In this document: piece by piece, positions 1 to 64,000 of the stretch
Layout: every line of letters starts with the position of its first letter
Numbering within the stretch: position 1 is the first letter of the stretch
DNA from: Sistotremastrum niveocremeum HHB9708
Taxonomy: Eukaryota > Basidiomycota > Agaricomycetes > Sistotremastrales > Sistotremastraceae
Assembly (NCBI GenBank): GCA_001630475.1
Contig: KV419402.1
Span: 427,910-491,909, forward strand
Direction: 5' to 3'
Length of the DNA: 64,000 nucleotides
Program-made: the position numbers and the translations under genes
The notes under the pieces: generated by a model
Database searches by the model: none
Told to the model about the DNA's origin: nothing
The model's input: only the letters and a program-made list of their open reading frames with translations

Positions 1-815
1 GCTAAAGGAAACGGCGTGAATGTTCTTGATTCGAAAATCTGACAAATCGATTGAAAGAATGGTATCCCATACCTGCAAACTGGAGACTCCCATCCGCAGA
101 CTTAATTTGCGCGTGAGTTGCCCAATCTCAAAGCGTTTGAGCCGTTTATGCTCAAGCTTTCATTGAGTGATCAGAACAAGCCGTGATCGATCATGCGACA
201 TCGTGGATGCTTTCTCATGCCTGTGGCGTGAAATATCCATGCGATGTTTCGTCGTTCATGCAGGCACATGATGCTTTTCCGTGTATCTCTTTCGGATATT
301 CTCCCATCTATCGATATATTTTGGGCCGCAATGACCTTAACAAAAGAACCAAACGTCATCGGACAGCTTATTCTACCCTCTTGGCATATGTGCATAAAAG
401 GAACGAATTCTCCTTAGCATCAGGCCTCTCAAACAGCACAAATCCGAAGCCGGTACTCACCGCCGTGTGACGCTTTGCGGCAAAATCACTGGGCGACTAC
501 AGTAACGTCAACCATATTTTTTCGCCGTCGTCAATCACGCTCAGACATCTACCCACTCGCAACTCATTTCCGCTGTGCACGTGCTCATGTTGGATCCCGA
601 TCCGTAAATGAGAGCGTTCGCACCCACGTCACAGACGATCAAGAAGGTTAGACTTCGAACAGGGACGACGAAGAAGATAAAATATTTGCCCTTGGCGCTC
701 CGCGAGAATTTGTTTCCTGCCGAACGGCCTCTCACAGTGGGGACACCTTATATTTGCTCATCTCGAGATACATTGCCATTGACCGCCGTCACCGCACTTA
801 ATGGGAGGTTCGGCC
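1..815. other. Left-end stretch without a supported gene
   Basis: Short open frames on both strands overlap each other. None shows a recognisable motif, a plausible splice structure or a signal peptide. The last ~200 bases must hold the promoter and 5' leader of the amidohydrolase gene starting at 816. An in-frame ATG at 801 would add five residues to that protein. Confidence 0.5.
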
Positions 816-2195
816 ATGCTCACCTACCTACTGTTCCTCGGTGCATGGATCGCGCTCTCCACTGCCCGTCATTTCAATCGCTCCGGTCTGATTACCCTCG
901 AAGAAGCTTGGATTCCGGCCCAATTTTTCGATCTCGTCAAGTACGTTCTTCAGCTCACAGCGGTTCCCATGACGACGTTTACTATCTCCTCGCTACAGTA
1001 CGACTCCAGTGCCAGGAAATCCACCCGGTAAGCATGACAAAAGCTTCACTGGCCTCGCTGACAACAGTCCAATCAAGAGGGTGTATCGGATGCTCAGTTC
1101 CTGTCCGATTTTGTTGATGTTCATAATCAGAGATTGAAGACAATGGACGCCGTTGGGATATCTTACATGGTGCTTTCCTTCGCTTCTCCGGGACCTCAAG
1201 GTTTCAGCGACCCTGTCCAAGCTCAGCAAGTTGCTGTAGAAGGAAATAACGCTCTCGCAGCCGTCATCGCCAACGATACCTTTCGATTTGGGGGACTTGC
1301 GTCTCTGTCGATGCATAATGCAACCGAGGCTGCTATAGAGCTCCGACGTGCCGTAACGGAGCTCGGGTTGCTTGGAGCTATCCTCAATGACTATCAACAA
1401 TCCGGCGCAGATAATTGTAAGCAGCAATTTGGTGTCATTTTCACGTGACACTGACTGGCCACAGCGACCCTCCTGTTCTACGACTCAACGGAATATGATC
1501 CATTCTGGCAGATGGTACAAGAGCTTGACGTCCCCGTCTACCTTCATCCCCGAACTCCCGTATCCTCACTGATCAAGCTTGAATGGAGTGGGGCGCGTTC
1601 CTTCTTAATTGGCGCTGCGTGGCAGTTTGCGGCAGGGACGTCGGAACATGCACTTAGTTTGTGCATCAACGGTGTATTCGAGTGAGTGTTCCAATTTGCT
1701 CTTGAAGACATATTTAATATATTTCCTGGCCTCTTCAGTCGCTTTCCGAACGTGACGGTTATCCTCGGCCATATGGTGAGAAAATATGCTCGTGGCTAGT
1801 GTTGTGTCTGAATGATGTTCAGGGGGAGCATATTCCGAGTGATTTATTCCGAATTGATCAACGTGAGCTTTGAGCCTCGGTCTGATTATCGAAATTCCCG
1901 AAACTCACACTGTCTTGTCATAGAATTGGGGCTCGAAGCTGTTCCCATGAAGAAGACGATCGCAGAATATTATCAAACCAATATTGTTCAAACCACGTCA
2001 GCGGTCTTTTCGGAGCCTTTATTGGATTTCCACATCAGTCAGATCGGAGCCGACAGAATTTTGTTTTCCATCGATTATCCTTGGCAGAGTTTGGAAGTAG
2101 GGGCGAATTTCATGCATGGAGTTAAATTGGATGCGAAGACGAAGGCTGCAATCTCTACTAACAATGCGATTGATGTCTTGCGATTGAATCGATGA
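816..2195 (+). CDS. 2,3-dihydroxybenzoate decarboxylase-like amidohydrolase with hydrophobic N-terminus
   Basis: Seven exons fit in phase: 816-941, 999-1027, 1078-1415, 1465-1681, 1739-1775, 1823-1862 and 1924-2195, giving 352 residues, the usual length for this family. These are amidohydrolase-2 TIM barrels that remove CO2 from hydroxybenzoates using a divalent metal. Family landmarks in order are LITLEEAW near residue 25 (metal-ligand Glu), a [18 protein letters not shown] block, YLHPRTP (metal-ligand His), VILGHMGEHIPSD, and FSIDYPW (catalytic Asp). The second metal His of the bacterial LEEHF form is replaced by Ala, as in fungal 2,3-DHB decarboxylases. The unusual part is the start: [17 protein letters not shown] resembles a signal peptide or anchor, whereas known relatives are cytosolic. 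Substrate could be another aromatic acid. The family call is firm; substrate and location are inferred. Confidence 0.85.
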
Positions 2196-2742
2196 TGAAG
2201 GATATTCAGATTCGGAGAAAGTGTCTATCATTAGTTGTAGTATATTCGGTATAAATTCTAGCAAGATGGGTTCATTCAAAACTTTCGGGGGTTTGAACAC
2301 TAGAGTTGACAGACATATAGAATCTGAATCGCCTGATAGTCGACTCTGTATGATGCTGACTGGCTATGTATGGAAGACGTTCGTGGCAAGCGTTCGGCTT
2401 ACGCCGATTTTGCTTCCTTGTCTTCATCGGACTCAATCGGCGCTCTGAGCCTCGCTTGCTTCAGGAGCTTCAGGTACTGCAACGCACATTTGATTCTGGA
2501 GGGAAGACCTCGGAACAAAATGCTGACAGATTTAGCCTGTAAGGGCCACGACCATAGAATAAGTGGATTGTGGAAGAGCGTGACTGTGTTCGTAAGAAAT
2601 AGTACAATGCAGAACTCTTCAAAGAGCCCCAGTTGAGGCAAATCAGGGGAATGCAAAACTGATTCAGCGACGCCGGTCTGAACAGGATACCGTATCAACG
2701 CGACGTTGAAGACACGTTAACTCAGATTGATATACCTCACTT
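2196..2742. other. Spacer between convergent amidohydrolase and SSP1
   Basis: This holds both 3' ends. A 99-codon minus-strand open frame (2399-2698) ends in a charged tail, SDEDKEAKSA. It lies downstream of the SSP1 stop, has no recognised domain, and I did not accept it as a gene. Confidence 0.4.
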
Positions 2743-3066
2743 TCAACAGGGACTGTATGCAGAGAGCCTGCAACCCTCTGCTGCTTGCGCGGAGTTGCAT
2801 GCGCCGTAAGTTCGTGCTGAATAGTGGCATTTAGATCACGTAGTAGGTGAGTAAATGATCACTCACTTCCATTGGGACATAGGCATGTTTCAATCACAAC
2901 CTGATTGAGTCGTCACGACGATATTCTGAATGAAGATGGATAAGCTTACGTCGCAGTAATGTGCCTTCGTAGTCGTGGTGGGGGGAATTGTGACTTGCGG
3001 AAGCGCATACGCCACGAGGAGTAGCGCGGTAACGAAAGGCAGGGTTCTCAAAATGAAACAAGTCAT
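2743..3066 (-). CDS. Small secreted six-cysteine protein, family member SSP1
   Basis: Three exons, 3066-2950, 2900-2867 (34 nt) and 2816-2743 (74 nt), have good GT-AG borders and encode 74 residues. The N-terminus (MTCFILRTLPFVTALLLVAYA) is a clear signal peptide. A Pro/Thr spacer (IPPTTTT) follows. The six-cysteine core reads in pieces YCD, ETCLCPNG, GACNSAQAAEGC, then AYSPC and stop. Its spacing C-x6-C-x-C-x9-C-x8-C-x7-C matches SSP2 and SSP4 exactly. Intron 1 falls right after the CD codons and intron 2 one base into the codon after CPNG, as in the other members. I do not recognise this family. An extracellular role as a disulfide-bonded effector, antimicrobial or signalling peptide is possible but not shown. 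Confidence 0.83.
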
Positions 3067-3103
3067 GGCGACAATGCATGCTTGGGGGCTTGGTGAGTAT
3101 CGG

Positions 3104-3112
3104 TCTTATATC
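3104..3112 (-). promoter_or_regulatory. TATA-like box of SSP1
   Basis: On the minus strand this reads GATATAAGA, 38 bases upstream of the SSP1 ATG. Similar elements precede SSP2, SSP3, SSP4 and the 9.1-9.2 kb peptide at 49-67 bases. Confidence 0.5.
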
Positions 3113-4137
3113 TGCCTTCCCTTGCGGAATCCACAATATTGGTGCAGGAGGCATTGACATAAAAGATGGTACGACCGAATGAAAACATCGTTCAGGGGCT
3201 TTCTCTCTTATTATCGGAAGAATCGTAGGAGGGAGTAGCGCCTTGAAGACCACGAGAACATGGCGTCCGGCCTCCGTCAAAATAAGTCGAGGCCTGAGAT
3301 CATGCAGGCTCCAGAGGAAAATGAATCGGGTATTCGGGCTTAGCTTTCGTTAAATTTTAGTCGTCCAAATGAGACATCGAAGGGGCAGAAAGTCCGATAT
3401 TGAAGCAGGCAGATGTGGCACACGGGCCCCAATTTTCCTCTTCAGTTTGGTGAACTTTGGCACTGACTCGCATTTTGGCTGCGCAGTGGACCAGACGACG
3501 ATGTGCTTTTGAGCCCCAAGAACAGTGAGCCTTTCATGCATAGCGGTTTGGAGTGTTGAGAGCTGAGCCTTCAGCGTTAATCGATTGCAATCGTTGCCAG
3601 AAACGCGGATCCGCCGAAACGGTGGATGAGAGTGAATGCCTCGTGAAAACTTCCGGAGTTGGCCGGCTTCCCTTCGTCGCGCTTTCAATCTTTCGTTGGC
3701 GTTGCCAAAAACTACTCTACTGTCGACAGCAGAATGGTCGTCAATGATGGCAGGATGTGATGATATCACCCCCAAGAAGCCCGAAAATTTCGACATTCCC
3801 TTGCTCCAACCATGCAAGTCCCGTACGAAAGCGTCGACTGAAGTTGGATACACGCATCGTCACTACTGAAGGGCGTTCCAGAAGCAAACATATCCTCGAA
3901 TTGCAGAATAAATAAACATGCTTCCGTTGTAACCGGTTACTTTCTTGCCTCGTGGATGTCATTCACTGAACTCTTCTGGGACCACAATACGACACTCTTC
4001 CCCGACGAATGAGGTGGTCCTCTATGTTGGGTGTCCAATCACAGTATTCGCGGCCCTTCCCATATCTCTCCTCCTCGTGAAGGTCTATCAGATTCCACAA
4101 AACCTGGTATACTGACGACTGTAACCTACTTGTCGTT
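3113..4137. other. Spacer between SSP1 and SSP2
   Basis: About 1 kb with no gene I can defend. The longest minus-strand frame (3350-3853, ~150 residues from its first ATG) has no recognisable motif, signal peptide or splice partners. It could be a decayed gene. Confidence 0.4.
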
Positions 4138-4465
4138 TCAACAGGGGCTGTAACTCCCACGGTAACATCCTTCTGCAACCTGCGCGCTCGTACAGGGCCA
4201 AGCACTGTGGACTGTGGGATTGACAATAATCAGTGTGCACTCCATGGGTGAAACGTGACAAAACGGTAAATACTTACATCCGCCTGGGCATTCGCACACA
4301 ATCTCAATCAACTTTTTCGCAGCATTAATGATTGACTCTCATTGACAGGTGGGTACTCACATCGCAGTGGAAATGGATAGAGCTTGTAGGAATAGGAGAT
4401 ACAACAGCACCCCACGCCGAGAGGTACAGACTTGAAGCAACGGCAAGAGCAAAAAGGGACCGCAT
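4138..4465 (-). CDS. Small secreted six-cysteine protein, family member SSP2
   Basis: Exons 4465-4361, 4311-4278 (34 nt) and 4211-4138 (74 nt) encode 70 residues. The signal peptide is MRSLFALAVASSLYLSAWGA, followed by a Pro/Ser/Thr spacer (SPIPTSS). The core in pieces is HCD, EIVCECPGG, PCTSAQVAEGC and SYSPC, followed directly by the stop. Cysteine spacing is C-x6-C-x-C-x9-C-x8-C-x7-C. The exon 3 frame was chosen because it restores the Q-x-[AW]-E-G-C block and C-terminal cysteine shared by all four members. Using the next AG, 7 bases downstream, opens a longer frame (to 3963) lacking this conservation. Intron 1 ends in AAG. Same strand and gene structure as SSP1, about 1.1 kb away, so a tandem duplicate. 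Function unknown. Confidence 0.83.
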
Positions 4466-4531
4466 TTCGTCTGATTTTCGATTGCCACGAAGAAGCAGAA
4501 TTGGGAGAGTGCTGAGAATGCATAAGCCCTT

Positions 4532-4540
4532 CTTATAAAA
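4532..4540 (-). promoter_or_regulatory. TATA-like box of SSP2
   Basis: On the minus strand this reads TTTTATAAG, 67 bases upstream of the SSP2 ATG. Confidence 0.5.
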
Positions 4541-6179
4541 CCCTCAAAGCGTCCATTTGAGTGACCTCCGGAGTCCGTCCGAGTTGAACATATCGATCCA
4601 ATACCGACAACGTACAAGTTCGCATGAAAGAATGACGGAAAATCGTTGGGCTAAAGCGTGCCTGAACCGCGTCACGTAGGGGGTGAGAGAATTGTGCCTG
4701 TAACGAAGGGGCACCGAAACTCAATTGTTGATCGAGTCATGGGGCTTTGAGTCAGGGCCCAGTAGTATCATGGCTTGACAGAGCTCGGTGCGTTCCTGGA
4801 TGTCAGCGTTTGCCAATTTGGTCAAAGTCCAACACATTCGATCCTTCATACATTTCGAGGCGAGATACTGACACATCTGACTGAAATCGGTATATCGATA
4901 TCTTTGAAATGATCTTCCCAGCTCAGGCTAGTTGGCTTTGATGAGCTTCATGCAAGTTGAAATGTGATAGTACTGGATTCATGAACTCGGATTCCATTGA
5001 CTGATACAATTGATAGGTTCAGTGCGGATCTGTCGGAACAGAAGGAATATCCCTCGGGCGCCGCGAGCGTGCAAAACGTTTATTGGTCGAGAATATAAGA
5101 GACTCTCCATCATGGCGTCGCACGTTCTCTGAGACAGTGAGACTCGATATCTTCTGGACCCTCGTATCAAATCGTATCAAGTGGTGTAGCCGATACATTG
5201 CTTTCGATACACTGTCACAAATTGACCCTTGGGACGTTTCGCTTTGGTGTTGAGGCATGGGAGCACAATAAACTTGAAAGCCAAAATCAAGCAAGATCTC
5301 CCTGAATTGGCATGTTGCGGATCAACTACGGAAGCTCTGAATCCAACGGAAACGCCCGGCGAAGATATGACGTGACTCATCACTGCGAAGTAGAAACTTG
5401 AGACATCGATGGTGAGCGGACTTTATCCGTTCATGGAGCGTGGCATGCAGCTTGCTAGGGCGAATGTCAGTAGCAGGTTGAGCCCGAGCCAACAGGCAGG
5501 CATCAAAGAATCAAAGTTTACTTCTCAACGCCAGGAATTCAATCGAATGAGCGTTTGGTTCCCACTAATAATTGTAGACAGTACACATCCCAACTCTTCA
5601 GAATATTTGGAGAAGCCCAGTATAGCAGAAAGCTATGCGATGGCTGATATATGATATAGCGCAATCGGATCACTAACCAGTCAGAATTAGCACTCGCGTG
5701 GCCCGTAGATCTCCGCTTTCGTTGAGAAGTAGCACTGGCTTGAGAATGGTCTAGCCTTGGAACGCAATCCAATTGACTCTTCCACGAGGTCTGCGCGACT
5801 CAGTCATACGATCATCCCGAAATGCAGGAGGTTCAACCAATCATCACGAAGTCGAGACAGCACAGAGCGGAACACAGGGTTGATCGAAGGTCCTTAGATC
5901 GACTCGTATGCTGGCATCAGTGCCATGGTGCTAGAGGGCCAATAAGCGTTCGCTGCAGAGCATCAGCTTCCGTGCCGGCACCGACTCCGGCTTCGTTCGC
6001 TTCGGATTCCAGCGCCCGGCTTCTCTGCCCTGATCGCCTGCGCTGTATGCAACTTTGCATTCAACCACACTCAACTTGCCACAGCCTTCGACGATCATGA
6101 GGTCAAGATATTCCTGCTCTCAGTTCCAGAAATAGCAGCTGGTTGAAACTCAACGTCACACTGGACTCGGAGTGCATTG
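4541..6179. other. Spacer between SSP2 and GMC oxidoreductase 1
   Basis: About 1.6 kb of AT/GC-mixed DNA with only short overlapping frames. I looked on both strands for a further six-cysteine gene (CxCP and EGC blocks) and found none. It is shared upstream DNA of two divergently transcribed genes and is long enough to hold regulatory sites for both. Confidence 0.45.
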
Positions 6180-6187
6180 TATAAAAG
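6180..6187 (+). promoter_or_regulatory. TATA box of GMC oxidoreductase 1
   Basis: TATAAAAG lies 80 bases upstream of the ATG at 6268, a near-consensus match and position. Confidence 0.6.
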
Positions 6188-6267
6188 TCCTCGCTGCGAA
6201 CCATCCTCGACCTCAGACAAGTCTCGGCTTCTAACTCTCAAAAGTCACCTTGACAATCCACTCACCA

Positions 6268-8533
6268 ATGTTCAAATCAGTCATTCTTTCAGTCGCTATC
6301 GCACTTCAGGCGAATCTTCAAGTGGCCCACGGGGCGCTACTCACCGATCCTACGAAAATTGGCAATAACTACGATTTCGTAGTCGTCGGAGCTGGTATTG
6401 GAGGAAGTGTCGTTGCCAATCGACTTTCTGAGAATCCCGCCTGGAAAGTCTTGCTCATCGAGGCTGGTATCAAGTGAGGTTATCGCTGGCGCGTCCATTC
6501 TTTGCGCTCACGCCTGTTTAGCAATGCCGGTCTCGAAGATATCAGCATTCCTTTCTTCGCCCCCAGAGATTCTCCCAACGAGATCTGGACTTGGAATGTG
6601 AGTATACAAGCCATATTTATCAGCAGACATACTAACAATAACCCAGTACACCACCGTTCCTCAAACAGGTCTCCTCGGGCGTACTCTTACCTACCAGCGT
6701 GGCAAGATCTTGGGTGGCACTAGTTCCATCAGTATGTATTTTCCCGTGGCGCGGTGTTCAATCTCTGATATCCGTGCAGACTACATGATGTTTACCCGTG
6801 GTTCATCTGACTTCTGGGACAACATCGCCAACTGGACCGGTGACTCTTCCTGGGGATGGAAGAACATCTACAACTACTTCATTAAAGTCAGTCCTTACTC
6901 CGCGTCCCCTTTCATTATATTAATCGCCGAATTTTGCAGTTGGAGACTTTCACCCCTCCCGCCGATGGACACGATACCACTGGACAATACGACCCCTCCG
7001 TCCACGGTACATCCGGCCCCTTGGCCGTCAGTTTGCCCGGAGCCGCCAACGAGCTCTCTCCCTTCATCTTCCAAACGCAACAGAACGAGGCATCCCACTG
7101 GCCCTTCATCCTCGACGCTAACAGCGGTAACCAGCTCGGTCTCGGTATGTTCACTATCTTCCATAATTGATACATAACTGACTCTCCGTCTCAGGTTGGC
7201 TCCAGGCTACCATCAACGGCTCTACTCGTGCATCCGCCGCCACCGCTTACCTTGCTCCCCAATACATTTCCCGTCCCAACTTGGATGTCTTGATCGAACA
7301 ACAAGTCACCAAGGTCCTCTTCAACACCAATGTTAAGGGCGCTCCTCAAGCCACCGGTGTCACATTCGCCTCCGGACCCAAAGGTAAATCCACAAGCAAA
7401 ACTCAGCTATCTAGTCAATACTTACGATATGTAACAGCCAAGGTCTACACCGTCAAGGCCAAGAAAGAAGTCATCCTCTCCGGTGGATCAATCGGCAGCA
7501 CGCACCTCCTCCTCCTCTCCGGTATCGGCGACAAGAACGCCCTCAAGAAAGTCGGCGTTTCCTCCATCTTCAATAACGCAGAAGTCGGCTCCAATCTCAT
7601 CGACCATCCCTGCATCACCAACCACTGGGTCGCGAACACCACCAACTCTCTCGATCTCCTTCGCGAGAACTCGACGGCTTTGGCTGATGCTATCGCCAAC
7701 TACGATGCGACTGGAAAAGGAAGACTCGTCGATACTGTTTCGCCTGCTATGGGTCTCTTCAGGTTCCCGGATAATTCGGATTTCATTCAGAGTAATCCGG
7801 GTGTTAAGACTGCTTCTGGACCCAAGGCTGCCGAGTACGAATTCTTGTGGATCGTAAGCTTCTTCCTCTTCTTCTTTGAGCGGTGCTAATGTATATTGGA
7901 TTGGATAGGATGGTTGGGGATCTTTCCTCCCCGTCCCTGGTCCCTCAGGCTTCTACCTGACCCTCTCCCAAGTCATCCTCTCTCCTTCATCTCGTGAGTT
8001 TTCTCTCTACCGTCTTTCGACTGCCTTCTTACATTCAAACTAAGGTGGAACCATCACCCTCAACTCCGCCAGCCCATGGGTCTTCCCCACCATCGACACA
8101 GCCTTCCTCACCACCGAATACGACCTTGATATCTCGCGCGCAGCATTCAAAGACGCACGTACCTTCATGAGCGATAAAGCCTGGAAAGGCTACAACCTCG
8201 GCGAAGCATTTGACCAGAGTGCCTTCCAGACGGATGCGCAGATCGATTCCTACCTCCGCAACAACACTACTCCCGCTTATCATATGACTTCTACCAATCG
8301 CATTCAGAGCCATAAGGGTGGAGATGGTGTCGTTGATAATACTCTCAAAGTTGTCGGTGTCAGTGGTCTCCGTGTCGTTGACAACTCTGTTTTCGTGCGT
8401 CTTCTTTCATTCAGATATATCGAAGTTTAACTGATGACTTTTATAGCCTTTCATCATCGAGGGTCACCCCGAGGCCACCATCTACGCTCTTGCCGAGCGC
8501 GCATCTGATTACATCAAGGCCACTTGGGCTTAG
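6268..8533 (+). CDS. Secreted GMC oxidoreductase 1 (aryl-alcohol oxidase-like)
   Basis: About ten short-intron exons encode a ~600-residue flavoenzyme. A signal peptide ([18 protein letters not shown]) precedes the ADP-binding site [20 protein letters not shown] with the distal LIEAG. Later come [13 protein letters not shown] (GMC signature 1), [17 protein letters not shown] (signature 2), [10 protein letters not shown], a His in YHMTST and a second His in [15 protein letters not shown]. The His/His pair fits aryl-alcohol oxidases and related AA3 enzymes. These oxidise alcohols extracellularly with FAD and O2 and supply H2O2 for lignocellulose attack. The dinucleotide site has GAGIGG where most family members have GGGTAG. 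Substrate cannot be read from sequence. It lies between the two SSP groups, on the opposite strand, with a strong TATA box. Confidence 0.93.
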
Positions 8534-9058
8534 GACGGTCGTGGGCGGTTGGGTTGTGGTTGGTAGCAGAATTGCGCTATTCCTTAGATGTACCTAATTA
8601 TAGATATTTCATTCGTATCATTCCCCAGCGATATCAAGGTGGCTATTCACGGTGTCCTATCTCGATATATACCACTCGGGAGCTCACCCGGGCCGGCGAG
8701 TCAGGCGCCATGCAATCGACTCGAGTATCAACTGATCAACCAGAACTACTTGGGGACTGCGGCACAATACGATTGAAGGGACATAGATGCTATAGTACAT
8801 TGGAATTGAGTTAACACTTGGTCAAGCTAACATGCGATTTCCTGGGGGCCATGTTACAAGAGATGGTCACAAGACGATGAGATTGACCAGTTCATTATCG
8901 ACACTTCTGTCTGTTCACAGCCGCGAACCCGCCGTTCAGGGTAAATTGGAGGATGGTTGTTATTATTAGACTTCGTTGCCATCAATCCTTTTGTGACCGA
9001 CAGTACTGTGGTAGAAGTATCGGTGAGGAAGCAGCTCTTGATCAGATACAAATGGTGC
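8534..9058. other. Spacer between GMC 1 and the 9.1-9.2 kb peptide
   Basis: About 0.5 kb between two convergent genes, with only short overlapping frames. It presumably holds the two 3' untranslated regions. Confidence 0.45.
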
Positions 9059-9226
9059 TCACGGCGCTGGTACTGGCAGGAAAGAGCCCCAGCCATCCCT
9101 CCACTCTGGGTCTTCTGGAACCTCTCGTTCAAGGATGATCGGGACAGGGGCAGCTGTAGGATTGCAGCCGTTCGATGCGAACATGATCAACATGTAGACT
9201 ACGAGCAGTTTCGCGAGTAAAATCAT
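9059..9226 (-). CDS. Short secreted peptide (55 aa) with a GMC-oxidoreductase-like tail
   Basis: A single intronless frame starts at an ATG with a TATA-like box 55 bases upstream. A hydrophobic leader (MILLAKLLVVYMLIMFASNG) runs into a mature part beginning near CNPTAAPVPIILE. The final residues, [15 protein letters not shown], align with the segment of the neighbouring GMC oxidoreductases around [10 protein letters not shown] (GMC 1) and LWRDGWATFLPVPYP (GMC 3). In the GMC genes that segment is interrupted by an intron exactly at WR|DG; here it is continuous. It lacks the six-cysteine core of SSP1-4 but shares their strand, size, leader and promoter style. It could be a real peptide precursor or a fragment that captured GMC coding sequence. 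Confidence 0.5.
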   Translation of the reverse strand: MILLAKLLVVYMLIMFASNGCNPTAAPVPIILEREVPEDPEWRDGWGSFLPVPAP

Positions 9227-9280
9227 TTGACGGGTAGATGGGGCGGAAATGGCTTTCACAGAGGGGAATCCACGGCGCTC

Positions 9281-9289
9281 TTTATATGA
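9281..9289 (-). promoter_or_regulatory. TATA-like box of the 55-aa peptide
   Basis: On the minus strand this reads TCATATAAA, 55 bases upstream of the ATG at 9226. Confidence 0.45.
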
Positions 9290-9953
9290 TAACGAAAGAT
9301 AAGAGGGTTGGCATAGAAGGAAACATCTTCCTCTGCCAAAGCTCCTGAGGCGTCTGAGGGGACAACTCCGCATCAAGATCTCGTCTCAACTGCTGGATTC
9401 GCAACCCATGTCAGGGGATCAAGCCATGCGATCCTTCAGAAGTATAGTAATTAGGAGTAACGAGAGGATTTGAGGCCCGTCCAAGAGTTTTCGAGTACCT
9501 AAACATCGTTGCAGGGTGGCTGTGGATTAGGTGACGTATGCAACCATTTTCTATCTTATCAGCAAGACAGGAGGTACAACATTCTACTGAAAGCTAATCA
9601 TCGTCTCTGAGCTTCCAAGAAGCCCGCACCGAGGACTCAGACCATATGTGGATGCGCCGGGGTGTCTAGGTCGTGTCTTAACTGCGAGATTGATGACGTG
9701 CGGCCAGGGACAAAGAGTGTATCAGGTCACGTGTACTTCAACGAAGGGTGCAGCAGACAATGCAACTGTGAAGGAGATTTGAAGCGGCTGGCGAGGACGA
9801 AGAAAACTCGAATTTCTAGCTGACTTGGGCAGCCAAGTTGGGCTGGACAACTTGGAGCTGGAATACGTTTTGTTGACAACTATTTGGTCGGCGAGCTTTA
9901 GCAGGTAGGTAAAGAAGGGCTCGCGACAAGAAATTAAGTTGATATCGTTCCGA
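9290..9953. other. Spacer between the 55-aa peptide and SSP3
   Basis: About 0.66 kb. It holds the SSP3 3' end and the upstream region of the 9226 peptide. A long minus-strand frame running 9722-10360 simply reads through SSP3 introns in the wrong phase and is not the gene. Confidence 0.45.
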
Positions 9954-10360
9954 TCAGGTAGAACTACTCGCAGGACTAGTAGTAGTCGCGGTAGGAGAAT
10001 AAGATCCGAATGGCCCGGTATAAATGGGGCAGGTATTGTATGTACTATTGCGACATCCTTCCCAAAGCTGTAGTGTCGTGCATTCTCCTTCGGCTGGGAC
10101 TTTGAAATAAAAAAAGAGGAGACGATTTTAACATATATCGTTATGCCTCCGAGTCGATGACGAGTTCGTATCTCATACTTACGTTTCCCAGGACAATCGC
10201 AAACAGGAATTATATCTCGCTGCAACATGCTTACTAAGCAAGTGTATCGCTCAACAGCAGAGGAATGTATACTGACCTCGCATTGTGGAGGAAGTATGGG
10301 AGTTGGGGACGCCAATGCGGCCGCAGCGTAGAAAATGCACAAAGCAGAGAACGCAATCAT
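9954..10360 (-). CDS. Small secreted six-cysteine protein with Ser/Thr tail, family member SSP3
   Basis: Exons 10360-10277, 10219-10183 (37 nt) and 10099-9954 (146 nt) encode 88 residues. The signal peptide is MIAFSALCIFYAAAALA, then a Pro-rich spacer (SPTPILPP). The core in pieces is QCE, IPVCDCPGK, ECTTLQLWEGC and TYNTC. It differs from SSP1, 2 and 4 in two ways. Exon 2 is one codon longer, so C1-x7-C2 instead of x6. Translation also continues 21 residues past the sixth cysteine into a Tyr/Gly then Ser/Thr-rich tail (TATTTSPASSST) that could be O-glycosylated. Cysteine spacing after C2 is unchanged, and both introns sit at the family positions. It lies 277 bp downstream of SSP4, head to tail. 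Function unknown. Confidence 0.82.
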
Positions 10361-10421
10361 TTCAGTGTCAAAGCTGGGATCGAGGGGTGAGTCCGTTGAT
10401 CATGAATCTTGACTTCACTGC

Positions 10422-10430
10422 TCTTATAGA
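10422..10430 (-). promoter_or_regulatory. TATA-like box of SSP3
   Basis: On the minus strand this reads TCTATAAGA, 62 bases upstream of the SSP3 ATG, within the 277-bp gap between SSP4 and SSP3. Confidence 0.5.
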
Positions 10431-10637
10431 CGCAACACAAGTCATAGATCTCAATTGTGCTCAGGCACAGCGGCGCTACATCGCTCCTGTAGAAAACAAG
10501 CTGGACAAAAATATCACCCAGAAGCACCGTCACAGGAACACGGAGAAAACTACGGTACCTAACTACACATCAGATATGCGATCTTCCCCATCTGAACGAT
10601 TGAGATTATCTCTGACATTCGCTTTCGGAAGCCATTT

Positions 10638-10979
10638 CTAGCAAGGGCTCCAATTCGTCTGATAGCACCCTTCGGCCAACTGAGCCGCAGAACAATACAA
10701 ATTTGTCCTGGCTATATTGTCATCGGTAAACCCCACATAGACTTGACTCATGAAGTAGGTGTAAACTTACTTCCATCAGGGCATTCACAAACGAGTTCCA
10801 CCAGCTAAATGAAAATGATGAGATTGCAAAAGAAGGAGACGATTGGTCAAATTTACCTCACAGTGCGGACGACCACTTGGAGAAGGCACCCACGTCGGGA
10901 ACACGGCTGCCGACACAAAAAGGGCCTGATAGCGCAGAAAGACTGATGCTACAAGGAAACAAAACGCCGCTGAACGCAT
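10638..10979 (-). CDS. Small secreted six-cysteine protein, family member SSP4
   Basis: Exons 10979-10857, 10804-10771 (34 nt) and 10711-10638 (74 nt) encode 76 residues. A long leader (MRSAAFCFLVASVFLRYQAL and on to FVSA) is followed by a Pro/Ser/Trp spacer (FPTWVPSPSGRP). The core in pieces is HCE, ELVCECPDG, YCSAAQLAEGC and NWSPC, then stop. The acceptor at 10711 was chosen because it gives the C-x9-C spacing and the 74-nt exon seen in SSP1 and SSP2. The leader contains an extra Cys that should be removed with the signal peptide. SSP4 and SSP3 form a tandem pair, as SSP2 and SSP1 do. Function unknown. Confidence 0.83.
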
Positions 10980-11027
10980 ATTGGGAATGCTGGGGTCGCG
11001 AAACTGAAGGATCAAAAGCAAGTTCGT

Positions 11028-11036
11028 CTTTATATC
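11028..11036 (-). promoter_or_regulatory. TATA-like box of SSP4
   Basis: On the minus strand this reads GATATAAAG, 49 bases upstream of the SSP4 ATG. Confidence 0.5.
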
Positions 11037-11505
11037 TTCGACAGAGTAACTGCCTTCCAGAGATTTGGGCGGAAGAGACCGAGCAGGAAGTCCTCTGACT
11101 TTGAGTCTAAGGAGTAGACGAAAGGAGAAGTTGAATTGAAGCGGTGACAAGCGTTCCTGACAGCTTGCTGATTCGATTGCATTCCAAAAGACGTACTCAA
11201 TAAACGTCACCCCCACAGATCGAATAGATCAGCAGGCCCGCGGGTAGTTATCGATACGGCAAGGCGAAATGTGTTGCCAGTCTTGACCGATTGCCCAATG
11301 AGGTTATTATTATATCCAGAGTTAATTGCATCCAGATCGAAAATTTAGACATCGGTAGAAGGCTCCAGGATTTCTCATCGACATCCATACTAGTGAGCTT
11401 CCCGATGTAGCAGGATCAGACGACCATGTCCCTGAATTTCGGATGCAAATCGCACATCTCAGACCGTCTCATCCGGGAGCTGAGTGAAGTGTAGGGACCG
11501 TCCGC

Positions 11506-11832
11506 TCATGGCCGTTCAATACGATTTTCATCCTCCATGATATTCCGAAGAGCACAGTCGCGGATAAACGTCAGGGGAACGTGCCTGACAGCTGTTTCGA
11601 GCCCCTGAACCTGAGCGTTATCCTTTTTGTTAGCAAAGAAGCTCTCAAACATGGATGTGATATGAGCGCTAGCCAATAGAGGAGAAAGCGCCGGAAAGTC
11701 GATGTGTCGGGCTGTATGAGTGGATTGAAGTAGCGCGGTTTGCGGAATATCCTCGTAAATGAGGGCAGAGTTCATTAACCGAGATAGAGACGGCGACAGT
11801 GCGCGAATGAGCTTGAGTTGGATAGGTATCAT
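11506..11832 (-). CDS. Hypothetical 108-residue open frame
   Basis: It opens with an ATG at 11832, preceded by an AG (CACAG) that could be a splice acceptor, so it may be the last exon of a longer gene whose 5' part I cannot identify. The product is predicted soluble with no motif I recognise; its end reads ALRNIMEDENRIERP. It could equally be a chance frame. Confidence 0.25.
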   Translation of the reverse strand: MIPIQLKLIRALSPSLSRLMNSALIYEDIPQTALLQSTHTARHIDFPALSPLLASAHITSMFESFFANKKDNAQVQGLETAVRHVPLTFIRDCALRNIMEDENRIERP

Positions 11833-12173
11833 TCCTGTGAAAAGAGTTTTTCATCAGTGAATGAAATTCGGCCACGTCTGGGCCACAACCGGCGAGAGGC
11901 TCATCCATGACTAACTGATAGGCTCCGTACGGTCAATTAAGTGATAGGTCGATCAAGGCTCGCATCATAACCTTCTGTCAAGAAGCTTGCTCAGCTGGTT
12001 TAGGCCACTTCAAGGTCTTTGATGTTACGGCCAGCCCGTTGCGCGCAGAAACTATGTGAGATATTCAGGAGGGTGAGTATCTTGTCGACGCCGCGAGGCC
12101 CGTAGGTAAAGATTCAAGGACCAGGTATTATGAGGTTCATGTCCTCTGTTGACGAACAGGGAGAGAGCCTAAC

Positions 12174-12197
12174 GGTGGTGGTGGTGGTGGTGGTGGT
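12174..12197 (+). repeat. (GGT)8 microsatellite
   Basis: Eight perfect GGT units in non-coding DNA upstream of SSP4. Confidence 0.9.
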
Positions 12198-13030
12198 ATT
12201 AGACGGTACAGGGTCCCCATATGGGAACGACCGGGTCTACGTCACCCCGAAGGGCCGCAGGCTACGTAGCATGGGGACCATTGAAGGGCATAGCCCAACT
12301 TCGGTGCCACGCAATACTACGCAACAGATCTACCTACAACTACTACCTACGACTAATATATACATGCAAAGCGAACGCAGAGGGAGCCATTAAAACCTTC
12401 CGAAGCAAACCCATTGGGAAAATCCGCAGAAGGAAAGGTATCCCTCCACACTAGTAACTACTGCAGGGCGCGGTATCTAAAGTAACTCATTCCAAATCCA
12501 TTCGAAACGTAAGAAGTTCACACGACGTCATTCAAAATGCAACAGATGATACAGTGACAAGATGTATGTTTGAGAAGTCTGACAAATGGAAATGGAGCAC
12601 AATATTATGCAGTAACGGAAGATGCAACACGCGAGAAGCAGCCGTGCACGGGCCATGGTCATAGCGGTAGAGGTGAGACATGGGCGCAAAGGTGAATGTG
12701 AGGGCAGACGGAGGCAGCGGGACAGGGCTGGGTGCAGGAGCATAATGGAGGGTGTGGTCGTATACGTGGGTAGCAGTAGAGGAAAAGGGACATGAGACCG
12801 AGCGATTTCAGACAGCTCGGACGTCGCAGTGTGAGCGAGATCAGGAGAACCCAGCTGATGTATGATTTGACCTGAACTCTGATGAAGAGCACTGACGGCT
12901 CGCAAGTAGAGTAGGTTTCAAGTTTCGACACTTACAACCTCGACATATGTCGTGGTGGTGATGAGAGGTGGAGGTGTGAGCATCCGAGTCGACAGACATG
13001 GTCCATCAAGGATGTAGAGGGAGAGGAGAT

Positions 13031-13072
13031 GGATGACGATTCCAAGCATATAGGGATGACGATTCCAAGCAT
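13031..13072 (+). repeat. Direct repeat of a 19-base unit
   Basis: GGATGACGATTCCAAGCAT occurs twice, starting at 13031 and 13054. Confidence 0.85.
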
Positions 13073-13340
13073 CTACAGGAGATTGCCAACCGGCGTGCGG
13101 ACGAGAACGACGAGGGAAGCGCGATTTACGGTGGTCGTGGTTGTTGGCGTCTGGATGTCGCAATAGGCGCCCTTCACTTCGACCTTAGACATATAACATG
13201 GACATCAAAACGATCCGTTCATGTATTATCGCAACGCGACCCAGGATGACAACCAATCGCCTCTCATCGTTGACCTACATGTAGTCTCTATCCCAACGAA
13301 GAACTGTCTACGCGCAGGCGTATACGACAAAGATTTTATT

Positions 13341-15790
13341 TTACTCCGACCTCTCGACCATCCCAATACCCTCCTTCTCAACCTCCTTCCTCAAAACCTC
13401 ACAGACCTCAACACCACCATCTTCATAATCATAAGGTGCCCGGACACCCCATTTACCCTCCCCAACGAGGGAAGGATGGGCGTCTAAGATCAGTTGAGAT
13501 GCGATGCCACAGGGGACACCGACGGTCAATGACATCGCGGAGGGTGCGGGAGGTTGAGGGGATCCGTAAAGTTCCAGGGTGGACGTCAATTTCTCCTGCA
13601 GAAATGAGTTAGCCTCTCAATCAAGAAGCAAAAGGGAGGAGACGTACAGAAGATCCATCTTTCCATTGAACACCGAATTCATGTCTCAAAATAATCAAGT
13701 CCCGCTCGCCAGGATGATAAAGCATCTCATCCATCTTCTCAAGTCTCTTGCAAAGCGTATCCAGGAGATTCGCATCCTTATGCACATCCGCAACGTTCTC
13801 CGAGAAAATCCCAAGCCACTTCAAAGCAGCGATCACACTCTTATCCGCTTCAGGAACTTTAGAACGGATAGTAGCGATGAGCTGAGGTTCAGAAGCTGTT
13901 GAAGCTCCAAGGACCTTCTGAGTGATTTGAGCCCAGGTGAGAGATCCTGCTCCCGATTTGAGCCAATCCTTGGTTGTCGCATCTAACCATCCGATCTCGA
14001 CGAGAGCCTTGATGATACCGACGAAAGGTGCATATCTCAATGTCCCTCTGAGGATGACCTCGGCTTCGGGAATCCGGTACTTCTCTTTGAAAGGCGATGA
14101 ATCACGATTCGCGTAGCCGACGAGATTGTATGAGGGAGCGAGAGGGATAGAGTAGCGTGTAGCGGAGTCCATCAGTGCTGAGCCACCGCCGGGGATTGAG
14201 AGGCTCTTTCCATCTTTGATGTAGGTCGCAGGGTTGAGAAGAGCGAGGAGAACACCACGAGCCGACCACGAGAACTTGTATCCAAGAGGGTTGGTAGCGT
14301 TCTCAGGAGCAGTAAGACCACCGCAATAAGACACAAACTCAGTGATCTTTCCTCCCTTCGCCTTAACCTCCGAAATCGTCTTGACGGCGTAAAGATGATC
14401 AATACCAGGATCCAAGCCGATCTCGTTGAAGACGAGGATACCGGCTTTGATAGCTTGCTCGTGGAGCTCGAGCATGGAGGGGGAGACGTAGGAGGTTGTG
14501 ACTACGTTGGTTTTGGTGGCGATGGCGGCTTTGATGACGGTGGCATGTTGGGTGTAGGGAATGAGGGAAATGACGAGATCGTGGTCTTTCAGAGCAGTTT
14601 CTAACTCTGCGGGACCGGTGGGTGAGCTGACGTCGAGAGCGATGGGAGTGATGCGGTTGTGCGCCGCGGGGTTGACTGCGATGAGCGTGTCTTTGAGTGT
14701 TGACGCTGATGCGGTCGAACGAGCGGCGATGGTGAGATGATTGTTGGGAGATCGGAGGAGGTACGATGCGCATGGTCCGGCGACGTATCCTGATCCGAGA
14801 ATCAAAATTTTCTTCGTCGAAGAAGACTTTGCGCTGGCCTTCTCCTCTCGCGGTGTAAGATCAGGGAGAATATCCCTGCCCTCCTCAATCAACACCCGTC
14901 CGAATTCCGGAAGGACGAATGCGGCCTTGTGTACGTTATTGTTGTAATAACGACATCCCGGCACCGTCCTCAGAGGAGCTTTGACATCGCGGGGAGGACC
15001 TCCTGCCTTCTTAGCGATCACGAAACCAATCTGACCGGAAGGGTAGGTAGGGATAGTCGTGAACGCATATTCAGCAATCTCGAAGATCTTCTTCACCGAA
15101 TCCTGGATCGATTTGATGAAAGGAAGATGCAACCAAAGGCATTCGGACTGCGTAGAGATGTGACCTCCAGGATTCAAAGCGTTGTGAAGGAGTTGGAAGT
15201 ATGGGGGTTGGAAGAGTGCTGAGGCGGGTCCGACGGGATCAGACGAATCAGTGATGATTACGTCGTATTTCTCGAGTTTCGGATCTTGCAGGTAGGCGAA
15301 TCCATCGGCGATATGGACCGAACAACGATTATCGTTGAGCAGAGCAGCCATGTGTGGGAGATAAGTCTTTGAAACACGAGGAACAGCTTCGTCGATATCG
15401 ACCAGATCGACATGATCGACTGATTCGTGCTTGAGGACTTCACGAACGACGCCTCCATCGCCTCCGCCGATTACGAGCACGCGTTTTGGGTTGGGGTGGG
15501 CGTTGAGAGGGATGTGGGCGATCATTTCTTGATAAGAGAATTCGTCTCGCTCGGTGCATTGGATCACACCGTCCAATACGAGAACGTTGCCATATGTTTC
15601 GGATTGGAAAACGAGGACGTCCTGGAACTTGGACTTTTCGGTGTGCAAGACCTTTGCGACCTTGATGGACATGGCTTGTCCAGGCCATTGAGAAGACTCT
15701 TCACGGAACCAGCCATCTGAAGATCCAAGTCAGAACGATCTCATATTGATAAAACGATGAACACGCACCTTTGATTGTGGGATGGGACAT
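13341..15790 (-). CDS. SPE3-LYS9: Spermidine synthase - saccharopine reductase fusion (SPE3-LYS9)
   Basis: A bifunctional enzyme of about 780 residues in three exons. A tiny first exon (MSHPTIK) starts at 15790, one long exon follows, and a last exon ends at 13341. The N-terminal ~290 residues are spermidine synthase: [27 protein letters not shown] and [11 protein letters not shown] bind decarboxylated SAM and putrescine, releasing spermidine and methylthioadenosine. After a short Lys/Ser linker the remainder is L-glutamate-forming saccharopine dehydrogenase. It has an NADP Rossmann motif ([17 protein letters not shown]) and [16 protein letters not shown], and performs the penultimate step of lysine biosynthesis by the alpha-aminoadipate route. 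The fusion is known in basidiomycetes. Both halves look intact. It is divergent from the PRM10-like gene, 153 bp away. Confidence 0.96.
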
Positions 15791-15943
15791 GGTAGCACGA
15801 AGAAAAGAAATTGAAGAAATCTGCACGAGTCAGAAAGTTTTAGCAGGTGACCGTCACGGTCACAAACTACGTCAGTCTAGATCCGGCTAGCTCAAATTTC
15901 GAGCCGGGCGGAATTCGGAGATCATCTGAACTCAAACTCGAAA

Positions 15944-18659
15944 ATGTCTGCTCACCGTCGAGTGCAGTGGGATCACTCTCTTGACGAACAGGCCAAAGAC
16001 CGCGAAGCTTTCAGAACTCTTACTAAAGCTCTTGAGGAGGAGCAGTCCAAGGTCACGTTCTTTTCTACGAAAAAGAGGTCGACGAGTTCCAGTCAGGAGG
16101 AGAAACCAGAGGCTTTGGAGGTGATCCCTTCAAAGGACATCGAGGCTGCACCAGCTACGTCTACCAAGTGCATCCCACCACTCAGCTCGAACAGTGGAGT
16201 CTTGTCCTCTCTCCTTGGCCTCTACGACGCGCAACATGAAGGCGCGGGTGTCTCAGGCATTGTCGAAAGCCCCAGCTTCATTGGAACGACCGTCACAGAA
16301 ACGCCCAAAAACCATCGACGGAATTCATCATACGACACAGTATCAGGCTTCATCCACACCTCCACCTCCTCCGCCAAACAAGTCGCCACTCAAACGCTGA
16401 AAAACATATCTTCTCCCGCCGTCAGCGCAGTCGTAGACCGTCAACGACCTGCCGCTGCGCGAAATGGAGGTGGCGTATTCGGTTCCCTCATTGCTTCCAC
16501 TGGCAATATCTCAGGCGTTGCCGCGCCGACGGCGAGCACCCTTGCTCCAAACCCCAAAAGACCAGGGTGGCATCTATCCCGGTTCGGATCCCAATTAATC
16601 GTGCCCTCTTCTTTAATTGACCTAATCTTCTTGACCCACAGATATTCTTGGGATGGACCCCGTCTGTCTACGAAGCGACAAGCGAAAACTCCACTGCATT
16701 CGCTCGGCAGTACCAATGGTATGGCCAACGCTCGCTCTGAGAGTGTCTGGTCTACTCTCGATGGGGATGATTCCGCGACACTCCCTCATTCTGACCAGTC
16801 CTCGCCAAATTCTCGCTCCCGGTCGCAAACGGCCGCGGGCAGTATGAGAAATAGCTGGGCTGGGCTCAAAGATAAGATCTCGGGTATACCGGATACTCCG
16901 CATTCGTTCGGGTTCGGTCGGAGCGGCACCGGCACCGGCACAAATACTCCGACCACCGATGCCGAGAGCGACGACGACGAAACGAATGAAAAAAGAAAAC
17001 GGATTAGGAGAGATAAGAGAGAATGGAAGAAAAGAGAGAAACGTATCAAGCAGGAAATCTTCGTGAGTGTTTCGTTTTAAAGTAACAGAAAATACGCTGA
17101 TAGAACATTTATTGTTGCAGATTACGAGGCATGTTGGCGAAGTCTTGGAGCGTCAACAATTCCTTATGAAATTAGCGAGAGCACTTATGATGTCAGTGTT
17201 CCCAGCTCCTATACGTTCCACATCTGCTCACCCCCTTTCCCACCAGGTTCGGCGCGCCAACTCATCGTCTCGAATCACAGATCCAATCTACCGCACATGT
17301 CCTCGACCTTCCACGCGTCTCATGCATTTATCTCCCCTCCTTAATCATAATATCATTCGATGATCCATCGACACTCACATCCTCACTCAAATTTATCAAA
17401 CAAGTCGCCTCCCTCGACCTCGGAAAACTCGTTACGGTTCATCATATCTATTGGCAAGTTATCCACGACGAATGTTATCTCACCGAAGCCGGAGAGGCTC
17501 TTGATACGCTCATGGATAAGGAGAAAGTCCTTTATCGTGGATGGAGAGTGGTTGCGATAGGAGGGCTTTGCAGCAGCTTCATCTGCTTCGTCTCGTTCAA
17601 AGGCAGCTTTATCGACTCCCTCGTCGTGTTCCCGCTCGGATGTTTGCTAGTTGCTGCTCAACAATGGTGTAGCCGCAACGAGCTCTACTCAAATGTTTTT
17701 GAGATCGCGATCGCCACGCTGCTCAGCTTCATCTGTGCTGCTCTCGCCGCCACGCATAAATTCTGCTATACGGCTATCGCATCATCTTCCGTCGTCCTCA
17801 TTCTACCCGGTGCTATCGTATTATCTGGATCCCTTGAACTTGCCTCGAAGAACATCATCAGCGGATCTGTGCGTATGATGTACGCAGTCATGTATTCCGT
17901 AAGCCCCTCAGCCGTCTTCATATATCCTTCACTAACTCTTCCATCTCCAGCTCTTCCTCGGCTTCGGATTGGCAATAGGCGCGCAGATCTATACCGCACT
18001 CACGCCCCATCAAGTTCTCGGCTCAGAAGACTACGAATGCTCCGTATCGCACTACTCCGGAGCACCATGGTACCAAGCCAATCCCTCCGAATATTGGGCA
18101 TTCCTCTGCGTACCCATGTTCTCACTTTTCCTCTCCCTGCGCAATCAAGCGCCCCTATTCAAAAAAGAGATGCCGATCACTATCCTCATAAGCTGTGCAG
18201 GCTGGACAGCTAATCACTTCTCTACGCCGGCGTTTAAGAATCATTCGGATATCTCGTCGGCTGTTGGGTCGTTCGTTGTGGGCACTTTGGCTAATCTTTG
18301 GGGGAGGACGAGTTGGAGTAGAGGGAATGCGTTTGTTGTGATGATTACTGGAATCATGTTCCAGCTTCCGTCTGGACTGGGTAATGGCGGTCTCCTCACG
18401 TTCGCTTCGCAAGAACAGACGAACTCGACTACTACGACGGGAGGAGGGTCATCGGCGACGACGGCGAGTTATGAAGCTGGGTTCCAGGTCGCGTTGCAGC
18501 TTGTTAGTGTGGCTATCGGATTGACGGTTGGTTTGTTCGCGAGGTACGTTCCATCCTTCAGCTTCTCTCCGCTTAGGCTAATCTAAGTGTCGTAGTGTTG
18601 TGCTCGTCTATCCTTTCGGTGGAGGAAGGAAGAGAGCCGGAGGGCTCTTCAGTCTTTAA
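15944..18659 (+). CDS. PRM10-like multipass membrane protein (DUF1212/ThrE family)
   Basis: A large gene with several introns and a final exon ending GGGRKRAGGLFSL at 18659. The N-terminal ~370 residues are a Ser/Thr-rich cytosolic region ending in a strongly basic stretch (EKRKRIRRDKREWKKREKRI). The ThrE-type domain then begins, with EVLERQQFLMKLARALMMFG and a following APTHRLE-type helix. Roughly ten hydrophobic segments follow, including VVLILPGAIVLSGSLELASK and a GFGLAIGAQIY helix after a splice. Bacterial ThrE exports threonine and serine. Yeast PRM10 is pheromone-induced and of unknown transport function. The vacuolar or plasma-membrane site is unknown. An intron near 16.60-16.64 kb is inferred from a CACAG acceptor. 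Family call strong, substrate unknown. Confidence 0.9.
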
Positions 18660-19041
18660 TTTCTTCTTCATCTCCTTTCATTTCTTCTTCATCATGTCTT
18701 TATTACGGACTTTCGATCGCTCGGACGGTTTCTTTCATTCCTTCGGACTACACTTTCTTTCCTCCTCTTTCCATTCTCTAGACTTCGTCCACTCGTTCAC
18801 CTTGTTGTAGCATCTAAAATCCCATGTTCCATAGACACCATCGCTTTTTGCGTCATCAATGTCCTACAGTAGATCTCTTTATTCTGCTTTCTTGTTGTAC
18901 ATTTTCGCTTTTCACTTCTCCGCTCGTACAATATCACACTATACTAGATCTCCAACTTACATCCGCACCTCTAGATCCTTCTCCCAAACCTTAGACCTAG
19001 ACTAGTAGATTCTCTCCCTTATCTTAATAGCGTAATCGGAG
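18660..19041. other. Convergent spacer between PRM10-like and phospholipase D genes
   Basis: Pyrimidine-rich 3' DNA with no gene; presumably both 3' untranslated regions. Confidence 0.6.
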
Positions 19042-22000
19042 TTAGATGTAGACCGGTAACGTAGGATTCAATCCCATCCAGTCGGAGTTCTCAACAAGAT
19101 CCTTCTCGTCGATAAGGAATTGTAGGGGACTTTCGACTAATGCTCCACGAATCTAATAACATCATTAAGCATCATCTGCCACGCCACAAGATAGAATGAA
19201 AGACGTACTTCGTTCAGACGCGCCTTTACCACGTCGAGCGGTACATCGGGAGCAACATGCCCAATCGGCACATTCGGTACATAGTTCTAGTCAATGTAAT
19301 ATCAGCATCACGCGTATTCCACAGACAAGCTAAAGAAGACAGACCTTGTACTGACTCCAGCTATGAACCAAATCACTCGGAACGACTCTAAAGACCTCCG
19401 TGAAGATCTCGCGATTCTTCTTCGCCGTCTTATTCCAGTGATCGACCAGTTCGTCGGATAGGGGATCGGAAACGAAAGCGTCTTCGTCGAGCTGGGTTTC
19501 GTCGGGGTTGGGTGTTGGAGCGGGGTGCATGAAGTCGTTCACGGGCTCCGTCGGGGATGGGACAAGTTGGGGCGGCATGAGGCCAAGATGTTCTGTACGG
19601 CAATGACGACATTCGGAAAGGGTACGAAGGCGATGGTGCAGAAGACCTACCACGGTATAACTTCCTTCGAAGTGTAGCTGCGAATCTTGCCGCCATATAC
19701 TGCTTTCTTATCAGAATCATCCTCGGACGAATAAGGGAGTGAGGGTACGCACAGGCTTCCCATCCATACGTGATTCCAGCAAATCTCCGTCTTCGACAAC
19801 GAGCGCGATCTCTGAATCGCCGTCGCCGCGTTGGGATCTGTCATTCAGATTGGCCGAACCCATGATCACGCGACGATCATCGATGATCATAACTTTGCTG
19901 TGAATGTAAAGTTCTTCGGATACGTATCTGTAAAGCAACATCGTCAGCTTGATCCAGGACACGACTGATTGAGACCCAATCGGAAGGAAGGAAGAAGGTC
20001 ACGACGAGAAGACGAGACTTACGCATCCTTCTCCTCCTGTTCATCCCCTAACCATATCTCACTCAAAAGATCTGTGGCATCTCTCATCATGTGCTGCGCG
20101 ACACTATCACTGACACTTTCATCCCCTCTGATTGCTTTCGCAGCCTCCTGGAACGACTCGATCTTCTCAACGGCCTCTCTCTCACTCGCCGGTAAGGGGA
20201 CCTCAACAACATCTTGCGATCCTTGCGACTGCGAGATTCCTTCTGTAGAGGGTTTCGCGACTTTGATGGATACCGTCTGGGGGATCGGGACTGGCTTTGA
20301 TTGGGGCGTCGTGGTCGAAGTTCGGTGTAGAGAAAGTGTTGAGAAGTGATTTGCGATGGAGGGTGTCGGGGCAGTAACGATCCATTGTTTGGCAAGAGCG
20401 ACCTGGGCCTCGTAGAATGATACACCGCTATTGTCCTGGATCTGCTTGATGTACGTATCTGTCGCCTGGATGAGCATTCTTTCCATCGGCGGACAATGGA
20501 CGAAGAAAATACTGACTGTAAGGCGCATTAATTCTATCATAGCTTCGCAGATGGTAGACCCTCAAGTAGTCCTCCCTAGTTACTTCGTCTTAGTTGACCA
20601 TACGGCTTAGATTGAGTGCATGAACGTACGGAGTATATCCCGCCTTCTTGATTTCCTCATAAATAGAATGGCCTCCTCTGTTTATCGTACGGTACTGAGC
20701 GGCAAGGATCGTCTTGAGGGAAGTGTCTTTCTCGATATTGCCTGCGAAGCCCGGAACCTCGGGAATTACTATCACAACCTGCAAGATAACATACTAGCAT
20801 CAGCACAATCGCGGGAAACTGCGACGGAAGGGAATCTGATGAGGGATACGGAGGGTCGATGTTGAGAGAACGGAAAGAAGATCGGGACTTGGAGTGGAGT
20901 AGAAGGGAGAGGAGGGAGTTACATACTTTGAACTTTTGTCCATCTCGTGCGGCCATCAATATCCTCTGCACGAGCGCAGCAGCGATCTGATTCTTGACCG
21001 GTCCGTTAGGACCTGTATTGGAGATGCTATACGCGGATGAGTCTCCTTCTCACTAGAATGTCCTCGGACATACAAGAATTGGTTTTCTGATGGGATAGGT
21101 ACGGTCAGAAACGGATGAGCAACGGAGTAGAATATGCTCACGTACCGATGTAAATATAGTGATTTGCCTCCATGATCAATTGGCAGTCTATGTGCTCTAT
21201 TGTCAGCTCTCTCCGATAGATGACCACAACGACAGGGACGCACAAGCATTTTGGATAGAATGTTCGGTCAACACTCCGTGACTCCAATCACTCACACTCC
21301 TTACTACCTGAACTCTACAACTCCCCACCGGATTTCTCGGATATACTTGTTCATCCTCCTCATCCCGATTCCATTGAAATTCATGAGGGTTGATAAGGAA
21401 TCTTTGCCGGAATGCACGGCCTTTGTCGCACCAGTGCTGAAAGTGTGGATGACGAGCAACAGCTTCTGTCGGCGCGACATTAATGTCGTGTGGTAGAGCG
21501 AGCCAGTCGTATCTTTCGTCTTTGGCATACTGTACGATCGGAGCATCAGCCAGCATCCTGGAGGGAGATCGAGCAGGAGAAAAGGACGGACTTTGCGTTT
21601 CTTGACCTCATTCCACCTCTCTACAAAGTGCTGACACACGTCCAACACTGCCAACCCACTAAAAGTCATATGTACATCGTGCCATGGCATGCGGGGTGAT
21701 TCGAGGATTGATATCGCGTTGGAGACGTAATTGTCGACGTGTTGGAAGTCGAGGAGACGGGCATTATTGTAGTCTTGGCCAGGGAAGAGAGTGAGGCTGA
21801 AGTCTGTCGGGTGAACGTCTGCCAAGGGGCTGATGCCTCTGTTAAGCAAAACTTCATCGATGGAGGAAAGGCGCCTACTGCGTGTGGGTGTCCCATCGTC
21901 CGAAGCAGAGATCGAGACCGCCGACACAGGCTCGGTGATTGTCAACCACGACAACCTGTGATGCCACCGCTCAACCATCTATGTCGCAATCGAAGATCAA

Positions 22001-22771
22001 AGAAACGCACCTTCTCATGGTGACTCCAGAACTCGACATCATCCCTAGTACCAATGTGATCCGGATGTCTCATCACCGCAATGTTCTCATGCAAATCCTC
22101 GAGCGCGTGCTTCGTATGGGATGAACTCATGCTCATGGTCTGGGTGACCTCTTTGTACACAATGATGTATACCTTCACCCCTGCCTGAGCCTTTCGAAGT
22201 AAAAGACGATCGAGACGCCATTCAGGATGATGTGCTGGTGGGCGACGAAGGTAGAGTTCGGGAGTGAGCCACCAATCCTACGCAAGTGAGTTAGAATCGC
22301 GAACTTCTGTATCCCACGTTCTTCCAACTTGCAGACTTACAAGGATGAATATACACTGCTGAGCAGAGTCCAGGATCTCGGAGACGGCGTACATGTAATC
22401 ATGCCCGTCGATGTGCCTGTGGCGGCGTCGGCGCTCAGTACGATAGTCGCAAGACCAATGAACGCACCATTTCACGAAGTTATTCTCTCGAATACCAGCG
22501 AAACTGTCGTATCGATGACCAGCGTTGATCTCCTTTCGAATCAAATCATGTTCCTTCTCCTCAGGCGAATCGTGACGGTCTGCTCGTCGTCAGTAGGAGT
22601 CGGGTGCCGCGCGTGAAGAAACGAACGGTTAGGGTTCACGATCCCTGAACATCGATTAGATCAAGAATGAGCGATGTTGGTCAAGTCACCTTGAATAGTA
22701 GCTTTGCCATGTTCTATTCCCTCTGGAATCTTATCGACAAGACGTTCAATCTTGCCCAAAAATTTCGACAT
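19042..22771 (-). CDS. Phospholipase D (SPO14/PLD1 family)
   Basis: A multi-exon gene of roughly 850 residues from [20 protein letters not shown] (ATG at 22771) to NPTLPVYI and stop (19042). It hydrolyses phosphatidylcholine to phosphatidic acid and choline. HKD motif 1 is [17 protein letters not shown], spliced in the middle at 22.0 kb. HKD motif 2 is [20 protein letters not shown] near 19.9 kb. Between them are IENQFF, a family-typical [13 protein letters not shown] block and a low-complexity Ser/Glu linker (20.1-20.5 kb). Unlike yeast Spo14, no PX or PH domain precedes the catalytic core: only ~25 residues separate the start from the first PLD segment. Membrane recruitment must therefore work differently, unless upstream exons were missed. 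Convergent with the PRM10-like gene. Confidence 0.93.
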
Positions 22772-22902
22772 GAGCGTAGTGAATGAGTGAAACTGAGGTG
22801 GCGACGCCAAGAATACATTGGCGATGATGGACCCTTGCCCTGCCCAGGCAACACAGATGTATTCTAACCAAGTGCACTACAAAGCTAGCATTGATAAGAA
22901 AC

Positions 22903-22935
22903 AATAGTAATAGTAATAGTAATAGTAATAGTAAT
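22903..22935 (+). repeat. (AATAGT)n microsatellite
   Basis: More than five near-perfect AATAGT units lie between the BRF1 stop and the phospholipase D start. Confidence 0.85.
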
Positions 22936-22963
22936 AAGAAGCGACTGTGCATATGAATGCATG

Positions 22964-25326
22964 CTAATCCACCTCCTGCTCATAAACATCAACATCATAA
23001 GTGTCATCTCCTCCGCCTCCCTCGCTGTTCCAATAATCTTCAATGATCTCCTCACCATCACTCCGAGCACTCTCAGCTGCAGTTGGTGTTTTTCTTTGCA
23101 TCCCAACTCCTCCGTCGGGCTCAGCTTCTTCGACGACAACCTCCCCTTCGTCGAACGTCCGGTCTGCGTCTTGTTCCATGGGAACAAGATCTCCATACTC
23201 GTCGTCTTGCGATAACGGAAGGGGTACGCTCCCTTCCTTGACAGGCCCAGCCCCGGGTCCAAGAATAGACTCGATGGCATCGTAGTTAATCCGCTTGCTA
23301 AATTTCTTCGGGGCCTTCTTTACAAGATTGCGAACAGATTCAGATGGCGTCGATCCCTTCAATGATGAGTCCTTGTTCTTATTCGTCTTGCGGCGCTATA
23401 CGTATGTCAGCTTCTGTTATGGACCCCGAGCGTAGTGCATACCTTTCGACTCTTCTCAGTGCTCGTACTCTCGCCTCGCTCTGCACAAGAATCAGGGACA
23501 GAGCTCGTCGAGGAGCAGGACGAACTTACTTGCGATATTGACCAGATAATCGTAGTTGATCTCCACCCATACTCTCTCTTTGATCTTCACTTCTTCCTCA
23601 GTCAGAAGCATCCTATCCAGCTCCTCCTCATCCAGCCCCTGTAATTCGTCGACGACATTCTCGGCAACTTTCGCCAGTCGTGCAGTCTCGGCTTGGTCCA
23701 AAGCTGATGTCAGATCGGTCCCCTTGTCATTCGTCAAGAAGTGTGTCACTTCGCTAGACAGAACGTTGTCAATCGGATCGTCCACCAGTGTTGCATCTGG
23801 GGTGGGTGCGATGACCGTGGCTGACGAATCGGGAGGCACAGAATCAGATTCCCCGAGCAGTGCGGGATCGATTTCGGGTGGAGGAAGATCTGATGTGGCG
23901 GTAGAATCGTCGGGCAAGAACAAAGGATCGCCATTAAGATTCGAAGGTCCCAGGGTATCACTGACGACGCCCGCCAAAATGCCTTCGTTCAACAGGTGCG
24001 GGTCCACAGGGACGGGGGAGGGTGTCACGGTGGCAGCAGCAGCGGGTAAGTCCTCTTCTGCATCCGGAGCCTCGTCGACACGTTCATCATCTGCATCAGC
24101 CTCTGCTTCGGCCTCTTCGCTTTCACCCCGTTTTCGCTTCCTCTTCTTTCCTTTCTTCTTCTTCTTGTTATTCTCCTTTTCTTCCCTCTCAGCCTTCTTT
24201 CGCTGCCTCTCTTCTTCCTTTCCAAAAGCGGGTGGATCATTCTCCTCCTCAAGCCAGACACTTCGAAAGTCTTGAACAGTTAGACTCCCACTTCCAGTCT
24301 TTCCGAACTCCTCCAACCTCCTCACGAGAGTCGAATCCGCAATCTTGACAACTTGCACAATCTCCTGCACACTCCTCCGGAAATTGTTCATCCGTGCTGC
24401 GATAAGCAAACAAGCTCCGCAGATGCCAGACGGTCGACGACCCTGCTGAATCCAGTCTCGCGAGAAGCGGGATACAAGGCGGGTTGCATCGAGGGCAACG
24501 CGAGGTGTTTCATCGCCAAATTCGAGAAGAGCCGCGAAGCGGGCGATGTAATGTGATGGGTCGACAAGTGGAAGATGGAGAGACAGTGTTTGAACGAGTT
24601 GCAAATATGTATGGCCCAGCTCGAAGACGTTTACCTGTTGAAATAGAATGAATAAATCGAGAAAATTTGAGTGCATATAAGGAGTGTCTACCTGGAGTAG
24701 GTCCGAGAAATCGATCAGCATCTGGCTGCCCTTCTTCTCTCGACAAACGCAATAGAGACAACATGCAACGACGTATATTGATTTGCGGCCCTTGGTGAAT
24801 TTGACTTCGACGGCGAGTTCGTAGTATCGTGATGCTTTCTGGGCTGTTATCTCGGACAGGTGCAAAGCTGCAGCTATTTGCTTTATCTTCTTGTTCGCTG
24901 AGGATCCCTTGATCAGCTAGGGTTTATTTATATGTAAAGAGAGATGGACGGACCGTTCATCATCGTCTGTTCTCTGCTTTCCATATTCCCCCTATTGCCA
25001 AAAGGACCATTCATCCTCGCCCTCGCTGGCCAGTCATTTAGAATAGGCATCGCAGTAGAAATGTAAGACACGTACTTGCGCCTTGTCCAACATAACTGCC
25101 CTGGACCATAGCAGCACCCCCGCTAGTCTCCCCAAACGTAATCTCCGAAACGATAGTGTTCTCCTCCACGACGGTGCCACACGAAACACAGAATCCATTT
25201 CCGGCTGTTGCACTGTACTCAATCACGGTCCCCGCACACGAAGGACATGTCACTGAAGGCTACGAGCATCCGAACCCAAGATTAGATTGCGGTCGGCTTA
25301 TGAGGCATTACGAGGATAGCTACCAT
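22964..25326 (-). CDS. BRF1: RNA polymerase III initiation factor BRF1 (TFIIIB subunit)
   Basis: BRF1 bridges TBP, TFIIIC and RNA polymerase III at tRNA and 5S genes. A zinc ribbon (TCPSCAGTVIEY, then NGFCVSCGTVVEE) is followed by two TFIIB-like cyclin folds. These include YELAVEVKFTKGRKSIYVVA with CCLYCVCREK, and RPSGICGACLLIAARMNNF. A Lys-rich acidic middle (KKKKKGKKRKRKR) comes next, then the C-terminal TBP-binding homology block around KKFSKRINYDAIESIL and an acidic tail to the stop at 22964. The zinc-ribbon exon has no in-frame ATG. The best fit is a 5' exon ending in ATG (25326-25324), a GTAGCT...CGTAG intron, and continuation as PSVTCPSC. That start is the least certain part. Single-copy housekeeping gene. 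Confidence 0.93.
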
Positions 25327-25702
25327 CGTTTCCTCGTTATTAACGTAATTATAAGGTGTGAGCGAGAGAACTTATGGTCAAACTCTCTCCGTATGATTGT
25401 CTAGTGTTGGTGTAAGGCCCACGAATCGACTCGAATTGACAGCGAGTAGAGACCGAAGATGACGAGAACAAGTCATAAGAAAAAGAGACGGCGATAAACC
25501 GATATCTCCGGCTGCTATTTCATAGACCGGAATTCGCATTCGCTCTCAAATCCAGGTCCCGAACCACGACCGCTCGAAACGACCAAACGACAAGAGCAAA
25601 TTGTATACAGTTCATGCTGGACGATGTATCGACTACATACATCTTTATACTAAGTGATGTTGAATTCAATGCATCGAATATTTCCGCTCAGCTACATATT
25701 CT
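25327..25702. other. Spacer between BRF1 and GMC 2
   Basis: BRF1 promoter and the 3' end of the next minus-strand gene; no gene seen. Confidence 0.55.
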
Positions 25703-28085
<2,383 letters not shown>

Positions 28086-28125
28086 TCAGCTGTCAATAGT
28101 ACCGAGGGAGAGATGTGGCCGTCAC

Positions 28126-28134
28126 CTTATAGAA
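28126..28134 (-). promoter_or_regulatory. TATA-like box of GMC 2
   Basis: On the minus strand this reads TTCTATAAG, 68 bases upstream of the GMC 2 ATG. Confidence 0.45.
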
Positions 28135-29719
28135 ACAATACACGTGTATTGCTGTAGTTGTTGCACTCGGAATTTTCCCGCAGCCGCTGATGGCTGGACG
28201 ATTTCCATCGGCATCAGAAAAAGACAGGGAAGAATTCGCCGAGGTGAGGTGTCAACAAGCGCTGTTTTCATTAATAAACGCGGAGTTGCTCTGGGTTTGA
28301 CTGGTGTTATCCATGTGTTGACTATTGTACCTGATCAGGGGACCCTTCACCACTGCCGAGAGATACTATTCCGGGGACTAAATAAAACACCGATGTGAAT
28401 TTCTCGCTAGTGCGAGACGGAAATGCCATGTTCCCGTTTCCCCTGCGCCCAAACACGTTGTTAGGCTGTATGAACAGTTCGTGCATTTTTCATCGGTTGA
28501 ACTTTGACGATTCTCCGGATCCAGGGGATAGATTTTGTGTGAGAGACGCAATGCATGTGTGAGTGAGTTTAATGCACCGTTCAGGAGATTCTTCGAGGGC
28601 TATCGGGCTCAGTTGAAATTTGAGGTGAGACGCAGATTGTTCGGTCCGTTCCTGAGCGCGAGAAGCGGACCTAGAACATGTTTCTATTTTCGCCCGGTTG
28701 CTGTTATGGTCTCCATGGGCAAGATGAATAGCAGAGCGCTAGTTTAACGAGCGGAAGTCAACGACTGATTCGGACTGAAGTTACTGAAACTTGATCATAT
28801 ATCACTAACCATACCCAGTGTATCCATATACACTCTGTTAGCGGTTTCTAGTTGTTGGGACAGGCTGGGGATAATCTTTGTTATCATGCATCCTGCACCA
28901 AGTACTGTGCAACGCAATGGTACATACAGCGATGGTAGTGCTTAGCTCGACATCCGGACACCGACATCGGAACCTATTTCGTTGTACTCGGTTACGTAAT
29001 ACGAGTGCTCGTCCGAGGGTGTCCTTGAGGGTGTCACCTTTTCTTGTTGGTCTTGCAGTCCACAATTCTCTTGACAATTCTACAAGCTCTGCAAATTCTC
29101 TATTGTCTACCCTATCTTGCTGCTCTATTCAGAGGCGCGGACCGAGCCTAAGGCCTACGAATGGAGTGTACAGGCCAAGTACAGGCCAAGTACAGGCTGG
29201 CATGCGTTTACAATAGCGTAGTCCGAGTCGTCAAGACCAGACGGCCAAGACTTCGGACGCCTTTCCAACGAAACGGGCTTTCTCAGTCATCCTGCATGGT
29301 CAGAGAAAGCCGTCGGACAAAAGGCCTACAAAACGGTGCTGGCATTCCCTCCTTAGTTGGAAGAAGAATAGTCAACTGAAGCTGTCAGCCTCGGTGCGCT
29401 CCGCCTCAATAACTGGACGACCCTAGTAAAACTCGGACTCGGAATGGGACATCGGGCTCGGGGAAGAGAGAACAACGGTGAAAGGGACGCATGATCTGAC
29501 TAAACTGCTCGACCCTGCAGAGAGGTGTGGTATTATCCTTTCCACCAGGTTGCGTATAATAGGTGAGTTCGAAGCCCCATCATGTGTGCGGCATTTATTC
29601 AGTGAATTAACCGTATCTCGCTCAGACGATTCAGCCTCGAGTTCGCTTTACTTGGCTGCCTACCCGCTCGTGATTCGAAGAGACTCTTGCTTCTATGCCA
29701 CGCTCTGGCCCAGGTTGTC
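28135..29719. other. Intergenic region with a short tandem repeat
   Basis: About 1.6 kb between two divergent genes. It contains an 11-base tandem repeat (AAGTACAGGCC units at 29.17-29.21 kb) and no supported gene. I looked for a further six-cysteine peptide near GMC 2 and found none. Confidence 0.45.
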
Positions 29720-31127
29720 ATGTCCAATCGTGCTATAATCTCGAACAATTCAGTCGATGGCTTTGATGCTCATGAGACCCTGAGCGGCTACAGAATCAGT
29801 ACGAAATATGCCACTCTCTCAGATGGCTTACCCCCTGATATATTGTCCCCAGACAGCTCTTCTTTCCGATCAAAGGATGGCTCTAGTGACAAGAAGACTT
29901 CTGCACCTCCGCGCGGCAGATTAGAAGATACTGGATCTGGCTTGGCACGGGAAGAGATACCTCACGATGACCCTCCACCGTACAACGCGCATGGTGAGTT
30001 TCATTGAGCACTTCATCTGAACAGATAAAGTGTCTATAACTATTTCCTCCTACTTGCTTCAGTGCTTAAACCAAGTGACGAACTCCCGCTTCGTCTGAGA
30101 GTCACCAAGCCGAACAACAAAGAGCTATGCTGTGCAATCATTGGCGGCCGTAAACGCTGTTCACATGGGGCTATAGATGGGATATTATGTGGGAAGCATA
30201 TCAGGGCGAAGAAAGGTAAGCCTTCTCATGTTATCCTCTTCGTATGCCTCTGATATATCTTGGCCGAAAGTTACTCTGATTACCGATGATCCTAAATATG
30301 AACATATACTGCCGCGCCCTCTGTGTTCTGCAATGACAAAGCAGAATGCTCGGTGCTCAAATACGATTCCTGAGGGAAGCCAGAAGGCCTACTGTCGAGT
30401 CCATGCACCCCCTGACGAGCTTCAAGCCAGTCGCGCCCCGGTGCAGGAGCATTCTGTGCTATCGCTTCCCGTCCCACCATCCCCGCCAGTAGCGAGAATC
30501 CCCACGACCCATTCATCCGTGAGCGTCGCCGCCGAGCATGCTGACAGTCAGCCGGAGGCGCTTTCCGAGCCCTTGACGACGCCGAGTCCCACACTAGCCT
30601 TCAAACATCCCCGAACATCGGAAGAGGATATAGGGGAGGAAGAGCAAACGGAACGGGACGACTTGACTAGTGATGTCGAACTCTCGACTACGCTGGACTC
30701 AGACTCGTCCAGCGATGGTTTGTCGATCACAGAGACTTGCTCCTTCGAAGTCGAAGATGTTGCCGACGTTGATGACAATACTGGATCCGACTCAATGACC
30801 GAGGTAGAGGCTTTAGCGCCTCAGCCATTGGATGCAGGGGTGTCCTCGTCACTTGGTTATACCCTGGAAGAAGCTAAGCCAGTGAATAATTTCCCCGGCG
30901 CTTATGGTGGTGATATCATCACTGAAGGACCTGCAAAATTTGGTCGGGGCGAAGATATTTCACAACTGTACCGGGTGCTACTCTCATTCCTCATGATTGT
31001 CGCTGCAATGCTCTTTGTTGCTTTACATGATGGATCGGCGATTCATTATATCGACGATGGGGATCACCTATTCTGGAGTTTGATCCGCAAAGGAGTTCAG
31101 TTTATATGCAAGTCTCCTGAAGAATGA
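29720..31127 (+). CDS. Hypothetical membrane protein with PPxY motif and two Cys/His finger-like units
   Basis: Three exons in phase. The first (from MSNRAIISNN) is polar and ends DDPPPYNAH, which contains a PPxY motif of the kind bound by WW domains of Nedd4/Rsp5 ligases. The second gives LCCAIIGGRKRCSHGAIDG with ILCGKHIRAKK. The third opens with a similar unit, LCSAMTKQNARCSNTIPEG with AYCRVHA. So there are two C-x(8,9)-C...C-x2-H units resembling small zinc-binding fingers. A long acidic Ser-rich region follows. A hydrophobic helix near the C-terminus (VLLSFLMIVAAMLFVALHDG) suggests a tail-anchored or single-pass protein. Exons join with clean GT-AG borders near 30.0 and 30.2 kb. I do not recognise a named family. 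A membrane adaptor for ubiquitin ligase is a possibility. Confidence 0.7.
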
Positions 31128-31406
31128 TGAGAATAATAAGGGCTTGAAGTCGAAGAACAATCTATATTGCACTTCTCCAATCATTAGTTCCTACAGGGAC
31201 TTTGAAAGATGATGGCTCTATCATCACCGGTGTATGTGCAAATTGTTTTTTAAATTTGACTAGATAAATCAATGCTTGTTATCTGCTTTGTTCCTAGTCT
31301 ACCCAAGAATTCATCGGCGGCGGACCTCTCCTCAATGTCCCAACTTGCGCTTCTTCGACGATAAATAGGTTTTTGGCCGGTCAGAGGCTTACGAAAGAAC
31401 ACGTGG

Positions 31407-33654
31407 TCAAAAGTCTTTCCAGGTAAATTTAATCAAATCAGAAGCCCTTTCTGCAAGAGCATAAATTGTTGCCTCGGGATGACCCTCAATGATGAAGGGC
31501 TGGAATGAAATAGCTTAGTTCTCCTATCCACAGCCAGGACGAAGGCGCTTACGAAGACGGAGTTATCCACAACACGAAGCCCAGTCACGCCCTTAACTTG
31601 TAGCGAACTATCAACCACGCCATCTCCTCCAGTTGTGCTTTCCATTCTGACCGTGCTGGTCATATGGTATATGGGTGTCGTGTTCTCGCGGACATATGTA
31701 TCGATCTCGTCATCGGTGACAGCATCCGCTTGATCGGGGGCAAGACCCATATTGAATCCTTTCCAAGGCGGAGTATTCATGAAATCACGCGAAGCTTTGA
31801 CTGCTGCTCGCGACATGAGAACGTCGTATTCGCTGGTTAAGAAGCCTGGATCGATGATTGGCGCCGTGAATGGATCGCTCGATGCGAGCACGAGGGATCC
31901 ACCTGTTTAAGCATTAGTGTATTGTGAAGCCAATGCCACGACGACTCACGTGAAGCTGGCGAGAGTACAACTTGACTGACCGAGGTGTAGGATCCATTCG
32001 GATAGGGAACTGGCAGGAAAGTAGCCCACCCGTCCTAGCAACATTGAGATGAAATCTTGGCGATGCCTCAATAAGCACTCACCCGCCATAGAAACTCAAA
32101 CTGCCCCGCATTTGGCCCGCTGGCGGTCTTCACTTTGGGGAATTCTTTGAAAATTGCCGAATTCGGTGGAAGACGGAAAATGCCGATCAACGGGGAGACG
32201 GTATCGACCATCTCGCCTTCACCAGTAGCTTCATATTGCGCCTCCGCGGCGTTGAAATCGGTAGTGTTTTGCGACAGTAGATCCAGGGTGTTAGTCGAAT
32301 TGGCGATCCAATGATTGACTAGGCACGGGTGGTCGATCATGTTTTGACCCACTTCAGGATTGTTGAAGACTGAGGTGATATTTTGGGCGGCGAGGGCTTC
32401 CTGCTCGCCGATACCAGATAGCAAGAGAAGTTGTGCGCTCCCTATGGATCCCGCCGATAAAATAATCTCTCTGGAAGCCGATACCGTAAAGATTGGCGCT
32501 GCGAAGGGATCAACGTGAAGTCGAATCGAAGGGTCGCTGCGACTTACAGGACGGAGAGGACGACAGCTGGACTGAAGTGGCATGCGGAAGCCCTCGACCA
32601 TTCTTCTGGAATATTACTTTTGTGACTTGCTGTTGAATCAAGACGTGTAAGTTGGGTCTAGCTAGGTATTGCGGAGCAAGATACGCTGCGGCTGCACTGG
32701 CCCTGAGGGTGTCGTTGATAGTTGCTTGGACCCAACCTGTTGTGATGAGACATCAAATACTGAGAGGTTTAAGGAGAGCGAAGACGTACTGATGCCAAGA
32801 GGAAACCCGGTATTTCCATCAACGATGAATGGGAACTCGGACGAATTCGTCCGCGTTGTCTGAACGATCCGCTTGTTGATCTCTGTCGAAGCACCAGGAA
32901 GACTGATTGCAAGAGGTCCGGAAAGACCATGCGCCAAGGGTTGCCATTGACCTTTCGTATCATGGTGATCTGCAGGAGCCGTGACCGACTCCAACTAAGA
33001 GCGCATTCAGCATCATGTAGCTCAGATCTCGTAAAATCCGACCTTGATGAAGTAGGACACGATCGACGCCCATGACCAACCAAGATCGCCCGTGTAGCTC
33101 GCAATGTTGTCCCAGAAGTCGGTCGAACCCCGAGTGTAGATCATAAAATCTGGACATCGAGCGTTGAGCTATTGCTGAGCTTCATAGCGATGTATACTCA
33201 CTGATAGAACTTGTACCGCCCAATATTTTGCCTCTTTGATAAGTCAGCGTTCTGTTCAACAGTCCGGGTTGTGGAACTGTAGTATACTGAGATTTGTCAG
33301 TAAAGATGTACACGGGTCGGACGTGAAGACTAACGTTCCATGTCCATTCCTTATTAGGAGAGTCGGTTGGTGCTAAGAAAGGTGTACTGATTGCTTCCAA
33401 TCCGGCGTTGCTGAAAGATAAGAATGTAAGAAAGGAACAATCAAGTAAAATCGTACATACTCCATCCCAGCCTCAATGAGCAGCACTTTCCAACTTGGAT
33501 TTTCTGACAGTCGATTGGCTACAACACTTCCGCCAATCCCCGCACCAACAACCACAAAATCATAGTCGTCGGCTATCAACGTAGGATCGGTAAACAGTTT
33601 GCTGCATACTGATGAAATCAGCAGCGGGAGAATGATGAAGAGAATTTTGAGCAT
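31407..33654 (-). CDS. Secreted GMC oxidoreductase 3 (aryl-alcohol oxidase-like)
   Basis: Runs from MLKILFIILPLLISSVCS (signal peptide) to a C-terminus ending FTWKDF. It shares with GMC 1 the unusual [20 protein letters not shown] site, [13 protein letters not shown] and the YHMTST catalytic His block, then [18 protein letters not shown] 1 and 3 are thus closer to each other than to GMC 2. Signature 2 reads [17 protein letters not shown]. The exon junction LWR|DGWATFLPVP is a clear GT-AG intron at about 32.08-32.04 kb; the 55-aa peptide at 9.1 kb matches this junction without the intron. Extracellular FAD alcohol oxidase or dehydrogenase by family. It is convergent with the PPxY membrane protein, whose stop is 279 bp away. 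Confidence 0.92.
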
Positions 33655-33718
33655 GAGCGTAAAGGCTGAAGATGAATCCCGGGCCTGTGTTGGATTAACT
33701 TCAAGCTGTGGTTTATGC

Positions 33719-33729
33719 CATATTTATAT
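33719..33729 (-). promoter_or_regulatory. TATA-like box of GMC 3
   Basis: On the minus strand this reads GATATAAATAT, 65 bases upstream of the GMC 3 ATG. Confidence 0.5.
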
Positions 33730-35154
33730 CGATGTTGGATTTCCAGGCAAGGAAGTAAGTCCAGGGCATTATTAAGAAATACATGGACCGAGTGAAGCAA
33801 CCGGTCTCGATCAACGAAACCTGTTAACCCCCACTGACATATTCCCGCTGACGGCGAGCAGAAGCTTAAGACAGATGGGCGCGAGTCAATAACCAGTCAA
33901 CGTCATTTGCGTTCGCAGTTAGCACGGTTGGTTGTTCCATGTGGTTCATCGACAGAAGGACCTGGAAGGCGCAGAAGCGGGGGAGAAGTACCATGGGCTG
34001 GATGAATAGGGAGATAAGAGGCGTGTTCGGTATCAATGGACGGACGACGACCCAAAAAACTGTGTCGTTCGGACGCAATCTCATACGGACATATACGAAA
34101 TTTTGGGCGCAGGAGGTCATGCCACAAGTGAGTAGTAGCGTCGATCCAGGACAACGAAGCGAATGACTCGTAGATAGGCACTGACATCGAACAAGAGCCG
34201 TCCCTTGACTTCGCTCGGAAATGAGTTTCCAAGGAGTAATTGAAGCCATGTGGAACAGGGATGTCCTGACTCAAGGCAAGGTTCCAGATGCGCTTCCAAA
34301 GTCCCAGCGGATCAATGGCGTTGATTCAGGGGCTGGTACGGTATGAGAAAGACGGAAGAAATCTGCTCAGGGACGAAAGATTAAGTCACGCACTGTCGCC
34401 AGTGATTTGACCATGATCAGTCCCGACGGTGTCCGTCAAAACAACAGACAATCGTACGTCGTCTCGATGGATCATACGGCGTGACAAGTGTTGATGAAGG
34501 GACCGATAGCAAGAAAGGTGGTAGCTCTTCTCAGGTCACGGTTACGAGTGAACGGAACCATATAGAAGCTTCGGCGCTGTCGGGCGCAAGGCTGCTTGAA
34601 GGCATTATTTGCGCTCACTGGTACCGGATACCCCGCGTTCGACCAGTCCATGTGACAGAACCTCGAGATTTTAAGGGAGGTTTTGAAACATGGCACCAGA
34701 TTATCAATCCACACTTCTGACGTGCTCGAGATTGACAAGCCTTCCGGCTCAGCGGTGGAGATGTACGACGCTGCAGGAGAGAGATCTCGAGAGGTACCGG
34801 TACCGGTCGTCCAAGCAAGTAAGGAAGGTCGTAACGTGAGATCACTAGTACATCGGTGTCAAGGCGGCTTCTGTCGTGAGAGAAGACCGGTCATGCTTCT
34901 CCTGCGCAGTGAACTCGGTTCGGCGTGTAGCATTGAGTCTGTGAGGACGACCTTCAGCCTAAAGAAGTGCACATAGCGTATATCCCAAGATGAGTCGAGG
35001 AATCGGTTAGTTGTCGTTGTGGAGAAGCTTAAGAGCGGCCATCCAGCGCCGATCCGACCAGCCATCCGACGAGCACGATTTGCCCGCGTATAAGCAGACG
35101 AAACTATGCTATCATAAACAGTATAAAACACTACAAACATCACCCGCTAATATG
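33730..35154. other. Intergenic region between GMC 3 and NUP84
   Basis: About 1.4 kb. Overlapping frames of 60-127 codons exist on both strands at 33.9-34.3 kb and 34.5-35.0 kb, but none has a recognisable motif or convincing splice structure. Confidence 0.4.
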
Positions 35155-38100
35155 TCACTGGTTCACAATTAAGAACGGGTCTGAGCCACCCTTTTCCAAA
35201 CCCGCAACGACAGCCTTCTCGACTTCAGCCAAATAAGCCTTTAATTTATTAGGCTGTCCAGAGCCCGTGCGAGAGAATTCCAATGTGAGGTTATATCGCT
35301 GGTCTGCAACAATGTTGACCAGATCAAACACTCTCTTGTGATTCCTTGACGAACAGAGCAATGAGTTAGAGATTCAAGAAGAGGAGAAGAGTGACATACT
35401 TAGGGATATGCTTCCGGGAGTCGAAGAGAGCCCGATGAAGACGAAGAATAAGCTCGGGAATGTACATCTTCCGTATTCGTCTAAGATCATGATCTCGTGC
35501 AGCGTCTGGAATCCATATATCATCACTATGTCAATTAATTCGGAGCCATGCAATCATACCCTCGTCATAGCTCGGTTGCAACCAATCTTGCTGCAGAAGC
35601 TCCAAAGTTTTATCTTTCAGATCTTCAATCTTGGCCTGAAAAGCAGTCAGTACCGTCAGAAGGACGCGCAGCGGAAGTCGATGGAACTGACCGAGTAGTC
35701 TTTCAAATATCGCTGATCTGGATCTCTGGCTTCTGAGCTGTGCGCGACCTGTTGAACGCTTCGATACGCGACCCAAGCAGCGATGAAATATCGATAAGCG
35801 ATGTGTTCGGCTTTTTGTTCCTCAGTCGACGTTTGCGAGCCTACATCCTGAGGAAGGAAGTTGAGAATGGCTTCAGCAGCTTGAGGCTTGCCCACACCTG
35901 CTCAGACACGTTGAGAGATATAGCCGGTTGATACAGAAGAGACACAGACCGAGGAAGTACCGAATACAGGTATTCGACTGGAGCAAAGCATGCGGATACG
36001 TCACAGTACTGCTGATGGTCCACTCTGTCGAGCGCATCAAGAACCTCTCGACCAAGCTGAGGTCCGCTTCTTCGTCGATTTCTACTACTTCTAATGGATG
36101 TGGTAGTTCCTGGGCAAGTTCATCATCAGCAGAATCTTCTCTCGCTGCAATCCTAACGCACCTTCAAAGCCTCAGTCACAGACAGTTCAGCTGTCCGCTT
36201 CGCAACTAAGTCAACGGGCAAGTCATACCGACCGGCGAGATTGAGCGAATCGAATCGGGCTTCAACAGTAGTGTCCAGAGGTAAACTGGAGAGGAAGAGG
36301 GCGTAACGCTCAATTGAATTGTCGCCAAGGGCGGCAGCGTATTGTGCAATCAAGTCGCGTTCGCCGGTTCTCTGCAGAGAGTTGTCAAACGTGTACCAGT
36401 TGAGCCTCAGACTACATACCTCCAGGAGATCGACGTATTTTTGGAGGATGACTTGAACGGCAAGGGCAGGAGTTGGGAGGTTGAGATGGCGTAAGTAAAG
36501 TGAAAGATGTGAAAAGAAGCGGATATAACGGTCATATCTATCTCATCATTGAAGCAGAGACAGTGCAAAGTGAGCTGCTCGACGTACCCCGGATGCTCGG
36601 GTCCTTGTATTCGATCGAACAACTGGGCCGCTTTCTCCAGAAGCAAGTCGGTCCGGTTGAGGATGATATGAAGTTGTGCAACGTGATAAGGATCGCCAGG
36701 CCCCGGTCTGGAAAGATCAGTCAATAAGATGGAACAATATACCAGATGTATACGACGTACCCGTCTTCAACGGAAACAGTCTCCATGCCTTCCAGAGTAC
36801 GAATGAACTCATCTTCCATATCGGACTCCATCTCCACCGGAGGGTCCTGGATTGCTTGTCGCGTTCGCTCGTAACCTCCCTCAAAATACCCACCGCCAAT
36901 CTTTTTCAGTTCGGCGCTTAACTTCTCTTCATAGAGCACACAGACACGCGCCCATAAATGGTCTGACCATGTCCGACACACGGACAGTATGAATGGGAGT
37001 GTAGAGGATGAAGGAGCCAGGGATGCATAGAAAGCACGTTCGTATTCGGATAACTGAGGCTGTAAGAGGGGAGTCAGAGATGTAAAGTATGGCTGATGAA
37101 TGACATACATTCAGGGCGGCATGTGTACAACTGGACTTCCAAAGCTTCCGGCGTTTATTTCCCGAAGAAATGTAGCTGTCAGTGTCCATGACATCTTCGT
37201 CGTGTTTGGACGAAACTAGTAAAGTGGAACTCAGGAAGGTTTCACTGATAGAAAGGAAAGAAATACCGGTGGCAGACGCAGAATAGAGAATCGAGCCTCG
37301 AATACTGGCAGCTCTCCACGGTCTCTGGGCTTGTTTGCAAGCGTCCATTGCTTCAAATACTCTCCCCGCCCGTATGTGTAAATACAACGTCTCCAACAGA
37401 GCAGTCTCGAATGCATCATCTTCAGGTGCTAATCCATGTCCCGGTTCCGCACGTGCCAACGCGTCCGGATCCAGCTCTGAGATCAGAGATTCTGCAAATT
37501 TTGGGTTTCCTGTTCGTTTGGCATGCAAGACGCGTTGCTTCGTGAAACTCCAGTAGCCATTTGCAGATTCGGGTTGAGGAGGTGGAGGAGCGGATGAGTG
37601 AAGCCATTCACGAACGATTAGGAGCTCTTCTGTAGTTCGTGATTGTTTGTTAATGAAATGAACCAGCCGTGAAGCGGGGGTGTAAGGATTGTCGCGAAGT
37701 ACTTCTCGAGGGCTTGGAGTCGGGGTGGGCTGGGTCCGTCGAAACCTGTATTCGGAAGTTTTGAACGAGGACGAGCGATGCCACAATCATATGACATGCC
37801 CGTAAAGATCCTGCAACAAAGCCCATGTATCCCTCTCCAACTTCAACGCGTCCAGTTCCTCCGGTGTTAGGTCAAAATCACGCCGGGCATCCTCTGCATC
37901 AGCTATCCTATCAGCAAAGATTTGTAAGTATCAGAATCTCGTGACAGCCAAAATAATAAGAAATTTACTGGTCATCGCAAAGTTGCCGCATCCGAGGCGC
38001 GAAGCCATTTTGTGCGTCAAGTAGCTCCTCTTCCCTGGACTCGTTCAGTTTGAACATTGATAGCACCGATGAGTATTCGGCATTGACTGTTTGCGCCATT
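35155..38100 (-). CDS. NUP84: Nuclear pore Y-complex component NUP84/NUP107
   Basis: A many-exon gene from MAQTVNAEYSSVLSMFKLNE (38100) to DPFLIVNQ and stop (35155). Nup84/Nup107 is an alpha-solenoid scaffold of the Y-shaped outer-ring complex. Diagnostic segments are TRLVHFINKQSR-like helices with the spliced VREWLHS region, the YLHIRAGRVFEAMDACKQAQ helix pair and RPWRAASIRGSILYS. The last matches the family's 'PWRAAS' helix. The C-terminal helices (RVFDLVNIVADQRYNLTLEF and following) are also typical. Some internal exon borders between 35.4 and 36.4 kb are uncertain. It is divergent from MTAP, only 154 bp away. Confidence 0.88.
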
Positions 38101-38254
38101 ATGAGAACAGCTCAACCTCCAGATTTTCCTTTTTCAGGCAGAAAGTGTCGTGAGCCGTGGCTTTCCTGCCCTGTAATCGGAGTTTGAACCTTCGAACAAG
38201 GCTCAAGCTGATCCGATTCCGACGTTTCCTCTGCCGTTGCCGAATTTTACGACC
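38101..38254. promoter_or_regulatory. Short shared promoter between NUP84 and MTAP
   Basis: The two start codons, on opposite strands, are only 154 bp apart, so both core promoters must share or overlap this DNA. No TATA box is evident, in contrast to the secreted-protein genes in this window. Confidence 0.6.
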
Positions 38255-39385
38255 ATGTCTGCAGAACCCAAAGGTGAAGTAAATCCTTGTCAAGCTATCG
38301 ATATATTCTCAAATAAAATCATAGTGTTGATCGGTGTCATTGGAGGCAGTGGACTCTACAATCTGGGAGACCTCACTGTCCTGTAAGCGATCGGGATCGA
38401 TCAGTCAATGAGATAACGAGCGGCTGAAAAGTTTTCAGAAAAGAGGTCCATCCGGAGACTGTAAGCACCAGTTCATTCTTTCATCAATATTGCTTGGCTG
38501 ATCAGTGGCTTGTGCGTCTTGCTTAGCCCTGGGGACTGCCTAGCTCACCGATCACGATCGCTTCTCTGCCATCTGGTGTCTTGGTAGCCTTCCTCGCACG
38601 CCATGGCAGCAACCACTCCTTCTCTCCATCATCAATCCCAGTGCGCGCCAACATATCCGCTCTGAAGTCACTCGGTGTCAAAGCCATCATCGCATTCTCA
38701 GCCGTCGGTTCCCTCCGAGAAGAAATCAAACCCGGCGATTTCGTGATCCCTTCGCAAATCATCGATCGAACCAAGGGAATCCGACCTGCCAGTTTCTTCG
38801 AAGGCACCAGTGTCGTGGCTCATGCGGGTTTCGGCGACCCCTTTAGTGGAAAGTTGACGGCCTGGTTGGAGAAAGAAGTGAAGAAAGCACTGGACGCAAA
38901 GAACGTGGATTTGCATACCGACAAATGTGTTGTGTGTATGGAGGGTCCTCAGTTCTCTACGAGGGCGGAGAGCAAGATGTACAGACAGTGGGGAGGTGAT
39001 ATCATCAATATGAGCGTTCTCCCCGAGGCCAAACTCGCCAGAGAGGCGGAATTGAGGTACTTCCATTCTCAGTCATGTCGTCCTGTGTCTAAACCAGGTT
39101 GTTAGCTATGCCCTGATTGCCACCGCTACCGACTACGATTCTTGGCGACCTCACGAAGCAGCTGTGACTGTCGCCGACGTGTTCAAGACGCTGAAAACCA
39201 ACGCCGAAATCTCACGTCACGTCACTGCCGCTGTTCTCACCGATCTTCACGCCGCAGTTGAAGAAGGCGATATTTTGACCGAGTCCATTGGTGCGATGAA
39301 GTTCTCGATTATGCGGCCAGCAACTACCCCGGAAGACTTGGCGAAGCTGCACTATATTCTGCCTGAATATTTCCCTGCTGCTTGA
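38255..39385 (+). CDS. S-methyl-5'-thioadenosine phosphorylase (MTAP)
   Basis: Five exons encode a protein of about 300 residues, the normal family length. MTAP splits methylthioadenosine with phosphate into adenine and methylthioribose-1-phosphate, the first step of methionine salvage. Phosphate and substrate motifs in order are [74 protein letters not shown] and [18 protein letters not shown]. An intron separates these from [16 protein letters not shown]. The start MSAEPK lies just before the first intron. It recycles the by-product of the spermidine synthase encoded at 13.3-15.8 kb. All catalytic regions look intact. Confidence 0.95.
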
Positions 39386-40572
39386 GAGATTGCAGGCACA
39401 TTCAAGGATATCATTAGAATGAAGAAAAGGGCCTTAGGTTCGACAAGTGATATATATGCAGGGCGAATAATAGACGGATGTAGCGAGAGCGGCTGACTTT
39501 CCATAGCTCTATAACTACGCGATACAACAAACTAAATGTCGATCGAGGATTTCACAGTCAATGACGGTGAAGGCATCACCATACCCATCACGCAGCAGTA
39601 CGCAGGACATCGCGTGACGAAGGTTGGTTCGGGATTTATTAGTGTAGTAGGTATGGACTAAACCAACACCTTGGCACTGTAAGGAGACATGGAGATGTGG
39701 CAAGCGAACGTAGCAATCTTCAGCCATGAGTCGACTGAGAGTAAAATCGCATCACTCACTTTGCCATCAAATTGCGACTCATGCCCCATCAGTATCCTCA
39801 AAAAGCCCTACTCAGTGCAAGTATCGATGCACTCTTCCATTTCATCAGTTTATGAAAGAGGAAGAGAGACCTCGGAGCCTCCAAAGGAGGTTAAGGGCCG
39901 ACTAACAAGACCTCCGAAGAGATCAAGGTCAGCCCACTCCCTGGCTATGATTCGCGCTTTTAACTCGCCCCCCAGACAGGAGGAAAGTACCTCGCCTCAC
40001 GACGAGACCACGCAGCCAGTCCTGCAGCAACATTCAGCTCGTTCGTGAGAGGCGTTCCACACGCTGTGCTGAGCACACAGCGCACGGGGACGCGGTTTTG
40101 TTCGGGCTGTCCCAATACCACGATATTTAGTTCCTAAGAACAAGGAGCCCATCATCGGTGAAGCTGGAGGTGGGTGTGAAGAGAGAAACTTGAAGCTGAG
40201 CTCGAAATTGGGGTCGGTTGATATAGCTTGTCGTCTTCATTTCGAGCTCCTCCCGAATTCATGGATAGATTTGTTTGAGTTGATGAGGAGCGAAGGAGAA
40301 GAGGACTTGAAGCAAGGTGAACGAGCAGAGGATGGCTGAATCGACAAGCTCAGAGAAGGAAGGGCCTTCGGTTCCGGAATTCGGGTCGTCAGGCCGTTTC
40401 CGCCTGTCGGATCTCGGAGCCATGCATTGGGTTACGAATGGACGGAGAGACAGCAGAACAAAGTGTAGAAAGTTTTCATTCGTCTAATCTTCACAACTCA
40501 TGGAACAAATTTGCAATTGTGATACTCGCTATACATCAGGAAATTAGCCCCAACCTAGTAATGCTACAACAT
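39386..40572. other. Intergenic region before the LTR element
   Basis: About 1.2 kb. It holds frames of 70-120 codons on both strands (39.5-40.05 kb) and a 52-codon frame from about 40.33 kb starting MAESTSSEKEGPS. None is recognised. The bases 40569-40572 (ACAT) form the left target-site duplication of the LTR element. Confidence 0.4.
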
Positions 40573-40959
40573 TGAAGGAAACGAAATCACAACTGTGTCT
40601 CGTAGCGCATGTGCAGGCTCGAAGGGGGGCGATGTATCCAGGGATGTATTGGGGCGAATCAGGAGATNNNNNNNNNNNNNNNNNNNNNNNNNNNNNNNNN
40701 NNNNNNNNNNNNNNNNNNNNNNNNNNNNNNNNNNNNNNNNNNNNNNNNNNNNNNNNNNNNNNNNNNNNNNNNNNNNNNNNNNNNNNNNNNNNNNNNNNNN
40801 NNNNNNNNNNNNNNNNNNNNNNNNNNNNNNNNNNNNNNNNNNNNNNNNNNNNNNNNNNNNNNNNNNNNNNNNNNNNNNNNNNNNNNNNNNNNNNNNNNNN
40901 NNNNNNNNNNNNATAGGGGAAGGATGAACATAGGGGAAGGATGAACATAATTCCCTACA
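40573..40959. repeat. Left LTR copy, interrupted by an N run
   Basis: The first 95 bases and last 47 bases are identical by eye to the right copy. The middle is 245 unknown bases. The equivalent middle of the right copy is only 139 bases. Confidence 0.85.
40668..40912. other. Assembly gap (245 N)
   Basis: All bases are N. The gap lies wholly inside the left LTR, so it most likely reflects failure to resolve two near-identical repeats. Confidence 0.98.
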
Positions 40960-42156
40960 TCTCCGGGTCACTCAAAAATGAGCGTCCCCGCTCATCGGAG
41001 GATACGCGATTGGAAGGGATTTAAGGTGAAGAAGGGTGAAGACAAATAAGTGAGGGAGATAAATCGAAGGCGGTGAAGGCGGAATGGATAGCAATCTGGG
41101 TTTTCGGTATGATACTCGAGGTAGACTTCAGATCGGAGGTTGCGAGAACTTGCGACTATACGACAGCGGTATCGCTGAGGAACGACTCCTAATTGGTGAG
41201 ACAGCGCTCCGACCAATCTCGATGTGCAACGATGCACGAAAACGACTGAATGAAGATGTTGATCGAATATTTTGACGTCGGCGGAATGAAGGCGAGATGA
41301 AGATTGTGCAGTGCTCGGGGTACTTTGATGCAACAGAACGACAGCGACGTTGCTGAGGAGGCGCTCCTAGCCGATGATACAGTGATCCGATCAGCTTCGT
41401 TGTGCAGGGTTCGCATGACCGTTAGACGGTGGTGGTAATGACTCGGCTCGGTGAATTTTCAGTGCGGTGATGACGGGTAATGGCTGGTTGCAGGTACTAC
41501 AATAGTGATGCATTCTCGGAGGCATGAAGTGATGAGGAAATGTCTCGAATGTGGCTTGTAACTCGATGGACGACATCCGATGTCACGAAGTTCGAATGTC
41601 ACGCGTGACGAAGTGAAGTTTTTGAACGTTGAATGATGGCGACTTGGGTTTCTCGATGATGGTGCGTGCTTCTCGATTGTTACTGACTCTCTATGATGAT
41701 CCGGTCTCTCCGGGTCACTCGAATGATGACTTCTCGGGTCTCTGTATTGGCGAAGACGGCTGTCTCGGAGGGATGGGAGTGCGGAGGTTCGAGGAGATGG
41801 ATACTGAGGGGCTATTAGGGGCTCGAGAGAGGAGTGTGATGATGATGAAGGTGGGTGTCGATGACTCGGAAGGATGATGGATGGATGGGAGTACGAAAGA
41901 ATGTGAGGAGAGGCTCGTCGAAATGGCGTAGCGAATAAGCGCGCGATTGAAGGACTCGGATTCGGCTTGTGCTGCGCGAATGGTATAAACGAGTGGTGGA
42001 GTGAATAAGAACTGATCAACAGATATGTGAAGATGATTGCAAATGATGAGCTCGTCGAGAGCTATGGTGAAGGCGAATAACAAAAGAATACCAAAAGAAT
42101 ACGAAGGGAGAACGGGGTACAACGATGGATAATGCCCCCCTGCGTCGGTCACCAGA

Positions 42157-42437
42157 TGAAGGAAACGAAATCACAACTGTGTCTCGTAGCGCATGTGCAG
42201 GCTCGAAGGGGGGCGATGTATCCAGGGATGTATTGGGGCGAATCAGGAGATGTACATGATCAGTCTCTAAACTAGCTGTACTTATAGTGAAAATAGAGTC
42301 AATGTATCGCATGGACATGAAACATAGAAGCTCTAAAAGACAGGGGAATAATCACATGTCCGAGATATGCGGAAAACGAGCATGAGGAAAATAGGGGAAG
42401 GATGAACATAGGGGAAGGATGAACATAATTCCCTACA
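42157..42437. repeat. Right LTR copy, complete (281 bp)
   Basis: Begins TGAAGG and ends CCTACA. It includes two tandem copies of a 17-base unit, ATAGGGGAAGGATGAAC, near its right end. The same two units are seen at the gap edge in the left copy. Confidence 0.85.
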
Positions 42438-42676
42438 ACATCTAACAAAAGTGGACTGATGACTCGCAAGTCTACATTGTTGGATTGTCTCTCCCTGGCC
42501 TTACCCTCTCTGACAGCCTGTGGCTGCCTCTTCTTAATATGAGAATCTGCAGCCCCAGGCAGTTGGAGAAAACGTAGAGCCAGCAAGAGTGATATTCTGA
42601 GACTGTCCGCCACTACTCCCTTTTCCCGGTGATCGACTGTCAACCAGGTTCCAATAAGCGACTCGACATCCGTCAG

Positions 42677-42832
42677 ATGTCAGATAGCACCATTTCTGAC
42701 ACTGAGACCGAGAATATCGAACGTCCAGCGTTGAACGAGTAGTGGGCTGATTACGCTCGTGAGGCTCATCGGAGACAGGCCGCAGAAGCTAATCGCCGAC
42801 GAAGGCTGGTCTCAATAAGAGAAGACGAATAG
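42677..42832 (+). pseudogene. Broken gag-like leader frame
   Basis: An ATG-initiated frame of 52 codons (MSDSTISDTETENIERPALNE) is cut by one in-frame TAG. It continues in the same frame with a basic, Arg-rich segment (EAHRRQAAEANRRRRL) before a second stop. Ser/Thr/acidic N-termini followed by a basic helix are common in retrotransposon Gag proteins, but no zinc knuckle or polymerase is left. A dead gag remnant is the simplest reading. Confidence 0.35.
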
Positions 42833-44244
42833 TACGTAGCTCATGCATCGAAGTGCCAAACGACGCAGACGTTTGGTCGACGACGAGCTGTTTCTCTACA
42901 AAAGGGAATGAGGGACGAATCGGGTAACCCAGAAAAAGCTGTGAAGATGCCGAGAAGTTTCAGCACACATAGTATCGCTACCGTTCCTGAACTCCCGGCA
43001 GCTTCGTACCGCTGTAATCCTCAAATCACCTCACCTAAGGCGACCTAATAGCTGAGGAGCTCCACCGTATGCGTGGGGCTCATGCAGCCCAAGGTCAACT
43101 CCAAATAACGCTGAGAAAACAAACGCGATGTAGACCAACAGTCACCCGTGCAAAGAGGAAGGCGATATATGGGCCACGACTTCCTGTTTCTCAACAAAGC
43201 CTAAAGCGAGATGAATTCGGAGGATCTCAGACAAGCGGAGGTAGCGGACGGATTCGACCGCTTCCTAGCACTGGCTAGGCGGGAAGGGAGACGAATATTG
43301 CACCTCAACACCGGTGACAACTGGGAAGTCATATCTATGACAACCCTCGACTCCCGGTGTCGGTGCCACAACGCATCCCTAGTGCCCAACCAGTGCACCG
43401 AGTCGAGTCTGCGAAACCTGTCGTGTGATAAACCGATGACGATATGGCACTGCAGGAACGGGTGAAAATACAGGTCTAAAGGATGTTGAAAATTATTCGT
43501 ACCAAGTTTCTCAGTGTGGTGAGCGGAAAATGCGGTGGTCGGGCCTGAGTGGAGTGGCCGTCAGCTCAACAGACGGCGGAGCATGAACAAAGATTACTTA
43601 ACAACGGAACAGTGGCGAGCGCGCGATGTTTGGGCGTAATATGGGTCGGCGACTCGATGGCGAGCGAGTCTTCGGTAAGTCATAATAAGTGGTGGCACAG
43701 TGTAGACCAGGGAGGATGGAGGGGTGACTGGGACGGAAACGCGAATCCCCATGAAGCTCCGGGTACAAAGACGATTAACCCCCCACGTCAACTTGAAAGA
43801 GCCACCTGGAGACTCAACGTCCGCCCCGGAGACTGATCACGATGAAAGACGACTCCGTCGGTTCGCTGGCGAGCAAAAGCCAACTCTAGACAAGCGTGAA
43901 AGGTCGACCGCCCACATGGGCTCGCAACTTCATAAAAGGCATCGAGCCATCGATGAGCGCTTGGGACAAAGAAGATGCATTATATATGCGCCCCTTGACT
44001 CAGCGCTGTGGTAGCTTCGACATGATACTGGCGCTAGAGCGGCTTAATTCTGCGGGTGCCATCGCCTGGTATGCAACCCGAAGGTGCGATGTGGCACTGT
44101 GGTGATGGATGAGAACCAAGGCAAATGAAGTCATGATATATCTCACTCACCAGCGACCTAAGTTTGACACGATACATATGAAGTTGTCGGGCCTGAGTAG
44201 ACTGATCGGAAGTTCGACCGATGACGGAGCATGCAAGAACGTTA

Positions 44245-44928
44245 CTTAGCTCTGAGACAATGAGAAGGGCGTGAGGACTGGGCGTGTAGGTAGATATGAC
44301 CGTTAAACATTCACTCGCCTGAGTTTGAGGCGGTTGAAAGAAAGTGGTGGCATAGGATGAGCCGTCGAAAGGAGATGTGGCAGCGATGTTGGCGGCGACG
44401 GTGGAGGCTTTTCAGCGACTCGTAGGCGTCGACGATCGGGATGATAGCGATGCTGTGATAAGAGAGTGGATAGGTGGATTGAATGGTAAAGCCGCGTCCT
44501 GGTTCCAGGTTAGAAAACGAAGTCAGACGATGGGTCTTCCTCACCATTGGGGAAAATTCGTCATTAATTCTGGGAGTGTCGTATAGGGGCTCTTAGACGA
44601 CGGCAAGGGCGCGACGACTGGGTGTGTAGGTAGATATGACACTTACACATCCAGTCGCCCGAGTCTGGGGCGGTTGAAATCAAGTGGTGGCACGGGATGG
44701 ACCGTCGAAAGGGTAGGTGGCGCCGATGTTGGCGCCGACGGTGGAGGTTTTTTAGCGACTCGTAGGCTTTGAAGATCGCGTCGATGACGAGCCAGTGATG
44801 AGATAGAGTATAGTCGGGTGGGAGGGCCAAGTATCGTTCTAGAAATGGATTAGAAAACGAAGACAATCGACGAGTCGTCCTCACCGTCCAGGAAAATTCG
44901 CCATTAATTCTGAGAGAGTCGTATAGGT
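44245..44928. repeat. Two tandem ~340-bp diverged repeat units
   Basis: The landmark TGTAGGTAGATATGAC recurs near 44285 and 44625. GTGGTGGCA, CCGTCGAAAGG, GACGGTGGAGG and CATTAATTCTG follow in the same order in both. Frames across the units give similar peptides on the minus strand (AYESLK-LHRRRQHR in both) and on the plus strand, the second plus-strand copy with stops. Probably a decayed tandem transposon fragment. Confidence 0.75.
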
Positions 44929-47842
44929 CCTGGAGCGTGGCAGAGGTCTGAGGAATGTCTCTAGCGATACTAGACAGTGTGACTTATATATCATTCAGAG
45001 GGATTGCGTGATGAGGCATGCACATGGGGGATGGAGGGAGGACAACGTAGAGTGGCCTTTGGCCATTCGTATGGATTTCGGGCGAAGTCTCCGAATACAT
45101 TCCAGACTATTCTTCACATGGTAACAACGAGGCAACACTCTGGATCATCCCGGACGCCCACCCCTCTTCCCTACGCGTCCTGCGGAATCTCGGTTCGTGC
45201 AAAATTTAACCCAAACTCCGAATCGAGAAAATGAACCGAAAAATCGTGTGAGCGGCGAGTATCGAGGGTCTGCGTATCTCGTTTAACGGATAAGGAATAA
45301 GAATGACAGTTTGAATTACCTGAGGGGTTCCTCGACCCGGAGCTGCCTCCGTTCCCATGCAATCCCGTAACCCAGATCGAAGGGTGCCTTTATCGAGGTG
45401 ATCTCGCTAGCCACCTAGCCGCCGCCCCATTCTTGATCCTCGACAACAGATTTCTTTAATTTATTCCAGGACGGGACGATCAAATATGATACTGCGCGGT
45501 CAGGGTTAGAAAGAACGTGAAAATTCGACCTTGTGCTGCTTGTACCTGTTTATTTCTCCGACGACTACGTCTTAGCCTCAGTCGCACGACTTGTCAGCTG
45601 TCAAGTCATCTGAACATACCCACTTATCTCTATTCAATCCTTTCTCCTTCAAGACATCTTAATATTATTATTATCGTTTTCGTCGGCGTTTCCGCGATTT
45701 TCTGGCACAGGGTTCTATCTTGTTCCGAAGCGAGCTTGTGTATCGAGATCCGCGGATGTTCTTTGAACCTGAAACGTAAACATGAATGAGTTCCCTCGTC
45801 TTATTCCGAGCCTAAGACAAGCCGCACCTTGAGATCTTCCCGTCGATGTTTCTTTCTCCGGCCCGCTTATTTTCCAAGCCTTTGCCACGACTCTGTCGGC
45901 TACTGTTCGCTTCCTTGGGGGAGATCAGTTTACCAAGGAGTCAGTGCGGGCGCAGAGATGTGTCGCCCAGCTAGCAAAACGTAATTTGGTGATTCGGATA
46001 ACGAGAGGGAGAGGGCTATAATCTTCGTCACGTATGACGCGGTATTTCGGTAGTGATAATTAGCAGACATCTTCTCGTTGATACATTCCGTACTCCTGAC
46101 GTGACTATTGGGTCGAGAACGGAAGCAGAACGAATGAGTTTAGGAGGGCAGAAAAATGTTGACAAGAAAACAGTTTGACCCTTGAGAATGACGAAATATG
46201 TCAAGGAATAATCACTTTACTCAGCCAGATGCGTTTATTTCTGGCGTTGTCTGAACATCTCAAAGTGAAAAGCAAGGCTTGAACTTAGCGGGAGGTGATG
46301 TGCGGGAAATCCCGTTCTCGGAGAATGCCGTTGGACACGTGGCCTAAGCAGGACCAAGTCCCAGTGGCAAAAGTGGAGACTGAGAGTCCGTACAGATCAC
46401 CAGGTGAGCATAGTGGAAGCAAAAATTCAGTTGTTTCAATTGCCGTGAGTCCTGACAGTTTGGATCATTCGATGCAGCGATTTGTTCGTGCCGTAGGAGA
46501 AGAACTTTGAAACTTCAAGAAAGTGTCAACTGGGGCTTCAAGTCTCTAGCGGTATCAAACTCGCAGCTTAATCCTGCGGTACGCAATAGGTCTAATCTTG
46601 TGATAGGTCCTTGAAGCCGCAGCATAAAAGTTGGGGCGCTCAAGTTCATCGGTCTCAAGATAATCCGCAACGGTTTCGGTTAGAAAATGCAGAATCTGAT
46701 TGCTGACGTGAATCTAGAGTCAGACGAAGATTCTCATGATATCATGACTGTCAAAACAGAGATCTGAAACGGTCACAGAGAAGACGTTCGATGATCATAA
46801 CTCACCTCAACAAGAGGATAATGTTGAAATAGAAATAATAAAAATATTCAGAGGAGCCGAGGAAAACTGAAACGTCAATGAAACGTCGTCAGACCGACAA
46901 TACCAAATATATCTGAGACTCAAACTCGCCGATACTGCGACTGTGCAGTCCTCTGCGTTACTGCAACTGAGAGGGTTCCGGGATTCGTCGTCCTGACGCT
47001 CAAAGCGGAGCATCTAGGACGCCGGTAGCGAACGGGCCCGTTGATCCCGAAAGAGTCCTTCGAAAAGTCGCCGTTTCATCCTGTATTCTAATTTTTGTGT
47101 CGAACGCCCCCAATCAAGGCAAGAATTCCATAGAAAGTCTTCGGGGTCACAAAGGACGTCCATCGGCCGAGCCGTCGGCCGTGGAGCGAGTTGCGAAATA
47201 TTAAGGAGATCTGTCGACGAGTCACGTATTTTGGGCTCAGATAGGACTGGTATGAGGCGATAATATAAACGGCAACCAGATATCTTTGAAGAAGTGAGTC
47301 ATTCGAATTAGCGAGGTCGCAGCGTAAAGATGGGAGCACCTCCTTAGTCAATGCCCGATGCGCACGTTTTAAAAGAGGTTGCTGAACTAAGGAGAACAGC
47401 AACCGGGCATCTGACAGTTCCATGAGCTGTGTCAAACAACGGACGTTGTCGTGTGTGAACAGAGGTATGCGCTGTACACGATTTGCTGTGTCGGCGTCGT
47501 TCACACGGAACCGGCTTACGCGTGAGAGTGTTTTACTCGACCGGTACGCAGATTACAAATCTTTTGTAATGCAACTACCAATTTCGCTGTAGTGGAGTAC
47601 ACTCGACTACAGAGGGTGATTACACTCTTAGTAAGCAAAGTGTAGACCCGATGCAGTCCGGCTGTCGGGGCGCCATAAGAAACCCACGGAGTAAAGATTA
47701 CAGCCAAAAAATATCAGGTGGCGCGCATCTTATCAGACTAGAGTGTAATCCCGATTCCCCAGTGCATCTTCACTCCCTCCCACCATCCCCTACCATCCCC
47801 TCCCCGCCGCCTCCCCCGCCGCCTTTAGACTTGGATCCCAGA

Positions 47843-50057
47843 ATGAAGACCGTCGTCGTTCTTGGTGGTTCATACGGTGGTGAGACATTTCTCCTTAACT
47901 CCGTGTCTGCTCCCACCGACCATCTGCTCTTGCATTGCTACTAGGTGCTCGTGCAGCTGCGGTTTTAGCGCAAGGACTGCCTGAAAACTGGAGGATCGTG
48001 CTCATCGATAGGAATAGCCATGCTAACCGTCAGTCTCCTATTTTTTTTGCGTTTGAAAGCGAGCTCATGCTTTAGCTGCGTAGACCTCTATGTGCTGCCC
48101 CGGTATGCTGTACTCCCGGGACATGAACATAAAGCTTGTACGTCGTTAACGAGTCTATTGGAAGAGTTTGAGTTGACCTCGTGACCGTGACCAGTCATTC
48201 CGTACACTGGCTTGTTCCCATCTTCATCACGCCACCTTGTCCTCCACGCCCATGTTACATCCATCTCCTCGACCCATATCTCCCTTTCTCGCTCCTTCCC
48301 GCAATACACTCTTTCAGACAGCATCGAATATGATTATTGTATCTATGCGCTTGGATCAAAGCTCCCTGAACCAATAGACATCTGGTCGGACGCCGGGTTT
48401 GAGGAGAATAGAGCTCGTGCAGAATCAGACGGAGAGGTGGAAGGAAAGGAGGTCCAGGAGAGACAAAGCCCTGGAACGAAGAAGGCTGGAATGCAATGGC
48501 TGGTCCGCGGTCAAGAGCGGATCCGACAGTCGCAGGAAATTCTCATCATCGGTGGCGGCGCACTTGGTATCCGTACGTGCACTTTCACTTTGACCTCAAT
48601 TGCTATGGATTAGAGCTCATTAGCAATTGGTCGTGCCTAGAATTCGCTTCGGATATCAAGGATGTCTATCCGGAGAAGAACGTGACACTGCTCCATTCAC
48701 GCTCGCGCTTACTACCTCGTTTCGACTGCGTCATGCACTCTGAAAGTAAGCAGCGTCTCTTTGATCTTCGTCTATCTACCCCATCATATCTCCCTTCTCG
48801 TCCCACCATCCCCATCTTTCTCATCCGTACCCGCCTCCCGCCATCTTTACGTCCCCACCTCCTTCCCCATTCGTAAATATTCCCTCCCGCCCATCATTCT
48901 CACATGTTTCTACTTCCCGACGTTCTCAACTCCCTTTAATCTCCTACTCTCGTGCCTGGTGATGGATGCTGACTATTTTTAATTTATCTAGTCATCAAAT
49001 CATTTGACGATCTCGGAGTACGGACGATCTTGAACGACAGACTCGATCTCTCTTCGCTATCTTCTTCCGACGTCCCCTCGATACCGATCCCGCGAGCAAC
49101 GGATCCCGCACTTTCACCTCTACCTTCGCCGACATCGGCAAACGATGAGGATCGTACGCCGGAGGTCCAAGATCCTTCGTTCGTCTTCCCGACATCACCT
49201 TCTGTCCTCGACACATCCGCCATCCCCGACTCGCCCGCATCCCTCTCTACCACCCCGAGCCTCACAGAAATAGACTCAATACCTTCACCTCTATCAACAG
49301 CCCCAACATCTCCTTCCTCACCCTCAAATGACACCCTCCCACCCACACCCAAGCTCAAAGAAGTCCGCACAACATCAGGTCGTACGCTCTCCTACGACCT
49401 CCTCCTTCTCTGTACAGGCCAAATCCCCAATACATCACTTCTGAAACAATACGCCCCCAACACAATCGACGAGAAAACAGGCCTCGCGCGCGTCTTACGG
49501 ACTCTCCAACTAGCCCCTCTTCCTCCCACCGAAGAAGAAGACGATGCCGATCCAAAGCTCGCAGCAATCTTCCAACGTCTCGGGATAACTTCCGCTCCTT
49601 CATCATCATCTGTTACGAAAGAAAAGCCTCGTCCATATAGCGATGGTCGGATCTTCGTTATAGGCGATGCAGCTGATGCTTTTGGAGCGATTAAAGCGGG
49701 TCATAATGCGTATTATCAAGGCGAACTTGCTGCGAGGAATGTATTGGCGCTTATTAATCGGGATTCGTGTTGTTATGCTGGAGAGGGAGCTGGAGAGGAT
49801 GAATGTGAGCTTGAGGAGTATGTTCCTGGGGAACCTGCTATTAAGCTCTCGCTCGGATTGGTATGTTCTCCGTCAACTTCGATGAAATGGTTTAACTTAC
49901 CTGCTTGTGTTCGTCTTTACAGAAAAAGAGCGTCTACCAGACTTCGGGTATTGTGGGTACTAAAGATGAAGAGACGGAGGATCTGGATGCTCCCTTAATA
50001 TGGCGGTATTTCGGAGCGGCAGAGTATGTCGAGAAGGAAGGCGGGTTATTCGAGTAA
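47843..50057 (+). CDS. FAD-dependent FSP1/AMID-like oxidoreductase with a Ser/Pro-rich insert
   Basis: A multi-exon gene starting MKTVVVLGGSYGG|ARAAAV, the FAD-binding Rossmann motif of the AIF-M2 (AMID/FSP1) branch. It continues with IVLIDRNSHANH, the LPRYAVLPGHE segment, a second (NADH) Rossmann motif ILIIGGGALG, and LLLLCTGQIPNT. The C-terminal FAD motif is RIFVIGDAADAFGAIKAGHNA, and the protein ends EYVEKEGGLFE. Family members are NAD(P)H-quinone oxidoreductases that protect lipids or respond to stress. Between the NADH-domain motif and CTGQ lies an unusual ~100-residue Ser/Pro/Thr-rich stretch (49.05-49.35 kb). It is in frame without splice signals that would remove it entirely. Function by family; substrate unknown. 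Confidence 0.9.
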
Positions 50058-50435
50058 CGTCTATTCCAAAACATCGGTTATAGGAGGTAGGATACAAGTG
50101 ATGCATAGTGATGTTTAGATGCTCTGAAATATAATCTGTCTGGGTCATTTCACTAGCGCGAACTCTGGACTGTGAGGAACCCTGAGCACACGAGTTGCTG
50201 GGCGCTTGAGTATCGTCAGACGCCCGATTGATGTCATGTTTCAGGGTGTCGAACGTCTGAAAAGGATAATCGCGCAGGGTCACGGAAGTAACTGATATAG
50301 AAGCATTTGCATTGGCTGTAGAGATAAGGAAGTTCGATGGAGCGTTATGAGTAGTAGAGATTAAGAAATAGAGAAAGTCCGTCTTCGAATAATGGGGTAC
50401 GAAGGCAACGTAGTCCGAGAGCCTCAGGCCGCAGA

Positions 50436-51130
50436 CTACACATTGACATCTTCCGCACCGGCGGCGCATAATCCACACGCGAGACACTCGAGGCATTCTA
50501 GTGGAGCGAATCAGTTCATTGATCTTCCGAAATGGGAGAGGGACCATACCAAGACCGCAAATGCACGCGCAGAGATAACAAGGGCAACAACAAGGGTTCT
50601 CGAAGGCGCCTTTGCAGCACCAGAAAGACAAAAATATGGCCTGTGATATATATTATTAACATGACGTTCGATCGCCGTGCAAAGGCAGGACTTACGGCGA
50701 TTAAGACGAGGAATAGACCGACGAGCACGACGATGAGGTAGACTGAATGGTACGTCAGTTGAATTCGCCTCCAAGTGGAAAAAGAACAAAACTAACGCTT
50801 GTTCTTTATGAAAGGACTCTGAGTATTCCCAGTCGAGCCACCAGTCCCCGAACCTCCAGTCTGTCTCTTGAACATGCCACCATGCGCATCACCTCCTTCT
50901 CCGAATAAATTCCCAAAATCCATGAAAACCGACAACAAAAGACACGATCCAACGAACATCATCGTCATCATAGCTCGCATCAGAGTCCTCGAGATCATTT
51001 TCGAGTGGCATTGATTCGCGGATGCACACGTTCCATGTCTACAAGCGAGCCTTTCTTCGGTCTTTGAATGAGTGTGAGGACCTGAAGTCATCGATTGACG
51101 GAGAGTTGGTTGTGCTGATGTGAAGCCCAT
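50436..51130 (-). CDS. Small membrane protein with a 13-cysteine C-terminal tail
   Basis: Four exons (51130-50797, then small exons of 47, 91 and 62 nt ending at 50436) give 177 residues from the first ATG, or 133 from MISRTLMRAMM. One hydrophobic segment (TMMFVGSCLLLSVFMDFG) is followed by a Gly-rich stretch. A second is assembled across introns as YLIVVLVGLFLVLIA then AIFLSFW. The tail that follows reads in pieces CCKGAFENPCCCPCYLCAC, ICGL, ECLECLACGLCAAGAEDVNV. That is 13 cysteines in ~44 residues, suggesting palmitoylation or metal binding on the cytosolic side. The splices were chosen because all are GT-AG in phase and continue the Cys pattern. I recognise no named family. Convergent with the FSP1-like gene. 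Confidence 0.7.
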
Positions 51131-54068
51131 TGCTGTATCTGGGTATCTTGAGGATGCTGAGTATGGTGCAGTTGAATAGGATATTTATGTAGACTGGCTA
51201 CTGCGGTATGCTATGCAGGCGGCCGGATGCACCGATTTTCGTCGTCTTGAGAGAGTAATTTAGCGCCTGCGCAAAGGGAGAAACAGTAGGGCTCACTACC
51301 TTGCTCTTACTTATACTACGAAGAGAGCAACGATGATGTTGATGATCTTGGACGCGTCGTCGTCGTGGTACAGAATAAAAGCGCGTTGCCAAGTTAGCGG
51401 ACTTTGGCCAGTGGATCGCCTTCGTGCCAAGCAAAACATGCATAGTGCGTGCATTTTACCGCTTTTTTGGGGATTCTGAGCTCATCCAACCAGGATAGAG
51501 ATAAATTCAAGTTAATAGTGCTGCAAGAAGTTTAAATGCATCCAGCGCGCTGTGTTGATGGCGTCTCCGACGTTGACCTTCACGATGAGCAGATGCGTCA
51601 ATTACGTCATGTTGCTACCCGCCGCCGCCGGCCGAGATTTCAAGCGGCGCCTGAAGCTCGGGATGTTTGCTCGTGTTTACCTACACCTTCTTCAGCGACG
51701 GCACAGGCACGGGCTCGGTGAGATCGCAAACTTGCAGGTCTGACAGATTTTTCTTCGTCGAAGTATGCAGAAAGTGACATTATGGCATTCTATGTCAATT
51801 TAGATTAGTCAGCGACCAACAAATCCCTGCCAGCGTTACGCAAGCTCAGTTCAGGTTGGTATGGCGTGCCCAGACTGTCAATCAATTTTGTAATTTCTCA
51901 ACTGTATTAAAATATATTCGGCTGATCCCAATGATTATAGAAATGTTTTCGAGCATTCCGGTTTTCCTCCAGCTCAGCACCTGACTGAAGTTGGACCGGG
52001 GCAGCACACGACTACATGCGTCCGTGCCTCCGATGCGGATCAGCGACTGATAAGAAAAGGAACCTTGCTTTTTACGTCCGTTGATCTTTGGTGCCATCCA
52101 GTACGTCGGACCGCATCTCATCTGACCATTCTAGGGGGTGTTCTATTCAATAAAGCGTGATTTTCGCCAACGACGAGGGCTCGACTTTTGAAGCGCTGTA
52201 GCCAGCTCATCACCTCAGGGTACTGAACAGATTGGGAAATAGGTCTTGGTTCCCACAAGAGTAGTGACGTCCGTAATTCCGCCTGGGAGCTTTCGAGTGA
52301 AACAGCCGATCAACGCACAATGGCCCACGCGAGCTAGACGAACCGAGATCGGATCTTCGCCTAGTGTATTTTTGCCCTTTACTTCTTGTTTCCGTGCAAA
52401 GAATAATATCGGCGTTCATTGCCCGACGGTCAGAAATCTTGCAGAAGAATCTGGTGCCTGGTTGCTTGAGAGCGATTTTAATCTCATTTTCCTCGTCGGC
52501 AAGAGCTTGGGGCTTTCGTATAGGACAAGGCCAAGCACCATTGTACCTTGTCCAGAATTGCCAACGGTGAGTCATCGACCTGTCGACTTCTCTCGGAGGG
52601 TGCCATTGACGAATTTGTTTTAAAGCCACATTGCTCTGGCGTCAGTCCTGAAACACGAGTCCACCGTGTCGAGAGAAGAAGGCTTATGTCGTACAATCAC
52701 TGGGCGAAGTCTTCTCAAGAATAAGACCACATGAAATAACGGAGGGCCGACCGGCACATACGACCATACCAGTCGCGGATTTCCATAGAATATTTTCGGG
52801 TAACTTCCCTTGATTAAGGCCCTCGATAGGCGATAGTCGTGGAGATCTGGATCGTCATCTAGATTGGCAAGACGCCGGCGCATAAGCTCCCGCTTCTCGG
52901 CCTCGGAAACACCCCATTATCTTTTTCCCTGCAGTCGGACACGTTCCGCTCCTCCGATTAATTGAGTGGTGAGACAAGTGACCAGAAGAACTGCGAATTT
53001 CTATGGTCTTAGGTCCATTTAGATTCTAGTGATTCATTGGCCCCCATTTTTCGACAAGCCCCTCTACCATTCTGCCGGATTCGCGAGGAAAATATCAACG
53101 GACCGATCGCCCAGACCGGCCAGCAAAGGGAGCACCTGTCTGCCTGGCCAATGGCCTCCAAGGAGCTACTACTTACAGCTACAGAGACAAGAGAACGTGT
53201 TCTTCCCGTCAGGCGTTTCACAATTCCTCAAATCATTTCCCGGTGGAGGCGCTATTGAGGCACGGATGAACCTCGCATCTCGTGTCGTAAGCACTCCTGA
53301 CGACCGACTGCTTCTGTCATTACAGACCGTATCGTCCCTGTCTCCGGTGCCACCCTGGTCGCCTCCAGCTGACTGACAATCAGGGCCAAGGGTATCCCGA
53401 AAACACGAATAGTTGGGCTTTTGCGTGGCTTCACCTGCGATCAACAGGCTTGGAGAAGATATATCTGGTTTTACGACGCGTTATATCTTCTCAGGGACTG
53501 AATTTCAGAAATACATAAATTTCCTGCGAAAGGGGCTTCGGTGACTGTTCCGATCGTCTTGTACTGTACTTCGGCGGAGCCGACACGTTTCATAATTTTA
53601 GCCAATCGAACCTTGCTCACTATGGCAGTACTTTGACCTTCACACGCTAACCCTGCATTCTTCTGTCACTTCGTATTTTCCCACTTATTTCTTTCTGGCA
53701 TATACTTTGCGCCCGACCCAGTATATCACGTTGTGTAGGTCCAATCGCCGGGAATCCCCACGCTCGTCACTCGATGGAGCCATATCGGGGTTCATCTTCG
53801 TGGAACAAGTTTTCATCGATAACCTCCTTGCCAGATGTATGGTTTGGTCTTCCCTCTCTGGCTGTGATTCTATGGAGAGAGAATTTCTTGGACGCCGTGA
53901 TTATCAACGCGACTCTGGTTCCGTGGCAGCCAACTACTGACCTCATTTACTAGGACTTGAACACATGGTGCAGGGATCGATGAGCGGGAGTATTCCCCGT
54001 TATCGCACTCCAGGCCATATAAGACTGGAACACCCAGCGCTATCATCCAAGTTCTGCCCTTCGACCTC
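51131..54068. other. Region without a confirmed gene
   Basis: About 2.9 kb with several 60-140 codon frames. One minus-strand stretch (53169-53434) begins after a GCAG acceptor and encodes a Cys-containing segment ending TFSCLCSCK and stop, but no start or signal peptide could be joined to it. On the plus strand, WKFSSITSLPDVWFGLPSLA (about 53.8 kb) may be an upstream exon of the next gene. Confidence 0.35.
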
Positions 54069-55087
54069 ATGTCATCCACCATGCCAGTGGTCCTACCAGA
54101 CCTCTTCTCAGAAGCAAGAGCAGTGGCTCTCACCGATCTACGAGTTGTGGATATCGACGGGACTGATTCTCGTATAACCTGGCAGCTGTTTAGGTATCTA
54201 TCTCACTTCTCTGATGAAAGACAACTGCTCATGTTCGGGCTTCCATTGCTCAAAGGTTGTCGTCCAGAGAACCCCGACTTTTTCGAGTCGGAATCTCGCG
54301 CCCTGGGCATCAGCGTGCCCTGGAGATCCAACCGTACCGACCGTCGCTCCATGACATCTGGTGGAGTATCCCCCGGGATACATCTGCCTTAAGTCGGCTC
54401 CTAGTTCGGGGAGAAGGAAACTTGATATTGCTGGGTTGGTTGCATCACCCTTCCGGACGCCCGGACGTCGTTACAGTCTATAATACGGGGACTAACACGG
54501 TCCTAGCGGTGAGTACTCAGTGGTTGACCGCTATGGAGTGTTGATCGATATCTCGACGATAGGAATGGGTTTTAAGAGCTCAGAGAGTGTTGGATTCTCC
54601 GTTGCTCTCAGTATCTGACCTGGCCTTTCTGGGCCCTGATTCGGCTATCCTGTGCGGCCTAGACGGCCACCGCCATCCTATCATTCGTCTGGTATCCTGG
54701 GGAGGCGGCGAGATGGACCACGTCCATCTTAATGCCTTACTCCCTCCTCCACTCTCCAACTCCCGTTTTGAGCCCCCGAGGCTGGAACGTGGTCACAGTC
54801 CCGAGGAATTGCGATTAGAACTCAAATTCTTCATCGCTGTCGACTTGTCTGGCGAAGAGACCGTCTCTCATGAAGCACGCCTTGTCTTGACATTTTCTGC
54901 TCAGCAGCTGCACATTCTGTTGCACAAAGATACCTGGCGTGGGGGAACGTTTTTTATCGCCCCAGGAAGTATTGCGTTCAGGGACTATGTTTTGAATGTT
55001 GAGCAAGACGTTCACATTACCGGGCGAGGCCCTTTCCTTCTTCCCGAGATGACTAATTACATCAAGAGTTTACAAAGTGGCATTTGA
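54069..55087 (+). CDS. Uncharacterised F-box-like protein, 3' part
   Basis: At least three plausible exons: one starting near MSSTMPVVLPDLFSEARAVA, one with LLGWLHHPSGRPDVVTVYN ending before GTGAGT at ~54.51 kb, and a last exon from ~54.59 kb. The last contains VSDLAFLGPDSAILCGLDGH, HVHLNALLPPP and a beta-rich C-terminus ending NYIKSLQSGI. This layout resembles the C-terminal half of large agaricomycete F-box protein families, but the F-box itself was not identified. The 5' end is unknown and frames between exons 1 and 2 are uncertain. Could also be a pseudogene. Confidence 0.4.
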
Positions 55088-55488
55088 TTGTCGTTATATA
55101 TTTAAATCAGATTTGTACAATACTCGATGTGACTTGTTTTCCCATGTCTTCCCACCAGGGAAGTGCGAAGAATTTAAGCCGGGCACCGGCTCAGAAATAT
55201 TAAACTCCCATCAACCCGATCGATCAGGGCCAAGTCGATCTCCCGATCCTGGTTTCGAGGCGAGCTTCAAGCGAATTGTGTTTCGAGTTTCTCCGAATAT
55301 TCTATTTTCTATTCGCGTACCGATCGAGCCTTGCGCATAAGCGAATATTTGTTTGGGCTCGTAAGTTCTCCCATGGCTTCGTTGCTTGGTCACTGCGGAA
55401 TCGGAGTATATGCAACCTCAAAGCCATTGTCCTTGTTCAACATTCATTTCCTCCCCGACACCACCCTCTCCTCTCTCTCAATTCACCC
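55088..55488. other. Promoter region of the homeobox gene
   Basis: No gene; a pyrimidine-rich stretch (CCTCTCCTCTCTCTC) directly precedes the ATG at 55489. Confidence 0.5.
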
Positions 55489-56755
55489 ATGGCTGTAGTC
55501 ACTGGCTATCCTCAGCTTCCCCAGTCGCAAACATATGGGCCTGTATCCTACACCGACGCTTGCGAGGCCCAGCAAAACCATGCGCAAAACCAACCTTTCG
55601 ACGTTCTTTCTCGTCACCCCGAGTCTGGAGGCGTTGAGAACAGCCGCAAAGACGCGTTTGTTATACCATACCGTCTTCCACCCATCATACGTCCTGAGAA
55701 CCCTCATGCAGTAAGCTTCGCTCTTACATCCGGTATTATGATCCTCATTTCTCGAAAGTCCAAAATTCAAGATCCACTCCCCTCGTTGACCCTTCCTTTT
55801 ACGCCGCCACAACGAGGCCTCACTGCCGTCGGCAATCCTGGCCTCAACATACCAGAGCTCATGGAAAATCCAGGTACTCGACCTGACCTAGCGCCGTCGA
55901 ATTGTGAGTACAATATCGTAGCTGCTCATCGTCTCACTCACCTGAAGATATTTGAAGGTCTCGGTCTTTCGCTCACGGGCCCCATGCCGTCCCCGAGTCT
56001 CACTGTTCAGCCGCAACATGCAAGCTACTTCAACCTGCCTGAAGACGAGTTTGGGGCTCCAGGATATTGTCAAGAACCCATAAGTCGCCTCCCGAGAGGT
56101 ATGCGAAAGCTTCTCGCCTATACTCCCCAAATATCAGCCTACTCGTATGTCCTTCGAGTTCATATTCCTACCACGTCGAGAAACTCACGATATTTCTTCT
56201 CAGAGCACCAGGTGCCGGATTCCTACCCCCATGGCACATGCAAACATCTCTATCATCCCCTCCAACCTCAGCGTCATCGCAGGCGTCAACGGTCTCTTCG
56301 ACAGAGTCCACACCCTCACCTTTCGACGGCACTGGACGCTCAATCCATAGTCCAGAAGCCACCAAGGAAGACGAGAAACTGACATACACTCGTCGCGCGA
56401 CCTGGCCGCGTCGCAGAGCTACTAAAGCTCAGCTAGACGTGCTGGAGTCCTATTACAAGATCAACCCGAAGCCGAGTAAAGCAGAGCGCGTGGCATTGGG
56501 GGATGTTATAGGGAAGCAGCCAGAGAGTATTCGGTTCTGGTAAGTTGCGGTCTTCCACCTCACTTCCTGAATCCTAATCTGACCTTTGTTTGTTTCAGGT
56601 TCCAGAATCAACGTGCCAAGCAGCGCAAAGAGATGGACAAGCGTTATCTTGCGCAGCGTGCCATACTCGAACTTGGGGAGAAACGGACTTCAATCGTCAA
56701 CCTTGCCTTCAATAATACCAACCAAGGTCTTGAATCTGAAACGTATAACCCTTAA
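55489..56755 (+). CDS. Homeodomain transcription factor
   Basis: Starts MAVVTGYPQLPQSQTYGPV. The N-terminal part is Pro/Ser-rich and likely unstructured. A GTATGT...CTCAG intron near 56.14-56.21 kb switches frame into APGAGFLPPWHMQTSLSS. The homeodomain follows: WPRRRATKAQLDVLESYYKI, then NPKPSKAERVALGDVIGKQ and PESIRFWFQNQRAKQRKEMD. An intron falls in the middle of the recognition helix (RFW|FQNQRAKQ). WF-N-RAK is the DNA-contacting core. It ends LESETYNP at 56755. It is not flanked by a second homeodomain gene, so there is no sign of a mating-type HD1/HD2 pair. Upstream introns (near 55.71-55.76 and 55.90 kb) are less certain. Confidence 0.85.
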
Positions 56756-57047
56756 GCAAGTGTTGAGGTAAAATGGTCAACTCACGGTTGACGATGGCGG
56801 TCGGAGTTTCAGGCCACTTACACGACACAAATACGACAAAACTTTTTATATTGTATATATTGTGCTACACTCGGTCCAACATTTGACAATCATTCATCCT
56901 ATCGATCTGACAACGAGTACAAAGGTGAAGCGAACAAATACAAGAGAGTGATCCAGGAGAGGTTCAACAAGATACACCTTACAAGTTACAACACGGCGTC
57001 ATGATAATACACGAGTGATAAATCCCAATAAGAATAGACCGGCATCT

Positions 57048-58838
57048 TCAAAACCGCTTTACAGGGACTGCATCTCGCAGAATAACTAGCTCTCGTTCAA
57101 AAGCTTTATTCCGAGCTTCCGAACGAGCTAATTCGTCCTGGAAGTCGCGAAGGCGCTTCTCATCCCTCTGTCGCGCCTCAAAGACAACCGGTAAAGCCTT
57201 CGAGACATCTTCCCAAAGACGTCCACGATTCTGCAACTCTTTGCCAAACTCGGGATTCACACCAAATGCTCCATCTATAGCATCTGTTATGCCATCCATT
57301 GCGAGAGCGCCTAAGCCACCCCATGCGTCATCCTCGTCGTGCGTGAGAGGGAAGGAGATCTTGGGTCTGGGGAGCGACGATGACCAAACGATGGACGCGT
57401 GAGCCGGCATGATCTGGGCGAGGAAGATGGCAACGTTCTTCACGTCCTCGATGGGAGAGACTCCGACGTTGAGCTCGTGGAAATGAGGGCCGAATGTTTC
57501 CCGGACTTCGGGCCATGACGAAGGTGGGAGGATACTATTGAATGCGATTCCAAGGCGTCGCAGATGTTTGCAATGCCTTACGAAAGGCAGGAGCACCCCC
57601 ATCGTCAGATAACATTCGTCAAGTGCCCACCGGGCTCGAACGCTAAGTTCCAACTCTCTCAAAGCTGGCCAATTCATGGCTAGGAATGCCATGTCTGCTT
57701 CGTCCATTCGAATGGCACAATCATGCGCAAAGACAAATGACGTCAGATTTGCAGTATCGATTATTGGGCGAAGACACTCGAATGTAATGTCTGCGACCTC
57801 TTCCACGGGGTGTGCCACGGAGGTTGAAGTGGAACACAGGGTGAGATGAGCTAGGCTAGGGAGGATCTCAGGAACAGCACCAAGGAAGTTTTGAATTTCT
57901 TCAGGCTTCTCCAGTTCATATGACGTCAAGTTGAGAGAAGTTAAGTTGATTGGTGCAAACGGGGATTGCATGCATTCGATAAATTTGGCTGTGGAGGATT
58001 CGAGGCTCAGGTGCTCGAGAGACGGGAATGCATATTCGGTGAAGTCGAAGGAGGGGGTGATTATTGATACTTCAGTTTGATCTGCCTCCGGAGGGGCGAA
58101 GTCGATTTTCGTTAGAAGTGGTCTCTGTGATAGTGCTGAAAGGATTTTGGTCGTGATCCATCCTTGAGGAAGTAGTATAACAGTCAATGAGTCGAGTCCT
58201 TCGATCAGCTTGACGACATCATCCTCATGAGCAGTAATGATTCCCGTAGATCGTAAGCTAAGGTGTCGAAGGTTCGGACAAACGATCGCTAAATTCTGGA
58301 GAAACGCAGAATGATCTCCTGAGAGATCTCCAATCTCCAAAAGTGAGAGATTCTTGTGCATGAATATTGTTGAATTTCGTATGTCCGGGCGGTTTCTCCG
58401 ATAAATCCGGCTGTGCCAATACAGCGATTGTAGATTGGGGAAGATGACACGGCCAGGTAAACTCGTCGTCAATTCTAGATAGAATGAATCGGAGAGTGAT
58501 GCTTCTGCTTGAACATGTGCGATGCTCTTGACTTTTGCCGCGTAGATCATAAAACGCTTCCAAGCAATAGGTGAGGGTGCTCTAGCGAACTACGAGAAGA
58601 GATGATCAGATCAAGCCGGGATCTTTCCGAAAGCCGTTGTGCTCACCTCCTTTGTTTTTCCAACCAGTGGCGACAGAATCTCGAACAAGACATCCAATCG
58701 TCTTACATGTCGATATAGGCGCTCGATGGCGCGATCAAAAAACAACTTCGAAACTCGGGCACAAGTCGCGAGTTGAGCATCTTGCAAACAATCAAGTGTC
58801 ATGGACATGAGCTCAGGATAGCTTTCAAGCCGCTCCAT
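57048..58838 (-). CDS. F-box / leucine-rich-repeat-like protein
   Basis: Two exons. The first, MERLESYPELMSMTLDCLQD, continues ATCARVSKLFFDRAIERLYR, a typical fungal F-box-like start. After a GTGAGC intron near 58.59-58.65 kb a ~505-residue exon carries irregular LRR-like strands (PNLRHLSLRSTGI, PSLEHLSLESSTAKF, PSLAHLTLCSTSTS, LRELELSVRARW). It ends in a charged coiled-coil-like tail (DEKRLRDFQDELARSEARNK). Such proteins are presumed substrate receptors of SCF ubiquitin ligases. They are expanded in Agaricomycetes, and no specific substrate can be named. Intact, about 570 residues. Confidence 0.8.
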
Positions 58839-59398
58839 GGCTGAAGACTTGGGACTTCAAGAAAGCAGGTTATGGAAGAGAATAGGGGATGCCACCCGGA
58901 CAGCCTCAACCGGCGTGCGAGCCCGAGTCAACCGTGCTACAACTGCGTCACACACGTGACGTCACGGACATTTTTTTTGCTGCCGACTTCGAGCTGCATT
59001 GTGCTCAGCCATTCATGCCATATCTCAGGCATCAATTACATAGCCACAGATTAAGACGATAATACCAAGCGACTAGGCAACAGGAATTTCTAATTCAAAT
59101 CTAATAGCGACGAATACTGCGTAGGGTCTTGGTCTTATAGCGGCGACTCGGGCGAGGTACAGTACTCCAGTCTTTCGAGTCTCTACAGAAATTCACAATC
59201 TCTCTCCCAGGCTTGCTGTGCCGTTATGTAAGTCGGAAACTCCGAAGACCATGGATATAAGAAACACATCGAATCCATATGACTAGGAAATACAGGAATG
59301 ATTTCTAGATGAACGAGTCGTGTCAATGTATAAGAATGATTCTATGAAGAAGATGTCGGAAGAACAAGAGTCAATACAGAAGAATAACCGAGCATCTA
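58839..59398. other. Spacer
   Basis: About 560 bp; promoter of the F-box/LRR gene and 3' DNA of the next minus-strand gene. No gene seen. Confidence 0.5.
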
Positions 59399-60117
59399 TC
59401 ACGTCTGGATGATCTGCGCATACGTTGCTCGTCGGAGCGGTGCCTCGAAATCGAGGTCTTCCCAGTCTGTATAATCAAGGTCGTCTTCAGATTGATCGAC
59501 TCCGCTAGGTCCGGCAATATCGTAGTCCAGCTCCAGGACCTGCTTGCTGTATGGTATGATCTCGAAATCTCCCACGACGCCAGATGCTATGACTGATGTC
59601 AGCGTGTTCCAACGAGTCACGATCTACACTCACGTCGACTCTTTCCCGGACGAAGGATATGCACAAGAGGTACCTCACGTGCCCCCGACGATGACTGGTC
59701 AACAACTTTATCGGCCAGATACCGCCGATCTTCTTCAGAGTTCATGTTCTCGCAGACCTCGCAAGCAGCGTCATCCTTGACCCGTAGGCTACGCTGGCGG
59801 TCTTCCTCTACCCAGATAGCCTGATTAAGGAGGTGGGTTGGAGCGAGTCTTCCTCCGGCTCTGATGCTGCCCTCTTTCGTATGGTTGCTTCGGTCCTTAT
59901 GAGAGGGCTTCGTCTTTCGACGATCCGAAGCTTTCTGGGCTGTCTTTCTATCGAGCGCGAGGGACCGAATGGACTTTTCGTCTGAATCCGAAGATTCGAG
60001 CGAAAAGGCGGGGAGTGTGGTGGATCGTTGGACTTGGGAGCATGAAGTGTCACGGAGGCTCCAAGTCGCGTGTCTGAAGCCATGCTCGCACTTTTTGCTT
60101 GTGCAAGGATAAGGCAT
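59399..60117 (-). CDS. Hypothetical acidic protein, two exons
   Basis: Exon 1 runs from MPYPCTSKKCEHGFRHATWS (60117) through a basic Lys/Arg-rich middle (KTKPSHKDRSNHTKEG) and CEVCENMNSEED to QSSSGA. A GTGAGG...CATAG intron near 59.59-59.68 kb leads in phase to exon 2. Exon 2 reads SGVVGDFEIIPYSKQVLEL, then an acidic segment (QSEDDLDYTDWEDLDFE) and ends RATYAQIIQT. Cysteine pairs CTSKKC and CEVC might bind metal. I do not recognise the family. A regulatory or scaffold protein is possible. Confidence 0.6.
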
Positions 60118-63100
60118 GCTAGGGGAGTTGAGAGTGCTTTAGAGAAGGTGGGTACGGTTCTGTGCAGATATGCTCGTTTCACAGCAGCCTCTTATGCTTT
60201 CGCAATTCAGGTTACCCCTCGATCAGCATGACTCGACAAGCGCCCGTGTATAGCAGAAGCAGTGCATACACCGGTTCCGCTGTTGACTCGTTCTTCTCGG
60301 CCGACCCAACTCAATAGCAGCTGTGCATCACCTTAGAGCACTTCGACGTTCTTGGATTATCAGTCATTTGCGATGTGACTACCGTCCAAGATTACCCACA
60401 CGCTTCGTCCTTCCCAAAACAGTGCATGACGAGCTCTGGCCTAATAATCACGCGAAATATCAGTACTCTCCGGAGCAGACTGATGGCATCAATGTGGCTT
60501 CAGCGTCATCTCATGCGCAATCACTGAATACAAAATCGTTGCCTGCTTCGAAACGGCTCAAAAACACGAAGTAAATCGGACATTGATTTATTTCTTTAGT
60601 TCCTTCCGTGATACGCGAGAGAAATTTGATCTTCGTGTATGAGAGACAAGTGATGGGGAATGTAAGGCCTCCGTGTGAGACGAAAACCGCGATGCTTCAA
60701 CGCTGGAAACACAAGTCAGACTGAAATAAGTATAACCGAGCGAGTCATCGATTACGTAAGCAAGGCGAGCGACTAGACGGAATATTTATCCCGATAGGTC
60801 CGTGATAGAACTCGGCCACCGAAAATGACAGAAATAATTGTTTGGGTCTGAGACGACAATCGGTGCGGATGTGATGGATGGAAACGGGTTTCCGGAAACA
60901 CACCGAAATAAAAAGTGGAGAATATCATCCCCAGATGTTCCAAGATGACCGAACGCCATGCGTAGGAGGATGCACCGCGCCAACACCGCCATCTGAAACG
61001 TGAAGAACACAAGCATAGCAACATCCGGGATGGAGCTTATAATCGTGTTTGAATTTGAGTTTGGATGCTGAGACACCGCACATATCTTATGTCGAGACTT
61101 TGGCACTAGTACGCTCGTCAACATCAACGGAGATTAAATAAATGAAATTCAAAATACCTTCCCATGGCTATTTCAAAGACGCCCTCAGTATAGATTCTTG
61201 GCGTGGACCTGCCTCAAGGGCATGAAGTCCTGGTTATAGCAAGTCAGATGGTCCACATCAGCTATCGCGACTGGGAGCGACATTACGTTACGCACCGAGA
61301 GCACCGACAGACTAGCGCAATGACTCAAAGCTCATCTGATATAGTAGGCGGTACCCGAATGAACGTCGGCGAAGAAGCCTGAGCGTCGTCGAGTCGAGCG
61401 TCTGCAGTGCGTTGAAGGCCGGTATATGAAGCTTCGGGGAGGTTCTGTTCTTTCATGGGTCGCTTCAACGTAGACTGCGTTCTACTTTCATTGAGAAAAA
61501 TAATAGAACATGATGGAATGAAGCAGAGAAGCGCGATATGATTTTCCTCAAAGTCGTCAGTTCGCGTCAGTAAAAACAACCGAACTTATTCTTCCCAGGT
61601 CGCCTGCCGGCAATAAAATCGGTAACCCGGCATTATACCCCGGCGAATTGTTCCGAGACCGAAGCTAATTCAATTGGGGTATTCTGCTTCTTCCGACTCT
61701 AATTATATGATCGGGAACGTGCGTTTTCATTTCATTGCAGAATCCAAGAGATCGAAACAACCGTGTTCCTAGCCCCGCAGTCTCAGGACTTTCAGGGATT
61801 TGGTGCATAACGTTTACCGGAGCGAAACGCGCCCATTTAGTAGTCCCATCTGATGTAAAGAAACGCATCAAATACGTGCGTAGGGCCCAATTCAGTGTTC
61901 CTTTACTCCATTCGTACTTTGAGATCCCGTCGCGCCCGACGATTTTGCATTTCCATGACACGGCGGCCATCTTTAAATTGTGGAACGTCACGAGAAGAAA
62001 CGGATAATGGAAAGGCAGGGAGGAGTGCTACCAGCTGAGCTTCGAGGAGGCCGCTTGTCACCGAGTGACATTTTGGGCGCGCAGGGCTCGGGGCCATAGC
62101 GCGAGCTGTCGAGCAGTGACGGGAAATCGGCAGACGCGTGCGGCGGCGTGGATATTGCCAGTTTCGTAGAGAGAGCTTACAAAATCTGTTTTCCTCGGTA
62201 CAAGACACGGCTGTGTTGAGGCTGTTCTCTCTCAGTTACATGTAATAGTCAGAAACTATTCACATCATAGCCAAAATACCTCAGATTGTCTCGTCTCGTG
62301 CCTCCAGACCTTTCAAATTGTCAGTTCGACCTCAAACACGACAGAGCCTGGATTGAGAGCGAATAAGAGCCGGAAGCCAAGAACGTTTGATGGAACATTC
62401 AACTTACACATTACTGTCGATGTCGACTACTGATCATAATATGAGGTTCCCCTTATGGAGCAGTGAAATAATCTTCGACCCTATGATAGTGCCGTAGCTT
62501 GAGCTCAGGCAAGCCAGAATGGAGGTGGATTGGTCAACGTTCGATCCCTTCCCGACGGTTTTCTCGAAGCTTTCGAAATGCGCTGCCCCTGGCCGGTTCA
62601 GATCATCGATCCCGCTATGCTCGTAGATCAACGGCTCGGTGGCGTCTCCAACCTTGAAATGCGGGTCGGGTCGGGAGAGTACGCTAGAGTCGCGAGTCTG
62701 TCGTCATTCGATATACGCGGGGAGACCTTCTCTGAATTTGCCGAGGCACCACATACGACCTCCTACGCAGTCGTCATAGATTGAGAGGATGATGTTTGAA
62801 CCCCCAAACATCGTTGTTACGGACTGCGGGAGTTCCGAAATCTCTGAAACCCAAAACCGCGTGGACAGTATTGATGCGATGCGGGAGCAATGTTCCTGCA
62901 GGGTGACTCAACGCAAAGTCGCCGACTCTGTCCGTTGAGGACTCTGAGCTAGACCTTGAACAGACGGCAAGTAGGACACCGTTAACCCATGAGGCAAGGA
63001 GTGATTGGCCGCTCCGCTTGTACCGGATGACTATCGTTGTGGTGCGCAAAATTCCAGGGGTGGGGCCATCGTGACATTTCGCTTGACTACCAAGAAGCAT

Positions 63101-64000
63101 GTGCAGGCTCAAAAAAGAAGTCGTCAGATCGAAGAAGACTATTCCGGCAGTTCGGCAGAATACTGAGCCTCGGCTATACCCTGTATATCCCTCCGGAGAG
63201 TCTTGGGCTGTCTTGCTATGATTTCCCACGCTCCCACAAAAACAGTTGTCGCAAGTTTGGATTTGATCAAGCTGGCCATCACTGGTATGTCATCAAGCCG
63301 GTACCAAAGCACATGGACCAACAAGAATCGAGCAAGCATCCCCGCAAATGAATTCAGGCCCCCAATTTCAGGGTTTGACAATAAAGTTCCTGGATCGAGC
63401 ATCAGGAATTGATGCTCACGAGCCAAGGAGGAGGTTTAGTCAGGTATTGCAGAGCGAAATGCGTCATTTCTTTACCGTGCAAGTAGAAGGACTGAATGGC
63501 TCCTTGGAGGGTGCCGATACCCAGGAGTTGAGCTTGCCGGCGTGGAAGCAGAGTCGGAGCGAACGCCACTCCCCACGAAAGTGTGGGATTCTTGGGCGAG
63601 TCAAAGAAGAGGAAGATGCAGAGTCGGGCTTATGAAAGCATCGAAGAATCAGACATCAATCAGGTGTTACATTTGTTGGTACTGAAACGCGCGACAAATG
63701 CGCAAAATGAATCGAGTGTGTTGACTGAGGAGAGCCAAAGTCGTCGGTATGACCATTCAGAAATACAAATTTAGTGTTTTGATCCTGAGATCTCCTGGAT
63801 AGAGGTGGATCTGACGGCTATGGCGCAGGTGGCCTATCGCCGGGAGGGAGCCCATCATGATGCAGCGGGTGCCGTAGCACGCCGAGTGATTTCCGACAGT
63901 TCGTCTCTGAGACCGTCGTCCCTGGCTCCGCTAACGGAAGAAACTAGACGGGATGCGGATCAGATATGCATGAGTCAGTGGCCCAGGAGCTCGAGATGAC
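60118..64000. other. Right-end region without a supported gene
   Basis: Almost 4 kb. Small frames include MTRQAPVYSRSSAYTGSAVD (60228-60317, plus), which may be a first exon divergent from the acidic hypothetical, and a plus-strand frame at 60323-60574 in another phase. At 62.5-63.6 kb, minus-strand frames include hydrophobic stretches (FAGMLARFLLVHVLWYRL) suggesting membrane-protein exons, but they could not be joined. A plus-strand frame from 63805 runs off the window end. Confidence 0.35.

Follow-up and report, generated by a model that had tools for sequence, protein, structure and literature searches.

Small secreted cysteine-rich proteins (SSCPs) are a well-known kind of protein that is common in fungi and is often encoded by orphan genes. 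In one source, SSCPs are defined by a classical signal peptide, the absence of a transmembrane domain, a mature length of at most 300 amino acids, at least four cysteines, and a cysteine content of at least 5% (PMC4161775). According to a review, most fungal small secreted proteins are orphan-gene products (PMC7105643); an unnamed family of the present kind is therefore to be expected and is no surprise. The same review states that small secreted proteins of Pleurotus respond to aryl alcohols and that Ssp1 has been reported as a regulator of ligninolytic enzyme production in this genus (PMC7105643). The four clustered genes described here (A–D) lie in a 64-kb stretch of the Sistotremastrum niveocremeum HHB9708 genome, referred to as the window. 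Sistotremastrum, a genus of the Agaricomycetes (Sistotremastrales), lives on wood. Like the Ssp1 family of Pleurotus ostreatus, genes A–D appear to encode multicopy small secreted basidiomycete proteins, whereas the Ssp proteins are about 18 kDa (PMC7105643) and the products of genes A–D comprise 70–88 amino acids. With the SSCP class the four products share a putative leader, a length far below 300 residues even with this leader included, six core cysteines, and a cysteine content above 5% (6.8–8.6% of the whole precursor); this class is descriptive and is no family, and genes A–D are without a named-family match in Pfam, NCBIfam, and PDB sequences. Overall, the family is real, conserved, probably secreted, and hidden by a micro-exon.

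Gene anatomy and the omitted middle exon

Exons, introns, and frames were rebuilt from the window, and the cluster consists of four minus-strand genes with three exons each (Table 1), as claimed in an earlier note on this DNA, of which the gene number, the strand, the product lengths, and the 34–37 nt middle exon were all recovered. The predicted introns are 49–83 nt in length and all GT..AG. In all four genes, intron 1 (phase 0) comes directly behind the acidic residue (D or E) next to core cysteine 1, and intron 2 (phase 1) lies within the third codon past the CxCP proline; given the lengths of the middle exon, its skipping produces a frame shift. The stop codon immediately follows the sixth core cysteine in genes A, B, and D, and gene C continues beyond it. 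A candidate TATA-like box is located 44–72 nt upstream of the ATG in 4/4 genes.

Table 1. Positions in the window of the four rebuilt genes, their exons, and the oxidoreductase gene among them.
Feature	Position	Strand	Length	Remarks
Gene A	3066-2743	-	74 aa	TATA-like box 44 nt upstream of ATG
Gene A exon 1	2950..3066	-		Encodes leader and Pro/Thr spacer, then core cysteine 1 and D
Gene A exon 2	2867..2900	-	34 nt	Carries CxCP; left out by deposited model P0001
Gene A exon 3	2743..2816	-		Last three cysteines and stop; acceptor 2816 common with P0001
Gene B	4465-4138	-	70 aa	TATA-like box 72 nt upstream of ATG
Gene B exon 1	4361..4465	-		
Gene B exon 2	4278..4311	-	34 nt	
Gene B exon 3	4138..4211	-		
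GMC oxidoreductase gene	6268..8533	+		Between genes B and C; start and stop by eye, ATG and TAG checked
Gene C	10360-9954	-	88 aa	TATA-like box 68 nt upstream of ATG
Gene C exon 1	10277..10360	-		
Gene C exon 2	10183..10219	-	37 nt	
Gene C exon 3	9954..10099	-		Includes 24-residue Ser/Thr-rich tail past last cysteine
Gene D	10979-10638	-	76 aa	TATA-like box 55 nt upstream of ATG
Gene D exon 1	10857..10979	-		
Gene D exon 2	10771..10804	-	34 nt	
Gene D exon 3	10638..10711	-		

In each protein, a hydrophobic leader and a spacer with proline precede a six-cysteine core, C-[DE]-x(5,6)-C-x-C-P-x8-C-x3-Q-x-[AW]-E-G-C-x4-[YW]-x2-C. The pattern in the earlier note was correct from the second cysteine onward, including the spacing from the second to the sixth cysteine (x1, x9, x8, x7), which is the same in all four proteins, and was one residue short between the first two cysteines, where x(4,5) had been given. 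The peak Kyte-Doolittle value over 11 residues is 1.95–2.70 in the first 32 residues vs. 1.00–1.38 from residue 29; by hydrophobicity, none of the four proteins has a later stretch as strong as the leader, and they are probably secreted. Pairwise loop identities among the four sequences are highest between cysteines 4 and 5 (27/48), followed by cysteines 5–6 (12/42) and 1–2 (10/36), and lowest between cysteines 3 and 4 (8/48).

Gene A is already deposited as a hypothetical protein of 125 amino acids (SISNIDRAFT_494546, P0001 in Table 1) from the same strain. Its exon 1 is identical to that of rebuilt gene A, its first 64 residues fit a direct join of exon 1 to exon 3, and exon 3 is consequently read in another frame; the tail resumes further downstream, near 2578, and the six-cysteine core is absent. 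The donor and acceptor are those of rebuilt gene A, and only the 34-nt exon between them is missing. The skipping of this exon supports the claim that such genes are difficult to annotate, and it bears out the earlier proposal that a micro-exon hides them from single-ORF calling. The deposited model is the sole splice evidence contrary to the present one. It is nevertheless very improbable that its join, with the frame shift and loss of the core, is the correct structure, as omission of exon 2 leaves four dissimilar tails across genes A–D, judged by eye, whereas its inclusion yields one conserved core with fewer nonsynonymous than synonymous changes per site (pN < pS). Skipping of exon 2 could represent a minor alternative splice form of gene A.

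In the GMC oxidoreductase gene, Pfam PF00732 matches the piece 7182–7889, no Pfam match was obtained for the piece 6602–7177 at E 0.001, and the nearest solved sequences to 7194–7856 are aryl-alcohol oxidases (PDB, E 3.1e-27). Pieces of further GMC oxidoreductase genes are located at 26439–27371 and 32068–32613, both on the minus strand. Within the cluster, a further ORF of 55 amino acids (9226–9059, minus strand) begins with a hydrophobic leader and is preceded, at a distance of 60 nt, by a TATA-like sequence; it is without the six-cysteine core. At 13621–15729 on the minus strand, spermidine synthase and saccharopine dehydrogenase occur in one open frame, a fusion known in basidiomycetes. 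Neither an Rfam match nor a tRNA was detected when the window was scanned.

Relatedness, age, and copy number

In six-frame translation of the window, the motif of the third exon, C-x3-Q-x2-EGC-x7-C, is present four times, each time at one of the four genes, and it is absent from 20 mononucleotide shuffles, 20 dinucleotide shuffles, and the reversed window. Since this motif was taken from the genes themselves, a leave-one-out test is fairer: profiles built from any three third exons recover the fourth, with an E value of 1e-8 for gene A, 1.6e-8 for gene B, 2.7e-3 for gene C, and 3.4e-6 for gene D and the best non-member at 0.57, 0.97, 1.8, and 0.46, respectively. A chance origin of the pattern is ruled out by the shuffles and these profiles. 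The spacing C-x8-C-x7-C alone (9 in the window vs. a shuffle mean of 2.4, maximum 5) and CxCP alone (11 vs. 5.15, maximum 8) also occur in shuffles and are therefore weak evidence when taken singly.

The core identity between pairs is 13 to 20 of 37 residues, and gene C is the most distant member. In the 37-codon core, with one gene C codon dropped for alignment, pN is lower than pS in 6/6 pairs, and dS is saturated in four of them and amounts to 1.68 and 2.51 in the remaining two. Genes A–D are thus old copies held under constraint; the saturated synonymous change suggests their age and predicts orthologues in Sistotremastrum suecicum. Decayed copies are ruled out by open frames, GT..AG introns, and pN < pS in all four, and recent duplication is ruled out by blastn matches of just 17–31 nt among the four gene regions. 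A single repeat of at least 24 nt was found in 2400–11200; it links a 25-nt stretch in exon 1 of gene A to the GMC gene (76% identity), and not two of genes A–D to each other. Leave-one-out recovery, shared introns, and pN < pS uphold the claim that the four six-cysteine proteins are related and conserved, and the hydrophobic leader makes their secretion probable.

Searches of the genome (34.7 Mb) with two short patterns and with protein and exon-3 queries, which are of limited sensitivity, revealed only genes A–D. No further copies occur elsewhere in the window, and a regular-expression scan of the 30 kb to the left for the third-exon motif and CxCP[GNDS] revealed none there, two matches having only the C-x8-C-x7-C spacing. 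Q-x-A-E-G-C has eight genome matches, i.e., genes A, B, and D and five without cysteine context, and Q-x-W-E-G-C has six, i.e., gene C and five without such context. The exon-3 peptides of genes A, B, and D matched only one another or themselves; gene C was missed by all three, and equally distant copies would therefore escape them. The full-length gene A query matched only itself. The gene B query also matched C7:286152 (E 0.012), where the frame has one CxCP and then no cysteine before the stop, and the gene C query matched C13:761123 (E 0.25), where the core is absent; both were rejected. The four-gene profile scored loci L036–L039 at E 0.0004 to 0.009, values that are not independent because these loci were chosen for having Q-x-W-E-G-C, and the C-x3-Q and C-x7-C spacing occurs in none of them. 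Near base 1501 of L036, L037, and L038, on three contigs, the translated stretches are nearly identical, which suggests a mobile element. A looser second-exon pattern gave 154 and 124 matches vs. 60 and 70 in the reversed control, eight loci of which were viewed.

Comparison with known families and proposed role

The four proteins have no credible match in Pfam and no match in NCBIfam at E up to 10, with none above the curated cut-off of either collection and a single sub-threshold Pfam match, unrelated, for gene C (E 0.13); two profiles gave nothing better than E 0.71 against PDB sequences. The family is therefore not matched to any named family in these three collections, and to this extent the earlier statement stands, whereas its word "undescribed", taken broadly, goes further than the evidence. 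A literature search, mostly of journals outside subscription, found no such family, and a plasmid collection gave no match, none being expected. Protein-collection searches, which require three shared 5-residue words and cover proteins 0.55 to 1.75 times the query length, yielded P0001 as the sole match; it was obtained with an alignment of the four proteins (124 candidates), and two further searches gave no match. Within this length range, no annotated protein corresponding to gene B, C, or D was recovered, and relatives mis-spliced like gene A would escape such a search.

The preferred explanation is that genes A–D are old clustered copies of a small secreted cysteine-rich protein family. 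On export, the leader would be cleaved off, the proline-containing stretch would serve as a flexible spacer, and three putative disulfides would hold the core of 37–38 residues. The scaffold common to all four would be the Q-x-[AW]-E-G-C segment, and the variable face would be formed by the C3–C4 loop of eight residues; the conserved C4–C5 and variable C3–C4 loops of the four sequences are consistent with a fixed scaffold bearing one variable face, a picture similar to that of secreted inhibitors or effectors. The product may be an extracellular effector-like or inhibitory peptide directed at competitors, extracellular enzymes, or the fungus's own colony. Taken as a whole, this explanation is more probable than not; confidence is high in the identity of the family and low in the effector-like or inhibitory role, although this role is the most likely one.

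Other assignments have been weighed against it. It is improbable that the proteins belong, in strongly diverged form, to a disulfide family already known, e.g., one with an EGF-like or protease-inhibitor domain: C-x-C-x2-G-F-x5-C in gene B does fit the EGF signature, but this short EGF_2 signature fits only one of the four proteins and the full EGF six-cysteine order none. The Kazal, pacifastin, CS-alpha-beta defensin, ICK, and hydrophobin cysteine patterns likewise fit 0/4 each, and the database searches above also argue against such membership. With secreted defensin-type antimicrobial peptides, the products of genes A–D would share small size, cysteine richness, clustered genes, and varied loops. 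Typical antimicrobial peptides are cationic, whereas the part of each product that starts at residue 26 has a net charge of 0, -3, -3, and -3 in genes A–D; this neutral to acidic charge, together with the missing CS-alpha-beta pattern, makes that assignment still less probable than an EGF-like or inhibitor origin.

The position of the aryl-alcohol-oxidase-like GMC gene inside the cluster raises the question of colony signals of the Ssp1 kind, tied to aryl-alcohol metabolism. Aryl alcohols induce Ssp1 in Pleurotus (PMC7105643), but the Ssp proteins are far larger than the products of genes A–D. With the Pleurotus response, the GMC gene makes an aryl-alcohol link possible but weak, since proximity alone says little and further GMC pieces lie elsewhere in the window; signaling of this kind is thus doubtful, about as much as an EGF-like or inhibitor origin.

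Implications for fungal secretomes

In a wider reading, this is an ancient unnamed fungal family that has a three-disulfide scaffold of its own and occurs in many mushroom-forming fungi, where it has been overlooked because gene finders skip the 34–37 nt exon that splits the core; such a reading is conceivable but less likely than not. Genes A–D, with their fixed intron positions, provide a test case. A family confined to the genus would merely add to the many orphan secreted families of fungi. Should other fungi prove to have the split core, however, a whole class of secreted peptides is being missed by standard annotation, and secretomes are larger than counted.
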